The translations under genes and the position numbers were made by a program. A stretch of DNA of 64,000 nt from Leptolyngbyaceae cyanobacterium JSC-12 (GTDB taxonomy: Bacteria; Cyanobacteriota; Cyanobacteriia; Leptolyngbyales; Leptolyngbyaceae), in the NCBI GenBank assembly GCA_000309945.1, contig CM001633.1, positions 2,816,199-2,880,198 of the forward strand, in the 5' to 3' direction. Of this stretch, positions 1 to 64,000 are shown one piece after another. Numbering within the stretch: position 1 is the stretch's first letter; each line of letters opens with the position of its first letter. The notes under the pieces are model-generated. The model saw only the letters and a program-made list of their open reading frames with translations, had not been told where the DNA came from and did no database searches.

Positions 1-1263
1 CATGCATCGGTGGTCAGCCAGATTATCAGTGCCGCCAAAGATGGACGCCCTTTAATTGCAACTTGGTCGGAGCCAGCGGAATGGCTGTGGATTTTAGTAT
101 GGGCGTGGGTTGGGGCAACGATTAGCTGGAAGCTGCGATCACTCAGAACTGCTCTACCAGCCTTAGCGGCAACAGGTGCATCTCTGCTGGTCATTGGGTT
201 CAGTGGGTTGATCGTAGGCTGGTGGATTCCTGTTGTGCCGCCGATGCTGGCGATCGCGGGATCAGCAATTGTGATAACTGCCCACATCGCTCGTCAGCAA
301 GAAGAACTGCGACGCTCAAAAGAATTTCTTAACACCATTATCAATACCATTCCTGACCCGATCTATGTAAAAGATCGGCAGCATCGCTGGATCGTGTTGA
401 ATCGGGCATTTGGCAACTTTCTCAGCCAACCTCTAGAAACGTTGATAGAGCGTTCAGGCTATGACATTTTTCCTGAAGATGCAGCAAAGCTTTTTCACCA
501 TTATGATGAACTAGTCTTCACTACGCGAGAAACTCACCAAAACGAAGACTTTTTTACCGATGCCAACGGCACAACACGCTACATTGAAACCAAACGCTCA
601 TTGCACCAGGATGCAGCAGGCAACCTATTTTTAGTTGCCATCTTGCGCGATATTACTGAACGTAAACGCATGGAGGAAGACCTCAAGCGAACTGCAACAG
701 AACTGATTCAATCGAATGCAGAATTGCAAAAATCTGCTCATCAACTCAGCCATTTGGCAAATCATGATTCTCTGACAGGCTTACCCAACCGTAAGCTTTT
801 TTATGAGCGGCTAAAACAGGCAATTGAATGGGCTGCTGATTGTCAGCAGTTAGTCGGGTTGCTGTTTCTTGATCTGGATGGGTTTAAGCAAATCAATGAT
901 TCCAACGGACATGATATAGGAGACTTGCTGCTTAAAGCGGTTGCTCAGCGGTTGAATGGATGTTTACGGGGCAGTGATACGGTATCTCGTTTAGGAGGTG
1001 ATGAATTTACGGTGATTTTGCCTGCCATTCCCAGTGCTCAAGATGCAGCAAGAGTTGCCGAAAAAGTCTTGAGCACATTAGCTCAACCATTCATGATTGA
1101 AAACCATGAAATTGCAGTCACTAGCAGCATTGGAATTAGTTTGTATCCTCAAAATGCACAAGATGTAGAGACCCTGGTGAAAGAGGCAGATAATGCCATG
1201 TATCAAGCTAAACAACGGGGCAAGAGTTGTTATGAGTTTTCGTCTTTAACGCTGGTGGGTTGA
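1..1263 (+). CDS. CHASE2-type diguanylate cyclase (PAS-GGDEF), 5' end outside window
   Basis: The reading frame is open from base 1, and the first residues (HASVVSQIISAA, then GRPLI) look like the end of an extracellular CHASE2 sensor domain, so the gene is truncated by the window edge rather than starting at the GTG at base 10. Counting from that GTG, three hydrophobic membrane segments lie at about residues 24-92, a PAS domain at 106-218 (ending DITERKR) and a GGDEF domain at 250-410. The GGDEF motif is intact at 329-333 and an inhibitory RxxD site (RGSD, 320-323) sits five residues before it. The protein should make cyclic di-GMP at the inner membrane in response to an external signal. No EAL domain follows. 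The 3' end overlaps the convergent next gene by 34 bases. Confidence 0.88.
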   Translation, partial: HASVVSQIISAAKDGRPLIATWSEPAEWLWILVWAWVGATISWKLRSLRTALPALAATGASLLVIGFSGLIVGWWIPVVPPMLAIAGSAIVITAHIARQQEELRRSKEFLNTIINTIPDPIYVKDRQHRWIVLNRAFGNFLSQPLETLIERSGYDIFPEDAAKLFHHYDELVFTTRETHQNEDFFTDANGTTRYIETKRSLHQDAAGNLFLVAILRDITERKRMEEDLKRTATELIQSNAELQKSAHQLSHLANHDSLTGLPNRKLFYERLKQAIEWAADCQQLVGLLFLDLDGFKQINDSNGHDIGDLLLKAVAQRLNGCLRGSDTVSRLGGDEFTVILPAIPSAQDAARVAEKVLSTLAQPFMIENHEIAVTSSIGISLYPQNAQDVETLVKEADNAMYQAKQRGKSCYEFSSLTLVG

Positions 1264-2330
1264 TGTTTTCCAAATAACAAGGCTCGCAATTCTGGTTGTT
1301 GACTAAATTTCCAAATTAGCCCATCTACTAAATAGTGATAAAGCACAATCATAGTAAAAGGGACAAATAGCCACATGCCCCAACCGCGATCGCCCAAGCC
1401 AACAATTTCAACTATCCCAACAACCATTCCATATACCATCGCAGCAGAAAACCACTGAATGGCTACCTGTCTAATATGGGGAAATCGCTGAGTTTGGTAG
1501 TGCATCATCCATCCCTGATATTGCACATCATGATATGCCGTTTCCAGAGCTTCAGCCACTAGAAACGGAGTTGTCGTTGCGAAATAAACTAAGTAGTGAG
1601 TAGACAAGGTTGCAGCTAAGAACAAAATCTTGGGGAGATTAATCGGCAGCCCGGTAATTAATCGATGAACTTGGCGTGCAACAAATAGAAATAAAAAGAA
1701 TAGAAAAAGACTCCACGTAACTTCTACAAACACTGGAGGAAGTTCAGGAAAGTAACTTTGTAAGTCCTGATAGATGACAATGGGACCTCCAATTTCGGTG
1801 TAGTCATTAAAAAAACAGGCAAACATCCCCATATTAAATACACCGAAATCAAGCCAATCATCAATGCGATGGCGATCGCGATTTAAGTTTTTGTAAGCTT
1901 TCAGAAAGCCATAATGCTGTCGAATGATGTGATAGCTACCAAAGACAGCAGCAAACACAATTAAGTCAGCTTCTCTACCTAGCCCTGTTACCAAGAAACC
2001 AATCCCAATCAAACTGAATAAGCCCCAGGTATGGAGAGGTTTTCGCTTTTTGAATTCTAATTGGTCGAAATGCGTGCGCGAAAAAGTTTGAAAAATATGG
2101 GGTTGATCAAAAAACGCTGTAAAGATGAAATAAGTTAGCAAAATTGAATGATCGGGGTTCCAACTGCTGACCTGTTGAATGAGGTGATAAAACCCTAAAA
2201 AACCCAGAGTTAAAATGCAACTCCCGATGAAGAAGCACAAATCATACCGTTGATTGACAATCCAGCGATCGCTTACCCACTGCCTGGAAGAGCGGTCATG
2301 TGATGGAACCAAAGCATCCGTCACAGCCAT
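1230..2330 (-). CDS. multi-pass membrane protein of unknown function
   Basis: A protein of about 366 residues with around eight hydrophobic stretches, several aromatic-rich, and conserved-looking histidines (SYHIIRQHYG, DQPHIFQTFSRTHFD, FPHIRQVAIQWFS). I do not recognise the family with certainty; similar proteins are annotated only as hypothetical in cyanobacteria. The reading frame extends to a TTG at 2348, but the ATG at 2330 has an AGGA eight bases upstream and is preferred. It converges on the diguanylate cyclase gene and overlaps its last 34 bases. The many His/Asp/Glu in membrane segments could suggest a metal-dependent membrane enzyme, but that is only an inference. Confidence 0.75.
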   Translation of the reverse strand: MAVTDALVPSHDRSSRQWVSDRWIVNQRYDLCFFIGSCILTLGFLGFYHLIQQVSSWNPDHSILLTYFIFTAFFDQPHIFQTFSRTHFDQLEFKKRKPLHTWGLFSLIGIGFLVTGLGREADLIVFAAVFGSYHIIRQHYGFLKAYKNLNRDRHRIDDWLDFGVFNMGMFACFFNDYTEIGGPIVIYQDLQSYFPELPPVFVEVTWSLFLFFLFLFVARQVHRLITGLPINLPKILFLAATLSTHYLVYFATTTPFLVAEALETAYHDVQYQGWMMHYQTQRFPHIRQVAIQWFSAAMVYGMVVGIVEIVGLGDRGWGMWLFVPFTMIVLYHYLVDGLIWKFSQQPELRALLFGKHQPTSVKDENS

Positions 2331-2433
2331 GCAAAATCCTATACTCAAAGTCTATTTCAATCATCTTGCATGTTGAACCGAGATGCCAAGAGCTTGAACA
2401 TCCCACTTAGAGTTACTGGGAGCATATCACCTT

Positions 2434-2535
2434 TGCCCTCACCCTAACCCCTCTCCCAAGTTGGGAGAGAAACCTTGAAATGGCTCGGCTCCCTTTCACC
2501 CAACCAAAGCGAAGGGGCTGGGGGATGAGGGCTAG
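2434..2535. repeat. cyanobacterial intergenic repeat with 9-bp inverted arms
   Basis: This G/C-strand-biased intergenic stretch begins GCCCTCACCCTAACCCCTCT and contains a near-palindrome, CTCTCCCAA (2451-2459) facing TTGGGAGAG (2461-2469), then a second C-rich and G-rich half ending GGGGGATGAGGGC. Such CCCTAACCCC/hairpin elements are common dispersed repeats between genes in filamentous cyanobacteria. A related, inverted piece occurs at 22700-22733. The rest of the 2331-2567 gap holds nothing else recognisable. Confidence 0.6.
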
Positions 2536-2567
2536 AGAGTATCCTGCAATAGTGCCATGCTCCCGAA

Positions 2568-2864
2568 TTACTTGCTATAGCGTCCCCAGCGCAAGAAGGT
2601 GGTAACAACATAGATTACAACAGCGCTACCAATAATCGATGGCACAATGGGAACCTCTCCAATGTGCCACTGGAGGAAAGAAGAATCAACTCTATACTGA
2701 GTTTTCAGTATACGATAGCCAAGTTCCCCTACCCACACACCGACAAAACCAACCAGAATCAAGCCAAAAAATTTTCCGGGAATTTCCCGTGGGATGAGCA
2801 TATTGCCAATCATTCCACAGGCGATCGCAATCATTAACTGGACAGCCAAATGCGCAAGATCCAT
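2568..2864 (-). CDS. small membrane protein, GlsB/YeaQ/YmgE-like
   Basis: About 98 residues from the ATG at 2864, which is preceded by a GAGGTG Shine-Dalgarno seven bases upstream; the frame continues further upstream without a better start. Three hydrophobic segments are present, with glycine-rich turns (IACGMIGNMLIPRE, LILVGFVGVWVGE) of the type seen in transglycosylase-associated/GlsB stress membrane proteins, though it is longer than the typical 80-85 residues because of an insertion before the last segment. Function of that family is poorly defined (general stress, cell envelope). Monocistronic by position. Confidence 0.65.
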   Translation of the reverse strand: MDLAHLAVQLMIAIACGMIGNMLIPREIPGKFFGLILVGFVGVWVGELGYRILKTQYRVDSSFLQWHIGEVPIVPSIIGSAVVIYVVTTFLRWGRYSK

Positions 2865-2960
2865 GAAGCCACCTCGGTGAGAAAAAGCGTTTAACCGCGG
2901 CTGCACCCAACGTAGCGAAACGAAAAACTTGATGTATTCACACTCTAACGTCAGAAATGA

Positions 2961-3782
2961 TTAGGCGTCCGGACTGTGCTTACCTAATTCTTGCGATCGC
3001 AGGTAAGCTGCTCTTACCGCTTCAATCAGGGCTGAACGTAAACCCGCCTGCTCTAGATGAGCGATCCCAGCGATGGTAGTTCCACCGGGGCTTGTTACCT
3101 GGTCTTTAAGCATTGCAGGGTGCAAATTGGTGTCTTGTAGTAATTGAGCCGAGCCTTTAACCGTTTGCACTGCCAGCTTGGCAGCGATCGCTCTCGGTAA
3201 ACCAACTGCGACCCCGCCATCAGTCAAGGCTTCTATTACCAGGGCGATGTAACCAGGTCCCGAGCCTGATAATCCTGTGACTGCATCCATCATCGATTCG
3301 GGGACTTGGACCACCTCACCGACCGCAGCAAAAATCTCCTGTGCCTGTTCCAGATGGTGTGGTTGGGTATGGGTGCCAGGTGCGATCGCAGTCACCCCTG
3401 CGCCCACCGTTGCTGGGGTATTGGGCATTGCTCGTACCACTGCCCGTTGCGGAAAAGCAGCTTCTAGCTTGGTGAGTGTCGTGCCCGCCAGAATAGATAA
3501 AACCAGGGAAGGAGTTTTGGATTGCTGAAGAGTTGCTGTAATCTGCTGAGCGACTGTATCGAAGACTTGCGGTTTGATGGCTAGTAACAAAATCTCAGCG
3601 ATCGCAACCTCAGAATTATCTGCCGTGACCCTTATACCATACTGATTTGCCAAAAACTCCCGACGCGCCAAAAGCGGTTCACTAACCAAAACATCCGCCG
3701 CTACAAATACATTTTGTGCAAGAAGGCGGGAAATGAGAGCTTCTCCCATCATCCCGCCACCAATCATGCCGAATTTAACCAT
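2961..3782 (-). CDS. proC: pyrroline-5-carboxylate reductase
   Basis: Catalyses the last step of proline synthesis, NAD(P)H-dependent reduction of pyrroline-5-carboxylate. The N-terminus has the Rossmann nucleotide-binding glycine motif GMIGGGMMGEAL. The middle carries the conserved RAMPNTPATVGAG segment, and the C-terminal helical dimer domain has the family signature SGSGPGYIALVIEALTDGG and the DQVTSPGGTTIAGI stretch. Start chosen at the ATG at 3782 (MVKFGMIGG), because 17 residues encoded upstream do not belong to the fold. The gene lies downstream of sepF in the same direction, matching the frequent cyanobacterial and firmicute order yggS/pipY-sepF-proC. Confidence 0.95.
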   Translation of the reverse strand: MVKFGMIGGGMMGEALISRLLAQNVFVAADVLVSEPLLARREFLANQYGIRVTADNSEVAIAEILLLAIKPQVFDTVAQQITATLQQSKTPSLVLSILAGTTLTKLEAAFPQRAVVRAMPNTPATVGAGVTAIAPGTHTQPHHLEQAQEIFAAVGEVVQVPESMMDAVTGLSGSGPGYIALVIEALTDGGVAVGLPRAIAAKLAVQTVKGSAQLLQDTNLHPAMLKDQVTSPGGTTIAGIAHLEQAGLRSALIEAVRAAYLRSQELGKHSPDA

Positions 3783-3968
3783 ATTAATCAACGTTAAGCT
3801 ATCACTTATCAACCTACAGCGGTTTTCAGGCAACCATACAATCAGCAGGGGAACACACCAGATAAATTCTTAAAACCCGCAAACATCGCTGCAAAAAATC
3901 TCATCACAAAACAAGATGAAGACTTTTTGTATGAATTATTGATAGCTAAACGCCATGAATATACTGGC

Positions 3969-4574
3969 TTATTGAGCCATCCGCATGGGTTCAGCCGCCC
4001 AAGCTGAGGTCTGAGCAGTAGAACGAGGCATCCGCACTTGAGGCTGAGGCACTTCGTGAACCACATTATTTTGGGTACTGACTTGAACACAACTTGGAGT
4101 GAATAGGAAAATGCTCTCGCCGATGCGCTCTTGATGACCATCGATCGCGTAAGTACCCCCTGCAACGAAATCAACAGCCCGCTGAGCCTGATCCGGGTCC
4201 ATGATTGTTAGATTCAGAACCACAGACTTCCGCTCTCGCAATGCCTGAATCACCTGGGGCATCTCTTCAAAGGAGCGCGGTTCCATCACAACGACCTCGG
4301 AAATGCCATTAACGGCACCTGGCATTCCAATCACATTATTCATCGGTGCTGTATTCATGGTAGGTACTCCCATGGGTGTTTCAGAAGCAATGGGTGGGCG
4401 ATCGCGTAAACGACTACGACGACTACGAGATTCTTCTAGCGGCATTGGCTGAGGATTTTCTTGTTGATACAGAGTCTGATACTCTTCTCCATCCATTTCG
4501 TCGTACTCGTACTCATAATCCATTGGCTCATTAAAACCAACAAAGTCCCGTAGTTTGTTGAAGATATTACTCAC
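3969..4574 (-). CDS. sepF: cell division protein SepF
   Basis: SepF anchors and bundles FtsZ filaments at the division septum; in cyanobacteria it is also called Cdv2. This 201-residue protein has the expected layout: an N-terminal amphipathic segment ([14 protein letters not shown]), an acidic variable linker with [13 protein letters not shown], and the C-terminal SepF core at about 90-180 containing [40 protein letters not shown] and [20 protein letters not shown]. It starts with GTG, preceded by a GGAG about eight bases away. It sits between pipY and proC on the same strand. A shorter overlapping frame at 3842-4174 is judged non-coding. Confidence 0.95.
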
Positions 4575-5016
4575 TGTTTACGCTCCATCACGATCAGATT
4601 TTACTAGTTGCCAGTGACACATAATGCACGCTGATAAGGGCAGCCTTGACCTGTCAACAATTACTGTCTTTTTCAGCCTTAAGCCTTGACAAAAACTCTA
4701 CACAAAAATCACTGGTTATTTTGTTTGGGAGGGGGATGTGTTTAATGCCCTACCCTGTTTTCGCTGAATTGAGTCATCAGTATACAGCGACTTACTCAGA
4801 GTGGATCTTTTATTAAGGTTTTTTCTTTTTTTAGTGTCCATCTTCACAGCAAGTCGCTGAAACGCCCAATTTCTCGTAAAAAACTGGTCACGTTTTTTTA
4901 CATATTCAACAGCCAAGAAACTTTAACACAGTTTTTAGAAAGTGATTTAACTTTTTCTCCAGATTTACGGTGAAATTGTTGAGTTACTCTTAAAAACATT
5001 GTGAGTGGAAGGGGAT
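4575..5016. other. 442-bp AT-rich gap between pipY and sepF
   Basis: No convincing gene. A 66-codon minus-strand frame at 4716-4916 is lysine/asparagine-rich in a way that follows from AT-rich DNA, with no recognisable domain or good ribosome site. The stretch contains long T-runs (4818-4833 region) and probably holds the sepF promoter and 5' untranslated region. Its presence suggests that sepF is not simply co-transcribed by read-through from pipY with tight spacing. Confidence 0.5.
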
Positions 5017-5703
5017 TCAAGTTTGGCGATCGCCAAACAGAATGCGCCCTAGCCTTACCATTGTGGAACCCGCTTCTACTGCGATCGGGTAGTCATTTGA
5101 CATACCCATTGACAATTCCTGAATTGATAATTCTAGATCCGAACGTAACCGAATTTTGTTCGCCAGGTTTCGGGCTTCTTGAAATATGTTGAATAACTCG
5201 GGGGGTTGAAGTCCAAGAGGCGGAATCGTCATTAAACCACAAATGTTCAGATTCTTACAATCGTTTAAATAAGGTAGATCTTCCCATAGTTCTGATACTG
5301 TCCAGCCATGTTTGTTAGGGTCGGGTCGGAGTTTAACTTGTAAGCAAATGTTCGGCTTTTTCGTTCGGTTTGCGGCTAACCGATCAAGTCGCTGAGCTAA
5401 TTTCAGCTCGTCTACTGAATGAATCCACTGGAACAAATGCAACGCTTTTGAGGCTTTGTTTGCCTGCAAATGTCCAATCATATGCCAAACGATGTCGGAA
5501 AGATCTTGCAATTGCGCTTGTTTGAATTCTGCTTCTTGAATGCGGCTTTCTCCAAAATCTCGAATTCCAGCAAGGTAGGCTTCCCGCATTGCTCCGACGG
5601 ATACTTGCTTAGTAACCGCAATTAAACGAACAGAATCTGGTAAGGTTGCACGAATGTCTGCAATTCGCTCTGTAATGCTACCCGCCACTGAAAAAGCCAT
5701 CAT
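5017..5703 (-). CDS. pipY: PipY, YggS/PROSC-family pyridoxal-phosphate homeostasis protein
   Basis: A single-domain TIM-barrel PLP-binding protein (228 residues) thought to buffer pyridoxal phosphate and affect amino acid/keto acid balance. The PLP lysine lies in LIAVTKQVS, followed by GIRDFGESRIQEA, the WHMIGHLQANK signature, the CLQVKLRPDPNKHGW segment, GLMTIPPLG and the C-terminal LSMGMSNDYPIAVEAGSTMVR phosphate-binding region. Two in-frame ATGs (5703 and 5700) are possible. The first overlaps the pipX stop as ATGA, the classic translational coupling of cyanobacterial pipX-pipY. Confidence 0.95.
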   Translation of the reverse strand: MMAFSVAGSITERIADIRATLPDSVRLIAVTKQVSVGAMREAYLAGIRDFGESRIQEAEFKQAQLQDLSDIVWHMIGHLQANKASKALHLFQWIHSVDELKLAQRLDRLAANRTKKPNICLQVKLRPDPNKHGWTVSELWEDLPYLNDCKNLNICGLMTIPPLGLQPPELFNIFQEARNLANKIRLRSDLELSIQELSMGMSNDYPIAVEAGSTMVRLGRILFGDRQT

Positions 5704-5969
5704 TGAAACGTTTGCTTATAGACTTTGAGAAGTTGATCGTATTCCGGCTGTGGTCCAAGACGACGCAGCAAGCGGACACGGTTTTCTACCATGATGCGAG
5801 CATCTGCACGGGTAATTGGCTCAAACTCTAACCCATCTTTGCCAGTCACAACAAGAAAAAACAATCGCTGGGCATAAAGCGTTGTGAATAATTCCCGGTT
5901 GGCATCAACCAGGCAAACTCTGAACAGCAAACCAAAATTGGGGTGATTTAGATAGTTTTCGGTGCTCAT
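5700..5969 (-). CDS. pipX: PipX, PII/NtcA-interacting transcriptional coactivator
   Basis: An 89-residue cyanobacteria-specific protein. It shuttles between the nitrogen regulator NtcA (coactivating it at high 2-oxoglutarate) and the PII protein GlnB. The whole family sequence is visible: N-terminal Tudor-like domain (ENYLNHPNFGLLFRVC, YAQRLFFLVVTG, FEPITRADARIMVENR) followed by two C-terminal helices (LRRLGPQPEYDQLLKVYKQT). It overlaps pipY by four bases. The gene for another PII target, argB, lies about 19 kb away in this window; glnB and ntcA are not in the window. Confidence 0.96.
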   Translation of the reverse strand: MSTENYLNHPNFGLLFRVCLVDANRELFTTLYAQRLFFLVVTGKDGLEFEPITRADARIMVENRVRLLRRLGPQPEYDQLLKVYKQTFQ

Positions 5970-6082
5970 TCAGGAATGCACAGATAGACGCCTAAAATCA
6001 TTGCATAGTTTTGTTGCGAACAGTATGAGCGATCGCGCCTTTTCCTGGGCAAAAATCTGAGTTTGATGATTTGATCTGGTGT

Positions 6083-7081
6083 TTATCCTTCTCCACCCCA
6101 TATCATTCGTGCTCCCCACAATAAAATAATGCCCCCTAAAGCCAACCAGTCTCTCATCCTAAATCGAAATTGATGCCACTGAACCTGATGCTGATTGGGG
6201 CTTGTAAACCCGCGAACCTTCATGGCGCTAGCAATTTGCTCGGCGCGTAACAACAAATTTTCGAGCAATCGTTCTGCCACCATCAACCAGACTTGAATGG
6301 TACGTCGCATTCCTAATTTTTTCCAGTTAATGGCACGAGTGCTAATTGATCGCACCAGGTTTTGCACTTCCTCAAGCACCAGTGGAATAAATCGCAGGGA
6401 GAGCGTAAGCGTCAGGGCAATCTCAGTTACGGGTACCTGGAAGCGTCGCAAGGGGGATAACCAATTTTCGATCGCTGCAGTAACTTCTTCAGGTGCCGTT
6501 GTCAACAAAAACAAATTCGTACTATAAATCAACGTAAACAGCAGTGTACTAACCCGAATTCCCAAATCAAGCGATCGTCGGGTAATCGTAATCAGACCAT
6601 GCTCAACCAGAACATACGTGTAATCGGTTGGCTGGGGCAGTGGTTCCAAGCTTTTTCCAGCATCCAGAGGAGAGGGGGGCTTTCCCTGAAACAACTGAGA
6701 GAGATCCCACCATGCTTTTTCTGGCGCTGGAGGTGGAAGTTGAGTCGGTTGCTGAGAAAGTGCCAGTTCGTTTGCCGGAAGGCGGGGCTGGTGCGCAGCG
6801 TTTAAGCCATCAGGCAATACTGCGGTTAAAGCAAACACCAGAAAACACAAAAACAGCAACCAACCCATTTGTTGCCGCCATACTCGCAATGGAATTCTGG
6901 CACTGAGGGTGAGCAACATCAACAATACAACCAGTCCGAGACGCCAGGCGGGGTTCGCCAGCAGGGGCGCGGCTAAAAATGTTAGCAACCAGGCTAGCTT
7001 GACACGAGGATCAAGCCGATGCAGCCAGGTTACAGGTTGTTCAAGATAAAGTCCTAGAGGGAGCGATCGCAGTAAATCCAT
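6083..7081 (-). CDS. energy-coupling factor transporter transmembrane protein (EcfT/CbiQ)
   Basis: A 332-residue membrane protein with the T-component pattern: LYLEQPVTWLHRLDPRVKLAW near the N-terminus, several hydrophobic segments, and the cytoplasmic coupling helices containing ARG-type motifs (STRAINWKKLGMRR and SAMKVRGF) that contact the ATPase pair. T components couple ATP hydrolysis to vitamin or metal uptake through S components. No ATPase or S-component gene is adjacent. An extra hydrophilic, proline-rich stretch of about 70 residues sits between the third and fourth membrane segments (roughly 95-165). It is followed 113 bases later by pipX on the same strand. Confidence 0.88.
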   Translation of the reverse strand: MDLLRSLPLGLYLEQPVTWLHRLDPRVKLAWLLTFLAAPLLANPAWRLGLVVLLMLLTLSARIPLRVWRQQMGWLLFLCFLVFALTAVLPDGLNAAHQPRLPANELALSQQPTQLPPPAPEKAWWDLSQLFQGKPPSPLDAGKSLEPLPQPTDYTYVLVEHGLITITRRSLDLGIRVSTLLFTLIYSTNLFLLTTAPEEVTAAIENWLSPLRRFQVPVTEIALTLTLSLRFIPLVLEEVQNLVRSISTRAINWKKLGMRRTIQVWLMVAERLLENLLLRAEQIASAMKVRGFTSPNQHQVQWHQFRFRMRDWLALGGIILLWGARMIWGGEG

Positions 7082-7170
7082 GACTCAATTTTAGAGTTGA
7101 GATTGATGATTTTAGATTGAGCGGAGTCTGCAACAGCCATCTGCAACCTCCAATCCCTGATCTGCAAGGG

Positions 7171-8529
7171 TTACACATTTGTTGCCCGATTCAGACTGCG
7201 TTCCGCATCCCGCACTTTTTTGCCACGCCAAAATAGCCGTATAGGTGTGCCCTTAAAGCCAAGCGCTTGCCGAAACTGGCGCTCGATGTAACGTCGATAA
7301 CTGTCATTAAACAGGTTGGGATCATTGACAAACAGAGCAATGCTGGGTGGCTGGGTGCTGACCTGGGTGCCATAGTAAATTTTGCCCTGGCGTCCGCCAC
7401 GGGTAGTGGGTGGGGTATGCCAACTGATGGCATCTTCCAGCACTTCGTTAATGACTGAGGTAGTAACGCGACGCCGATGTTGTTCTGCTGCCCCATTCAC
7501 CAGATCCAGAATTTTCTCTACCCGCTGCCCAGTTTTAGCACTGATGAAAATCACTTCTGCCCATTCAATGAAATGCAGCCGACTTGTAATTTCACGTTCA
7601 TAATCGTAAATCGTATGGGAATCCTTTTCTACGGCATCCCACTTGTTAACCACCAGGACACAAGCCCGCCCTTCATCGGCAATCCGCCCTGCCAGCTTTT
7701 GATCCTGTTCGGTTACGCCATCAAGCGCGTCAATCACAAACAGCACTACATCGGCACGAGCGATCGCCTTAAATGCCCGGTTAATCCCAAAAAACTCTGG
7801 ACCATATTCCACATTTTTCTTTTTACGAATCCCAGCAGTATCGATGATGCGGTAGGTTTGCCCGTTACGTTCCACCACCATGTCAATTGCATCTCGCGTT
7901 GTGCCAGAAATGGGACTGACAATCGCCCGGTTCTCACCCACAAATGCATTCAGCAAACTGGATTTCCCCACATTTGGCCGACCTGCGATCGCCACCTTAA
8001 TTTCTTCTATTTCATCGACTTGATTAATCGGGGGCAGATAGTTCACCAATTCATCCAATAAGTCTCCAGTGCCGCTACCATGAATGCCCGACACTGGATG
8101 GGGTTCACCCAAGCCCAACTCCCAAAAATCCGCTGCCTGAATCACCCCTTGATCTACCGACTCGCATTTATTAACTGCCAGCAGCACTGGCACGGTTTGT
8201 TGGCGCAACCATTCTGCAATTTCATGATCTCCACCCGTTGGTCCAGCTTGTCCATCAACGACAAAAATTGCCACACTGGCTTCGGCTAAGGCTGCCATTG
8301 CCTGTTCCCGAATTAGGGGTAGAAATTCTGTGTCGTCGTCAAACACTAAGCCGCCCGTATCCACGACCAAAAATTCGCGATCGCGCCAGTATGCTCGCTT
8401 GTAGGTGCGATCGCGGGTGACCCCAGGTTCGTCATAAACGATAGCTTCCTGCACCCCCGCCAAGCGATTGACAATAGTCGATTTGCCCACGTTGGGACGA
8501 CCAATAATAGCAACAACGGGCAATGACAT
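7171..8529 (-). CDS. der: ribosome biogenesis GTPase Der (EngA)
   Basis: Essential double GTPase needed for assembly of the 50S ribosomal subunit. Both G domains are intact: G1 motifs GRPNVGKST near residue 9 and GRPNVGKSS near 180, G3 DTGG and DTAGI, G4 NKCE and NKWD, with the C-terminal KH-like domain following ([16 protein letters not shown] to the arginine-rich end). Start set at the ATG at 8529 ([13 protein letters not shown]), because nine upstream residues precede the fold. Several long antisense frames here are shadows of this gene. Confidence 0.97.
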
Positions 8530-8853
8530 GGCAAACGTCCTGGAAAATTTCTGCAAAGAGTTCAGTCTTTTATTCTAACGAACGCATCCTGGTTACACGG
8601 TATTTTCCCAACCAATTCACCCGCATAACTTTGCATCGCCTGATGGATAAATCTCTACGGAAAAGCACGAGACCCCGTTGTAGTTAACTACACAGACGCT
8701 GGAAATCCGAAACAAACGCGTTACAGCTTTTACCAATACCAGGGGTGCATTTCTAACTGGCTCACGTATGCGTGAGTCAAGGTACACATTTGCCCACTTG
8801 ACTTGACCTGCTGAGACTCGGCAGGGCCGATTATTCATGGAGTTTTTTGAGGA
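8530..8853. other. intergenic region between der and the divergent transpeptidase-like gene
   Basis: A 324-bp divergent promoter region. The only structure I see is a perfect hairpin CTCACG-TATG-CGTGAG at 8761-8776, about 80 bases upstream of the next coding region, which could be an operator or part of its 5' untranslated leader. A six-codon frame at 8837-8857 ends in an ATGA overlap with the next gene's start codon. A 73-codon minus-strand frame at 8617-8838 has no protein-like features. Confidence 0.45.
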
Positions 8854-9420
8854 ATGAACCGGAACATCGTCGCGATCGCGTCCGCTTTAGCCATCTTGAC
8901 TGCGAATGTCCTTGCCCCATCTGCCATTGCCCAAACACCCAAAAACACCAAACTCAGTTGGGTTACTCCCAAAGATGCCAGCCTGCGCCTAACGTTAACG
9001 CCCAAATTCACTGCAACTGGCGAACGCATTCTCAACCTGGAACTGCGCCTTGATGGTAAAGTCATCGAACAAGTGCAGGCGGTCTCTGGTAAACCGGATG
9101 TCCAGCACTTCCGGGTTGGACAAGATTCCAGAGCCGGATCGCGAGAACCACTGCCACAAGGCATTTATCGCGTGGGTAGTGTGGATCGCAACGGGGGACT
9201 GCCCCTCGCCATGGGCGATATTTTCATCCCAGTTACCCCATTGTTTGCCACCGCTCGTAGCGGCATTGGCATTCACCGTGATGCTGATCGCCATATTCAA
9301 GGGGGGTCCGGTACTATCGGCTGCTTGGGGATTTTGAGTACCAAAGATGTGGAGACTGTTGCCAAATTCGTCACTACCTACCGGGTTAAAACACTGGTTG
9401 TGGATTACGGCTTGAACTAA
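8854..9420 (+). CDS. secreted L,D-transpeptidase-like (YkuD-related) protein
   Basis: A 188-residue exported protein with a clear signal peptide (MNRNIVAIASALAILTANVL then APSAIAQ). The C-terminal half has the transpeptidase-like signature GIGIHRDADRH, followed after a short glycine-rich loop by GTIGCLGI, matching the catalytic His and Cys (HxxxGSxGCxxM-like) arrangement of peptidoglycan L,D-transpeptidases. The spacing and the Leu after the Cys are atypical, so activity is inferred. The start is fixed because an in-frame TGA lies four bases upstream of the ATG. A GAGG is only one base from the ATG, an unusually short spacing. Convergent with the downstream kinase gene, 14 bp apart. Confidence 0.8.
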   Translation: MNRNIVAIASALAILTANVLAPSAIAQTPKNTKLSWVTPKDASLRLTLTPKFTATGERILNLELRLDGKVIEQVQAVSGKPDVQHFRVGQDSRAGSREPLPQGIYRVGSVDRNGGLPLAMGDIFIPVTPLFATARSGIGIHRDADRHIQGGSGTIGCLGILSTKDVETVAKFVTTYRVKTLVVDYGLN

Positions 9421-9434
9421 CACGACACCATTGC

Positions 9435-12275
9435 CTATTGCGTTAACGGCAATTCGATTTGAAATTCCGTTCCTGCTGGGCTTGAGTTGCAGTGGAGTTT
9501 CCCCTTGTGCTTCTCAGTAATAATCTGATAGCTAATTGATAGCCCTAAGCCAGTCCCTTTACCAATTGGCTTGGTGGTGAAAAATGGCTCAAAAATGCGA
9601 TCGCGAGTTGCTTCCGACATACCACACCCATTGTCACGAATACAAATCCGCACACAGGGTTGGTTATTTAACTCACCGAGTTCTGTACGAATGCAAATCT
9701 GGTTTGGGTGTTCCCGTAACTCCTGTAGCGAGTGCTGATGGTTGCGATCTTCCAGGGCATCGATCGCATTACTCAAAATATTCATAAACACCTGGTTTAA
9801 CTGGCCAGCATAGCACTCTACCAGCGGGATTTCTCCATAATCTTTTACCACCTCAATTCCTAGAAAATCGGCATTTGCCTTTAACCGGTGATGCAAAATC
9901 ATCAACGTACTATCAATGCCATCGTGCAGATTCGCGGGCTTAGTGCCATCCTCGTCAGTGCGGGAAAAATTGCGCAACGACAACACAATCTGCCGGATGC
10001 GATCTGCTCCAACTTGCAATGAAGCTAATGTTTTTGGTAAGTCTTCTGCCAAAAAATCGAGATCTATCTCATCAATTCGGGCGCGAATATCCCCATGAGT
10101 GTCGGGATAATGAGCCTGGTAAAGCTTGAGTAACTCCAACAACTCTTGTGCATAGTCCTGAATATGACGTAAATTGCCATAAATAAAGTTGACTGGATTG
10201 TTGATTTCGTGAGCAACTCCCGTTACCAATTGTCCGAGGCTCGACATTTTTTCGGTTTGGATCAATTGGGTTTGGGTTTGCTGCAATTCTTTCAACGTTT
10301 CAGCCAACTCCTGGGTTTTTCGCTGAGTTTGTATCAACAAATGTGCTTGCTGGAGTGCGACTCCCAATTGATCAGTTATTTGCCGCATAAATTCGATATC
10401 GACCTCTTTCCAAACGCAAGGCTGAGAATGCTGGTAAGCAGCCAGGATTCCCCACAGTGTTTGCCCCACAAAAATTGGAACGGTTAAAAACGCCTTGATC
10501 TGAAACTGCTCCAAAATCTCAAGGTGGCAGGGAGTTAAGCCTTCAGCGTAAACATCGTTCACGACATAGGTTTGGTTGTGCCGATAGCGCCCGCCCTGGG
10601 TGTCTTGCAGGTAGGTATCGTTCCAGACAACGTTGACACCTAATTGCCCAACTTCTGCTGAATGCGTTTGCACAAATCCAAAGTTGGCAACAAATTCGCC
10701 GCCCCAAGTTTCGTTAAATCGGTAGACAGCCACCCGTTCCGCCGCCAAAAAATGGCTCACTTCTTGCGTTACGGATTGAAAAATTTCTTCAATCTCTAAA
10801 GAACTGCGAATTTTGGTAACGATGTTAGAAAGGGCTTGCTGTTGCTCGATGCGTTGATGCAGTTCGGTCGTGCGGTCTTGCACTTGATGCTCCAAATTAG
10901 CATTGAGTGCCTGTACTTGAGAATATAGCCGATACTGCTGGACTGCTATTGCAAAATGGCTTCCAACTGCTTGGGCAAGTTTCTTTTCACTGTCAGTCCA
11001 GGGAGCGGCATGTTCTCGTTGCAGTTCGCGCCAGACATCAAATGAGAGTCGAGGCATCTGTTGGCGACTATCAGGATCGTGTTGACCTGCCCACAAACGT
11101 TCGACTTCAATTTTTTCGCGGAACAGGGTTAAGCAACCCAGGAGGCGATCGCCACAGCGGAGGGGGATAATCATCACGCCGCGAATTGAGGTTGCCTGAA
11201 ACGAGGGGGCGATCGTTCGCAGCAAAGGCTCCTGAAGAATATCGTCAATCGCCCAACAAGCACGATCTGGGGTTTCATCCGCTGGAGTATAGCCAAATGC
11301 GAGGGATGAATGAAACCAGGATTCTGCATCGGAATTACTTTCTGCCTGGATATTGCAGAGTGGTGTTTCAGGCGAGGTGAGATACCGCTGCCACATGAGA
11401 TGATGCTCAACTTGCCGACCCTGACTATTAATCAGTTCATGAGGCTGTGGCCCGTAGGTATACAGTTCTTCAGTTTCCAGGTCTTGCGTCTTGGTTAAGT
11501 ACAATCTGCTGCCTGATGCGGCAAAAATTTCAGCCGTTGTTTTGAGTGCAGCTTCAAATTGAACAGCGGGAATTTGGTGGAGCAGGGTTGCAACCCGATT
11601 AATTTTGGCTTCTTGGGCAGCTTGTTCGCGCACCTGGTTGAGGAGGGTAGCTTGCGCGATCGCCACTTCTACCTGATCTGCCACTGCTTGAATAAACTGC
11701 AATTCCGCAGCTGAAACTGTCCGTTGCTCAGAATGGTGGGATACTAGTAGTCCCCAAAGGCGATTTTCGTGCAGAATCGGCACAACAACAGATGATTTCA
11801 CCCCCATCGCCGTCAGATATTCCACATGGCAGGGATCTACTGGACGATAGCGCAAATCTGATGGATCCGATTGGACTTCTAGCCCGTCTTCCCAACGTCC
11901 GCTTGTTGTGGTTTGGTTGATCACATCTACCACTGCCCGCTGACGGACTTTGACAAATAGCTCGCGAGCAAAGGGAGGAATATCATCCGCCGGAAAGTTT
12001 AGCCCCAACAAAGATGGTAATCGTTCTTCATAAATTGCTTCTGCAATCACTTCCCCACTGCCATCTGGATGGAAGCGATATACTTTAACGCGGTCTGTAT
12101 TCAGGAACGATCGCACTTCTGCCACCGTTGCTTCCAAAATCTCTTGTAATTCTAGAGATTGCCGAATTCTTTGGGTAATACGATGCAGTAATTCTTGTTG
12201 AGGTAAAGATTGCTGATTTGAGAGTACAGTTTTGTTTGAGAGTACAGTTTTGGAGGTTGCGGCTGGCTGAATCAT
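9435..12275 (-). CDS. phytochrome/cyanobacteriochrome-type sensor histidine kinase
   Basis: A 946-residue soluble light-sensor-type kinase with no membrane segments. GAF1 (about 36-210) has phytochrome hallmarks: [13 protein letters not shown] and the bilin-attachment Cys-His pair (C149-H150) in [13 protein letters not shown] with [13 protein letters not shown]-like domain follows (about 225-450, with [25 protein letters not shown] and PW). After a coiled coil, a second chromophore-type GAF (about 480-645) has [14 protein letters not shown] and a second Cys-His (C583-H584) in [16 protein letters not shown], typical of red/green cyanobacteriochromes; no DXCF second-cysteine motif is seen. The kinase core has the H-box HEINNPVNF (His689), the N-box and the G-box GKGTGLGLS. 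Whether either GAF binds bilin is inferred from motifs. No response-regulator gene is adjacent. Confidence 0.93.
12217..12252. repeat. 18-bp perfect tandem duplication inside the kinase gene
   Basis: Two exact head-to-tail copies of an 18-bp unit (12217-12234 and 12235-12252). Because 18 is a multiple of three it only duplicates six residues (TVLSNK) in the disordered N-terminus of the sensor kinase and leaves the frame intact. Confidence 0.9.
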
Positions 12276-12483
12276 CGGTCAGTCTAAAAATTCATGCTTC
12301 AAGTTCTAGCTTGCCCAAAAGCAGTCGCGTCTAACTCAAGCAATCTTACTGGGCTACAATTTGTCGCACTCTTAAATCATGCCGCCTCTACAATTCGTCA
12401 AATCTTCCCAGGAAAATGATCCCAAATTGAATTCATCTTCTATACTGCAGTCGTGATTCTGATTAATCGTCACCGAGCAGCTC

Positions 12484-13512
12484 ATGTTAAGCAATTCCAG
12501 TCAATTTTCAGCAAACACCTATGCAGAGCGACTGATGGATGATTTGTTTCAAGACATTGAGCAGCTTCTGGATATGCAGTCGCCCTGCCAAACGGATGAC
12601 ACCCAATCTATAGAGCCAGTCATCCCTTCAGACACCTCTGCTCAATCAACGCCACAGGCTGAGGAAAGCGGGACGGATGTAGCGCTCCCATTAGCTCGGA
12701 TTGAACCATCGTCTATGCCTTTGCCAGTTCTGGCAGATGGCGATCGTGCGCTGGCAAAAGTCAACACCACGCCCATCTCGGATGCTACAAATTCCAAGGA
12801 TGTTCGTCCACCGAAGCGATCTTATGAGCGGCTTTTATTAGCGCTTGGTTGTTTCTCCGTAGTTGTTTCCCTGGGACTGTATTTGCTGTATCAGGAAGGG
12901 AAATTTCGTCCCCAAGTCAGCATTCCTGTTACAGTTGGGTCTGCCACCACTCCGGCGATCGCAGAGCCGAATCACCCCTTTGCCGAGTATGCTCAGAAAG
13001 CACTTCGAGCAATTGATCAACGTGTTCAGCAAACTAATGGTGCACCATCTGCATCAGTAGCGAATCCTGGTGCTCCAGGGGTTCCCACTGTTGTAATTCC
13101 CCCCACGAATGCCCCATCGCCTCTTACTCCAAACCGTGCCGCAACTGGAGCAGAGCGGGTTTATGTGCCAGTGTATCAAATTCCCTCCAATCTCTATCCG
13201 CCTGGAACTGCGGTAGCTCCCTTGCCAACGACTCCCTTACCCACTTCAGGTACTACCAAAACACCAACAAAAGCTAAACCCAAGCCAGCGATCGCCAAAG
13301 TTCCCACGGTTTCTCGCAAATTAGTTGGAGTGCTGGATCAGGGTGAACGGTCTGTGGCATTGTTTGAAACCAACGGTGTCACACAACGCTACGAACTGGG
13401 AGAAAGTATCGGCTCTTCTGGTTGGACTTTGGTGGAAGTGACGAAAGATCAGGCTATCATCCGTCGCAATGGGGAAGTGCGATCGCTGTTTGTCGGGCAT
13501 AGTTTTCAGTAA
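12484..13512 (+). CDS. single-pass membrane protein with PilP/GspC-like C-terminus, unknown function
   Basis: A 342-residue protein with a cytoplasmic acidic N-terminus, one transmembrane helix (about 117-138, LLLALGCFSVVVSLGLYLLY), a long proline/alanine/threonine-rich linker, and a compact C-terminal domain of about 65 residues (VSRKLVGVLDQGERSVALF, then GVTQRYELGESIGSSGW). That C-terminal pattern resembles the small beta domains of PilP/GspC proteins, which link inner- and outer-membrane parts of secretion or pilus machines; this is an inference from pattern, not a confirmed family. Divergent from the sensor kinase. An ATG follows a 208-bp promoter region. Confidence 0.8.
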   Translation: MLSNSSQFSANTYAERLMDDLFQDIEQLLDMQSPCQTDDTQSIEPVIPSDTSAQSTPQAEESGTDVALPLARIEPSSMPLPVLADGDRALAKVNTTPISDATNSKDVRPPKRSYERLLLALGCFSVVVSLGLYLLYQEGKFRPQVSIPVTVGSATTPAIAEPNHPFAEYAQKALRAIDQRVQQTNGAPSASVANPGAPGVPTVVIPPTNAPSPLTPNRAATGAERVYVPVYQIPSNLYPPGTAVAPLPTTPLPTSGTTKTPTKAKPKPAIAKVPTVSRKLVGVLDQGERSVALFETNGVTQRYELGESIGSSGWTLVEVTKDQAIIRRNGEVRSLFVGHSFQ

Positions 13513-13598
13513 GTGGCAGATAGTGGATAGTGGATAGGGGGTTTGGCATACCATCCACCCTTCACTTTTCACCCTTCACTGCTGTTGGAGTATTTGTC

Positions 13599-14165
13599 AT
13601 GGGAATTTTTGACGATTTCAGCAAGTTCCTGGAAGATCGGCTCGATGAATATCTAGCTGCCAATCCGCATCTAGAACTAATGGCAATGGAGGAAAAGCTA
13701 CGAGAGCAGGAGGAAGAAACCCTTAAGTTGATGACTGATTTGAAGCTGAGAGAGCGGCAGTTGCAGGACGAGATCCTCGCGCTCGCTCAAGAGATTCAGG
13801 TGTGGCACGCCCGCATTGAAAAAGCCGAGGCAAAAGGCAGACTGGATTTAGCCGAACCCGCAAAGGAACACGAAGCCTCATTGTTGCGCCAGGGCAATCA
13901 AAAATGGGGGCAAATGGAAATGCTGAAAGAACAGATTCAGCAAACTCACGAACTGCAACAAAAAATTCAGCAACGCCGCAAAGAACTTCAGGCGCAGGTC
14001 ACTCAAGCGCAGACAAGCCGTACCGCTACCCAGATACCCAATCCAGGGTGGTCTCAGCCAACCCCTAATCCCAATGCTCCATCTCCGGCTCAATTAGAAA
14101 AACAGTTTCAACGTTGGGAAGCGGAAGAAGAACTGGAACAGTTGAAGCGCAATCTAGGCAAGTGA
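13599..14165 (+). CDS. conserved cyanobacterial coiled-coil protein
   Basis: About 188 residues starting at the ATG at 13599 (MGIFDDFSKFLEDRLDEYL), with GGAG eight bases upstream. The frame continues upstream through a repeat-rich, non-coding-looking stretch. A conserved N-terminal block (AANPHLELMAMEEKLREQEE) leads into about 100 residues of charged heptad-like coiled coil, and a short proline-rich linker precedes a final helix (EKQFQRWEAEEELEQLKRN). From memory it matches the uncharacterised cyanobacterial family TIGR04376. Likely cytoplasmic. The 80-bp spacer from the upstream gene carries short TAGTGGA repeats. Confidence 0.8.
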   Translation: MGIFDDFSKFLEDRLDEYLAANPHLELMAMEEKLREQEEETLKLMTDLKLRERQLQDEILALAQEIQVWHARIEKAEAKGRLDLAEPAKEHEASLLRQGNQKWGQMEMLKEQIQQTHELQQKIQQRRKELQAQVTQAQTSRTATQIPNPGWSQPTPNPNAPSPAQLEKQFQRWEAEEELEQLKRNLGK

Positions 14166-14228
14166 GGGGATAAGCCGCTGCCATGTGGAATGGGGCAAAG
14201 ACAAGTCAGAAAGCCTGAAACGTGAATG

Positions 14229-15266
14229 CTATTCTTCTAGAATTTGTAAGCGCACCACGCGATCGCTCATATCATCCAATGGGGTTTCAATCACTTGATT
14301 GGCAAGATTGCCCAAACAACTTAAGAGCGTTCTAAGATGGGGCGTGCTTTCGCCGCTGTCCAAGTAAACCCGCTCAGATAAACTGTTGAGCCGTTTCCAA
14401 GTAAGAAATAATTTAACGACCGTTTGTTCTAGTTGGGCTGCCTGGTTGACTAAATCGGCAGTGGCACTGAGGCAACCAATTCTCAATGCTTCTTCCAGAG
14501 CTAACTCTAGATTGAGCGATTCGTTGGTTAACGCCTGCACCCTAGTAGCCGCTTCCAGATACTTTGCCAGGTAACGTGCTTCCGCAGTCACTTGTTTCAC
14601 CGTATCCACATCCGGCGTTTCAGCGATCGCTTCTCGCAGCGTCACTTGATGAGTTTCGGGCAGCTTTTGCATTTCCTTCACCAGCGGAGCCAGATAGCGC
14701 GTGGGCAGCGTATGGTCAGCCGCTTTCTCCCGAACGGGTTCTGGCAACAGTTCAGATGTCATCGCGGTCCATTCATCCGACAATTGCCGCACTTCTCGTC
14801 GAGTAATGCGATCGCCCCGCCTTGCTGCATCACTCACCATTTGTTGCACTTCTGGTGCGCTGTGAGCCGTTTCAACAAAGGCCCGTTTGCTGAACTGGTT
14901 GACATCATCCGGTTCGAGATAGCCGCCATCCAGCAACATATCTGCACTGTTTGCCACTTCAATCAAGGCATATGCCTGACTTTTGCTAATTTCTCGATCT
15001 TTTAACCAGTTCAAAAAGCCAGTACCCCGACCATCCCCACTGCGCTTCTCACGATCACGGACAGTTCGTAAAATTCGCCCCCGCCAGATATCGGTTTGCA
15101 GATCGAAGCGATCGCACACTCGCCATGCCTGCTCAATCTGCTGCTGAAACTCATGCTCAGGAATGCGATCGTCGTCTGGATCAGGAAGTTGAAAATTAAA
15201 CGGACTCTTACCATTCAAAACCGCCGGAACCAGATCAGACGTGGCATTTGACGAGGGACGAACCAT
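14229..15266 (-). CDS. conserved hypothetical protein, largely helical
   Basis: A 345-residue soluble protein, mostly alpha-helical by composition, that I do not recognise. Noticeable segments are an N-terminal proline/aspartate-rich stretch (FNFQLPDPDDDRIPEHEFQQ), a basic region with a helix-turn-helix-like look (GFLNWLKDREISKSQAYALIEVAN, then ITRREVRQLSDEW), and a leucine-rich C-terminal helical bundle. The ISKSQAYALIE segment resembles DNA-binding helices of ParB/KorB-like proteins, so a DNA-associated role is possible but not shown. No membrane segments or signal peptide. It converges on the coiled-coil gene. Confidence 0.75.
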   Translation of the reverse strand: MVRPSSNATSDLVPAVLNGKSPFNFQLPDPDDDRIPEHEFQQQIEQAWRVCDRFDLQTDIWRGRILRTVRDREKRSGDGRGTGFLNWLKDREISKSQAYALIEVANSADMLLDGGYLEPDDVNQFSKRAFVETAHSAPEVQQMVSDAARRGDRITRREVRQLSDEWTAMTSELLPEPVREKAADHTLPTRYLAPLVKEMQKLPETHQVTLREAIAETPDVDTVKQVTAEARYLAKYLEAATRVQALTNESLNLELALEEALRIGCLSATADLVNQAAQLEQTVVKLFLTWKRLNSLSERVYLDSGESTPHLRTLLSCLGNLANQVIETPLDDMSDRVVRLQILEE

Positions 15267-15294
15267 AACCAGGTAACAGAAAACAGCCGGACTA

Positions 15295-15444
15295 TTATTG
15301 CACGTCTATCACCGACAGCCCAGTTTCGCTGTCATGCTCTGCCGTATTAGGACCACCCCGCATTGGGGCAACACAATCTCGGAAAACCGTAATCTGCTGA
15401 CCAAAATCTAGCTGCTTAATTTGCTGGAAAACTTGCTGAGAGGT
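15295..15444 (-). pseudogene. 49-codon coding remnant without start
   Basis: Translating the minus strand gives about 49 protein-like codons ending VTVF-type sequence FRDCVAPMRGGPN and then GLSVIDVQ-stop, with two stop codons (TGA, TAG) immediately upstream and no start codon. The composition is unlike random intergenic translation. It lies just upstream of the 14229-15266 gene, so it may be the truncated 3' end of a former neighbouring gene. The parent family is not recognised. The rest of 15267-15683 shows nothing else clear. Confidence 0.35.
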
Positions 15445-15683
15445 CTATCAGCGAGTTCCACTTAACCCTGGACAGAAAAGCTGATCATCAGAAGGCAGAG
15501 ATCAGCCAGTTGTGATCGGAATCGCTTTGAATCTTGATCCGATGTTGGAAAAAACTTGACTCATCTCACGGGTTAAACGGGCAAAATTCACGCGGTTGAA
15601 CAGATGTCAATCACTTCATCAATTGAGCAGTTTAGGGATGATTAAAGAGTAAGCAACACACCTCCCCCCAGGAACTAAGCTCC

Positions 15684-15857
15684 ATGAGAACTACTGAAGC
15701 CCCCCAGTTTGAAGTCTCAATTACCGAAGCGCCGACATTCATTTTGGATCAAACCCTCGATCCTCAAGATAACGAGCGAGAACCTGTCTCTCAAACAGCC
15801 TACCCACCCCATCTCCAACCGGAATGGATGGAACCAGTTGAAAGATTGGCTCACTGA
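15684..15857 (+). CDS. possible 57-residue small acidic protein
   Basis: A short frame starting ATG at 15684, with AGGA (15669-15672) about ten bases upstream, encoding MRTTEAPQFEVSITEAPTFI and continuing through LDQTLDPQDNEREPVSQTAY to ERLAH. Net charge is acidic, it is proline/threonine/glutamate-rich, and it has no hydrophobic segment. The codon choices look coding-like. No family is recognised. It is isolated between the remnant at 15.3-15.4 kb and the convergent thiC, followed by paired hairpins. It could be a genuine small protein or a chance frame. Confidence 0.45.
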   Translation: MRTTEAPQFEVSITEAPTFILDQTLDPQDNEREPVSQTAYPPHLQPEWMEPVERLAH

Positions 15858-15931
15858 TTTGGTCTGTACTCTGTTTGCAACCGTCTATTCATTACCAACC
15901 ATTATCTACCTGTAAGGATTATATTGGAACA

Positions 15932-15983
15932 CCCCCTTTATTTAAGGGGTTATGCAGAGAAATGCCCCCCTATCAAGGGGGGC
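15932..15983 (-). terminator. paired GC-rich hairpins after thiC
   Basis: Two adjacent inverted repeats: CCCCTT/AAGGGG at 15933-15949 and the stronger GCCCCCC-TATCAA-GGGGGGC at 15964-15983, 40 bases beyond the thiC stop on the minus strand. There is no long T-tract, so this is either a weak bidirectional terminator or a member of the common CCCCCCTT-type cyanobacterial hairpin repeats. It also closes the plus-strand small frame at 15684. Confidence 0.5.
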
Positions 15984-16022
15984 TTACCATTGGAATCCAG
16001 CTTTCTCGCATGAATCCTACAG

Positions 16023-17492
<1,470 letters not shown>

Positions 17493-17660
17493 TTTGGCAA
17501 TCATATCATTGGAAATTTCCGAGAAGGGAAACCGTGCAGAAATGTGATGCTTTGTAGCGATCGCGGAGACACGTATGCATCTACCCAAATTTTCATGCGA
17601 AGTAATTGGCGCGATCGCCCCGCACCTGCCAGTCCTCACCCCTCCACAGCTCCGCCACAG

Positions 17661-18227
17661 CTAGAAAAGCTGGCTCACCCAGCAGCGAAAACCAGGCAAA
17701 ACCGGGCTGGTCAATTCATCCTGCGAATACAGCGTTGCCGCCAGCTTCAGCAGCGCATTCTCCCGGCGATACACTTCAACACTTTGGGACTGAACATTCA
17801 CAATCCAGTATTCCAGCACCCCCCGCACGGAATACAGCTTCAGCTTGGCTTCCCGGTCGTGCTGCTCATTCGCCTTCCCCAGCGACAGCACCTCCACCAC
17901 TAGTTCAGGAGCCGCCGTCAGATGCCCTGCCTGATCCAGCCATTGCTCCAGCCGCTCGTGGCTGGCCCACACCACATCAGGAATCACCGCATCCGATTCC
18001 GAAAACACAATCCCAGGGCTGATCGCGGCTTGCCCCAGCCCGCTCTGATCCGACCAGAGCTTTAGGACAGTGCCAATGTTGATACAAACCGCTTGATGTT
18101 TCCAATCGGGCGCTCGGGTCACAAACAGTTCTCCGTCGATGATTTCGTAGCGATTGGCGCGATCGCCCTCAAAGATCACCAGGTCAGCCGTTGTCCAGCG
18201 GATTGGATGGGTAGTAGTGGACTGCAT
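17661..18227 (-). CDS. Uma2 family endonuclease (DUF820)
   Basis: A 188-residue PD-(D/E)XK-fold protein of the Uma2 group, greatly expanded in cyanobacteria and of uncertain biological role. Visible signatures are RYEIIDGELFV near the N-terminus, VIPDVVWASHERLE, the catalytic-type segment PELVVEVLS, and the REAKLKLYSVRGVLEYWIVN stretch with the lysine. Length is normal for the family. It begins the accessory island and lies downstream of the duplicated TPR remnant on the same strand; no partner gene is obvious. Confidence 0.92.
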   Translation of the reverse strand: MQSTTTHPIRWTTADLVIFEGDRANRYEIIDGELFVTRAPDWKHQAVCINIGTVLKLWSDQSGLGQAAISPGIVFSESDAVIPDVVWASHERLEQWLDQAGHLTAAPELVVEVLSLGKANEQHDREAKLKLYSVRGVLEYWIVNVQSQSVEVYRRENALLKLAATLYSQDELTSPVLPGFRCWVSQLF

Positions 18228-18299
18228 AAAACCCTCGCCATGCGTGCTTTGATCATACGTTATCCGGGCAAGTCCCTTAAATCGGCGAAAGCAGCCGAG

Positions 18300-18685
18300 T
18301 TAGCCTGGTTTACGCTCAGATTGCCACTGGGCCAATCGCGCCTGGGTGAGATCAGACAGTTCGGCAGTGCGCCCTGCGGCTATCACCTGTTGCAAGAAAC
18401 CCACAAAATTTTGTCCGACTATCTGCGTCTGCGGGTGATGCTCGCCCAACTGGTTCAGCATGATTTCCAACGCTTGGGTATAGAGGGGTTCGGCCTCGGC
18501 ATACCGCCCCTGGGACGCGTACAACACGGCCAAATGATTCAGACTGGCGTCGCCTGGATGGCCGCCCCACTTTTCGCCAATGCGGCTTCCCCCATCTTTT
18601 CGCCCACCTTTTCCAACGCCTTCGGGACGATGTAGGTGGTAATGGCTCCAGCTAGCAGGGATAACGGTTCAACCATCGGGGTCAT
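18300..18685 (-). pseudogene. chimeric TPR-protein remnant
   Basis: The minus strand encodes a start (ATG at 18685 or 18676) followed by MVEPLSLLAGAITTYIVPKA and a helix rich in Glu/Lys/Ala ending near 18539, typical of the N-terminus of cyanobacterial TPR/NTPase proteins. After a frame change, near 18533, it runs directly into one complete TPR unit (YASQGRYAEAEPLYTQALE) and a C-terminal tail ending SERKPG. The expected middle (NTPase and most TPRs) is absent. The TPR part is a near-identical copy of the 3' end of the larger TPR gene at 20025-21266. It is read as a deleted, frameshifted gene. Confidence 0.7.
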
Positions 18686-18834
18686 CCTCCAAAATTGAGC
18701 AAGGTTGTGGGTCGTGTGCACCACCTCAGTCTTAGCCCATGCGATCGCCCATGTCCACTGAGCAGAGAATATATATCCATGAATGTAGCCATAGCCATCT
18801 TCGTTAGGATGGGGTGCAAGGGGGTTCCCACCCT

Positions 18835-18932
18835 CCTCTACTTTCAATCTTCTAATGGGTTTGGCGGCAGCGATCGCGATCGTGTGAAAACTGGAAGAAG
18901 GGACTGCACCCCCAAACCTTGAATCATCGCTC
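18835..18932. repeat. imperfect direct repeat, copy A (flanks the island)
   Basis: About 98 bp that recur in the same orientation at 22598-22693. Shared core includes GCGATCGCGATCGTGTG and CTGGAAGAAGGGACTGCA, then CCCAAACCTT. Each copy lies upstream (minus-strand sense) of one of the two TPR-containing units. Read on the plus strand it looks like the end of a membrane-protein frame (NLLMGLAAAIAIV) with a stop in this copy only. The remainder of 18686-18973 holds nothing else recognisable. Confidence 0.85.
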
Positions 18933-18973
18933 TATGTGATGCGGCTGGATGCTGAACCGATCGCCGCTGCTTC

Positions 18974-19456
18974 TCATGCTTGTAAGACGCTTGCTATTAA
19001 CTCTGGTGCAATCCGAAAGCCTGCGTTTTGAGTGAGATCCGCGAGTACTGGCTGCAAAGATGGAAGTTTGCCGGATTCCTTTGCCCGGAGCAAAACACCC
19101 AGCACACCCGTCACTTGAAGCCCCAGAGATTTGGCCACCTTTCGCCCATCCCGTTCATCCAGTAGTATCCAATCAGCCTGCAGTTCCAAAGCCAACGCAA
19201 TTGCTGCAGCTTCACCACCATCCAGGGTTTGCCGCAGTAGTTGAACAAGCGATTGATTGCTAACGGGCTGGACTTGAATCCAGCCAGGGGCAAGAGCAGC
19301 TTGAATGGACTGGGAACCGGGACGCTCTTCATCAATCTTCAACTCGTCCAGGACAGCAGGGGGAATGTGAATCTGACCAAACTGTTGGCGCAATAGGTCG
19401 AGTTGCCTGATAATTGCCAAATTTAGAATGGGGGAGGTATTACTGACGACGCGCAT
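18974..19456 (-). CDS. PIN-domain toxin (DUF3368 type)
   Basis: A 160-residue PIN-fold protein of the DUF3368 group, predicted RNase toxin. N-terminal strand VVSNTSPILNLA carries the usual NTSP variant, a central GGEAAAIALALEL provides the conserved glutamate, and ILLDERDGRKVA provides the second acidic cluster, followed by TGVLGVLLRAKESG. Its start lies inside the last 17 bases of the UPF0175 antitoxin gene, indicating translational coupling as a type II toxin-antitoxin operon. Target RNA is unknown. Confidence 0.9.
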   Translation of the reverse strand: MRVVSNTSPILNLAIIRQLDLLRQQFGQIHIPPAVLDELKIDEERPGSQSIQAALAPGWIQVQPVSNQSLVQLLRQTLDGGEAAAIALALELQADWILLDERDGRKVAKSLGLQVTGVLGVLLRAKESGKLPSLQPVLADLTQNAGFRIAPELIASVLQA

Positions 19457-19694
19457 AGGCCAGGTCGTCTGCTAGTTCCTCGGTGCCATAGTGCCGCAGG
19501 ATGCCGCGTCGGGCGAGGAGTTGACCAAATTCGTCCTTGTCCATCTGGGCCAGTTCTCTGGCTTTGCCCAAGGACAGCAAATCTTGGGCATAGAGCGCGA
19601 CGGCTAGCTCGTGTAGCAGTTCTTGTTCGATGCGCTGCTCTGGCAGTCGAATAGCTTGAAGAATGGTGTCGGGGATGGAGAGTTGCAGGCTCAT
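19440..19694 (-). CDS. UPF0175 family antitoxin
   Basis: An 84-residue protein with the UPF0175 layout: beta-strand start MSLQLSIPDTILQAIRLPE, a helix-turn-helix-like core (LLHELAVALYAQDLLSLGKA, RELAQMDKDEFGQLLARRGI) and a C-terminal toxin-neutralising tail (GTEELADDLAYARRQ). It precedes and overlaps the PIN toxin gene by 17 bp, the normal antitoxin-first order. It is likely to autorepress its own promoter in the ~50 bp upstream. Confidence 0.92.
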   Translation of the reverse strand: MSLQLSIPDTILQAIRLPEQRIEQELLHELAVALYAQDLLSLGKARELAQMDKDEFGQLLARRGILRHYGTEELADDLAYARRQ

Positions 19695-19713
19695 GGCGGT
19701 TGATCCAAGGCTT

Positions 19714-19947
19714 TTAGGGCAAATTACGCTTACTGTTAATCTTAGCTCCTGCTGTCAACGGCACTTTAGAGCTGCGCTTTAGAGCAATGATCCGTGCTGC
19801 GAGAGCATTCGCTCTTAGCAATCTAGCCTCGTTGGGGTCAGGTAATGAAACGGTAAACGGCTCGGACGCAAATAGCCAAGGTGCTATTCCGGTTGCAACT
19901 GGGTCAATATTGCTGGGGTGGCTAGAAGCGCCAGAGCTTGCTTGCAA
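19714..19947 (-). CDS. uncertain 77-residue hypothetical protein
   Basis: A frame of 77 codons just upstream of the antitoxin gene with no recognised domain: a Ser/Pro-rich start, a middle GIAPWLFASEPFTVSLPDPN, and a basic end (ARIIALKRSSKVPLTAGAKI). The central ADPNEARLLRANALAARI part is helix-like. No ribosome site stands out. It may be a remnant of another small gene in the decaying island, or non-coding. Confidence 0.3.
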   Translation of the reverse strand: MQASSGASSHPSNIDPVATGIAPWLFASEPFTVSLPDPNEARLLRANALAARIIALKRSSKVPLTAGAKINSKRNLP

Positions 19948-20024
19948 GTCTCTTTAATTGACTAAAGAAGCCTGGTTTACCCTCAGATTGCCGCTGGGCC
20001 AATCGCTCCTGGGTGAGGGGATGA

Positions 20025-21266
20025 TCAGACAGTTTGGCGGTGCGCCCCGCTGCGATCGCCTGCTGCAAGCGAACCCCCCAATTTTGTCCGACTATCTGCG
20101 TCTGCGGTGATGCTCGCCCAGCAGTTCAGCATGATTTCCAGGGCTTGGGTATAGAGGGGTTCGGCCTCGGCATACCGCCCCTGGGCGTAGTACAACCCGG
20201 CCAAATGATGCAGACTGGTGGCGCTGGAGGGATGGTCTGGCCCCAACTGCGAGCGCCGGATTTCCAACGCTTGGGTCAAGAGGGGTTCGGCCTCGGCATA
20301 CTGCCCTTGGGACGCGTACAACCCGGCCAAATTATTCAAACAGCTGGCGGTGGTGGGATGGTCTGGACCCAACTGCGAGCGCCGGATTTCCAACGCTTGG
20401 GTATAGAGGGGTTCGGCCTCGGCATACCGCCCCTGGGACGCGTAAACTAGACCCAAGGTATTGAAATTGCGGGCAAGTTGGAGTGGGTCATCGGTTGAGC
20501 GAGCGATCGCCTGTTGCAGTGCAGCGATCGCCAACTGTTGTTCTCGGTGATAATCTTCAGCTTTACCCTGCTCTAGCCGATCGTAGTAGGTCTGGCCGAG
20601 GCTGCTGTAGAGGCTGGCCAGCAAGGGGGAGGTGGGGTCATCTGCTTCCAGTGCAGCAATTTGCTGCTGTAATTCCTGGGGATCAGCTAGGGGGGTGACC
20701 TCGGCGAGTTTTGGCTCAGACAACCACTCTGCCCCACCCCCCTGAAAATTCGCAGCAATTGGACGGGTAAACTCAAAGGTGCCACCCCGCCAACTCCAAA
20801 AATCAGGTGCTCGCTGGGCTAGGCCGGTGGCGATCGCCTGGGTTACCCAAAGCACCACGGGAAACTGAAACTGGCGTAACCCTTCGCGAGTCCATTGAAC
20901 GGAGAAAAAGAAGGTTTCTTGAGCCGATTTTTCTGCACTCAGCCGCACCCCCAGCAGTTCGCTGGCTCCCAACACCGTCACGACATGGGCAGCATCTGCA
21001 CCAGCCGACTCTGCCTGCACCCGGATTAGTGCATTTTTGAGGCTGGGCCATGATGGATCCAGTTGGACTCGATGGCACCTCACCCCCTGAGCCTGCAACT
21101 CCGCCTCGTAGCTGCGGATTATCTCATCCCGATAGACTGGGTTATCGCAAACCGCAATCAGCAGGTTCAACGTCCCCAAACTCGATCGGATCGCGTTCAG
21201 CAACCGCCGCAAATTGTGCTGGTTTGCCGCCTCTGGGCTAGTTGTTGGAGAAATTGACTCCACCAC
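20025..21266 (-). CDS. TPR-repeat protein with degenerate P-loop-like N-terminal domain, C-terminus frameshifted
   Basis: A 413-residue protein. Residues 20-170 resemble the NTPase-like domain found in many bacterial TPR/STAND proteins (LNLLIAVCDNPVYRDE, ending PVVLWVTQAIATGLAQRAPDFWSW) but with no Walker A lysine, so probably not an ATPase. From about 215 come TPR units with near-identical 42-residue repeats (GRYAEAEPLYTQALEIRRSQ), visible as 126-bp DNA repeats. The last 37 residues (from LNCWAS) are out of frame relative to the homologous copy at 18.3 kb, owing to two single-base deletions near 20121 and 20106; the original tail would read LGEHHPQTQIVGQN-like. The stop of the upstream P-loop ATPase is 10 bp away, so the two form an operon. 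Confidence 0.8.
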   Translation of the reverse strand: MVESISPTTSPEAANQHNLRRLLNAIRSSLGTLNLLIAVCDNPVYRDEIIRSYEAELQAQGVRCHRVQLDPSWPSLKNALIRVQAESAGADAAHVVTVLGASELLGVRLSAEKSAQETFFFSVQWTREGLRQFQFPVVLWVTQAIATGLAQRAPDFWSWRGGTFEFTRPIAANFQGGGAEWLSEPKLAEVTPLADPQELQQQIAALEADDPTSPLLASLYSSLGQTYYDRLEQGKAEDYHREQQLAIAALQQAIARSTDDPLQLARNFNTLGLVYASQGRYAEAEPLYTQALEIRRSQLGPDHPTTASCLNNLAGLYASQGQYAEAEPLLTQALEIRRSQLGPDHPSSATSLHHLAGLYYAQGRYAEAEPLYTQALEIMLNCWASITADADSRTKLGGSLAAGDRSGAHRQTV

Positions 21267-21275
21267 GACTCCCCT

Positions 21276-22554
21276 CTACTCGACGAGCTTCTTACGCCGT
21301 AGCAAATCCAAAACAATTGGATGCACGTCATACCACATATCATCATTCTCATATTCCAACACCATCAATCCGTGTAGCATTCTGACAAATGCTTCTCCTT
21401 CGACGGGTTCCAGCGTTTTATAAACTTTTACTAACACGTCATAATCGGTTTGAATTTGCCGCGCAAAATCATTGCGCAAGTTATTCAACGCTGCTGTTAA
21501 AATCCTGTCGTCAATACACAGGTTGGTGCGATCGGGTTCCAGTTCCAGTTGCACCATGCATTCCGTGCAGCATTCCCGCCCAATCCGCACCAACTCGCGC
21601 AATACACCACCGCTGGCCAACACCATCTTCCGGGCGGTGTCTGGATGCAGCAACCCCTCGGTAAATCGCTTGGTCAATACCGCTTGAAACAAGGCAATGT
21701 TGTTCTCGATCGGCGCTGCATCCTTTTTCCGCACATTCTCGTAAGTGAAAAACTTGGTCACCGGCAATAGACGAGGCCGGACAATCCCTTCAGAATTAAG
21801 TGCTCCGATCACTAAAGGATCGCGCAGTGCTGACACCGGAATCGTAAACACGATTTTGAAGGCAGGCGAGAACAGGGCCTTGATGTTTTGCCGATAGATC
21901 GGCTCCACAACGCTCAAGTCCAGCTTATCCAGGTCATCAAAATCACCACGAGTACAGGTTTGCGCGTGGTGGTTTGAATTGCCGCTGCCAGCCGATCAAG
22001 CTTCCCCACCAAATCCGTAATCTTTTTCTCGAAGGTTTTCTCCAGTTCCTCCCGAAATGACTGCTCCTGTTGCAGCTTCGCCGTGACAAACTTCAGGTCA
22101 ATGCCAAACCCCAACTCTCCTTTGGTTCCAGTCGCCTCAACCGTTCTCTGCGTCGTGTTGATCCAGCCCAGCAGGGCTTCTTTAATGGTTTCCGCAACAG
22201 GAATCTTTTTTTCCGTTGCTTCATGCAGCAGCATCAGGCCGATCGAATACAGGATATTCACATGGCTAACATCCGACATCTCAATCAGATCGGCAACTGA
22301 GAAAAACACGACGAAATACTGGCCCTGCATTTCGATCGCAAATCGCTTCAGCAGTGTCGATTTACCGCATCCTCGATGCCCTGCAAAAATGACTTTCCTT
22401 TTTTGTCCGATGCTTCGACTTCCTTTTTCAGCCGTACCAATACGTCCAGCCCGTAATCGACTCGAAACCGCTCGATTTTGTCAGGTTCGGTCAGCGGGAA
22501 CAAATCGAGGTTACGGTAGGCTTCTTGCAGGCTTTCCAGAAGGGATGACGACAT
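21276..22554 (-). pseudogene. P-loop ATPase gene broken by two frameshifts
   Basis: Three consecutive minus-strand frames together form one protein of about 425 residues. N-terminus: SLLESLQEAYRNLDLFPLTE. A -1 shift in the T6 run at 22399-22404 (A-run in the gene) splits the Walker A motif, which in the corrected frame reads VIFAGHRGCGKSTLLKRFA. The middle part has a long helical region (LEKTFEKKITDLVGKLDRLA). A second -1 shift at the A4 run 21939-21942 splits Walker B, which corrects to LVVIFDDLDKLDLS. The C-terminal part (SPAFKIVFTIPVSALRDP to LLRRKKLVE) is winged-helix-like. The family is an AAA/STAND-type NTPase, often paired with TPR partners. Neighbouring housekeeping genes are intact, so true decay is more likely than systematic sequence error, but both indels are in homopolymers. 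Confidence 0.8.
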
Positions 22555-22597
22555 AGATGTAAAACCAGTGCAATATCCCATCTATCATACCGATCCC

Positions 22598-22693
22598 CTC
22601 TATTGTTAATCTCCTAATCGGTTTAGTGGCGGCGATCGCGATCGTGTGCAAACTGGAAGAAGGGACTGCAAGCCCAAACCTTGGATCATTAGC
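22598..22693. repeat. imperfect direct repeat, copy B (flanks the island)
   Basis: Same-orientation partner of the repeat at 18835-18932. Shared blocks include GCGATCGCGATCGTGTG, AACTGGAAGAAGGGACTGCA and CCCAAACCTTG. It lies immediately upstream of the ATPase-TPR operon, as copy A lies upstream of the TPR remnant, suggesting duplication of the locus with divergence or replacement of the middle. Confidence 0.85.
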
Positions 22694-22699
22694 TCCTCG

Positions 22700-22733
22700 C
22701 CCGCTCTGGAAGAGGGGTTGGGGTGAGGGCGGT
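22700..22733. repeat. fragment of dispersed GAGGGGTTGGGGTGAGGGC repeat
   Basis: GAAGAGGGGTTGGGGTGAGGGC is the reverse complement of the opening of the intergenic repeat at 2434-2470 (GCCCTCACCCTAACCCCTCT), showing at least two members of this element in the window. Only one half is present here, without the hairpin partner. Confidence 0.5.
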
Positions 22734-22743
22734 TTGAGTTGTG

Positions 22744-23826
22744 TTAGTCAGTCAGATCTAACTCCTCTCCCCTATTCCTCACCAGGCGTTTGAGGGTTGC
22801 GGCCATTACGGCTGGTGTTTGTCCGGCAACTGTAAACACCAACGCTTCACGATAAATACGCTGTGCCACATGATCCAATAAATTGGCAGCACCCGATGAA
22901 ACGGTGATGGCAGCATGGGCACATCGCACGGCTAACTCGATCGCCCAGGCTCGCAGAGTTAACCGATCTTCAAAGGGCTGGGACTGTGCCTGATAAATCA
23001 ACTGGCGACAGTTGAGTAACTCTTGATCGAGAGCTACAAAGGTAGGCTGAACTAAGGGGCGCGTTTTAGCTGCCTTTGCAACAACGTCTAACCCAGCTCT
23101 GGCACAACCCAGAGCATGAAAACTATGCTGTAATACGTTTTGCACATCATTGGTATGAATGGCATCAGCAGGGGTTGTAAACAATACCTGAGAGTGCGGT
23201 AGAAACCAATGATTGAACGTTGCAGTGACAGTATTGGTAGAAGTCATGGCGGCAAGTGCCATAGGAGGGCTGAACTGTAGCTTACCTTCACCGCAGGACT
23301 GATGTTCAATAAACGGAAACATACCGTAGAGGGCGCGATCGCTTGGTAACACTGCCGCCCCAATAAACCATTGAAACACACCAAAACCCGTAATCCAGGG
23401 AATGGTGCCATGGATGTGATAGCCACCATCCACAGGTAAAGCCTTTAACAGAGGCGTTCCAGGACGGCGTAAATGAGAGAAGCCAACACCAACGGCGATC
23501 GCACCAGTAGTCATGTGAGGCAAGTAGCGGTATTGCAACTCCTCATTCTCACTGCGACTCAAAAACGCTCCCGCACTCTGGTGTTGCGCCTGTAGAAAGG
23601 CTAATGCCCCCGAATAGCGAGCGATCGCTTCCTGAAACTGCTGAAATTCATAGGTGCTCACCTGATTGCCGCCCCATTTAGCTAGAATTCTTAGCCCTAA
23701 CCAGCCCTGATGCCCCAGTGCTTGAAAGGCAGCCTGGAGAGCAGCCACATCCTGATCTATCGAATTAGCGCACGGTAGGATGCGATCGCAGAGATAGGAC
23801 TCAACAGATTCCAGCGAAAAGGACAT
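22744..23826 (-). CDS. acyl-CoA dehydrogenase family protein
   Basis: A 360-residue flavoprotein-like enzyme of the acyl-CoA dehydrogenase fold. Landmarks are the N-terminal helical domain (DQDVAALQAAFQALGHQGWL, AIARYSGALAFLQAQHQSAGAF), the central beta domain with GGYHIHGTIPWITGFGVFQW (substrate/FAD-contact region) and a C-terminal helical bundle (DRLTLRAWAIELAVRCAHAA, VAQRIYREALVFTVAGQT). The substrate is unknown. It is somewhat diverged: the usual catalytic glutamate is not obvious, which also fits the sulfur- or nitrogen-compound monooxygenase-like branch. Monocistronic; its 5' region has inverted CCACGTC/GACGTGG arms (23851-23857, 23902-23908). Confidence 0.8.
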   Translation of the reverse strand: MSFSLESVESYLCDRILPCANSIDQDVAALQAAFQALGHQGWLGLRILAKWGGNQVSTYEFQQFQEAIARYSGALAFLQAQHQSAGAFLSRSENEELQYRYLPHMTTGAIAVGVGFSHLRRPGTPLLKALPVDGGYHIHGTIPWITGFGVFQWFIGAAVLPSDRALYGMFPFIEHQSCGEGKLQFSPPMALAAMTSTNTVTATFNHWFLPHSQVLFTTPADAIHTNDVQNVLQHSFHALGCARAGLDVVAKAAKTRPLVQPTFVALDQELLNCRQLIYQAQSQPFEDRLTLRAWAIELAVRCAHAAITVSSGAANLLDHVAQRIYREALVFTVAGQTPAVMAATLKRLVRNRGEELDLTD

Positions 23827-23945
23827 AGGGCAGCAAAAGTTAAACCTTGTCCACGTCCAAGCTCATAATTTTTCTTAGAGAAACCTCCAGATTTCAAGTT
23901 AGACGTGGTTTAGAAAACCGCAGTCAGAGGAAGCAAGCACCTTTC

Positions 23946-24605
23946 CTACTTCACTTCAACCACGCCAATAGGACAGGAAACGTTCGTACCGCCCAAACCA
24001 CAATAGCCACCCGGATTCTTCGCCAGGTATTGCTGATGATAATCTTCGGCGTAGTAAAACTCTGGAGCGTCTAAAATCTCAGTTGTAATCGTGCCGTAGC
24101 CCGCTTTGTTTAATGCCTGTTGATACATTTCGCGGCTCGCTTCTGCCAGTTTCCGCTGTTCTTCTGAATAAGTATAAATACCAGAGCGATATTGAGTTCC
24201 AACATCGTTGCCCTGACGCATTCCTTGAGTCGGGTTGTGGTTTTCCCAAAAGACCTTTAGGAGTGCTTCGTAACTAATTACTTTTGGGTCATACACTACC
24301 CGCACAACTTCGTTATGTCCCGTCATGCCGCTGCACACTTCTCGGTAAGTCGGGTTGGGCGTAATTCCAGCAGCATACCCTACTGAAGTGCTGAATACCC
24401 CTTCCTGTTGCCAGAACTTGCGCTCAGCCCCCCAAAAACATCCCATCCCAAACAGCGCGAGTTCCATACCTTCTGGGAAGGGCGGCTTCAGTGGATTGCC
24501 ATTGACAAAGTGACGATCCGTTAGAGGCATTTCGGTGGCACGTCCTGGAAGTGCCTCATCTGGAGTCGGAAGGGACAACTTCTTGCCAAAGCCAAATAAA
24601 ACCAT
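23946..24605 (-). CDS. msrA: peptide-methionine (S)-S-oxide reductase
   Basis: Repairs oxidised methionine. The catalytic motif [13 protein letters not shown] is intact, followed by [19 protein letters not shown], the [15 protein letters not shown] signature, and a C-terminal [18 protein letters not shown] with likely resolving cysteines. At 219 residues it is at the long end for MsrA, with an N-terminal extension of about 45 residues ([20 protein letters not shown]) typical of plant/cyanobacterial forms. No msrB is adjacent. Likely stress-regulated, though nothing in the sequence shows how. Confidence 0.96.
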
Positions 24606-24802
24606 TACCTGTAAACCCCGTGTTGAAGAACTATCTTTACTTTAAGTTACATTTCTGAGAAAAGGGGGTGGGATTCCTGAGAAAAGTAGGGTGGGAGAGA
24701 GCTATTGTTGTTCAGGAGGCTTCGTTTACAGAACAGGGGATAAGAGGAGTAGAATGTGGGCTTCTGCAGATGGGGATGAGGGCAGCCACCCAATTGGCAT
24801 AG

Positions 24803-25699
24803 CTACTGGGTATACCCGGATGCCACGATCATGGAGCCAATTCCAGAGTCAGTAAAGATTTCTAGGAGTAGAGAATGGGGCAGGCGACCATCGAGAATGT
24901 GGGCAGCCCGCACTCCTTGAGCCAGCGATCGCACACAGCAATTCACTTTCGGAATCATGCCGCCAGAAACCACCCCTTCATCAATTAATTTACGAGCCTC
25001 AGAAATATCCAATCGAGGAATCAGGGTGGAACGGTCTTTGTAATCACGCAAAATTCCAGCCGTATCCGTCAACAGAATCAGTTTTTCTGCTCCCAGTGCC
25101 GCTGCAATTTCACCCGCCACCGTATCGGCGTTGATATTGTAAGCCTGTCCAGTTTCATCAGCAGCCACGCTCGATACCACTGGAATATGCCCTGCATTCA
25201 CTAAAGCTTCTAAGATACCAGTATCAACACTTGTCACTTCTCCAACAAAACCAACGTCCTCTTGATCGGCTGGTCGTGCGGTAATCAAGTGTCCATCTTT
25301 GCCACACAACCCCACAGCCGATCCGCCTTCCTGGTTAATCAGTGACACAATTTCTTTGTTGACTCGCCCTACCAACACCATTTCCACCACGTCCATCGTG
25401 GCGGCATCGGTCACTCGCAAACCGTTCTTAAACTGCGCCTCAATGCCTAGTTTATCCAGCCAGGTGTTGATTTCGGGACCGCCACCATGCACCAGGACTG
25501 GGCGAATCCCCACACATGACATAAAAACAATGTCCCGAATTACCTGATCTTTAAGGGTGCTATCTTTCATGGCAGCACCACCGTACTTAACGACAATCGT
25601 CTTGCCAGTAAATTGCTGGATGTAAGGCAACGCTTCACTCAAAATTTGAGCTTTCATTGCTCCCGTTGCTTGAGAAGCGTCGTTTTGCATGTTGACCAT
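24803..25699 (-). CDS. argB: N-acetylglutamate kinase
   Basis: Phosphorylates N-acetylglutamate, the controlling step of arginine synthesis. In cyanobacteria the hexamer is relieved of arginine inhibition by PII, so this gene is functionally tied to pipX in the same window. Motifs: [13 protein letters not shown] (ATP binding), [55 protein letters not shown] and [18 protein letters not shown]. An N-terminal helix typical of arginine-sensitive, PII-binding NAGKs is present. Start may be the ATG at 25699 or at 25690. Length 298 residues is normal. Confidence 0.97.
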
Positions 25700-25870
25700 G
25701 GCTGCTGAATCAGAGAGTACGGATCAATTGCAGTGTAGAGGAGAGTGGGGCGATCAACAATGTTGAAATCCAATGACTGAAGAAATTGTCAGGAAACCTT
25801 TATGCAATTCAAGGTCATGCAGTCAGTTGGGTAAGACAACGAGGGTTGCTTCTCCAGCGGAATAAGATTG

Positions 25871-27421
25871 CTAGATGAAACACTCTGGCGTGAAACTGCC
25901 ATGGAGTCCGTAAGGAACATGATGGGTCAGGTTGAGGCGAGCAATCTGACGCAAGTCACGCGCATCCAGAATCACAATTGCACTGCGATCGCTGCGAGCA
26001 TCAAACACCAGAGTCAAAATCCAACCGTCATCTTCTGCACCTGCCAGTTGGTAGGGGTTAGGATGACGCGGTACAAAGACTGGCTCACCTACATAACCCC
26101 ACGGTGCAGCACTCCATAGGATGCGATCGCCAGTCTCTACATCCATTTTCAAAATGGCTTGATTGGGAGCATTTCCGGTAGGGGCATGGGCTGCTGCAAA
26201 GTAGAGATAGCGGTGCGATCGCCCCACTTTTGCCGGATGTACCGCAGGAAATTCAACACATCGTTCATCGATCATGCAACGTTGAATCTTACCCGTCTGC
26301 AAATTCACTCGAAATCGCCACAATTGTCCTGGTTTAAGGGTTTCAAAATTCGTTTGTCGAAAATCTGCATCTGGTTCAACGGCTGGCAGCGACTCGTAGC
26401 AAATAGAATCAATAACCACCTCGTCTCCATCTTCAAAAGCATTAGCATGATGGAAAACAAAGCCAGCATGAGTTTCAACAATCACAGGAACAGAAGAGCG
26501 GGAATCGGGAACAGCAAGACTTGGTTGCTGGTTGGGTGCTGCCTGGTGATTTGCTTTTGGATATCTTGGAATCAGCACAATTTTGGTGGCTCGTTTGGGG
26601 TGGAACTGAATGCATTCTCCAGCCGAGCGAAACCCTATTAGGAATGGGATAGGGTTGAAGGTAACTGGATTCTGGAAAAAGATACTGTAGTTTGGGGTGA
26701 TAGCAAAGTCGTGAATGAAGCAAAAACCCGGAACAGTCGCGCTATTTTGTCGGAAGAGCTTGCCATCTACTGTCAATTCATAAACAGTGATTTTGGAGGA
26801 TACCCCAGGCTTGATGGCAAAGTTCAGCAAGCAAGGCATGCCCCCCTGTTGCTCACAGGCAGGGTCAATCCAGGGATGAGCACCAAAGGCATCACCGGGT
26901 TGCAGCAATCCATCCAGATACTCTAAGCCAAGGGTTTCCAGCGTAGCTGGTTCCAGCCGATACGGTTCAGCCGCTTCCCACAGTGCTAACAGTTTACCGC
27001 CCCAATACAAGATGTTGGTATTGGCGATGTTCTTAAGTTTTAGGTCGAACACGTTTGCCAGCCAACCGCCAGGCTTATCCGTGCCAAATACGCCGCGATA
27101 CAGAATCTTGCCAGCTTTTTGTTCTGCCAGGTAGCCTTCCGTTTGAATGTAGCGATTGCGGAAGTGAGCACGCCCTTGTTGAAACGCGATCGCGCATACC
27201 ATGCCATCTCCATCAAACGGGTGATGTATTGGCTGCCCATTCACATCCAGCAATCCTGGACCGTTGCGAAATAGAGTACCGTTTAACCCTGCCGGAATTT
27301 CACCCTCAATATCATCAATCCAGTAGTCAAATTCTTGCTTAAGAGAGCGGTAGCCCCGTTGCCATTCATCACGGTTATAAGGGGTTTCGGAAGCGATCGC
27401 CGGATTCAGAGTACTCGTCAT
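25871..27421 (-). CDS. carotenoid cleavage oxygenase (RPE65/CCD family)
   Basis: Non-heme iron oxygenase that cleaves carotenoids or apocarotenoids. The four iron-ligand histidines appear in their family contexts: GAHPWIDP, FIHDFAIT, VFHHANAFEDGDEV and GLHGSFTPE near the C-terminus. Other hallmarks are IEGEIPAGLNGTLFRNGPG and HPFDGDGMVCA. The ATG at 27421 (MTSTLNPAIASET) is preferred to an upstream in-frame start at 27484 that would overlap the preceding gene. The protein lies 52 bp downstream of the MFS transporter gene on the same strand, probably in one operon. Substrate is not deducible. Confidence 0.94.
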   Translation of the reverse strand: MTSTLNPAIASETPYNRDEWQRGYRSLKQEFDYWIDDIEGEIPAGLNGTLFRNGPGLLDVNGQPIHHPFDGDGMVCAIAFQQGRAHFRNRYIQTEGYLAEQKAGKILYRGVFGTDKPGGWLANVFDLKLKNIANTNILYWGGKLLALWEAAEPYRLEPATLETLGLEYLDGLLQPGDAFGAHPWIDPACEQQGGMPCLLNFAIKPGVSSKITVYELTVDGKLFRQNSATVPGFCFIHDFAITPNYSIFFQNPVTFNPIPFLIGFRSAGECIQFHPKRATKIVLIPRYPKANHQAAPNQQPSLAVPDSRSSVPVIVETHAGFVFHHANAFEDGDEVVIDSICYESLPAVEPDADFRQTNFETLKPGQLWRFRVNLQTGKIQRCMIDERCVEFPAVHPAKVGRSHRYLYFAAAHAPTGNAPNQAILKMDVETGDRILWSAAPWGYVGEPVFVPRHPNPYQLAGAEDDGWILTLVFDARSDRSAIVILDARDLRQIARLNLTHHVPYGLHGSFTPECFI

Positions 27422-27473
27422 AACTCGGTAAATACTACTGGGCAGATAATACCACTGGGCAACAATAGTTGAC

Positions 27474-28931
27474 TCACTGTTCACTGGGTTCTGGTTCCCG
27501 GCTATGCGCTACCAACTCAGTCATAAGATCGGGCAAGAATGGTTGTGCCAGATGCTTAGACGATGAAGCATCCAATTCTAAAGCAGTCGTAGGATGCAAC
27601 GTGGCTTCCGTCGTTTCAGCCGGCTGGACTGAATCATTGCCTGGTAACCATCCCAGCAATGGTAACGGCAATAAGGTTGAAACATTCGTAATCACAATCA
27701 GCAACGCCAGATTCGTGAAATTCGACTCAGTAACCCCCAATTGGTGCATCAAAAATGCACCTGTTTCGTAGGAAACCAGCCCTGCCAAATTCACAACTGA
27801 CATTAGCAAAGCAAAAAGCGTTGCTTCCACTCCTGCTGGGCAAAGTCTCGCCGCCAGCACCAATACTGGCATAAACGCAATCTGCCCCATGACGGTAAGC
27901 ACTAAGTTATCACCCAGGCTAAACCACTTGTCACTAATGCCGAGCGCCCGGTTAGCATGGGTGACTAACAGCAAGGTGGATAAGCCCAATCCGGCTGAAA
28001 TAACAGTTGACCAGCCGAAAATCACTCGAAACGGCACATTTTTGAGAAATCGCTGAAAAATCCAGACCCCCACCAGCGCTGCCACACTGGTAACCAATCG
28101 CACTCGTCCCAAAAATTCAGGTTCAAAATGCAATTCGTTCGTGGTGAAAAAGAAAAAGGCAGATTCGGCAGTTGGCGTTGCCTGCCAGAGGAATAGAAAC
28201 AGAGTCGGCAACCAAATCGATTTCTGGCTGACGGCTTTCCACAATTCCTTTAGCTGATAATTGACGATCGCCCACTCTGATTTCTCAGTCATTTTCGACT
28301 CAGCGATCAACCATGCCACCAGCGATACAATCAACGGAAACGTGGCAGTGATTGCAAATACCGTGCGGGTGGAAAAATGCTCAAGCAAGAAACCACTGAA
28401 ATAGGCAGTCAGTAAACCACCTGCGGCTGAGGCTCCCCAGCATAATGATTGCAGCGATCCAGCATCACCGACTGATTCCTTGCGTGCCCGTTCTACGACC
28501 AACGAATCGACAATCACATCACTGAATGCCACAGAAAGAGACCCCATTGCGATCGCCAACGTAGCTGCCCAGGCAGAATTTACCACAGTCGCCATTGCAA
28601 TCCAGGACGCAGTGCCCAACAGTCCTGACAGAATCAGATAAGGACGACGTCGATAGCCGAAAATCGGCAACCCATCAGAGATAAATCCGAATAGCGGTTT
28701 AACCATCCAGGGCAATGCCGCAATTCCAACCATTGCTGATACTTCAGCCGGAGTCAGCCCCAAATCATCTTTGAGGAAGAAGCTAATGGCGAGGCGAGCC
28801 AATCCCAGAATGCCCTGCACAATATAAACCAGCAAAATCGCAATTAATTCCGGGGTCGGTTCGTGTCCAAAGAACACTCTTTGCGTGACTGCTGCTTTTA
28901 TTTTGGTGAAACCGGAAGAGGTAACAATCAT
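27474..28931 (-). CDS. folate-biopterin family MFS transporter
   Basis: A 485-residue protein with about twelve transmembrane helices and BT1/FBT family features: LAISFFLKDDLGLTPAEVS, LPWMVKPLFGFISDGLPIFG with YRRRPYLILSGLLG after it, and AFSDVIVDSLVVERAR. Relatives in Synechocystis (Slr0642 group) and plant chloroplasts transport folates/pterins. The C-terminal tail is hydrophilic. It leads a likely two-gene operon with the carotenoid oxygenase. The upstream 480 bp contain a strong terminator belonging to the transcript before it. Confidence 0.92.
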   Translation of the reverse strand: MIVTSSGFTKIKAAVTQRVFFGHEPTPELIAILLVYIVQGILGLARLAISFFLKDDLGLTPAEVSAMVGIAALPWMVKPLFGFISDGLPIFGYRRRPYLILSGLLGTASWIAMATVVNSAWAATLAIAMGSLSVAFSDVIVDSLVVERARKESVGDAGSLQSLCWGASAAGGLLTAYFSGFLLEHFSTRTVFAITATFPLIVSLVAWLIAESKMTEKSEWAIVNYQLKELWKAVSQKSIWLPTLFLFLWQATPTAESAFFFFTTNELHFEPEFLGRVRLVTSVAALVGVWIFQRFLKNVPFRVIFGWSTVISAGLGLSTLLLVTHANRALGISDKWFSLGDNLVLTVMGQIAFMPVLVLAARLCPAGVEATLFALLMSVVNLAGLVSYETGAFLMHQLGVTESNFTNLALLIVITNVSTLLPLPLLGWLPGNDSVQPAETTEATLHPTTALELDASSSKHLAQPFLPDLMTELVAHSREPEPSEQ

Positions 28932-29027
28932 TGATTATTTTTAACAAAGGTTTATCAACCGCTTCTTATGATAATAGCGTGTTGCTTCTAGGCAGGCATC
29001 CTCTATTCTCCCCGCCTGCCCCACCGA

Positions 29028-29058
29028 ATAAAAAACCCCCCGTAGGAGGACGAGGGGA
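29028..29058 (-). terminator. rho-independent terminator
   Basis: On the minus strand, CCCCTCG and CGGGGGG form a seven-pair stem (one G-U) around a short loop and are followed directly by six T residues. It lies about 360 bases past the mutS stop codon and 100 bases before the MFS gene start, so it ends either a long mutS 3' region or a separate non-coding transcript. Confidence 0.8.
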
Positions 29059-29415
29059 ATGATGGCTAAGGAGCAGTCAGACAGGAAATCTAAAGTCATC
29101 TATTCAAGTCAAGCGTTTAGTCAGGCACCCTAAACTAATCCTCGGTTTTAGGTTGCTCGGCAATTGCTATTCTTTACTCTATGTCAGTTGCGGGTGTTGC
29201 TTGAGTGACCAACAACATCTTTACCTGTGTTCCGTATCACAGCAAATCTGCTGAGATATGGCTTCGGTCAGAAAAGTTAGGACAAAACAGCCGTCGGTTT
29301 TTGGTAGGCTGCCCTAACTCGCCTTTACCAGGATTGCATCGCGATCGCTAGAATCGGGGCCTTTACTTTTTAGCCTTGCAGCACAGCATTCTGATGCTGT
29401 TCATTCAATATTCTA
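29059..29415 (-). other. structured non-coding stretch downstream of mutS
   Basis: No reading frame of note. It contains a strong composite hairpin at 29275-29318 (GTTAGG and CAGCC pairing with GGCTG and CCTAAC), a second hairpin CAGCAT-TCTG-ATGCTG at 29384-29399, and partial pairing between 29180 and 29218. Ending in the terminator at 29028-29058, it could encode a small regulatory RNA. It does not match what I remember of tmRNA, RNase P RNA or Yfr1. It could equally be the mutS 3' untranslated region. Confidence 0.4.
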
Positions 29416-32259
29416 TCAACTAAATATATCAAGTTGTTCGGTAAGTGCACCTGATTCACCATATGATTTGCTAGTTTTCTCCTTTATTGATTTTTCAGAA
29501 CCCGTTTTACGCAGTCCAATCGCAATTTTGCTATGCTTCTCAATTTGAGTCATCACTTGTTTCGCCCGTTGGATTACTGATGCAGGCAGCCCTGCCAGTC
29601 GCCCCGCCTCAATGCCATAGGAGCGATCAGCTCCGCCAGGCTGCACTTTGTGCAAAAACACGATCTGATCAGGCATTTCCTTCACTGTCACCTGATAGTT
29701 TGCAACATTCGGCAAAATCGATGCTAGCTCATTCAATTCATGGTAATGCGTGGCAAAAATCGTTCTCGCTTGAATTTCAGTTGCCAGGTATTCTGCCACC
29801 GACCAGGCAATTGAAAGTCCATCAAACGTTGCCGTGCCACGCCCAATTTCATCCAGCAATACTAGCGATCGCGCTGTGGCATGGTTCAAAATATTCGCCG
29901 TTTCATTCATTTCCACCATGAATGTCGATTGTCCTGTTGCGAGGTCATCCACCGCTCCTACCCGCGTAAAAATGCGATCGCAAATTGCCAGCCTCGCCGC
30001 TCGTGCGGGAACATAGCTGCCCATCTGCGCCATCAATTGAATCAGCCCCACTTGCCGCAAATAACAGCTTTTACCACTGGCATTAGGTCCCGTCAGGATG
30101 ATCAGATCAGGAGGCAGGATATCGGGTGATGAGAGGGTAGGGTAATGGGGTAATGGGGTGGAGCTTTGAGGTTTGAGTTCTAGGTTTTGAGGATTTACCG
30201 CCTGCGTCGCCGCTTCCCTACCTTCTCTGGCCTTCTCAACTCCCTCATTCCCCAAGTCTGTTGAATTTGGGACAAAGAAACCTGCTGGTAGGGATTGCTC
30301 TACCACAGGGTGCCGACCATCGAGAATTTGTATCTCTCGCCCTTGCGTCATCTGGGGACGACAATAGCCTTGCATGGCAGCTACTTCTGCTAACCCACAG
30401 AGCACATCGGCAGCAGCGACGGAACGAGCAACCGAGCGAATCTGATCAACGTGTTCACCGACAGTTGCCCGCAGTTGAGCAAAAATGTCGTACTCCAGAC
30501 GATTGAGAGATTCGCGTGCGTTTAAGATACGATTTTCGCGTTCTTTGAGTTCAACGGTGATATAGCGTTCTTCATTGGTCAGAGTTTGTTTGCGATCGTA
30601 GCCTTCTGGCACCTGGTTGGATTTGGCGCGGGAGATACTGATGTAATAGCCAAAGGTTTTGCTGTAGCCAACCTTCAGAGTTGGAATGCCTGTGCGATCG
30701 CGCTCAATCGCTTCCAGGTTTTTGATCCACTCCTGATCGTCCTCCACTTGCTGGCGCAGTGCATCCAATTGAGGATTTACCCCAGAGCGGATCAGGTTGC
30801 CTTCGGTGAGGGAAAGGGGAGGGTTCTCAACTAAATGAGCATGGAGGTGATGCCCCAGGACTTCTAGTTCTGGTGGAACAGATTGCAGCGCGACCAAGTA
30901 AGGAGATCGGGCTTTGGCAACCACCATTGCCAGATCAGGCAGACGCTCGCAGGAATCAGCGATCGCCACCAGATCACGGGCATTGGCAGTTCCTGATCCT
31001 GCCCGCCCAGCTAACCGTTCCAGGTCATAAATTTGCTTGAGCAACTTCTGGATGTTTTGTCGTAAAAAACTGTTGCAGGACAATTCTTCAATCGTGTCCT
31101 GCCGAGCCATGATATCGTCTATCTTGAGCAACGGTTGCAACAGCCAGCGCCGAAGCGCCCGACTGCCCATTGCCGTTACAGTCCGATCCAGTGCCCATAA
31201 TAATGATCCGTGATAGGTACCATCCCGTGCCGTTTGGGTGATTTCCAAATTGCGTCGTGTTTGATGATCAATGGTCAGATATTCTGTCAGCGTATAGGTG
31301 CAGAGGGGTTGCAGCGGCACAGGTCGCAGAGCTGAGTGCTGCTGACTCACAACCGATGCCTTTTTTCCCGTTTCTCCTACACCCCGCTCAGAGGTGTTCT
31401 CCAGATATTCCAGCAAGCCTCCGGCTGCTCGCACTGCCAGCGGTAACTGTTCACAGCCCATCCCTTCCAGCGATCGCACTTTAAACCGTCGTAGCAAGCG
31501 ATAGCGGGCTTCTGCCAGCACAAACGGAGCCTGAGAGCGCAGCGTATAACAAAATTGGGACGGCAAATAATCGGGCAACCGCTCCGACTTTTCTCCTGGA
31601 CGCAGCAGGCTTACCAGATCAGGCGCGTCGGTAGGCACCAACACTTCCGCAGGCTGGAGACGCATTAACTCTTGCGTTAGTTGCTCCAAATTTTCTGACT
31701 GAGTGGTGAGAAATTCGCCCGTGGAAACATCAGCATATGCCAAACCCCAATGGGTTCCGGCAACCACCACAGCTACCAAAAAATTATTACGCCGGGCATT
31801 CAGCATCCCCTCTTCCAACACAGTGCCAGGCGTAATCACTCGCGTCACTTCTCGCTGCACCAGTCGCCCCTGCGCTTCGCTGGCATCTTCCGTTTGGTCA
31901 CACACGGCAACAGCGTATCCCCGCTCCACTAGCATGGCGCAATATCGATCCAGAGCATGGTGGGGAATCCCTGCCAGCGGCACCTGCCCAATTTCTTCCC
32001 CTGCGTGCTTGGCGGTCAGAACAATCTCTAACTCTCGTGAAACAGCGATCGCATCCTGAAAAAACGTTTCGTAAAAATCTCCAATTCGGTACAGCAGCAG
32101 CGCATGGGGATACTGGTCTTTCAGTTCCACATAGTGACGCATCATGGGCGTAAGGGCATCACGGTTGACTTCCTGATGATGGGCATAACGAACTTTGTAT
32201 TTAACCAATCGCTCCGGCAAGTCAGAAAGGGAATCAGGAGCAGATGCAGAATCCGTCAT
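29416..32259 (-). CDS. mutS: DNA mismatch repair protein MutS
   Basis: A 947-residue MutS1. The mismatch-recognition motif is present ([13 protein letters not shown]), as are the connector and lever domains, and the ATPase with Walker [15 protein letters not shown] at about 720, Walker [12 protein letters not shown] and the C-terminal HTH region. The Ser-Cys in the P-loop is, from memory, usual in cyanobacterial MutS. A hydrophilic insert of about 45 residues (around 670-712, including [18 protein letters not shown]) separates the clamp region from the ATPase. Its DNA is built of GGGTAATGGGGTAATGGGGT-type short repeats normally seen between genes. A second shorter insert lies near residue 315. 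Confidence 0.96.
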
Positions 32260-32531
32260 GGAGAGTCATTGAATGCGAAATCTTCAATGACTCTAGCGCA
32301 AGCCTGGGGGAAATTTTAGATTTAGGATGTTTGATTTTGGATTTTCAACCGATAGCTACTGGTTTACCCTAAAGACCAATTCATGAACTACAGATGCGAG
32401 GGGTAGAAAACCGCTAGCGACATAACAACCAAATTTCTATTGACAACCTCAGAATTTTGGTTAGTCAATCCTCAGTCTCTCCGCAGCACTGACTTAAGTC
32501 ATAATTATTTGCTGTTATTGAAGTGAATAAT
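32260..32531. other. upstream region between mutS and the small plus-strand genes
   Basis: AT-rich, no coding frame. It should hold the divergent mutS promoter and a plus-strand promoter. A TTGACA at 32440-32445 is present, but no convincing -10 follows at standard spacing. Confidence 0.35.
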
Positions 32532-32669
32532 ATGCTTTGTTGGTTTCAACTCTATATAACTCTGCAAGTAGTCATCAGCTTATTTTTTACTTATCCAGAG
32601 AGAGCTTCTGATTATCCAACTGGTTTGAGCAACGCATTAATGATTATCCTAATTGTTTATGCCACCTGA
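32532..32669 (+). CDS. possible 45-residue hydrophobic peptide
   Basis: ATG at 32532 opens 45 codons: two hydrophobic stretches (CWFQLYITLQVVISLFFTYP and ALMIILIVYAT) separated by a polar turn (ERASDYPTGLSN), giving a small hairpin-like membrane peptide. Its stop codon lies 11 bases inside the next frame (ATG at 32659), the kind of overlap that couples translation. No ribosome site is strong, and no family is recognised. Hydrophobic peptides next to a small partner gene can be toxins, but nothing here proves it. Confidence 0.35.
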   Translation: MLCWFQLYITLQVVISLFFTYPERASDYPTGLSNALMIILIVYAT

Positions 32670-32899
32670 AGCATTTTTCGATTCTTGTCCAATTCATTTG
32701 CTCACAACTGCTACTCTGGCTCGCTGTGTAGTCTCGCTGTGTAGTTAAGACTCTGGCACAATCTGGGCTACCCGCTGACCTGAATATTTTACGAACAACC
32801 GCTCAACACAATAACGTGATTGCAGGTATCCGTGCCTCCGTCTTACAAACAGGCACTATCTACCTCAACGATTCTATCTGGCTAGAGACATCTGGGTAA
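32659..32899 (+). pseudogene. 75-residue small gene interrupted by a 13-bp tandem duplication
   Basis: The frame from ATG 32659 reads MPPEAFFDSCPIHLLTTATL and then hits a stop right after a perfect 13-bp tandem duplication (32720-32745). Removing one copy joins it in frame to 50 further codons (KTLAQSGLPADLNILRTTAQ through IAGIRASVLQTGTIYLNDSI to SG-stop at 32899), giving a 75-residue protein-like product. The good fit of both halves on exactly one-unit removal is strong evidence of a recent frameshift. Family not recognised. The product would be soluble and lacks membrane segments. Confidence 0.5.
32720..32745. repeat. 13-bp perfect tandem duplication
   Basis: CTCGCTGTGTAGT occurs twice head-to-tail (32720-32732, 32733-32745). 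It creates a stop codon in the small plus-strand gene described at 32659-32899. Reversible slippage across such a repeat could switch the gene on and off. Confidence 0.95.
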
Positions 32900-32930
32900 A
32901 TAGCAAGTGGCTTTAAGATGGAGGCGATCG

Positions 32931-34046
32931 CTACTTGAAATAACCAGAGCCACTGTAGGTTAGCTTCAGTTGACTGCGACTTTGCCGAGCTTGACGGGCT
33001 TTGAGCCTGGCACGCCATTCTCGAATTTCACTAGCTCGTCGCATCACAGGAGGCGTATAACCAGACGCATCCATGTTCACTAATTCCATTTCAGGAGTTG
33101 CATGGGGGCGCACCCGGATATCGTTCATACACTCGCCTAATTGCTGGAAATAGGGTTCTAACTGCAAAATCGTAAGGACATCCGTCGCCGATTTAAAGCG
33201 TTCCTGTGGCGTAATTCTCAGCATTTTATTCAACACATTGGCAAAGGGAGCACTCACTTCAACGAGGTCTTGCCAGCGCACTTCTCCTGATGCAAATTCA
33301 TAGTCAAATTCCAGCGGAGACTTGCCAGAAAGCAAATACAGACAGGTAACGCCAAGGGCATATAAATCACTGGAATACACGGGGCGGGAAGCTAGCTGTT
33401 CCGGTGGGGCAAACCCAACAGTGCCCACAAATTGCGTCGTAGATTGTTTACAGCCCGATTCATCGAGTTGAGAAATGGTTTCTTTGACTGCGCCAAAATC
33501 AATGAGTACTAGCCGTCCATCATCTTTACAGCGGATCAAATTAGTGGGCTTAATATCCCGATGAATCACATTTTTGCCGTGAATATATTGCAATAGAGGC
33601 AAAAACTCCCACAAAAACTGTTTAACCTGCGCTTCTGAGAAGGGTCCCTTCCGGCGGACTTCTTTCGCTAAGGTGCACCCACGCACAAACTCTTGTACCA
33701 GATAAAATTCGCCATCTAGCTCAAAATAATCTAACAGCAGGGGGATTTGAGCATGATTACCCAATTTTGCCAGGGTTTTGGCTTCTTGTTCAAACCGTTG
33801 CCGTGCTCGATTGAGTGCACCTGGATCGTTGACTTTTGGGCAAAGCTGCTTAATGACGCAAAGTGGTTCACCTGGCAGGGCCACATCCCGCGCTAAAAAA
33901 GTAACTCCAAAGCCGCCTCGACCCAAAATCTTCAGAATCTCGTAGCGATCGCGAAACCGCCGTCTTGTGCCACAGAGCTTTCCCAACAATGTTTGGCGGA
34001 GATTATTTTCACAGAGGTTGGTTAGGTCTGCCAGTGAAGAGTCCAT
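32931..34046 (-). CDS. Hanks-type serine/threonine protein kinase
   Basis: A 371-residue kinase with a full catalytic domain at about 33-300: glycine loop GRGGFGVTF, catalytic lysine in CVIKQL, HRDIKPTN catalytic loop, DFGAVKE, and the APPEQ activation-segment end. This is the usual cyanobacterial short kinase with the N-terminal CGTRRRFRDRYEILKILG region. The C-terminal 70 residues are basic (ARLKARQARQSRSQLKL) with no membrane segment or repeat domain. Targets are unknown. It is divergent from the proline/glutamine-rich membrane protein gene at 34224. Confidence 0.95.
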   Translation of the reverse strand: MDSSLADLTNLCENNLRQTLLGKLCGTRRRFRDRYEILKILGRGGFGVTFLARDVALPGEPLCVIKQLCPKVNDPGALNRARQRFEQEAKTLAKLGNHAQIPLLLDYFELDGEFYLVQEFVRGCTLAKEVRRKGPFSEAQVKQFLWEFLPLLQYIHGKNVIHRDIKPTNLIRCKDDGRLVLIDFGAVKETISQLDESGCKQSTTQFVGTVGFAPPEQLASRPVYSSDLYALGVTCLYLLSGKSPLEFDYEFASGEVRWQDLVEVSAPFANVLNKMLRITPQERFKSATDVLTILQLEPYFQQLGECMNDIRVRPHATPEMELVNMDASGYTPPVMRRASEIREWRARLKARQARQSRSQLKLTYSGSGYFK

Positions 34047-34223
34047 GAGGGTTCAGTCGTAACCAGATTAAGATCTCATTCTGATTCCAGTCTAAGGACT
34101 AATCTGGGCTTCTGTGTCAAATCTTTACAGTTACAGCACATATATCCTCTGGTAATAGCGGCTTTCTGGTTGCATTTAGTAGAATTGCAGCTATCATAGC
34201 GGCGATTCATTGACCTGGATTGT

Positions 34224-35069
34224 ATGGAACAGCAACCCGTTCAGCCTCATACCATTGCTTCACATCCTGTTGCTCCCCCAGCAATGCCGAATCGAGCTAC
34301 AAATGATACAGTGATGCGATGGTTTAATCATCTCCTGAAAACCCGTCCGATGGCGTTTTGGGGAGGCGTTTGGGTATCTGTATTTCTCATTGCTGTTGTG
34401 GCGTTTGGCAGTTTGATGAGTCCCAATGCGGCAGAACGGCGGAGTGTGTCAGCGATCGCGATCGGGTCAGATTCTGTCGTGGCAACTCAACCCATCGAGC
34501 AAAAAGGAAAGATTCCTTTTTGGCTATTTGGGGCGATCGCGGTGACCTGTACGGCAGGTTCATTCCTGATTTCCCGTCAACTATCCCCTGCATCGTCGGT
34601 GTCATCACGCCCAGCACAAGCCCACACACGACAGCAATTGGTTCGCCAAGCTCGCCCCTCACCTGTTCAGCAACCCCAGAAGCAACGAACTCAGCATCCG
34701 TTACCGAAACAGCGAACCAAGCAATTACAGCGATCGCCCAAACCACTCAAGCATCAACCAAAGCGGCTCAAGCCTTACTCCCCGCAGGAAGCGCTGTTTC
34801 GTGGAGTCTCTTCCCAACCCTATGCGGTTTCTCCGCTGCCCGTGACCGCGATTTCCCAGGAAGCAAATCCCAGCTATTCTGTGCCTGTAAGTGTTAGCCA
34901 ATCCGTTGGCAAATCTACGCCAACCCAACCTGGTCTGGAGCGTTCACCTCAGCAAGTTCCGGTGACAGTTGTTCCAACCGATCAGAGTCATCCATTAGAT
35001 TGGAGTGAACCGCGGTTGGCAGAGGCGATGGATTTAAGAAAGCGAAAGTCTATCAAGTCCTGGCTTTAA
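34224..35069 (+). CDS. two-pass membrane protein with long basic Pro/Gln tail, unknown function
   Basis: A 281-residue protein: polar N-terminus, a first membrane helix at about 44-65 (AFWGGVWVSVFLIAVVAFGS), a second at about 98-117 (FWLFGAIAVTCTAGSFLISR), then a strongly basic, repetitive Q/P/K/R-rich region (about 130-190) and a Ser/Val-rich tail ending RKRKSIKSWL. No family recognised. An overlapping +2 frame at 34358-34897 is open only because of the biased composition. The basic tail could bind nucleic acid or acidic protein, but this is speculation. Confidence 0.65.
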   Translation: MEQQPVQPHTIASHPVAPPAMPNRATNDTVMRWFNHLLKTRPMAFWGGVWVSVFLIAVVAFGSLMSPNAAERRSVSAIAIGSDSVVATQPIEQKGKIPFWLFGAIAVTCTAGSFLISRQLSPASSVSSRPAQAHTRQQLVRQARPSPVQQPQKQRTQHPLPKQRTKQLQRSPKPLKHQPKRLKPYSPQEALFRGVSSQPYAVSPLPVTAISQEANPSYSVPVSVSQSVGKSTPTQPGLERSPQQVPVTVVPTDQSHPLDWSEPRLAEAMDLRKRKSIKSWL

Positions 35070-35114
35070 AGCGGCTCACCTCAACCAGTTGCAGTTTCAA
35101 ACCATTGCTTTAAT

Positions 35115-38066
35115 TCAAAGCTTCAAGAGAGTTTCCCAGTCTTGAATTGCTTTTTCAGACCACATCCAGTTTTTGGCCAGGGCATCTGGACGGAAGTTCA
35201 CAGCATCATTTTGGAGCACCATCTGACGCCGCTTCAGTGCTGCATCCCGCAGGATGGCTTGCTGGTCAGGAGGTTGATTTTCGGCTGATTTCATCGCAGT
35301 CAACGCTAACCCCGCATAAGCCGTCAAGGTTTCGGGTTTGAAAGGGGCATTCGCTTGAGATGGCTGGTTGGGGTCAGCATTTTTGCCCGCAAGCCGTAGG
35401 GAGGTCCACCAAGTTTGCTCCGCTCGATCAAGCTTGCCCTGAGCATAGTAAGCAAATCCTAGGGCATTGAGCCGCTGAGGAGTAGGATCTGCTTTGACTG
35501 CCTTATCCCACAGTTCTCGTGCAGGTTCAGCGCTAGTATCTCGCTGTGCTAGCCAACGTTGCCATGCTAATCGCCCTTTCAAAAAAAGAATGGCTGGTTC
35601 CTCAGCATATTGGCTGGGAACTGCTTGCAACCAGCGGTCAGTATCCTCTAAAGCATTGGGTTTATTGTCAAGCAGGGTCGTAATCGCCTTTTCTGCCTCT
35701 GCCACATTGCCTTTTTGCAGTTCCTCGGTTGCCAAGGTGGTTAGGACAGATGGGGGCAGGTGCTTGAGTGGGTTGCTGGGTTCAGCAGAGGTTGAATTAG
35801 AAAAGTTGGGGAGCGGCAACAGGGGAGCCAGCTTATCCCAATAAAACCAGCTTGCAAGTGCAGCAGATAGCGCGATCGCTCCTACTCCACCCCACAACCA
35901 CACGTTACGAGGTTTAGCTAAGGTCGTCACAAGTTTTGCTGCAGGTTGGGGCTTTTGAATTGGTAGCGATGGGGAAATAGGCACGGGGGGATTCCCCTGA
36001 TCACTTAAAGCATTACGCAGATTCGTACTAGCTTCGGTAAGCGTGGGGTCAAGCTGAACAGCGCGGCTATATGCCTTGATGGCTTCATTGACTTTGCCCT
36101 GCTGGTAAAATGCTAACCCTAGCCGATTGAATGCGATCGCACAGCCAGAGTCTAACCGAATTGCCTGGTTATAAGCTGCGATCGCTTCTGTTAAATACCC
36201 TTTTTGATATAACGCCCAACCCAGGTTGGTATACGCTTCCACGCTGTTCGGATTTTCCTGGACTGCTCGACTCCCTGCCGTAATTTCGTCCGTCAGAGTG
36301 CCCATGTCCGCCAGCACATTCTCCAATTCTGAGTAAACCTTGGTGTCATCGACATCCAATAGCGCATCAGCAGGTCGGGAACTGAGCAACGCAGAACTGC
36401 CAGAACGAACGTTGCCAGAGGCAGTGGAAGTGCCATATTGCCCTGCATTCAAGGCTTGGAAATATTCTTCCTGTTTTGGTTTACCCCTTGAGGTAGGCAA
36501 CAAACTTTCAGCCGCTGAAGCAGGCAGCATCGGTTCCTCTGGCTCCAACAAAGTTGGACTATGAGAAAGCTCATGCACAAGTTGCGCCACTCGTTCTTCT
36601 TCCGGGGGATCAGGGTCATCAAATTCCAGGTCGTCAAAATCAGGAACAGCCTCTTGATCGATTAACACTGAACCCGTGTGAACATCAGCAGCAGGAGAGG
36701 AAGCAACCACTGAGGGATCTGCTTGGGTTAGGACGGGCGATCGCCCGTTTTCAAACCCAGCCTCGCCAGGCTCGATGCCTAACACCGGCGTCTCAAACGT
36801 GTTATAAAACCCGCTGTAGCCCACGCCAGCAAACGGTGGCTCAACTGATTGGGCAGAGTGACTTACTAAGGGTTGTAAGAACCCATCAAACTCTGGATGT
36901 AAATATAGAATGGGCAACGCCCAGTAGAGTTGATCTGACCCGTAGGAAGAAACCAATCCCTGGCGAGTACGGCTCAAGCTCAAATCAATCGGATAAGCCT
37001 GTTTCAAGTTCCGGTAAAACAATCGACTCAGGTTCAATGCCACATCATCAGGAATCCGCTCTGCCATCGCCAACACCGCTGGAATTCCCCGCCTGACCAG
37101 TGATTCTGCCAGATTACCCTCACCTGTTTGCCCAGAGTCGGCAGTTGCTGTGTAAACGCCCCGGCATGAGTTAAAGACTGCCATCCGCACACCGTTATTC
37201 ACTAGCAAGCCAGCCAGATCTTCTCCGCTCAAAACCTCGGTAAGCCCAGTTCGATTATTCACCAGGTAAAGACTGCCACCTGCTGCACTAAGGTCGCTAT
37301 GCCCAGCATAATGCAGCACCTGGTAATGATTATGTTCAAGCGCCTGAGTTAACTCTTCCCGTCCCGGTTGTTCTAAAATCGTGAGTTCGATCGCTGAAAA
37401 TTGACTTACACTCGTTTGAGTAGTGGCTTTGAGTTCCTGTTGCAAATGGGCTGCCTCTTGTCTCAGCGCCAGCACTTCCTGATCACTAGGAGCCGATAAC
37501 ACCATCAAAATCTTCAATGCCTGACTTGAATCTCCCGTAACCGCTTTGCGGAACGGTTGATGAGATTTGAGAACTGCAAAACTGGAATGATAGCGAGAAA
37601 AGATCACCTCAGTACCCGTTGCCAAAGGGCGATCGCCCGCATACAGAACTTCCCAAGGTAACCGATGCAACTTTGTGCCCTTCAACCCCAACCGAAACCG
37701 CAAACGCTGGTGCTGATGTTGAGCAATTCCCTGCGCCATCATCCAACTATCCCGAATCGTGCCCTGGAACAGCGCATTGTAAAGCCGTTGTCCAAATGCG
37801 ACTAAGTTAGCAGCAGCTTTGCTTTGATTCAGTGATGAGAATGCCGATGTCCTGTTTTGAATAGATCCAGTATCAGAACCAATCCCACTCCGCAATAGCC
37901 CAATCAATGGGTCACCCATCAACAGCCCTGCTTCAGTGAGCCAATCATCTACATACCAAATCAAATGCTCCTCTGCCAATGGCACCCCAGGCGCAACCTG
38001 TTCAGTCCGCACCAAATACTCGTTATCTCGAATTGGTGTTATGGAGAGATGAAATTCCTGGGTCAC
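35115..38066 (-). CDS. CHAT-domain protease with TPR repeats and a membrane helix
   Basis: A 983-residue caspase-like protein starting with GTG. The CHAT domain occupies about 180-400 with the catalytic dyad visible: His in LHYAGHSD (H252/H256) and Cys in VFNSCRG (C301). A disordered acidic linker (about 430-590) follows, then two or three TPR units (ENPNSVEAYTNLGWALYQKG, KVNEAIKAYSRAVQLDPTL), one transmembrane helix near 745 (LWGGVGAIALSAALASWFYW) and further TPRs (AEKAITTLLDNKP, KADPTPQRLNALGFAYYAQG). CHAT-TPR proteins include Craspase-type and predicted conflict proteases. Here no CRISPR or other effector is adjacent; the kinase and the 34224 protein are the nearest neighbours. Confidence 0.9.
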   Translation of the reverse strand: MTQEFHLSITPIRDNEYLVRTEQVAPGVPLAEEHLIWYVDDWLTEAGLLMGDPLIGLLRSGIGSDTGSIQNRTSAFSSLNQSKAAANLVAFGQRLYNALFQGTIRDSWMMAQGIAQHQHQRLRFRLGLKGTKLHRLPWEVLYAGDRPLATGTEVIFSRYHSSFAVLKSHQPFRKAVTGDSSQALKILMVLSAPSDQEVLALRQEAAHLQQELKATTQTSVSQFSAIELTILEQPGREELTQALEHNHYQVLHYAGHSDLSAAGGSLYLVNNRTGLTEVLSGEDLAGLLVNNGVRMAVFNSCRGVYTATADSGQTGEGNLAESLVRRGIPAVLAMAERIPDDVALNLSRLFYRNLKQAYPIDLSLSRTRQGLVSSYGSDQLYWALPILYLHPEFDGFLQPLVSHSAQSVEPPFAGVGYSGFYNTFETPVLGIEPGEAGFENGRSPVLTQADPSVVASSPAADVHTGSVLIDQEAVPDFDDLEFDDPDPPEEERVAQLVHELSHSPTLLEPEEPMLPASAAESLLPTSRGKPKQEEYFQALNAGQYGTSTASGNVRSGSSALLSSRPADALLDVDDTKVYSELENVLADMGTLTDEITAGSRAVQENPNSVEAYTNLGWALYQKGYLTEAIAAYNQAIRLDSGCAIAFNRLGLAFYQQGKVNEAIKAYSRAVQLDPTLTEASTNLRNALSDQGNPPVPISPSLPIQKPQPAAKLVTTLAKPRNVWLWGGVGAIALSAALASWFYWDKLAPLLPLPNFSNSTSAEPSNPLKHLPPSVLTTLATEELQKGNVAEAEKAITTLLDNKPNALEDTDRWLQAVPSQYAEEPAILFLKGRLAWQRWLAQRDTSAEPARELWDKAVKADPTPQRLNALGFAYYAQGKLDRAEQTWWTSLRLAGKNADPNQPSQANAPFKPETLTAYAGLALTAMKSAENQPPDQQAILRDAALKRRQMVLQNDAVNFRPDALAKNWMWSEKAIQDWETLLKL

Positions 38067-38394
38067 AATACCCCTCCCAGAAAACGGTGGATGCGCAGCC
38101 TGTATACATGGACGTACAGTTCTTCAGAAGAGCTTCTAAAATTGAACCGCACTACCCCTCTTTGTTTAAATCAACAGTTGAGGGAAGGTATCAGGCTGAA
38201 ATTGAAATTACTGGATCAACTGTCCGTCTCTCAGTGTACCCAGATTTAACTGGCAGAAAGCAAACCCTCGATTAAATGACAGCACAAGCGACTTAGAACC
38301 TTCCTCCACTCTCGCTCATTCATAGCATTTCAGCAATTCTGACGAGCAATTTATTAAAACTTTGCGAAAATAAATACTGAAAGCTTTGTCTAGC

Positions 38395-38578
38395 TTGACA
38401 CGCAACCTCCGGGAACAGCTTATCCTCGTCCAATCGTTACCAAAACTTTAAGTCAAGCCAGATAAACTTCAACGTTTCTCCATACAACTCTCCGGACGGG
38501 TTGGCTAAGCCAGGGAATTCAGTAGGTGGTAGATGCACCCTGATTTGGCACCCCAACTCAGCAATGGGTTGGGGTTTT
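38395..38578 (+). ncRNA. candidate small RNA or leader attenuator
   Basis: A 5' stretch with a TTGACA at 38395-38400 leads, through a region with small hairpins (GGTTGGCTAAGCC near 38500), to a textbook terminator: CCCCAACTCA (38551-38560), GCAA loop, TGGGTTGGGG (38565-38574) and TTTT. The next gene (thioredoxin-like) starts 56 bases later in the same direction. This is therefore either a free-standing small RNA or a conditional terminator in that gene's leader. No known riboswitch class was recognised. The remaining 38067-38394 sequence shows no convincing gene. Confidence 0.5.
38551..38578 (+). terminator. rho-independent terminator upstream of the thioredoxin-like gene
   Basis: Ten-pair stem (one G-T) with a GCAA tetraloop followed by TTTT, as strong as any terminator in the window. 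Its position before, not after, the gene is what makes an attenuator or small RNA likely. Confidence 0.8.
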
Positions 38579-38633
38579 CTCATCCCTCGTCGGCATAGAA
38601 TACAGAAAAATCACCTTTGGAGATGCTGACAAT

Positions 38634-38951
38634 ATGGAACGTGCTGTAATCAAATTCTCTTCAGAAGATTGTGGAATTTGCCACAAGATGTCATTTTATG
38701 ACCAAAAAGTAGTTGAGGAATTGGGTTTGCAATTTATCGATTGCAAGATGCAAGACACAGCAACCTATCGCAAATATCGCAAGATTTTGTTAACTCAATA
38801 TCCAGACAAAGCAGAAATGGGTTGGCCCACTTATATCATCTGCGATGCACCTGAAACGGATGACTTCAAAATTATTGGAGAAGTTAAAGGAGGACATCCT
38901 AAAGGAGAATTTAGAAGTCGATTGCAAGCAGTGTTAGGCGAAATGAACTAG
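38634..38951 (+). CDS. thioredoxin-like protein (CGIC active site)
   Basis: A 105-residue thioredoxin-fold protein with the redox motif in FSSEDCGICHKM (CGIC instead of the usual CGPC), no signal peptide, and the cis-proline loop in MGWPTYIICD. The fold continues with FKIIGEVKGGHPKGEF. Missing Trp before the active site and the altered dipeptide suggest a specialised reductant or thiol-disulfide regulator rather than a general thioredoxin. It is transcribed alone after the terminator-like leader, and two ill-defined hairpins follow it. Confidence 0.85.
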   Translation: MERAVIKFSSEDCGICHKMSFYDQKVVEELGLQFIDCKMQDTATYRKYRKILLTQYPDKAEMGWPTYIICDAPETDDFKIIGEVKGGHPKGEFRSRLQAVLGEMN

Positions 38952-39381
38952 AAATAAAACTGCCCCGCAGTCGAGCTACCGCAGGGCATAGAGGTACAGT
39001 TAAACGCTTGTTGAATTTAGTATGGCGGAGTTTTTCGCAGGTGATATACCGTTATGTGACGATTAATTGATTGTCCAGTCACTAGTCACCTTTGACTATC
39101 TGCAAATCTGGAGTTTTTCCTGAAAAATATCTCTAGATTTCAAAGTAGATGCCGTTAAGGTGTATCAAAAACAGTAACCAGATAATGAACCGCTGAAATC
39201 CTTCATAGGATATGACTACACCTCATGCACTGACATGCAATTAGCAGCCTCGCTGGCTGCTTTTTTATCGCCTTGGTCAAGCAAGCTCATGACACAGCCC
39301 TTCTTCAAATGCCGATTCTGGGTAGGCTTTTTAGCTCACTTCTGCCATATTGCACATGATAATGGCTACATTGCAAAAATT
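38952..39381. other. intergenic region holding a possible small transcript
   Basis: 430 bp without a credible gene. A ten-codon frame (ATG at 39212) stops right at the base of the strong terminator at 39243-39266, reminiscent of a leader peptide, but no plus-strand gene follows. It is either the 3' end of the thioredoxin-like mRNA or a small RNA. A plus-strand frame at 39235-39426 runs through the terminator and is not considered real. Confidence 0.4.
39243..39266 (+). terminator. rho-independent terminator
   Basis: AGCAGCC (39243-39249), loop TCGCT, GGCTGCT (39255-39261) followed by a T6 run. It ends a plus-strand transcript about 290 bases beyond the thioredoxin-like gene. Confidence 0.88.
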
Positions 39382-39972
39382 TCAAAAAATGGTGTTACTT
39401 GCCCAACCAATCGCCAGCCCAACTAGCGAAATTGAAATCAAAATCCAAAATGCTTGGACTCCACTTAGTCCTAAACATTGAATATCAATTCTGGCCAGTA
39501 CATCTACTGCCAGGATGGTGAGAATTTGGAGGAAGATATGCAGCCAATAGAGAATCACCGCTGCCATGGCTGCCAGCATAAATAGTGTCATAAACGCGAC
39601 TGCATCTGACTTAAACCAGCGACTAATGAAAGCGCTGAAGTTTGTTAGAGGCGAAATAAATGCCATTGAGGATGCAAAAATCCAGCCAACTGCAAGTAAT
39701 CCAGCAATTAAATTGCGCTCAACGATAGCATTACAGGCAGATTTCCTGGTGTTGAACGCTAAATCCTGGTAAGGCTGCTCAGTCATAGTGGTGCTTTGAG
39801 TGCCCGGAGACATGGTTGGTTGGGCTGGAACACCCAAGACTCGATAGCAGGCTGACCTAAGCCAGGCAGGTTTAGCTTGTAAACCTGATAAATACCAACC
39901 GAACCAGGTGTAGCAAATGAACAACAGGGTTAAAGAAATCCAGGTAAAGCGCTTCAGGTTGACAGATGCCAT
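39382..39972 (-). CDS. four-pass membrane protein, unknown function
   Basis: 196 residues with a first membrane helix at about 11-29 (ISLTLLFICYTWFGWYLSG), a soluble loop containing several cysteines (ACYRVLGVPAQP, KSACNAIVERN), then three further hydrophobic segments (AGLLAVGWIFASSMAFISPL, MTLFMLAAMAAVILYWLHIF, AFWILISISLVGLAIGWA). No family recognised. It probably forms a minus-strand group with the next two genes (46 bp, then an overlap). Confidence 0.65.
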   Translation of the reverse strand: MASVNLKRFTWISLTLLFICYTWFGWYLSGLQAKPAWLRSACYRVLGVPAQPTMSPGTQSTTMTEQPYQDLAFNTRKSACNAIVERNLIAGLLAVGWIFASSMAFISPLTNFSAFISRWFKSDAVAFMTLFMLAAMAAVILYWLHIFLQILTILAVDVLARIDIQCLGLSGVQAFWILISISLVGLAIGWASNTIF

Positions 39973-40018
39973 TTTTTTCCTTTTGCAGCACTCGTCTATT
40001 GTGGATCATGGCAAAGTT

Positions 40019-40453
40019 TCATTCGTATGTTTGAATGAAAAGCCCTTCGATGAATCCCGTAATCAATGCGGGATGCCCTTTTGCTCCAATCCGAATCAGG
40101 GCAGAAATTGTGTAGGCTTTATCGGGCAAGGCTGCGAGTGCTCCAAGTCCTGTAGCTAGCTCTAGAGTAGGAGTATAGAGAAACTGTTTGGCGGTGGTTG
40201 CGATCGCAATGTTGCCAAGTTCTAAATCTTCGTTACGTTTACACGTTTTGGCATAAAACTCGACCTGGATAGCCAATTGTAGTGGCATGAGCGCGATCGC
40301 CCCAGAACCAGAAAACTCCACCTGCACCACTAAGAGCAACGGTTCTGTCAGATCAAAAATTGTCTCTGGTTTCCCAGTGTTCTGGGATAGGGCAACCAGG
40401 TTAGATAAGGCGCAGGCAAAGGATGCAATACTGATGTGGGGGTCAGGGGGCAT
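40019..40453 (-). CDS. conserved hypothetical protein downstream of the deacetylase
   Basis: A 144-residue protein of unknown function with no signal peptide. The middle has alternating hydrophobic strands (LLLVVQVEFSGSGAIALMPL, LAIQVEFYAKT) and the end a helical, Gly/Ala-rich part. The fold could be a small all-beta domain followed by a hydrophobic C-terminus. Its start overlaps the 3' end of the polysaccharide deacetylase gene by 11 bp, so it is translationally coupled and likely to act with it. Confidence 0.6.
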   Translation of the reverse strand: MPPDPHISIASFACALSNLVALSQNTGKPETIFDLTEPLLLVVQVEFSGSGAIALMPLQLAIQVEFYAKTCKRNEDLELGNIAIATTAKQFLYTPTLELATGLGALAALPDKAYTISALIRIGAKGHPALITGFIEGLFIQTYE

Positions 40454-42122
40454 GGAAGGCGTTAGCAGTCTCAGTCACAGCATCATGAACTGGGATAGCT
40501 CCAGTATCTTGCATCAAGGCAGATGGGAGAGCAGGACTTGTTCCATTTTCGTGAGTAAGAGATGGTGACTCAACGGAAATCTCAGCTTTTGGCACGACTG
40601 GTACGGTTGTTATGGGAGGTGTCGAAGGATCTGGCATTCCAGGTTGAGCGTCTAAAGTGGGTGACTGGTCGCCAGAGGGTTGGGTTTCGACTGCATCTGG
40701 GGGTTGCACTGTCGGTGGTCGTTCAAAAACGGGGTGATCATTCAAAGATGGCGAGGACTCAGTTGTAGGGGAAATGGGTGTTGTCTCGGCTCTTGGTGTG
40801 GGCGTTAGTGGTTGCTGAGCCATCCATTTTGCCTGCAATTCCATTAATTCTGGGATAGTAACAAATTTATACCCCTGCCGTTGGAGGGTGGAAATGATTT
40901 GGGGCAAGGCTTCAACAGTGGCACTGCGATCGCCCCCACCATCATGCATCAACACAATCCCACCAGGCTTTACATTGCTTAAAACGTTATCCACAATCAG
41001 CGGGGCAGACACATAGTAATCGTGAGAATCTGCCGACCACATGGTAACTAAGTAGCCCTGTCGTTTGGCATAGTTTGCTAACTCGCCGGAAAGATTTCCC
41101 CCTGGTGGACGCATGAGATAGGTGCGAACGCCCCCCGTTGCTTCATACAGCAGACGAGCAGCATTACCCAATTCCTGCGCCGCTGTGGCAGCATCCATAT
41201 CATCCATGATGTGCTGCCAGGTATGGTTGCCCACTGCGTGTCCCTCTTCAACTACTTTTTTCGCTATGCCAGGGTTTTCTTGAATTGCCTTTCCCACGAA
41301 ATAAAATGTGGCTTTGATACTGTTTTGTTTGAGAATATCCAACACTTGCTGGGTGGTGTTTTTCCACGGTCCATCGTCAAATGTCAGAGCAACAACTTTT
41401 TCCGCATTTGCGGGGGGTGTTGCTTCGTGGATAATTTGCCCTTGAAATTGAGGGGGCACCGTGAAGACCAAGTCTTGTGGCTGAGGGCGAGTGTGAGCGA
41501 TCGCAGTTTTTTCAGGTTCCTGCGGCGTTGTTTGAGCCGCATTCTGTGCCTGTTCCTGGGGTGATGTTACCGCAATGGAAGGCTGTTCAGTTGCTTGTTG
41601 CCCGGTTGCCTCCAGATAAATAATCCAGTAGCAGAAAAGAAAGCCTGCGATCGCTAACCGCCCTACTAAGAATGAGCGAAGCAGTTGGAAGCGATCTTGC
41701 TTCATACCGCGACGAGATTTTGTGAGGGGGGGGTGCTTGCGGCGAAGCGTTTGCCCTGTGTTGGCAGGCGTACTAATACGAACCGATTGCCGCCAAAGAA
41801 TCTCTCGCTGTCCGGTGACTCGTGCCATGATGCGCACATCCCGGATCGCTTTAGAGTTCAACGTCCAGAGGCGATAACAGAGATGGCGGACTAGCCGCTG
41901 CCGCACCTTGATACACGCTTGCGGATGTTTTGTTCGCGGGAAGTTGACCATGAGGTTCAGACACCCCGCTCGCCCGGTATCTGCCTGAACATAGATTCCT
42001 TGCGGTCCCAGGATGCTATTGATCCAGTAAGCGATCGCACGGAAATTTCCCTGACGCGCTAATTCCAGAACGGATGGTTGGTAATATCCAGACGACTGAT
42101 AGTTGCTCGGTGAGTAGGTCAT
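40443..42122 (-). CDS. membrane-anchored polysaccharide deacetylase (NodB domain)
   Basis: A 559-residue protein from the ATG at 42122. The N-terminal cytoplasmic part (about 1-150) resembles a small cyanobacterial domain (YQPSVLELARQGNFRAIAYW, then GIYVQADTGRAGCLNLMVNF), a membrane helix follows near 165-180 (LAIAGFLFCYWIIYL), then a linker and a NodB deacetylase domain at about 240-440: VVALTFDDGPW (metal and catalytic Asp), GNHTWQH (metal His pair), RPPGGNLS and GGIVLMHDGGG. A Pro/Thr-rich tail follows. The likely substrate is peptidoglycan or exopolysaccharide N-acetyl groups. It is the first gene of the deacetylase-hypothetical pair. Confidence 0.93.
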   Translation of the reverse strand: MTYSPSNYQSSGYYQPSVLELARQGNFRAIAYWINSILGPQGIYVQADTGRAGCLNLMVNFPRTKHPQACIKVRQRLVRHLCYRLWTLNSKAIRDVRIMARVTGQREILWRQSVRISTPANTGQTLRRKHPPLTKSRRGMKQDRFQLLRSFLVGRLAIAGFLFCYWIIYLEATGQQATEQPSIAVTSPQEQAQNAAQTTPQEPEKTAIAHTRPQPQDLVFTVPPQFQGQIIHEATPPANAEKVVALTFDDGPWKNTTQQVLDILKQNSIKATFYFVGKAIQENPGIAKKVVEEGHAVGNHTWQHIMDDMDAATAAQELGNAARLLYEATGGVRTYLMRPPGGNLSGELANYAKRQGYLVTMWSADSHDYYVSAPLIVDNVLSNVKPGGIVLMHDGGGDRSATVEALPQIISTLQRQGYKFVTIPELMELQAKWMAQQPLTPTPRAETTPISPTTESSPSLNDHPVFERPPTVQPPDAVETQPSGDQSPTLDAQPGMPDPSTPPITTVPVVPKAEISVESPSLTHENGTSPALPSALMQDTGAIPVHDAVTETANAFHAP

Positions 42123-42425
42123 TCTCGCCTCGAAACTGTACAAGCGTTTACTTGCTTGACTCTACGCACACTAGCCTAGCCGATGCACTCTAGATTGACA
42201 CAACTTTTTTGAGTGCTGAAATGAATTGTTGAACAAGATTGAAGCTTAACAAGGGAAAGAGGGTGAAGAAAAAAGGGAACGTGAAGTCTGAGAGGAATGA
42301 GATAACAGCACCGCACTTGTTATAACTACCCAACTCCTGAATTCCCTGTTTTTTCATCACCCGCTCCACCTTCTAGCGCCTGTCTGCTGATTCCTCTTCC
42401 TCTATATTCTTGTTGAAGAAATGGC
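42123..42425. other. 303-bp intergenic region
   Basis: The sequence carries purine-rich AAGGGAAAGAGGGTGAAGAA runs and pyrimidine-rich counterparts, but no gene, strong hairpin or repeat that I can support. Confidence 0.4.
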
Positions 42426-42737
42426 TCAATTAACAGACACTGCATTCACATCAACCGTGCTGTCAGTGACAGTTGCATAACTATTAGCGGCTGCTTCAGT
42501 GGTAGTCGTCCCTTTACTCACTTTCAAACGATCAAGCATCATCGAAGATAGTTCTGCAACTAGAAGGGTTGCAATTACTCCATCATCAATCCAGCCGACG
42601 ACCGGGAAAATATCGGGAGAAATATCAATGGGGCTTAAGAGATAGAACAACGATCCAGCAATAATCCACCAGCGATATTTAGGATTGCGAATCGTATCGC
42701 GATACCAGTTGTACAGAGACTCAATTGAAAACTTCAT
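42426..42737 (-). CDS. DUF1232 (YkvA-type) small membrane protein
   Basis: 103 residues with the DUF1232 signature PKYRWWIIAGSLFYLLSPID followed by PDIFPVVGWIDDGVIATLLV: a short hydrophobic hairpin around conserved Ser-Pro-Ile-Asp-x-x-Pro and Asp-Asp motifs. Function of the family is unknown. The C-terminal 35 residues are a Thr/Val-rich tail. Monocistronic by position. Confidence 0.92.
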   Translation of the reverse strand: MKFSIESLYNWYRDTIRNPKYRWWIIAGSLFYLLSPIDISPDIFPVVGWIDDGVIATLLVAELSSMMLDRLKVSKGTTTTEAAANSYATVTDSTVDVNAVSVN

Positions 42738-42949
42738 GGTTGGTTACCCTGCGATTACACCTTTTATCCTGTCAAATCTGGTTGAAGAAGTCGGGTGTGG
42801 ATAACCCCTGAGTTTGTCGTAATAGTCCCACCGAGTTTTGTTGAATGTAAAAGCTATCCAGCCATCTTTCTGAGATCAGGTCTAAACAGTCTGATGTGAC
42901 AAGATTATGGAGGGGCGGAGCAGTTTATCTTAACTCAAACCCATTTTTC

Positions 42950-43900
42950 TTAACGCCAGTCATCTAATATAAAAACATCTGGTCGATTGTAACCAGCTTC
43001 GTTTGGTTTGTGCATGACAACCCCTATAATCTCAGTGCGAAAATGTCGAGCAAGCATTCTGGTGTAGGCTGCATCATGACTAGTATTCACTCCAGCAACT
43101 AGACGTAACACTTTTTGAGTTGCTCCATAGGCTTCACACAGATCAAGCAACTGTTCAAACCATTCTCCAGCTTTCGCACCCGGACGCACTGCTCCAAACT
43201 TGACATAGCAGACATTGCTACCTGCTTCACTTCCTGCACCACAATGACAAATCGCGAATCCTGTTAAACCTGTTTCATCCCAGAGGAAAATGGTATCCCC
43301 TAGATTTTGATTTTGAACAGCTAGAATCTCACGCGATAAATCTAGCCCTGAGTAAATAGCATCTGTGAGTTGAGAACACTCTTTGAGACAATAAGATTGC
43401 TGTTGTGAGTCTAGCTCAGAATACTTTGTTCCGGGTAGGTCTCGCTGAACTGCCCGAATCGGTTTTGCCATAATGAAAGTCAGAAAGCGTGGATAGAAAC
43501 CGAACTTTTGATAAAGTGCATGGTGCTTTGGGCTATTTGGAAAGGTAAACAATCCTGCTTGTTGTGTTTCCCATTGAGTAAACCGAGCCATTACAGACTC
43601 AATGAGACGTTGAGCAATGCCTTGATCCCAAAAGTCGGGGTGAATCGTGAGTGGACCCAAAAGACCAACGCTCCCCCAATGAGTCGCGATATTGGAGCCA
43701 ACTAATTTCCCATCCATTTCAGCAGCAAACGCCGCTGTCGGATCAACTTTCCATCGAGGGTAAATGTAGCTTGCATCACCGCCAAAATCGGTGGGTTGAG
43801 GCAATCCAATAAAAGTACCAAAGGCAAGTCGAAAAATATATTCAGCCGTCGGTAGCTCATTTTCTTGAAGGAGCCGAATTAAGGTGTTCATTAGCAGCAC
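42950..43900 (-). CDS. GNAT family N-acetyltransferase
   Basis: A 316-residue protein with two GNAT-like halves. The first has the acetyl-CoA loop context FWDQGIAQRLIESVMARFTQ after GPLTIHPDFW, and the second (about 200-316) has LTGFAICHCGAG, VRPGAKAGEWFEQLLDLCEA and a C-terminal FRTEIIGVVMHKPN segment. Tandem-GNAT proteins of this size acetylate small molecules or proteins; the substrate is not deducible. The start may be the ATG at 43900 or at 43891. No partner gene adjoins. Confidence 0.85.
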   Translation of the reverse strand: MLLMNTLIRLLQENELPTAEYIFRLAFGTFIGLPQPTDFGGDASYIYPRWKVDPTAAFAAEMDGKLVGSNIATHWGSVGLLGPLTIHPDFWDQGIAQRLIESVMARFTQWETQQAGLFTFPNSPKHHALYQKFGFYPRFLTFIMAKPIRAVQRDLPGTKYSELDSQQQSYCLKECSQLTDAIYSGLDLSREILAVQNQNLGDTIFLWDETGLTGFAICHCGAGSEAGSNVCYVKFGAVRPGAKAGEWFEQLLDLCEAYGATQKVLRLVAGVNTSHDAAYTRMLARHFRTEIIGVVMHKPNEAGYNRPDVFILDDWR

Positions 43901-44141
43901 TCTCCACTACCAGTGTGGAAAGTTTAGCAATAAATTCTTGCAAGCTTAGAGCAACGAATTCAATCTTTGGCAGACCTTAAGAGATAATGATGGGCGGCGC
44001 TGGCTGCTATCATTCCAAACTCAAAAATCGTTATGATTTTAGCATTACTCAATCTTTGTCAGGAATGATGAGCCTCTTATGAAGGGAAATATCTCTTAAG
44101 AAAAGAGTTGGGCGTGGACAGGGTTTAAGTTATATTTTCTT

Positions 44142-45473
44142 TTATTTTTGCAGTTTACTTTGAGCAGATTTCAGCATTGCTTGAGCCTCAGCATAAACTG
44201 TTGTTCTTGGTTTCACTTTCTTTAACTCAGTGATGATTTTTTGTAACTCGCTCACTTGTTGGCGATTTAAGGCTTTTGAATTTTCAGGAATTGAAGCAAT
44301 TAGAGCTTGAGTAAGCTGCTGAGCGCGTTCATAGGCTTCTACAGCAGTTTTCTCTTGAACGAATCGCAACCGAACACTGGAAAGATTTTGCTTGTAGTCT
44401 TCCAGCAATTTTCGGGATGCTATATAGTCAGGATCTTCTATGTCGATGGTGTTAATTTGGGCGATCGCGTCTTCCCAAAGTTTTATCGCTTCCTGCCATT
44501 CTGCTGCTGTTTGCACTGGTTTGCTAGAGAACTTTTGTGCCGTTTCCGCTGCCAGTTTAGAGGCTTGAATCACGCTGCCAGAGCGTACATTATCTGCCGT
44601 GAAGCCTGCCACCTGTTGAAAGTCTCGTTCATAGGCTGCCAGTTTCGTTTGGGCAGTTTTGGCTGCCAGCGTCGCAGATGGTAACGCCCGCAAATCATCC
44701 ATACCCTGTTGCCATTGAGCCAGTGCTATTTGCTTTTGGGCTATCGTTACCCCCTGTTGATATTGTTGTTTGGCAGTGGCGATCGCTTGCTCGGCTTCAG
44801 TTAATTTCGTTTGAGCGTTTTTCTCCTGATACAGTGTTGCCTGCATTCTTGCCACATTTTTGCGTGCCTGCTGAAACTCATCCAGCGTAAACTGCCAACT
44901 ACACTGAAACCAACTGCAATACAGGCTAGGATAATAGCCTAAGAACCATACAGGGAGAGCATCTAAATGCTTTTGTGCCTGTTCAACTTTGGTGGCACCC
45001 AGTTCAAAATCTGCCAGACTGGTCGCTTGATTCACCAGTTGATCCGCTTGTTCCGTTGCCGCGATCGCCTGCCGATAGTTGTGATCCATGCTGATGAAAC
45101 TGGGCAATAGCACTATTGGCATGGTTTTCGCCACTGGATAGCGAATCATCGGGTAGGGCAAATTCAGCACCCAAACACCACCGACCATGCTCGTGAGTGC
45201 GATCGCCCCCCACTTTACCCGATTCAACAGCTTAAATGGCGGACAGTTTGCCTTTGCTGCCCGCCGTAATACTTTTTCATCAAAGTCAGGAAACAAATCA
45301 TTGAGCGAATCTTTCAGTTCCTCAAAGGTCAACGGATTTCCTGGTCTTGTACACAGCTTCTCCAGGCGCTTTAATGCAATTTCTTGCTGCACCTGACCAG
45401 CGGGGCTGCCAGCACAGCGACGTTGAATTTCCGCTTTCAAAATTTCAAAGGCAGACTGGTTGAGGCAAACCAT
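44142..45473 (-). CDS. membrane protein with long coiled-coil region, unknown function
   Basis: About 443 residues from the ATG at 45473; a TTG at 45488 is the alternative. The N-terminus is a small helical cytoplasmic domain (QSAFEILKAEIQRRCAGSPA, FPDFDEKVLRRAAKANCPPF), one membrane helix follows at about 92-110 (WGAIALTSMVGGVWVLNLPY), and the rest is almost continuous Ala/Gln/Lys-rich helix with heptad character (TKLTEAEQAIATAKQQYQQG). A short Trp/Cys-rich insert occurs at about 185-200 (GYYPSLYCSWFQCSW). The pattern is seen in conserved cyanobacterial hypotheticals; no function is known to me. Confidence 0.7.
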   Translation of the reverse strand: MVCLNQSAFEILKAEIQRRCAGSPAGQVQQEIALKRLEKLCTRPGNPLTFEELKDSLNDLFPDFDEKVLRRAAKANCPPFKLLNRVKWGAIALTSMVGGVWVLNLPYPMIRYPVAKTMPIVLLPSFISMDHNYRQAIAATEQADQLVNQATSLADFELGATKVEQAQKHLDALPVWFLGYYPSLYCSWFQCSWQFTLDEFQQARKNVARMQATLYQEKNAQTKLTEAEQAIATAKQQYQQGVTIAQKQIALAQWQQGMDDLRALPSATLAAKTAQTKLAAYERDFQQVAGFTADNVRSGSVIQASKLAAETAQKFSSKPVQTAAEWQEAIKLWEDAIAQINTIDIEDPDYIASRKLLEDYKQNLSSVRLRFVQEKTAVEAYERAQQLTQALIASIPENSKALNRQQVSELQKIITELKKVKPRTTVYAEAQAMLKSAQSKLQK

Positions 45474-45695
45474 GAATCGTAGTAGCAATGAGATGTATAG
45501 CTCAAGTATTCCCGTCTGGTCATGCTAATCCGCAAAAATGAACTCGGATGTTATGAAAAGGGGACTCGCTTCCGTTACGACATGGGGCAAGGGAATGAAT
45601 TCGGTTTCAGAGTGATGGCAAGCTTTGCCTGCGCCACTTTCACATCTTCCTGTGCCTGCTGCACCCAATCTTAGGGCAAGGCTAAATTACTCACA

Positions 45696-45732
45696 TAAAA
45701 AGCGATCGCCCCTCTGAGGAAAGAGCGATCGC
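45696..45732 (-). terminator. terminator built from two HIP1 sites
   Basis: On the minus strand, GCGATCGC (45725-45732) and GCGATCGC (45702-45709) pair perfectly around an inner CCTC/GAGG hairpin, followed by T5. It lies 25 bases past the stop codon of the deoxyhypusine-synthase-like gene. The rest of 45489-45756 has no recognisable element. Confidence 0.85.
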
Positions 45733-45756
45733 GGATTCAAGCATAAAGTCACTCAG

Positions 45757-46995
45757 TTAGTGACGACCGTTGCCGTTGCGATGTCCGTTACCGTTGCGAA
45801 TAGGTGTGCCGCAAGGATAGGTGGCAACGACCAGTTCGCGGGCAGGCGATTCTTCCAGGTCCGACACTTTGACTGGAGAGGCAACAAAATGATTCGGATC
45901 GGCTTTAGCAGCCAGATAATCAGCCCGTAGTTTAGCAACCATTTCTTCTCGGCGATCGTACAAACGCTTGAGGGGACGAGCTTCGCACTGGTTAATCACG
46001 TAGGCAGTCATAATGGGCAGCGCGATCGTACTGTCGGTATAGCAAACAATGGTGTTGGGCAATTCATCTGGATCCACCTTGCCCCAGCTCACTGCTTCGT
46101 TGGGCGTTGCACCAGAGAGTCCACCAGTATCCGGGCGAGCATCGGTAATTTGAATAAAGAAGTCATGCCCCCGTTCTTCTAAGCCCAACACTTCATGCAA
46201 CTGAGGCTGAGTTTGCAGCATGAAATTCTTGGGACTGCCGCCACCGATGATTAAGGCTGCACTCTTACCTTCCACATCAGGATTTCCTGTGTCCCGGGCA
46301 GCATAGGCGATCGCAGCCGTCTCATTCACATCCAGCGAGGGATCAATCACCAATTTGTAGCCTTCTAGCGACAGAGCCGCTACATTCATGCCAATCGAGC
46401 TATCTCCCGGAGATGATGTGTAGATGGGCACTCCACACTCATAAGCAGTTGCTAGGAGACAGGAATTTTTGACGCCTACTTGCTTTTCTACCTCACGCAC
46501 GTATTTGCCCAGCAGATAATGAAACTCGGCAGTGCCCATGCGACGCTGAAAGGGTTCCGCTTTCAAAATTTCACGGATAAACGCATCCGTCTCCAGCAGC
46601 ACATCATACCCAAACACAATGTCATAAATCCGAATCCGCCCTTCTTGCCGCAGTTTTACGTCATCCAAAAAGGGACTACTGGCAAACAAATCTAACCCCA
46701 AGCCGTAGTGAATGTCATGATATAGGTTTGCACCTGTGCTAATGATCCAGTCAATAAAGCCATTGCGGATCAGAGGAGCCAGAACCGATACGCCAAAGCC
46801 AGCAGGAGTCATAGCACCAGATAAACTGAGTCCAACGGTTACACCGTCCGTCATCACTTCCTGAGAGAGCAGATGGCAAATTTCTCGCAACCGTGCCGAG
46901 TTATAGGCAGTGAAGTAGCCGTCAATTAAATCGACCACGCTAATTTCCGCAGGCATGGGGGAGGGTGCGATTTTACGGCTGAGCAGTTTTGACAT
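45757..46995 (-). CDS. speY: deoxyhypusine synthase-like protein (homospermidine synthase-related)
   Basis: A 412-residue NAD-dependent aminobutyl-transfer enzyme of the deoxyhypusine synthase superfamily. Bacteria lack eIF5A, so the role is usually polyamine (homospermidine-type) synthesis. Visible features: [17 protein letters not shown] and STGANLYHD (NAD site), [47 protein letters not shown], and the lysine/AVSWGKVDP active-site region. The C-terminus ends in a low-complexity repeat ([12 protein letters not shown]). A GGAG precedes the ATG. The symbol speY is used in the broad sense for bacterial DHS-like genes. Confidence 0.9.
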
Positions 46996-47765
46996 TTTTC
47001 AACTCCAATTGGAATGAACAGCATAAAGAAATGGGTAAGTGAATAACCGCATTAACACGGTGAATGTCTCTTGCAATGGATTGATTTCCAGCAAGAACTT
47101 GAACCAGTGATAAAACCTGGATAAATCAAGATCAGCGATCGCATCAGTTCGCCTAATTAGACTTCCCAATTGGAGGCATCCAACCAAGACATTCAAGACT
47201 TGTTTGGCAGCTCAATCGAGATGTCAGAAAGCAAGCGGATGCATTGCATCTGAATCCATAACGCTGGACTAAATTTCGCACCAACGAAGGCATTCACGAA
47301 ATTCAGCCAGAGTAACGAAGCCTATTTGCCTATTGCATTAAGAAATTCTCTTAGAGAGAACACGACCGACCGAGTTCGCCGTTTCGCCAAAACAGAGTAG
47401 ATACGAGAATGTGTCTTGGTGAAATACGAACCTCAAAGTTACAGGTCGGTCAGCTCATACTGGGAGCTTCGCACCGATCTGCCCAGGATAGCGCGGGGTC
47501 ACACTGCCGTTTCCGCTTGAGTTTCATTTCCAGATACCAGAGTAGATGGTATCCAGTCAGGAAATGGAGTTTCAACGCTTCGTGTATCCTTCAGACATAA
47601 CCCCTCTAATTTAGCATCAATTGTTTACAGCACCCTCGTGAAACTGGGCGATTTACCGCATTTTTAAATGTAGTACGTGATACATCTCAAGCGTATGGTC
47701 GGATCAGTTATGTGAGAATAAAACCAGCACCTTCTCTGGTCTTCCCATTCAGTAATCGGCGTCTT
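46996..47765. other. 770-bp region without a supported gene
   Basis: The longest gap in the window. A 65-codon minus-strand frame (46999-47196) ends four bases before the speY start, which could be a coupled leader frame, but it lacks a ribosome site and has no recognisable domain. A short inverted repeat TTCTCT-TAG-AGAGAA is at 47346-47360. A 63-codon plus-strand frame at 47409-47600 looks random. It probably contains the speY promoter and a long leader. Confidence 0.4.
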
Positions 47766-48077
47766 ATGGGTCAATCTTTACCAGAACAGTGTCCAGGTGA
47801 TTCTGCTGAAAGTAGGCGATGGCACACGTTTGAAGACATTCTGAGACGACTTCATCAGGAAGGGCTTTACCTGCATCCCCATCAGCTCGCAACATTCTTT
47901 GTCTGGCATGGATTGCCAGTCGATTTGCAGTACGTCCCCCCATGTTTGCAGCAACGGGCTGCCCAAATCAACGACAATTATCTAGGGGATATGGCTCGTC
48001 TCGAAGCATTTGATGAGCCACCCTGGTATTCCAGTTCCTTAGACGAGTCCTTTTCAGTCCCACTCCATCATGAATGA
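47766..48077 (+). CDS. conserved hypothetical protein coupled to cobO
   Basis: About 103 residues from the ATG at 47766 (MGQSLPEQCPGDSAESRRW), preferred over an in-frame ATG at 47712. The main conserved-looking stretch is WHTFEDILRRLHQEGLYLHP followed by HQLATFFVWHGLPVDLQYVP, then NDNYLGDMARLEA. Small helical, cytoplasmic, no known family. Its last eight bases overlap the cobO start, so the two are co-translated. Confidence 0.7.
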   Translation: MGQSLPEQCPGDSAESRRWHTFEDILRRLHQEGLYLHPHQLATFFVWHGLPVDLQYVPPCLQQRAAQINDNYLGDMARLEAFDEPPWYSSSLDESFSVPLHHE

Positions 48078-48741
48078 CTCTTTGCAATCTACAGACTCCC
48101 TCACCGAATCAACTCAGAGCTTGACCAGTGCACAGTACAAGCAAAAGATGCAGCGCCGCAAAGCAGTTCAGGAGCAACGCCTGGCAGATATGACAACCGA
48201 GAAAGGGTTGGTGATTGTACACACAGGCAATGGCAAAGGGAAAACAACAGCAGCTTTAGGCATGGTGCTGCGATCTCTGGGGCATGGGCATCGAGTAGCG
48301 ATTGTGCAGTTCATCAAAGGAGCCTGGGAACCAGCTGAAAAAGCCGCCTTTGCCCCGTGGACAGTAGCTCAAGACAACCAGCCACCCCAGCTAGAATTTC
48401 ATGCGATGGGCGAGGGCTTTACCTGGGAAACCCAAGATCGCGATCGCGATACCCAACTGGCACAAACTGCCTGGACAAAAGCCCTTTCCTTTCTCACCCA
48501 TGCTGATATAAAGCTCACATTGCTGGATGAAATCAACGTCGCCCTTAAACTGGGTTACCTCACCCCCGAACAGGTCCTTACCGGATTGCAGCAAAAACCT
48601 GCCACTTCCCACGTTATCCTAACTGGGCGCGGTGCTCCTCCAGCCCTGATCAACTATGCCGACCTCGTCACCGAAATGACCCTGATTAAACACCCCTTCC
48701 GAGAACAAGGCATCAAAGCTCAACCTGGCATCGAATTCTAA
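48070..48741 (+). CDS. cobO: cob(I)yrinic acid a,c-diamide adenosyltransferase
   Basis: CobO/BtuR-type corrinoid adenosyltransferase, attaching the 5'-deoxyadenosyl group during cobalamin synthesis or salvage. The P-loop [28 protein letters not shown], the [11 protein letters not shown] stretch and [13 protein letters not shown] are intact. The N-terminal extension of about 30 residues is polar. 223 residues is slightly long. It is followed after 32 bp by pyrR. Confidence 0.95.
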
Positions 48742-48773
48742 TTTATCTCCCTCCTTCCCCCTCTTCTGTCCCT

Positions 48774-49310
48774 ATGTCTAATGAAGCGATCGAAATCCTC
48801 TCTGCCGAAGAAGTCCGCCGTACTCTTACCCGCCTTGCCTCTGAAGTAATCGAGCGGTCTGGTGATTTATCGCAACTGGTATTGCTGGGGGTGTTTACCC
48901 GTGGGGTGCCGCTGGCCCATATGCTGGCCAAACAGATTGAATTGTTGGAACAGGTGCAGGTGCCATTGGGCGCGATCGATATTACGTTTTACCGGGATGA
49001 CCTAGACACCATTGGCATTCGCACTCCCAACAAAACTGACATTCCTTTTGACTTGTCCGGTAAAACCGTGGTGCTTGTAGATGACGTGATTTTCAAAGGA
49101 CGCACTGCCCGCGCTGCCTTGGAAGCTGTCAAAGACTATGGCAGACCTGCCCTGATTCGTCTGGCAGTGCTAGTTGATCGCGGACACCGAGAACTTCCCA
49201 TCCACCCAGACTTTACTGGAAAACTGCTGCCTACTGCCAAAGAAGAAACCGTGAAAGTGTATGTGCAAGACGTAGATGGGCGAGACGGAGTGGAACTTTT
49301 GAAATCTTGA
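48774..49310 (+). CDS. pyrR: PyrR bifunctional regulator/uracil phosphoribosyltransferase
   Basis: A 178-residue phosphoribosyltransferase with the PRPP loop [20 protein letters not shown], the N-terminal [40 protein letters not shown], and the RNA-binding basic region near [15 protein letters not shown]. In Gram-positive bacteria PyrR attenuates pyr mRNAs. In cyanobacteria the uracil phosphoribosyltransferase role is assumed, and no pyr operon or PyrR-binding leader is seen nearby. Confidence 0.95.
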
Positions 49311-49367
49311 ATTGAGCATGGGGGTTAGGGTATAGGGTATAGGGTGTAGACTATTGAGTTTCTTTCC

Positions 49368-50408
49368 ATGAACCCATCGGCAGAAACCCAGGTTCGCAAA
49401 GCCGACCATTTGCGCGTGTGCCTGGAGGAAGAGGTGCAGTTTCGGGAAACTTCGAGTGGATTAGAGCACTACCGATTCATTCACTGTTGTTTACCAGAAC
49501 TGGACTTCAACGACGTTGACCTGACTACATGCTTTTTAGGCAAAACGCTGTCCGCGCCATTGCTGATTTCCTCTATGACTGGAGGCACCGACCAGGCTAA
49601 ACTCATCAACTTTCGGTTAGCTGCAGCGGCTCAACAGCATCAATTGGCAATGGGAGTTGGGTCGCAGCGAGTCGCGGTAGAAAATCCAGATGTGGCAATG
49701 ACATTTGCTGTGCGATCGCTAGCACCAGATATTTTGCTGTTCGCCAATATCGGTGCAGTTCAACTGAATTATCAATATGGGCTGGATGAGTGCTGCAAGA
49801 TTGTGGATTCGCTGGAAGCCGACGCCCTAATCCTACATTTGAATGTGCTGCAAGAGTGTGTGCAAACGCAGGGCGATAAAAACTTTCGGGGATTGCTGCA
49901 AAAAATTTCCGCACTATGCCAGAAATTACCAGTTCCAGTCATTGCTAAGGAAGTGGGCAATGGAATTTCCGCCGCCATGGCAAAGCGGTTGATCGAATCT
50001 GGGGTTGCTGTAATTGACGTAGCAGGAGCAGGAGGCACTTCCTGGGCAAAGGTAGAAGGGGAACGAGCAAACGATCTGCGGCAACGACGCCTGGGACAAA
50101 CTTTTGCAGATTGGGGCATTCCCACAGCAGAATGCATTACGGCAGTGCGTGCGATCGCCCCCACGATTCCTTTAATCGCCTCTGGCGGCTTACGCAACGG
50201 CTTGGATGCCGCCAAAGCGATCGCCCTTGGTGCCGATCTTGCAGGCATGGCACTTCCCTTTCTTAAAGCAGCCAACGACTCTGAAGAAACACTTCAAGCT
50301 TTGATTGAAATTCTCAAAGTAGAACTGGCGACCACCTTATTTTGTACAGGGAATGCCACAATTGCAGACTTAAAAACATCTGATGTATTGAGGAGAATAG
50401 AGAAGTAG
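49368..50408 (+). CDS. fni: type 2 isopentenyl-diphosphate delta-isomerase
   Basis: FMN/NADPH-dependent interconversion of IPP and DMAPP, standard in cyanobacteria that use the MEP pathway and lack type I Idi. The 346-residue protein shows [16 protein letters not shown], the conserved MTGG-containing start of the barrel ([15 protein letters not shown]), [40 protein letters not shown] and the C-terminal phosphate loop ([20 protein letters not shown]). The 57-bp spacer from pyrR contains TAGGGTAT short repeats. Confidence 0.96.
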
Positions 50409-50424
50409 GAACAGAATTAGGATA

Positions 50425-50457
50425 ATTAGTATCAGATTAGTATCAGATTAATATCAG
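50425..50457. repeat. 11-bp tandem repeat, three copies
   Basis: ATTAGTATCAG repeated three times head-to-tail (third copy with one mismatch) in the short spacer between the convergent fni and receiver genes. It is a good candidate for a length-variable marker. No terminator was seen in the spacer. Confidence 0.9.
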
Positions 50458-50472
50458 ACTCATTGATGCCAT

Positions 50473-51096
50473 CTATAGAGCCTGGAAAAAAATCTGATAA
50501 GCAAAGGAGAGATTTAGATCTTGGCATTGCTCTGTTATAAGCTGAGCATCTTCAAATGTATCGACATAAATTTGTAAGCTGCCATTCTCAAAAAATAGTC
50601 GTGGTATTGGTCCAAACAGGAAGCTTATATGATGCAAAAGTCGCAAAAAGTCTTCGTCTAACTGGTTCATTGTCTCTGCAACATCCCAGCGATCATGCTG
50701 CCTGGCAACGTGAGAACCATGGCGTTTGAGTGTTTCAGCGATCGCCGTTTCCAGTTCATCTGCAGTAAACGGTTTTAGCAGAAAGCCGCAGGAGTTCAAC
50801 AGCAGTGATTCATGATCGCGGTCTAATTTTTGACTGGTCATATAAATCACAGGGCAGTTGAGAGCATACAAAATCTGCCATCCAGCCGTAAACACATCCA
50901 TATCACCAGTCAGCGATAGATTCAACAGCACCACATCTGGAACCGTAATCGTTGCGTATTCAATCGCTTTTTCAACGGAGTTAACGATCCCAACAATCGC
51001 GTATCCTTGGCGCCTCAAATCACGAGCAATAATTTCAGCAACACTCAGTGCCCGTTCAGCAATCAACACTTTGACTTGAGAATTTGCTTGTATCAT
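50473..51096 (-). CDS. pseudo-receiver domain protein lacking the phospho-acceptor Asp
   Basis: A 207-residue protein with an N-terminal CheY-like receiver fold (1-120) and a C-terminal domain of about 85 residues of unknown type (VAETMNQLDEDFLRLLHHIS, PRLFFENGSLQIYVDTFEDA). The residue at the phosphorylation position is Asn59 (PDVVLLNLSL instead of D), and the acidic pair at the N-terminus is degraded (IAERA), while the later Thr87 (IYMTSQ) and Lys108 (FLLKPF) remain. It should therefore be a phosphorylation-independent switch or protein-interaction module. No output DNA-binding domain or cognate kinase is adjacent. Confidence 0.85.
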   Translation of the reverse strand: MIQANSQVKVLIAERALSVAEIIARDLRRQGYAIVGIVNSVEKAIEYATITVPDVVLLNLSLTGDMDVFTAGWQILYALNCPVIYMTSQKLDRDHESLLLNSCGFLLKPFTADELETAIAETLKRHGSHVARQHDRWDVAETMNQLDEDFLRLLHHISFLFGPIPRLFFENGSLQIYVDTFEDAQLITEQCQDLNLSFAYQIFFQAL

Positions 51097-51357
51097 CCTG
51101 TTCAGCCTCCACAGCCCGTGTGATAGACAAACCTGCTGGGTGATTCAGCGTTGTTTTTATCAAGGGGGCTTTTCGTTTAACAGTTTTAGATTACAACTGG
51201 CAGGCAAGCGGCTACTTCGTCCATGTCATTCATCTAAGTAGATGAGCTTCCACTGATCCATCCATGATGATCAAATTCTTAACCTTCGTTCAGTAGGATA
51301 AACTCAAAGTCGTTGCCATGCGACCTGCAGTAAAGGCGAGTTAGAAAGCAGACCCCG

Positions 51358-53175
51358 ATGGAGCATTTCACTCATTCGCTCTGGATCAAACTTTCTGACC
51401 AACACCGCTGTTTGGTTAGATGGAGTCTGCCCAGATTGCTTGGGATTGTAACAGGAGCGATCGCGCTAGTGCTGGCTATTAGCTATTTATGGAGAAGTCC
51501 TGCCATGACATCCTCACCCACCCTTCTGACCGATCCATTTTTGCAACTGCCCACTGAGTCATCCGTGCGAGTGGTTTGGTTTACAGAATTTAAGGGAACT
51601 CACCATACTGTCCGCTATGGCAAAGGTTTAGCCCAGAGTGTTCAGGCAAGCACAACCCAACTATACCGGACTCGCGAAGATGCCGATTCCAATCTTGCCA
51701 ATCCGCCCACCCGTCTCACACCCCGCCCCATCTGGCGGCACGAAGCCGAAGTACCAGATTTAGCTGCAGGGAAGCGACTGCCCTACCAGGTTGCTAGTAC
51801 ACGCGAGGATGGTGCGATCGCCACAAGCAAACCCTTTACCCTGGCACCCAAACCCTCTCCTGGTCAAGCGCTCAAGGTACTGCTCACCTCCGATCACCAA
51901 CTCAAGCCAATGGTGGCAGCCAATTTGCAAAAGGTAGCAGAAACTGCTGGCAGGTTGGATCTGGTGCTGCTGGCTGGAGACTTAGTTAACATTCCTGATC
52001 GCGCTTCTGAGTGGTTTGATGATGCCAATGGAGGTGCCTTTTTCCCAGCATTGCAAGGACGTGCCAGCTACGAATTAGAAAAAGACGGAGTCAAAACGCG
52101 CTATACGGGGGCTGAAATTTTACAGCATACACCCATGTATACTGCGATTGGTAATCATGAAGTCATGGGGCGCTATTCTGACACTCAAAGTTTGAATAGT
52201 CAGTATGCCGATGCAGTACCTCGTGCCGTGGCAGAATCAGTCTATTTAGCAAAAAAGCCCTTCCTCAATCCCACAGGCGATCCGCAACTACAAGCCGACT
52301 GGATTAAAAACCAATCTTTTAACACTGATACCTACGAAGCAATTCTATCCCTACCCACCAGCCCAACGGGGGGCAAGCAGTACTATGCCGTGACTTTTGG
52401 AGACATTCGGCTTATCGTACTGTATGTGACTAACGTCTGGCGCACTCCCAGTTTGGCACCAGATGCACGAGGTAAATATCGTGAGCGGGAGCAGGACTTG
52501 AACACTCCCGAAAACTGGGGCTACGGGCAACATATCTTTGAAGCGATCGCCAAAGGCAGCAAACAATACACCTGGCTTGAACAGGAACTCAACAGTCCTG
52601 CATTTCAACAGGCGAAGTATAAAATTGTGATGTTTCACCATCCGCCTCACTCTCTAGGTGAAAATAGCGTTCCTGCGTATACTGATCCCATTCAAATCAT
52701 TGATCGCGATGCATCTGGCGCAATTACAGCAATTCGTTACGAATATCCCCAGCAAAAGGACTACATTCTGCGAGATTTAGTGCCGCTGCTGGAAAAAGCT
52801 GGAGTGCAGTTAGTGTTTTACGGACATTCTCATCTCTGGAATCGGTTTATCAGTCCCAGCGGGATGCACTTTCTGGAAAGCTCAAATGTGGGTAACTCCT
52901 ACGGAGGCTACCTGGGAGCCACGAAGCGGAATGTGCCCACTACCTATCAGGAAGCGTATCCAGCAACCGATAATCCTGGTGGATTACAACCAGTTGTTCC
53001 TGCGATCGCGCCGTTGCTGGATGCCAACGGTCAACCACAACCCTATATTGCTAGCAATGACATTACTGTATTCAGTCTTTTCGACACGGGAACAGGCACT
53101 ATTAGCAGCTATTACTTCGACACGCGCAAGCCCAATTCTCCTGTTGTCAAGTTTGATGAGTTTCGGCTGAAGTAG
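51358..53175 (+). CDS. membrane-anchored purple-acid-phosphatase-like metallophosphoesterase
   Basis: A 605-residue protein with an N-terminal signal anchor (about 24-46, LLGIVTGAIALVLAISYLWR), a fibronectin/PAP N-terminal-like domain (LPTESSVRVVWFTEF) and the calcineurin-like phosphoesterase domain (about 160-530). Metal ligands are visible in order: LTSDHQ, LLAGDLVN, AIGNHEVMG, FHHPPH and FYGHSHLWNR. An insert of about 120 residues precedes the fourth motif. It is probably periplasmic and could supply phosphate from organic phosphates. It is followed by the ClpP-like gene about 160 bp later. Confidence 0.9.
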   Translation: MEHFTHSLWIKLSDQHRCLVRWSLPRLLGIVTGAIALVLAISYLWRSPAMTSSPTLLTDPFLQLPTESSVRVVWFTEFKGTHHTVRYGKGLAQSVQASTTQLYRTREDADSNLANPPTRLTPRPIWRHEAEVPDLAAGKRLPYQVASTREDGAIATSKPFTLAPKPSPGQALKVLLTSDHQLKPMVAANLQKVAETAGRLDLVLLAGDLVNIPDRASEWFDDANGGAFFPALQGRASYELEKDGVKTRYTGAEILQHTPMYTAIGNHEVMGRYSDTQSLNSQYADAVPRAVAESVYLAKKPFLNPTGDPQLQADWIKNQSFNTDTYEAILSLPTSPTGGKQYYAVTFGDIRLIVLYVTNVWRTPSLAPDARGKYREREQDLNTPENWGYGQHIFEAIAKGSKQYTWLEQELNSPAFQQAKYKIVMFHHPPHSLGENSVPAYTDPIQIIDRDASGAITAIRYEYPQQKDYILRDLVPLLEKAGVQLVFYGHSHLWNRFISPSGMHFLESSNVGNSYGGYLGATKRNVPTTYQEAYPATDNPGGLQPVVPAIAPLLDANGQPQPYIASNDITVFSLFDTGTGTISSYYFDTRKPNSPVVKFDEFRLK

Positions 53176-54011
53176 GCGCGATCGCAGTCTCCATTTCCTT
53201 TGAGCCAAGTTTTTTATAAATTTTTTATAAAAATTTGGATTCTTCTATCAGACTCCTAAAATCTCTCAGAACAAAATGATTGCAATAGCAAATGTATTTT
53301 GCTGCTCTATCTCAAAATTGCAGAAAGGACTTTTACCGTGGTCAAGTTGATTCATCAAGTGAGAAGCAAATCTTTTTCTTATATGCTTGCCCTCATGTAT
53401 GGCTTTCCCCTGATTGCAGGACTCAGCCCAGATGCAGTATTTGGGAAAAGTGTGAAAAGATCAATCAAGAATACTCCAGAGCATACTCCCTCCTCTGCTC
53501 CAGAGGCTTGTTCCGGTGAAAATGGCGGCGTTAATGAGTGGTTGCTGAAAGAACGGGTGGTCATGATCAGCGGGGAAATACAGCCTGAAATGGCAGAGAC
53601 GGTGATCCTGCATCTGCTGTACTTGAATGCCCAGGCTCCAGATAAAGAGATTTATGTCTACATCAACTCTGGAGGCGGTGATATTCGCTCAGGGATGGCA
53701 ATCTACGATGTGATGCGTGCGATTCAGTCCGATGTTGTGACGGTGAGCCTGGGGGAAGCTAGTTCGATGGCAAGCATTTTGTTAGCTGGGGGAACGAAAG
53801 GCAAGCGATTGGCGTTGCCAAATGCCAGAATTATGATTCATCAACCCCTCACTGGGAGATATGGTCAAGCGAGCGATGTTGCGATCGCGGCTAAAGAGAT
53901 TTTATATCAAAGAAATACATTGAATCGGTTGCTGGCAGACTTTACAGGGCAATCTCTCAAGCGCATTGAACTGGATACAGATCGTGATTTTTTTATGTCG
54001 GCGCAAGAGGC

Positions 54012-55062
54012 CAGGAGTTACGCAGTTGAGAAAAAAGGGGAGGTGCGGTAGAACCAAGAAATGAATCCACCCAAAGTCAACGAATACGACTACATCAACT
54101 TTCTGATTGCGGCGCAGAAGGCCTATAGCTGCACGGAAGCCGAACGAGTGCAACCGGAGTCTGATAATGCCGCTGCCCATGACGCAATTACTCGGTTGTT
54201 GCATCGACTGGAGCCATCGACTCAGCAGTTGTGGCAAGAAGCGCAGTCGCAAGTACGGTTGCACCAGGGAATTTTAGTGGTAGATGACTCAACGCTCGAC
54301 AAGTGGTATGCCAAGAAGATGGAATTGGTGACTCGGCACTGGTCGGGCAAGCATGGACGGGTAGTGCAAGGCATCAACCTAATTACGCTGCTATGGAGTG
54401 AGGGAGACCGTCACCTTCCGTTGGACTATCGATTTTACGAAAAGGGTGTCGATGGCTCAACCAAAAACGACCACTTCCGCTCGATGCTTGAAACTGCCAA
54501 GGAACGAGGGTTTGCGCCCCGATGTGTGGTGTTTGATAGTTGGTACAGTAGCTTGGAGAACCTTAAGTTGATTCGAGATTATGGTTGGATTTGGTTGACT
54601 CGACTCAAGCGCAATCGGCAGGTCAACCCGGACAATACAGGCAATCGCCCTCTGCATAAGGTCGTGCTTGCGGCGACTGGCACGGTGCTCCATCTCAAAG
54701 GTTATGGGTTCATCAAAGTGTTCAAGATGGTTGCCCCAAACGGTGACATTGATTACTGGGCAACCAATGACCTGGGGATGGGTGAGCTACAACGGCTGCA
54801 ATTTGCCGAGGTTGGTTGGGCAATTGAGGAGTACCATCGCGGACTCAAACAGTGCTGTGGCGTTGAACGGGCGCAGGTTCGCTCAAGTCGTGCCCAGCGC
54901 AATCATGTGGGTTTAGCCATTCGCGCTTTCCTGCGCTTAGAGGTGCACATGTGGACGACAGGTATCAGTTGGTACGAAGCGAAAGCGGCGATCGTCCGGG
55001 ATGCCATTCGCTCCTTTTTAGCGGCTCCTCGTTTCATCCTCAATCCAACTGCGTAATCCCTG
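54012..55062 (+). mobile_element. complete insertion sequence, 1051 bp, with 5-bp target duplication
   Basis: Terminal inverted repeats: CAGGAGTTACGCAGTTG at the left end (54012-54028) and, as reverse complement, CAGGGATTACGCAGTTG at the right end (55046-55062), matching at 15 of 17 positions. Flanking direct repeats GAGGC at 54007-54011 and 55063-55067 are a 5-bp target-site duplication. One transposase gene fills it. The intact ends, duplication and open transposase suggest a fairly recent insertion. IS family is left open: the transposase resembles IS701/IS4-type DDE enzymes, but a 5-bp duplication is not the usual 4 bp of IS701. Confidence 0.93.
54061..55056 (+). CDS. DDE transposase of the insertion sequence
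   Basis: A 331-residue transposase with IS4-superfamily features: first Asp in LVVDDSTLDKWYAKK, GKHGRVVQGINLITLLWSEG, second Asp in VVFDSWYSSLENL, and the Glu in AEVGWAIEEYHRGLKQCCGV with the Y-x-R element. The ATG is 49 bases inside the left inverted repeat, and the stop lies at the inner edge of the right one. No frameshift is present, so it is potentially active. Confidence 0.95.
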   Translation: MNPPKVNEYDYINFLIAAQKAYSCTEAERVQPESDNAAAHDAITRLLHRLEPSTQQLWQEAQSQVRLHQGILVVDDSTLDKWYAKKMELVTRHWSGKHGRVVQGINLITLLWSEGDRHLPLDYRFYEKGVDGSTKNDHFRSMLETAKERGFAPRCVVFDSWYSSLENLKLIRDYGWIWLTRLKRNRQVNPDNTGNRPLHKVVLAATGTVLHLKGYGFIKVFKMVAPNGDIDYWATNDLGMGELQRLQFAEVGWAIEEYHRGLKQCCGVERAQVRSSRAQRNHVGLAIRAFLRLEVHMWTTGISWYEAKAAIVRDAIRSFLAAPRFILNPTA

Positions 55063-55135
55063 GAGGCAAAAACTTATGGAATGATCGACAAGATTGTGGA
55101 AAAGTTACCATCAGCATCCTTTCCCATGCAGCCGT

Positions 55136-55167
55136 GACAAAGCCATGAAAAGACAAAGCCATGAAAA
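55136..55167. repeat. 16-bp perfect tandem duplication
   Basis: GACAAAGCCATGAAAA occurs twice head-to-tail right at the end of the clpP remnant and next to the ftsH terminator. The first copy starts inside the old clpP stop region. It is neutral for coding. Confidence 0.93.
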
Positions 55168-55197
55168 AAGGACAGTCTTTATGAATAGACTTGTCCC
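55164..55197 (-). terminator. terminator of ftsH
   Basis: On the minus strand GGGACAAGTCT pairs with AGACTGTCC (one bulged A) over an eight-base loop and is followed by TTTTTT. It is located about 50 bases beyond the ftsH stop and may also stop the convergent clpP transcript. Confidence 0.85.
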
Positions 55198-55247
55198 TTC
55201 TTCAATCTGCAACGTTCTCAATTGCAAGCGCTGAACTTTATGGATGC

Positions 55248-57122
55248 CTACGCAATAGAAGCCACTCTAACATCACTGTTTGACAGTAAGTCTTGCAACT
55301 CTTCTGCATCGACAGTTTCCTTCTCAACCAGCATTTGCGCCAGTTTATCAAGCACAGCACGGTTCTGAGTCAGCACAGCCTTAGCACGACGATACGCTTG
55401 ATCCACTAAATTGCGAACTTCGTCATCGATCGCAGCGGCAGTTTCTTCGGAGAAATCTCGCTCTGCAGCAATGTCCCGCCCCAGGAACATATTGCCTTGC
55501 TGACGACCCAGTGCGACTGGACCCAAGCGATCGCTCATGCCGAAGCGAGTCACCATTTGCCGAGCCACCCGTGCCACCTGCTGCAGGTCATTAGAAGCTC
55601 CTGTAGTCACTTCCTCTTCACCGAAGACAAGCTCTTCTGCAATCCGACCACCCAGCGCAACTGCCATCTGGTTTTGCAAATAGGAACGAGAGTACAAGCC
55701 AGAATCCATCCGATCTTCACTAGGAGTGAACCAAGTCAACCCACCAGCACGACCCCGCGGAATAATACTAATCTTTTGCACAGGGTCATAATCGGGCATC
55801 AACGCCCCCACCAGAGCATGACCTGCTTCGTGATAAGCTACCAACTCCTTGCGTTTCTCGCTCATCACCCGATCTTTCTTCTCGGGTCCTGCCAGGACGC
55901 GATCAATCGCATCATTGACTTCGTCCATCGAAATTTCGGTAAGGTTACGGCGGGCAGCTAGAATCGCAGCTTCATTCAACAAGTTGGACAAATCTGCCCC
56001 AGTGAACCCAGGAGTCCGACGAGCAATCTTTTCCAAATCCACATCTTTCGCTAGGGTCTTACCACGAGCATGAACCCGCAGAATTTCCAGACGACCCGCA
56101 TAGTCAGGACGATCCACCACCACCTGACGATCAAATCGCCCTGGACGCAGCAGTGCTGCATCCAACACATCAGGACGGTTCGTAGCAGCAATAATGATGA
56201 TGCCAGTGTTGCCTTCGAACCCATCCATTTCAGTCAGCAACTGGTTCAAGGTTTGTTCCCGCTCGTCGTTGCCGCCACCCAAGCCAGCACCCCGTTGACG
56301 ACCAACCGCATCAATTTCATCAATAAACACGATGCAGGGAGCATTGGCCTTAGCCTGCTCAAACAGGTCACGTACACGAGAAGCACCCACACCGACGAAC
56401 ATTTCAACAAACTCAGACCCAGAAATGGAGAAGAAGGGAACCCCTGCTTCACCTGCAACTGCGCGAGCCAGAAGGGTTTTTCCAGTTCCTGGAGGTCCAA
56501 CTAACAGCACACCCTTAGGAATTTTGGCACCAACTGCTGTGAAGCGATCAGCATTCTTCAAGAAATCAACCACTTCATTCAATTCCAGCTTTGCCTGATC
56601 AATCCCTGCTACATCACCAAACGTGACCTGAGTCTGAGGCTCCATTTGTACACGAGCCTTGGACTTGCCAAAGTTCATTGCCTGACTGCCAGGTCCATTT
56701 TGTGCTCGTCGAAGCAGGAAGAACAGACCCACCAACAGCAAAATGGGGAAGAAAAGACTGCTGAGTGCTTTGAACCAGAAATCTCCCCCTTCTGCTTGGG
56801 GCGTCACAACAATATCAACACCATTTTTGGTGAGGATTTCAACCAGTCCGGGGTCACTGGGAGGCAGATTGACAACATATTCCGTATCTCCACTACGGTA
56901 CCGTGCCTGAGAGCGATCTGCACTGATCCGAACTTTGCTGATCTTGGTATTTTCTTCGCCGAGCTTTGGAGGTTTGCCTGACTCAACGCTTCGAATGAAC
57001 TCGCTGTAAGGCACTGAACCTCTAGATGGAGGCTGTCTACCATCAATAAATGCCGTTGCTAGCGAAATGACGACGATCGCCAGCAAGGCGTATAAACCAA
57101 CATTTCTCCACCGCTTATTCAC
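55248..57122 (-). CDS. ftsH: ATP-dependent zinc metalloprotease FtsH
   Basis: Membrane AAA protease; in cyanobacteria FtsH complexes remove damaged photosystem II D1. The 624-residue protein has two N-terminal membrane helices (about 9-26 and 119-138), Walker A GPPGTGKT (209-216), Walker [17 protein letters not shown], the second region of homology [20 protein letters not shown], and the zinc motif HEAGH in [16 protein letters not shown], with the third ligand near [13 protein letters not shown]. It starts at GTG with AGGAGG ten bases upstream. Which of the cyanobacterial FtsH paralogues (1-4) it is cannot be decided here. Confidence 0.97.
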
Positions 57123-57232
57123 CGGGGTCTGTCCTCCTAGTTATCAAAATGCGGAGCTTTCTATCTATTCTACTGTGTTAACTAATCTTAACGTATTCTC
57201 AGAAAATGGGAAGCCGCAAGGCAACCGTGGAC

Positions 57233-58411
57233 TCAAGACCGAAGAGCAATGACCGGATCAATATGGCTGGCGCGGAGAGCAGGAGGTAGCCCAGCACCAA
57301 TGCCAACAACTAGGGCAGAAGCGAGAGCGATCGCGGCAGTGGTAGAGTCGAATCGATACGGTAGTTCAAACGTATTTGAGATAATCACCGTTAAGCCGTG
57401 AACTGTAGCCAGAGCAGTAACTCCCCCTACCAGGCTGAGCACTGCCGCTTCCAAAATAAATTGCAACATAACGTCTAATTTGGTGGCACCGATCGCACGC
57501 CGCAAGCCAATTTCTGGAATTCGTTCAGTAACAGCGCTAATCATCACATTGGCGATGCCAACCCCACCAATTAGCAAGGAAATCACAGCAACCACAGTCA
57601 GCGCTTTGGAAGCCATATCCAGGGTGCGTTGCTGCTCCAGGATATCTTCTGCATTGTTAAAGTGCCAGGTTTCTCGACCGGGGTGGCGTTGTTTAAGCAG
57701 GGTCGCTGCTTGCTTACCCAGGGTTTCTAAGTCTCTAAGATCATAGGGACTAACTTGAATTACATCGACGGTGCGATTGCCAGTCATGGCACTATAAATC
57801 GCTAGCGGCACCATGATCAGTCCTCTGGGTTCAGAGTCAGTGCTTTTTTTGGTTGGGACAACCCCGATCACCGTAAACGGTTTACCTTTCAGGTAAAATC
57901 GCTTGCCCAGAGGGTTTTTACCCTGAAACAGGCGATCCACTAAAAACTGATCAATGATGGCAACAGGATGAAACGCCTGAAAGTCGGTATCTGTAAAGCC
58001 GCGCCCTGCACTCAGCGAGTGTCCATCAGTAAACAGGAATTCTTTAGAAACCGCGAGCACTCCTGGATTAGCTTCAATGCCCTGATGCATTACTGAAAAT
58101 GTGCCCCACCAGCTTACAGCGGTGATGGCTCGCATTCCAGCCAGTCGTGGTTTGAGATAGTCCATTTCTTCCGCTTTCAGGGCAATGTGATCGCGTCGGG
58201 GCATCCAGGCTATTCCAATTCCTACTTGCGGTGCATCCCGCTGAGCTAATTCTGCTGTAATCATCGCTTGACTGATGTGCTTCACATGCAAAGTTGCGGT
58301 TACTGTCGCCACCCCCATGAACATGCTTAGTGTCGTCAACAGTGATCGCAGCATATTGCTCCGCAACGACTGATACGTAGTAGAAAGTAAATCGGTAATA
58401 TGAATTCCCAT
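57233..58411 (-). CDS. MacB-type ABC transporter permease
   Basis: A 392-residue FtsX/MacB permease from the ATG at 58411 (MGIHITDLLSTTYQSLRSNM). One N-terminal membrane helix, a periplasmic MacB_PCD domain (WWGTFSVMHQG, LSAGRGFTDTDFQAFHPVAI, LGKRFYLKGKPFTVIGVVP) and three C-terminal helices with the EIGLRRAIGATKLDVMLQFI coupling motif. It lies downstream of the HlyD/MacA-like gene; its ATPase is not within the window, unless it is encoded elsewhere. The pair could export a peptide or small molecule. Confidence 0.93.
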   Translation of the reverse strand: MGIHITDLLSTTYQSLRSNMLRSLLTTLSMFMGVATVTATLHVKHISQAMITAELAQRDAPQVGIGIAWMPRRDHIALKAEEMDYLKPRLAGMRAITAVSWWGTFSVMHQGIEANPGVLAVSKEFLFTDGHSLSAGRGFTDTDFQAFHPVAIIDQFLVDRLFQGKNPLGKRFYLKGKPFTVIGVVPTKKSTDSEPRGLIMVPLAIYSAMTGNRTVDVIQVSPYDLRDLETLGKQAATLLKQRHPGRETWHFNNAEDILEQQRTLDMASKALTVVAVISLLIGGVGIANVMISAVTERIPEIGLRRAIGATKLDVMLQFILEAAVLSLVGGVTALATVHGLTVIISNTFELPYRFDSTTAAIALASALVVGIGAGLPPALRASHIDPVIALRS

Positions 58412-58468
58412 TGCTGGTAAGCTTAACCAAGAATCGTGACGATTTGGGCATCTCCTCATCGGTTATGA

Positions 58469-58578
58469 GTTACTTTCGGTGATCACAGGACTGCCAGGTT
58501 GTAGGAGTTCCTGCTGACATTTAAAGACACTCCATTTTTTGGTTACTTTCGGTGATCACAGGACTGCCAGGTTGTAGG
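58469..58578. repeat. 37-bp direct repeat at the end of the adaptor gene
   Basis: The 37-bp segment beginning GTTACTTTCGGTGATCACAG occurs at 58469-58505 and 58542-58578, 73 bp apart. It encodes the final LQPGSPVITESN of the adaptor. The upstream-in-gene copy now reads into NQKMECL-stop, while the second copy, outside the gene, keeps what looks like the original tail (SPVITESNS-stop). Confidence 0.9.
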
Positions 58579-59774
58579 GGTGGTTGAGCAGGTGGCAAAA
58601 TCACTTGCTCTCCAGGGCGAAGACCTGAACGCACCTCTACCCCTAATAGCCCCTCAACCCCCGTGGTAATTGAACGCTTCTGGGCGGTATTGTTGGCATC
58701 TTTCACCCAGACAAATCGCGCTTCCCCAGATCGCTGGATCGCCTCTGGATTGAGTGTGATAACGTTTCGGGCTTGTTCCAGTATCAGTTCCACATTCACC
58801 TGCGATCCAGGTAGTAGTTTACGGCTGGGACGATCCAGCAAAATAATGGCAGGTACGGTTACCTGTTCTGATTGTCGCCCGCCCCCCTGTTTTGACTCTT
58901 CTGGGGCGATCGCTTGCGGGTAGAGACTTTGAACTCGCCCAGTGTAAATTTCGGGATTGGGGCCAATGATGCTGATTCGTGCTTGTTGATTAGGCTTAAC
59001 TCGAGCAGCATCCAGCGTAGACAAGCGCAGTTTAACGTATTCCTGCTGAGGGTTGCCCAGGGTTAATAACTCTGTGCGCAACTGTACTCCTTCGCCATTT
59101 TTGACTTTCACATCCAGCACCACTGCATCTATGGGGGAGGTGATGACGCTATTTTGCAGTTGTTGGACAATGCGCTGACGTTCCAGTTGCGATCGCTCCA
59201 GTTCCAGAATCGCGCTTGCCACAGTCGTCTCCGCCTCTCGCAGGGCAATCTTTGCCACCCGGATCTGGTCTTCCTGGTCTTGAAACCGCTGCTTCTCCAG
59301 GGCACCCTGTGCGACCAAATCCACCAAATTCTTTAGTTTGCGCTCTTCGATCGCCAGCTTTTCTTGAGCGTCTATAACTCGCTGACGATTCTGCCTCACA
59401 GTCAACTGCTGTTGCCGAATCAGTAATTCTTGATTGGCTAACGCCGTTTGTCGCTCTGGGTAACGCAAGGTCAACAACACCTGTCCCGCCTTTACCGATT
59501 GCCCTGGTTGCACCAGTACTTCTTCTACGGCGCCTTCGGTCGGCGATCGCAGCGTTTTCTGCTCGCGCAACTCCACAATGCCACTTTCATTAATCGTGCT
59601 CTCAACATCACCCCGTTCTACTTTTAGAAGTGACACTGCGATCGGTTTAGGTGAACGAGTTGCTAGCAACTGATAGGCGATCGCTCCGGTTACTCCCATC
59701 AGCGTTAGCCCTCCCAATATCACTATCCAGTGGGATTTGAGAGAATTGCGTTTCGTGGTTGATGCCCCCAGCAT
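58521..59774 (-). CDS. HlyD/MacA-like efflux adaptor protein
   Basis: A 417-residue periplasmic adaptor (membrane fusion) protein: signal anchor (about 15-38), barrel-sandwich lipoyl halves (SPTEGAVEEVLVQPGQSVKA, ITSPIDAVVLDVKVKNGEGV), a long alpha-helical hairpin rich in Gln/Arg/Leu (about 115-215) and beta-barrel/C-terminal domains (KPNQQARISIIGPNPEIYTG, EVRSGLRPGEQVILPP). Length is normal. It precedes the permease and is likely in one operon with it, 109 bp from stop to permease start. Its last residues have been altered by the 37-bp repeat. Confidence 0.92.
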   Translation of the reverse strand: MLGASTTKRNSLKSHWIVILGGLTLMGVTGAIAYQLLATRSPKPIAVSLLKVERGDVESTINESGIVELREQKTLRSPTEGAVEEVLVQPGQSVKAGQVLLTLRYPERQTALANQELLIRQQQLTVRQNRQRVIDAQEKLAIEERKLKNLVDLVAQGALEKQRFQDQEDQIRVAKIALREAETTVASAILELERSQLERQRIVQQLQNSVITSPIDAVVLDVKVKNGEGVQLRTELLTLGNPQQEYVKLRLSTLDAARVKPNQQARISIIGPNPEIYTGRVQSLYPQAIAPEESKQGGGRQSEQVTVPAIILLDRPSRKLLPGSQVNVELILEQARNVITLNPEAIQRSGEARFVWVKDANNTAQKRSITTGVEGLLGVEVRSGLRPGEQVILPPAQPPLQPGSPVITESNQKMECL

Positions 59775-59901
59775 AGATCTCTCAGTGCTTCGTCCAGATC
59801 ACCCGCAGTATAACCTGCTCCCACAAAAAACTCTTACAACCACTCAAAAGTCAACCCTCACCCCGCGTATTCAATTACTGACAACAGTGTTAAGCAAGAC
59901 T

Positions 59902-60558
59902 CTAATCATCTTGCAAACCATCTTGCAAGCGGCGTAACTCTTCGCGCGTGTTTAACGCAATTTGCAACGCTTCATTCAGGATGCGTCCGTGTTCACTGGC
60001 TTGATCTTCTATCTGGAGAGAGGTGAGAGCATAGATGTTGTTATCAAACAGGCTGGCATTTTTGGCAATAAAGTCGTTGTTGTCTCGCAGGATGCGTTCG
60101 GTTTTGAGTGCTCGCACCAGATCTTCTCGAGTCAGCCAGAGGGCATGTAGCACTTTCTCCCGATCCTTAATCGCAACGCTACTGTTACCTGCGTCTTCAA
60201 GTTGGTCGTTGATGGCGATCGCCCGCACTACCGAATTAAATTGCTTCACATCCGCAACCAAATTACGTAGCGGCGGAGACACCGATTGCTTCAGCCAGTT
60301 CCAGCGATGATAAATTGCAGTACCAATCCCCAAAATCGCACTAATCCAAAAATGGGCTTGCCAGGTAAGGGTTAAGGGCGACATCAATGCCAGCACAATT
60401 CGAAGCAAGGCGATCGCGGCATAGTCCAATGTGAAATACCACAAACTCAGCCAACCCACCCGCACCCAAAACGGCGCATAGATATGACGCGGCGCAAACC
60501 CAATCAGCCGCCGTAGCTCTCCTTTGGTGATTTCTAAACCCTGAAGGTCAGGTTTCAT
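59902..60558 (-). CDS. membrane protein coupled to the SpoIIM-family gene
   Basis: About 218 residues from the ATG at 60558 (MKPDLQGLEITKGELRRLIG), preferred over an upstream start at 60669 that would overlap the SpoIIM gene by 122 bp; with the chosen start the overlap is 11 bp. Two membrane segments near 55-110 of the mature chain (WFTLDYAAIALLRIVLALMS, WISAILGIGTAIYHRW), then a helical cytoplasmic domain with coiled-coil character (KVLHALWLTREDLVRALKTE). No family recognised. It is the last gene of the minus-strand pair. Confidence 0.65.
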   Translation of the reverse strand: MKPDLQGLEITKGELRRLIGFAPRHIYAPFWVRVGWLSLWYFTLDYAAIALLRIVLALMSPLTLTWQAHFWISAILGIGTAIYHRWNWLKQSVSPPLRNLVADVKQFNSVVRAIAINDQLEDAGNSSVAIKDREKVLHALWLTREDLVRALKTERILRDNNDFIAKNASLFDNNIYALTSLQIEDQASEHGRILNEALQIALNTREELRRLQDGLQDD

Positions 60559-61513
60559 ACCCTTGTCGTTTTCGCCCCAGATACCATACCAGGCTAACAA
60601 ATAGCCCTGTGCCAACGGCATACTTGATGAAGTCAGGAACATTTGGATTAGGAGAGAAAAATCCTTCAATCACCCCAGCAACTACCAGCATCGGCACCAC
60701 GCCAAACACCAGTTGCGCCGCCTGTGCACCATAGAACTTGAGTGCATCGACCCGTCGATAACGACCAGGGAACAAGATTGCTCTTGCCAGTAAGAAACCT
60801 GCCCCACCTGCCAGAAAGATCGCAGGCAACTCTAGAGAACCGTGGGGAAAAACAAACGCCCAGAAGGGGAATGCCAGATTATTTTGCCCCACCAGGGTTC
60901 CGATCACGCCGATCAAGATACCGTTGAGTACCATAATATAAGTTGTAAACAAACCTGCTGTCATCCCGCCTGCTACTGCTCCAAACGACACTTCGATGTT
61001 GTTGATCATGATGCTACTGGAGGCAAAGGGTTCAATGCCAACGATTGCCCCCATCCACAACTCGCCGCGATCGCGCACCTTTTCAATCAGATCCGCAGGC
61101 ACAATTAGCTCGATAAACGAAGGATCATGCCAGGCGAGCCACCAGGATATCAGTCCTGCAAACACAAATAGTCCGGTTGCCAGCGCAATATACCCGCGCG
61201 ATCTCTGTACCACCGCCGGAAAACCCCAACCGTAAAACTCCAGCAGCGATCGCCACTCCTGCCTGCGCGCCCCCTGATAAATCTGAGAATAGGCGCGAGT
61301 GGTAAGGGTTTGCAGATCTCGCACAATCATCTCTCCCACCTGGTTGGTTTTTGCCCGCGCCAGATCGGCAGAAACAGAACGATACAAACTGGCAAGCTGA
61401 CGAATTTCATCGGCTTTTAATGACTTCAAGCCGCGCTTTTCCAGTTTCTTCAGCAACTCATCCAGCCTGTTCCAACTGGTTTGACGGTGACCAATCCAGC
61501 GTTGAATATTCAT
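60548..61513 (-). CDS. stage II sporulation protein M (SpoIIM) family membrane protein
   Basis: A 321-residue integral membrane protein of the SpoIIM/DUF95 family, which in non-sporulating bacteria often clusters with RDD, DUF58 and MoxR genes, as here. N-terminal cytoplasmic helical part (LDELLKKLEKRGLKSLKADE, RSVSADLARAKTN) and about five membrane helices containing the signature NNIEVSFGAVAGGMTAGLFT and FPHGSLELPAIFLAGGAGF. Role unknown (envelope homeostasis proposed). It is divergent from the plus-strand membrane genes. Confidence 0.92.
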   Translation of the reverse strand: MNIQRWIGHRQTSWNRLDELLKKLEKRGLKSLKADEIRQLASLYRSVSADLARAKTNQVGEMIVRDLQTLTTRAYSQIYQGARRQEWRSLLEFYGWGFPAVVQRSRGYIALATGLFVFAGLISWWLAWHDPSFIELIVPADLIEKVRDRGELWMGAIVGIEPFASSSIMINNIEVSFGAVAGGMTAGLFTTYIMVLNGILIGVIGTLVGQNNLAFPFWAFVFPHGSLELPAIFLAGGAGFLLARAILFPGRYRRVDALKFYGAQAAQLVFGVVPMLVVAGVIEGFFSPNPNVPDFIKYAVGTGLFVSLVWYLGRKRQGYET

Positions 61514-61593
61514 AGATGTTTATATTTCATGAAGATCGGGATTGAGTGAATTAGGATAGCGACAGCATCATTCGCCTAGCAGGAGTGTAGCTC

Positions 61594-62568
61594 ATGGCTT
61601 CTGGCTCACGTTCATCACCTACCGAACCACTTAGCGTCGGAAATGTTGTTAGTACAGGTTTTCAGCTTTATCGAGCAAATGCCAAACAGTATCTTGGGAT
61701 TGCTCTGATCTCTGTGGGGTGGTCCCTATTACCAATTTTGGCAATGATCATCCTGGCGATTGTTGCTGTAGTCGTGGGCGGCGCAACTGGCGAACCCGCC
61801 GCAGGCATTGGTTTTTTTGTGTTGGCATTCGTTGTTGTAATCGCGTTAGCAGTTTACTGCTTCGCCAAATCACTGGCAAATTCTGCCCTGATCTCCCGAT
61901 TGGCATTTTTGGAAATCAGTAACCAATCGGAAGATTTTTTAGCCGCTCGACGATTCGTAGACTCCCGTAAATGGAGTTTTTTGTTTACCCAAATTCTCGT
62001 TGGCTTAATTGTTGCTGGAGTCTTCATCGCGTTTTATGTCGTGCTTGCTATTCTGTTTGCTGCCACGGCTACTGCTGCTGCTAGATTGGGGGGTGGAGGT
62101 GGTGATCTTAGAGTCACTGCAATTTTTGCGCTCTTGATCTTTGTGTTAGTAATCGCTGCGCTGGTGCTTTTCCTGTGGTTGGGGGCCCGCTTGTTTGGCG
62201 CAGAAGTGCCATTAGCAGTAGAAGCTCAAAGCTCAGCATCGCAATCAATTGGGCGGTTTTGGAATTTGACCAAAGGCAATGCTCGGCGTGTTGTGATGGT
62301 GTTGCTAGTGGCGGTACTTGTGACTTTGCCGATTGGAGTCCTTAGCCAACTGCTTGCCAGTATTCCCCAATCCATTATTGAAAGTGGGGTGGCTTCAGGT
62401 TCTGCCGCTGTGAGCACGATCGCTCTTCTTTCGGGTTTAATCAGCTATGCAGTGAGTGTGCTGTTGAACCTTCTCGTTATCCCGTTTTGGCAGGTGGTCA
62501 AGTCAGTAGTTTACTATGACTTGCGGAATCGCCGCGAGGGATTAGGTTTGCAGCTCCGCGAGCGTTAG
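61594..62568 (+). CDS. multi-pass membrane protein of unknown function
   Basis: 324 residues with an initial soluble segment (SEPLSVGNVVSTGFQLYRAN) and about six hydrophobic helices separated by glycine- and alanine-rich loops (GGATGEPAAGIGFFVLAFVV, AARLGGGGGDLRVTAIFALL). The N-terminus resembles DUF7544/glycerophosphodiester phosphodiesterase membrane-domain proteins (QLYRANAKQYLGIALISVGW), which cluster with RDD genes. Start ATG at 61594 has AGGAG about ten bases upstream. It is 18 bp from the RDD gene. Confidence 0.75.
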   Translation: MASGSRSSPTEPLSVGNVVSTGFQLYRANAKQYLGIALISVGWSLLPILAMIILAIVAVVVGGATGEPAAGIGFFVLAFVVVIALAVYCFAKSLANSALISRLAFLEISNQSEDFLAARRFVDSRKWSFLFTQILVGLIVAGVFIAFYVVLAILFAATATAAARLGGGGGDLRVTAIFALLIFVLVIAALVLFLWLGARLFGAEVPLAVEAQSSASQSIGRFWNLTKGNARRVVMVLLVAVLVTLPIGVLSQLLASIPQSIIESGVASGSAAVSTIALLSGLISYAVSVLLNLLVIPFWQVVKSVVYYDLRNRREGLGLQLRER

Positions 62569-62586
62569 TCCTTTTACCATTCATGT

Positions 62587-63429
62587 ATGCGATTCTTTAA
62601 CCGAATTTCATTGTCAACGCCCGAAAGTGTGGAGTTGGAGTTTACTCTGGCTGGCATTGGCAACCGGGCGTTGGCATTGGTCATCGATTACAACATTCTG
62701 GCGATCGTGTTGCTCATTTTTTGGATTGCCTGGTTGCTGTTCTTCTTTGGGCTGATGGGCTATTTAGAACAGCTTGAGGGAGACTACAGCCAGGTTCCCT
62801 ATTGGTTGTTGGGAATTGCTTTGCTGATTAGCTTTGTGATTTATAATGGCTACTTCGTTTATTTTGAAGTGATGCACCAGGGGCAAAGTCCTGGTAAACG
62901 GATTACCAAAATTCGGGTGATTCGAGATGATGGGCGACCTGTTGGGATATCACAGTCGGTCATTCGGTCATTGCTGCGGGCAGTCGATGATTTCTTGTTC
63001 ATCGGCACGTTTTTTATTTTATTTGGCAAACAGGAAAAACGCATTGGAGATTGGGCAGCCGGAACTCTGGTTATTCAAGAGCAATCAGGAGACCCCAGCC
63101 GCGATCGCCGCTCCCTGTCAATTCTGCAAGACAAATCGGTTGATAGTTTAGAGGCTGACAATTTGGGCATCTCCAGGGAAGCCAAAACCCTAGCAGAGCA
63201 CTTACCCGAAATCGCCGATCTCAGCCAATTGCTTCCTGATGATTTTGCAGTAATTCGTGAATATTTGCGCCGCCGTCGCCAAATGGCACCCCATGCCCGC
63301 ACCGAGAAAAGTATGCAACTTGCTCATCAACTACAAACCCTGATTCGTCTGGAAGTGATCCCGCCTGGCACGTCTTCGGATCGCTTTTTGGAAGCGGTTT
63401 ATCTGGCGTATCAACAGCAGCAAGAATAG
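62587..63429 (+). CDS. RDD family membrane protein
   Basis: 280 residues with the RDD domain in the first 160: N-terminal LEFTLAGIGNRALALVIDYN with the Arg and Asp, hydrophobic helices, GQSPGKRITKIRVIRDDGRP and SVIRSLLRAVDDFLF. The C-terminal 110 residues are cytoplasmic, with a helical domain (HLPEIADLSQLLPDDFAVIR, EKSMQLAHQLQTLIRLEVIP). The family is implicated in ion transport/homeostasis. Part of the SpoIIM-RDD-DUF58 group. Confidence 0.93.
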   Translation: MRFFNRISLSTPESVELEFTLAGIGNRALALVIDYNILAIVLLIFWIAWLLFFFGLMGYLEQLEGDYSQVPYWLLGIALLISFVIYNGYFVYFEVMHQGQSPGKRITKIRVIRDDGRPVGISQSVIRSLLRAVDDFLFIGTFFILFGKQEKRIGDWAAGTLVIQEQSGDPSRDRRSLSILQDKSVDSLEADNLGISREAKTLAEHLPEIADLSQLLPDDFAVIREYLRRRRQMAPHARTEKSMQLAHQLQTLIRLEVIPPGTSSDRFLEAVYLAYQQQQE

Positions 63430-63440
63430 AAGAGAAGATC

Positions 63441-64000
63441 TTACAACTGGTTGCGGGCTTTGAGTTGCAGGTAGCGATCAACCAGATCTTCACTAATCTG
63501 GTTAGCAGGCGCATCTAAAACCAACACGCCTTTTTGCTTCAGTTTTTCTAGGGCAAGCTGTCGTTGAGCTAGCAAATCCAGTGCCACCGCACGCGCATAG
63601 GTATCTGGAACGGTCGTAGTGAGGGAATGTGCCTTTCTATCCACCTGGGGATCGCGCAGGGTAACACAAAATGGCAGGTGACGCGGAGACAATCGACCCA
63701 TGGCTGCCAGCAGTTCAGCAGAAGCAATTTCGTCGATCACATCCGTAATCAGCACTACCAGAGCACGACGGGTCTGGCGTGTTGCCACGGTGGTGACTGC
63801 GCCCAAATAATCGGGTTCTAACAAAACCGGATGAATCGGCGTGAGCGTTTCGATTAACTTAGCTAGTTGAGTTTGTCCGCGATCAGGGGGAATCCAGGCA
63901 ATCATTTGGCGATCAAATACACCAATACCAACGCGATCGCCCCGTTGCAATCCTGCGAGCGCCAGAGAAAGGGCTGCGTTCAAGCCCCAATCAAACCGTG
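63441..64000 (-). CDS. DUF58/vWA-like protein, 5' end beyond window
   Basis: The frame is open to the last base of the window (residues ..RFDWGLNAAL..), so the N-terminus is missing. The visible 180-residue part has DUF58 features: DHAL-like NAALSLALAGLQRGDRVGIG, VFDRQMIAWIPPDRG and the von Willebrand A-like RALVVLITDVIDE strand, then a helical C-terminus (YARAVALDLLAQRQLALEKL). It converges on the RDD gene with an 11-bp gap. DUF58 proteins usually work with a MoxR AAA ATPase, which would be expected upstream outside the window. Confidence 0.9.
   Translation of the reverse strand, partial: RFDWGLNAALSLALAGLQRGDRVGIGVFDRQMIAWIPPDRGQTQLAKLIETLTPIHPVLLEPDYLGAVTTVATRQTRRALVVLITDVIDEIASAELLAAMGRLSPRHLPFCVTLRDPQVDRKAHSLTTTVPDTYARAVALDLLAQRQLALEKLKQKGVLVLDAPANQISEDLVDRYLQLKARNQL

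Follow-up and report, generated by a model that had tools for sequence, protein, structure and literature searches.

A predicted NsiR1-family small RNA gene beside a hetF-like gene in Leptolyngbyaceae cyanobacterium JSC-12, and the association of the family with HetR

The NsiR1 family of small RNAs is described as specific to nitrogen-fixing heterocyst cells. In Nostoc PCC 7120, NsiR1 is an array of 12 copies upstream of hetF, each behind its own DIF1 promoter; NsiR1.1, antisense to the 5' UTR of hetF, is a repressor of that gene, and alr3234 is repressed by NsiR1.4 (PMC9045159). Antisense reads are reported at the hetF 5' UTR (PMC3141674), and the transcription start of hetF in Nostoc is placed at -256 (PMC8406250). 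In Nostoc, heterocyst-specific promoters carry the DIF1 motif TCCGGA (PMC6133370), and DIF1 promoters are HetZ-dependent and hence HetR-dependent there (PMC7377430). For the hetP promoter, the HetR site has been published as GAGGGGTCTAACCCCTC, and GGGnnnnnCCC is given as its required form (PMC4192349). A 57-nt NsiR1-like RNA (RNA162) is noted in passing in RNA-seq data of the non-heterocystous Limnospira indica PCC 8005 (PMC8400943), and PatX, an element linked to HetR, is described as older than heterocysts (PMC7761841, PMC11298460).

The DNA analyzed here, referred to as the window, is a stretch of 64,000 nucleotides from JSC-12. A search with the Rfam covariance models reveals a match to NsiR1 (RF02399) at 38527-38582(+), which scores 51.2 bits, above the gathering score of 39, and covers the model from end to end (positions 1-60 of 60). 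The original prediction held that no known class fits this element, a statement that the Rfam assignment overturns; judged from its sequence, the element is a new member of the NsiR1 family at a known genomic place. The features of the locus are listed below.

35115..38066, minus strand: hetF-like gene, 983 aa, with a CHAT domain and TPRs (Pfam), divergent from NsiR1
38491..38496, plus strand: DIF1 promoter motif TCCGGA, starting 36 bases 5' of the predicted RNA 5' end
38513..38517, plus strand: candidate extended -10 element GGGAA, from comparison of the sequence with the position profile; weak and one base out of register
38527..38582, plus strand: NsiR1-family small RNA gene (Rfam RF02399), predicted transcript of about 56 nt
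38529..38544, plus strand: 16-nt core GTAGATGCACCCTGAT, common to all five copies of the JSC-12 genome
38550..38575, plus strand: terminator hairpin of 11 pairs (6 G-C) with loop GCAA, followed by TTTTC
38634..38951, plus strand: gene of a 105-aa CGIC protein, a separate downstream neighbor of NsiR1

The element resembles NsiR1 of PCC 7120 in its core, its length of approximately 60 nt, its terminator, the DIF1 motif near -35, its place and orientation beside hetF and the presence of multiple copies in the genome. Unlike the 12-copy array, JSC-12 has a single copy at hetF and its further copies are dispersed: the core has one match in the window even when three mismatches are allowed, and no tandem repeats were found around the copy (38000-39700). 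The start codon of the hetF-like gene lies 460 nt from the NsiR1 5' end, whereas the corresponding gap in Nostoc-type loci is approximately 180 nt. Additionally, the JSC-12 lineage differs from Nostoc in that it is, by kinship, presumably non-heterocystous.

The predicted terminator hairpin with a GCAA loop and T-run is borne out, except that the stem has 11 pairs and its end lies 58 bases 5' of the ATG at 38634; the interval 37500-39800 contains 7 terminator-like sites, where shuffles average 2.3. The 56-nt unit folds with a z of -1.96, and 6 of 200 shuffles are equally good. The structured region of approximately 150 bases that had been proposed 5' of the hairpin is not recovered, as 38395-38548 folds no better than chance (-28.3 kcal/mol, where the shuffles average -34.1 kcal/mol; z +1.58, with 192 of 200 shuffles at least as stable), and the Rfam search of the window found no riboswitch family at these positions.

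Promoters and terminators were then compared across family copies selected by their core, in part from listed matches and thus as a non-random sample; conservation of the core is therefore given by construction, which does not apply to the promoter and terminator results. Outside the array family, 110 of 164 distinct copies have TCCGGA beginning between -40 and -34 relative to the core, where shuffles give 0.2, and when one mismatch is permitted the count rises to 141 of 164 (4.0 expected). In the array family the motif occupies the same positions in 128 of 176 copies, or in 171 of 176 with at most one mismatch. A position profile of the copies outside the array family additionally reveals a conserved GAA at the candidate -10 position. 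Terminators were counted on a larger locus set than promoters: the core is followed by a hairpin in 203 of 204 copies outside the array family, compared with 26 of 204 when the tails are shuffled, and these copies carry 158 different terminator arms; in the array family the hairpin follows in 140 of 174 copies (9 with shuffled tails).

The ORF at 35115-38066(-) has NF045509 (CellDiv_HetF) as its best match among 12 NCBIfam families, with 796 bits and an E of 3.9e-239. Because this score is below the equivalog cut-off of 1200 bits for NF045509, "cell division protein HetF", the product is named HetF-like. Residues His256 and Cys301, which presumably constitute its catalytic pair, are invariant in 12 aligned relatives. 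The nearest named relative of the gene, among the best 80 of 389 matches, is from a "Leptolyngbyaceae cyanobacterium", with 89% over 420 aa. Within the same best 80 of 389, a divergent NsiR1 (at most three mismatches) is present upstream of hetF in 48 loci of named genomes, 40 of which lie outside the 8 Nostoc-type loci; among the 32 loci without NsiR1, four include less than 500 bases of upstream sequence.

On the other side of NsiR1, the CGIC protein has no sequence match in Pfam, NCBIfam or the PDB and no match in the plasmid collection. The gene is nevertheless retained beside hetF from the relatives of JSC-12 to Nostoc. In 47 loci with a CGIC match, hetF is always on the opposite strand where its start is included, and all NsiR1 copies within 3 kb before CGIC are on the CGIC strand. 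The order hetF, NsiR1, CGIC is also present in Nostoc-type arrays, which indicates that the window locus corresponds to the hetF-NsiR1 locus of Nostoc.

Considered as a whole, the locus is best explained as an NsiR1-family small RNA gene with a DIF1-type promoter and a hairpin end, a separate CGIC gene downstream and probable control by the HetR circuit, a reading to which a probability of approximately 0.88 is assigned. An independent small RNA was one of the options in the original prediction, and this option is supported by the Rfam match, the promoter motif at the right distance, the conservation beside hetF and four further copies in the genome. It is possible in principle, and considered unlikely, that a discrete NsiR1 RNA coexists with a leaky terminator, such that read-through would supply some CGIC mRNA and weakly couple this gene to the HetR circuit in short-gap lineages. 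The shared strand, the modest T-run (TTTTC) and the short distances to CGIC in several relatives (101-190 nt, counted from the 5' end of NsiR1) are compatible with read-through, whereas the gaps of several hundred nucleotides or more in other lineages and the retention of CGIC where NsiR1 is missing speak against it.

The original prediction favored a riboswitch or attenuator, with the hairpin as a conditional terminator in the leader of the thioredoxin-like CGIC gene. The hairpin and T-run do lie in front of the CGIC start codon, in the same orientation, and a search of the interval between hairpin and gene gave no consensus sigma-70 promoter, but the structured domain such a leader would need is missing, Rfam names a small RNA at the site and no riboswitch, and the dispersed copies precede other genes. 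When the same leader was sought beside orthologous CGIC genes, the order was found to recur, including in Nostoc, but the distance from NsiR1 to CGIC ranges between 101 and 1486 nt among lineages with a single copy, and NsiR1 is absent between hetF and CGIC in 10 of the 47 loci (five from each of two locus sets, perhaps partly the same genomes). This variable spacing and absence speak against an obligatory leader element of CGIC, and the leader reading is regarded as very improbable; no observation points toward the redox or metabolite sensing that had been suggested with it. Least credible of all is a tiny protein gene from the ATG inside the core (ATGCACCCTGAT, MHPD...), which was rejected because, although ATGCACCCTGAT lies within the core of all copies found via the core and a stop follows after four codons in 39 of 204 non-array copies, the reading frame is lost beyond that point, with the first stop at many different codons and none within 23 codons in 96 of the 204.

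The small RNA gene of the window is not alone in JSC-12. In the genome searched (5.53 Mb, one contig, C1), RF02399 is over its cut-off at four sites, namely C1:2794789, 2854725 (the window copy), 3236296 and 2744938, and a fifth, weaker copy at C1:1357679 reaches 30.5 bits, which is under the Rfam cut-off. All five contain GTAGATGCACCCTGAT, and their hairpins and neighbors differ. Upstream of the core, three copies have TCCGGA, one has TCCTGA and the fifth has a G/C inverted repeat. In this fifth copy (1357638-1357735), a HetR-type inverted repeat stands in place of DIF1, and the copy follows an ORF that by eye resembles gatB.

The JSC-12 genome has a HetR gene, preceded by a small ORF with RGSGR, as expected of PatX (by eye). 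NsiR1 resembles PatX in being HetR-linked and differs from it in that PatX is a small protein and NsiR1 an RNA. Additionally, nifH is over its cut-off, and ORFs that by eye are NifU-like and NifD-like adjoin it. Two HetP-family genes (C1:1936944 and 1382515) each lie directly after an ORF that by eye resembles an HlyD-type secretion protein, with small ORFs nearby. The window also holds, at 17404-17496(-), a TPP riboswitch (RF00059; 68.4 bits, above the gathering score of 54.3).

A conserved, unpaired core at the 5' end of a short RNA, followed by a hairpin terminator, is the usual anatomy of a base-pairing small RNA. Transcription from the DIF1-type promoter, with TCCGGA near -35, would begin at about 38527 and stop at the hairpin (38550-38575), giving an RNA of approximately 56 nt and leaving the CGIC gene separate downstream; the unpaired 5' core would be the part that pairs with targets, with the hairpin serving as terminator. 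That the RNA is transcribed in JSC-12 is inferred. In cis, it would be antisense to any hetF transcript that starts beyond NsiR1, which needs a hetF 5' UTR longer than 460 nt. Given such a long 5' UTR, NsiR1 would probably damp hetF in the manner of NsiR1.1 in Nostoc PCC 7120; with the Nostoc hetF start at -256 and NsiR1 here 460 nt away, an antisense overlap at the window locus is uncertain.

The common core and the four further copies suggest that targets are probably shared in trans. The HetP-family mRNAs, of which alr3234 is the example in PCC 7120, were tried as such targets: the 5' 20 nt of NsiR1 give duplex z values from -3.0 to +2.2 with 26 HetP-family start regions and no consistent pairing site. 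A search of three genomes for near-full complements of the core (15-mer, at most two mismatches, with 5 self matches removed from each) yielded 7, 9 and 4 sites versus 6, 4 and 3 for the reversed control, which is no clear excess.

The small RNA is probably controlled by the HetR circuit, as suggested by the DIF1 or DIF1-like promoters of four of the five JSC-12 copies and the HetR-type operator of the fifth. This control is inferred from three lines of evidence: the co-occurrence of NsiR1 with HetR, the DIF1 promoters (HetZ/HetR-dependent in Nostoc) and the class of copies with an operator.

Co-occurrence was assessed in a single draw of 388 genomes from the class, with NsiR1 defined as RF02399 over its cut-off and HetR as PF03574. 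NsiR1 is present in 200 genomes and HetR in 195; 193 have both, 7 only NsiR1, 2 only HetR and 186 neither, and the Fisher values for this comparison and for the operator class treat related genomes as independent and are not taken as probabilities. When the 43 families are counted from their labels, 21 have both, two (f7 and f21) have NsiR1 only and 19 have neither; in family f37, HetR is accompanied by an NsiR1 copy below the cut-off. The association is therefore mostly a difference between clades. Five of the NsiR1-only genomes (G093, G243, G304, G367 and G385) are fragmented into 180 to 730 contigs, and two of these five are 62% and 70% complete. The remaining two, G006 and G021, are 99% complete, with NsiR1 present and a HetR match absent. 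Both encode a HetF-like protein, and one G006 copy has TCCGGA, the other copies examined having TCCTGA. The HetR-only genomes, G164 and G238, each contain one core copy below the cut-off, at 33.6 and 32.9 bits. Weak NsiR1 scores, with E from 1.5e-4 to 8.7e-4, also occur in nine genomes without HetR, and the E. coli control likewise gives a weak signal. All 42 genomes of the JSC-12 family contain the exact core, and none contains the reversed pattern.

Ten named genomes were additionally chosen from the hetF loci, and NsiR1 copies exceed the cut-off in every one; the number of matches at E <= 0.001 ranges between 5 and 34, and examples are Phormidesmis priestleyi ULC007 (5), Microcoleus vaginatus HSN003 (12), Coleofasciculus LEGE 07092 (14) and Moorena bouillonii PNG (34). 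None of the ten is from a genus known as heterocystous. Tandem runs of NsiR1 occur away from hetF in Moorena bouillonii PNG (C1:1196730-1199319) and Microcoleus vaginatus HSN003 (C1:6415020-6416203), which indicates that arrays are not special to Nostoc. NsiR1 is thus present in nearly all sampled HetR-bearing genomes, many of them from lineages not known as heterocyst formers.

The inverted repeat of the fifth JSC-12 copy proved to represent a class. Among 23 copies without a DIF1-like motif, 18 have a repeat like AGGGGTnnnACCCC. A pattern of repeat plus core, whose AGGG...CCCC is looser than the full HetR site, matches in 126 of 388 genomes, with 0 for the reversed control in every row. HetR is present in 122 of the 126, and the other four are the fragmented NsiR1-only genomes G093, G304, G367 and G385; 73 HetR genomes lack a match. 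By family, the pattern matches 36 of 42 genomes in that of JSC-12 and 8 of 23 in f32, the array family; the two HetR-only genomes are also among the matches. Of 50 distinct copies, 45 have GGGnnnnnCCC centered 35 bases upstream of the core, although the pattern permitted a range of 30 bases, and 48 are followed by a terminator. Three of the four operator-class copies with both a score and upstream sequence are below the Rfam cut-off (30.5, 33.6 and 32.9 bits; L005, L381 and L382), and the fourth, from Lyngbya CCAP 1446/10 (L375), is above it with 55.3 bits. The fifth JSC-12 copy and the matches in these 126 genomes resemble the hetP promoter of PCC 7120 in having an inverted repeat of the GAGGGGTCTAACCCCTC form, and differ from hetP in that the candidate HetR operator precedes an RNA with the NsiR1 core. 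The window copy belongs to the DIF1 class and has no HetR-type repeat. Identity of the operator copy with NsiR8 or NsiR9 of PCC 7120 is unlikely by length, the only property compared (171 and 122 nt in PMC4734099).

An NsiR1-like RNA outside heterocyst formers is already known from the passing mention in PMC8400943. RNA162, compared by its published description, parallels the present case in being an NsiR1-like RNA of a cyanobacterium without heterocysts, and its 57-nt RNA lends some support to expression in such organisms. The near one-to-one link between NsiR1 and HetR and the class with an operator at a fixed distance were not found in the passages of the literature searched, a scope that excludes the founding NsiR1 papers (Ionescu 2010, Muro-Pastor 2014, Mitschke 2011).

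Nearly all sampled HetR-bearing genomes keep the same 16-nt core, mostly behind DIF1-type promoter motifs, and well over half have at least one copy with a HetR-type operator. It is somewhat favored, on balance, that NsiR1 is not a heterocyst RNA by origin and is instead an old output of HetR in filamentous cyanobacteria; HetR, PatX and NsiR1 would then form a module older than heterocysts, in which NsiR1 was later amplified into arrays, by Nostoc beside hetF and by Moorena and Microcoleus elsewhere. Following deletion of hetR and patX in a non-heterocystous Leptolyngbya, the authors state that the functions of these genes where heterocysts are lacking "remain a mystery" (PMC11298460). That question gains a short and easily probed readout in an RNA family whose presence follows that of HetR across 388 genomes and which, in 126 of them, has a HetR-type operator before it. 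If the proposed history is true, NsiR1 changes from a heterocyst marker to an inherited part of an older HetR circuit.
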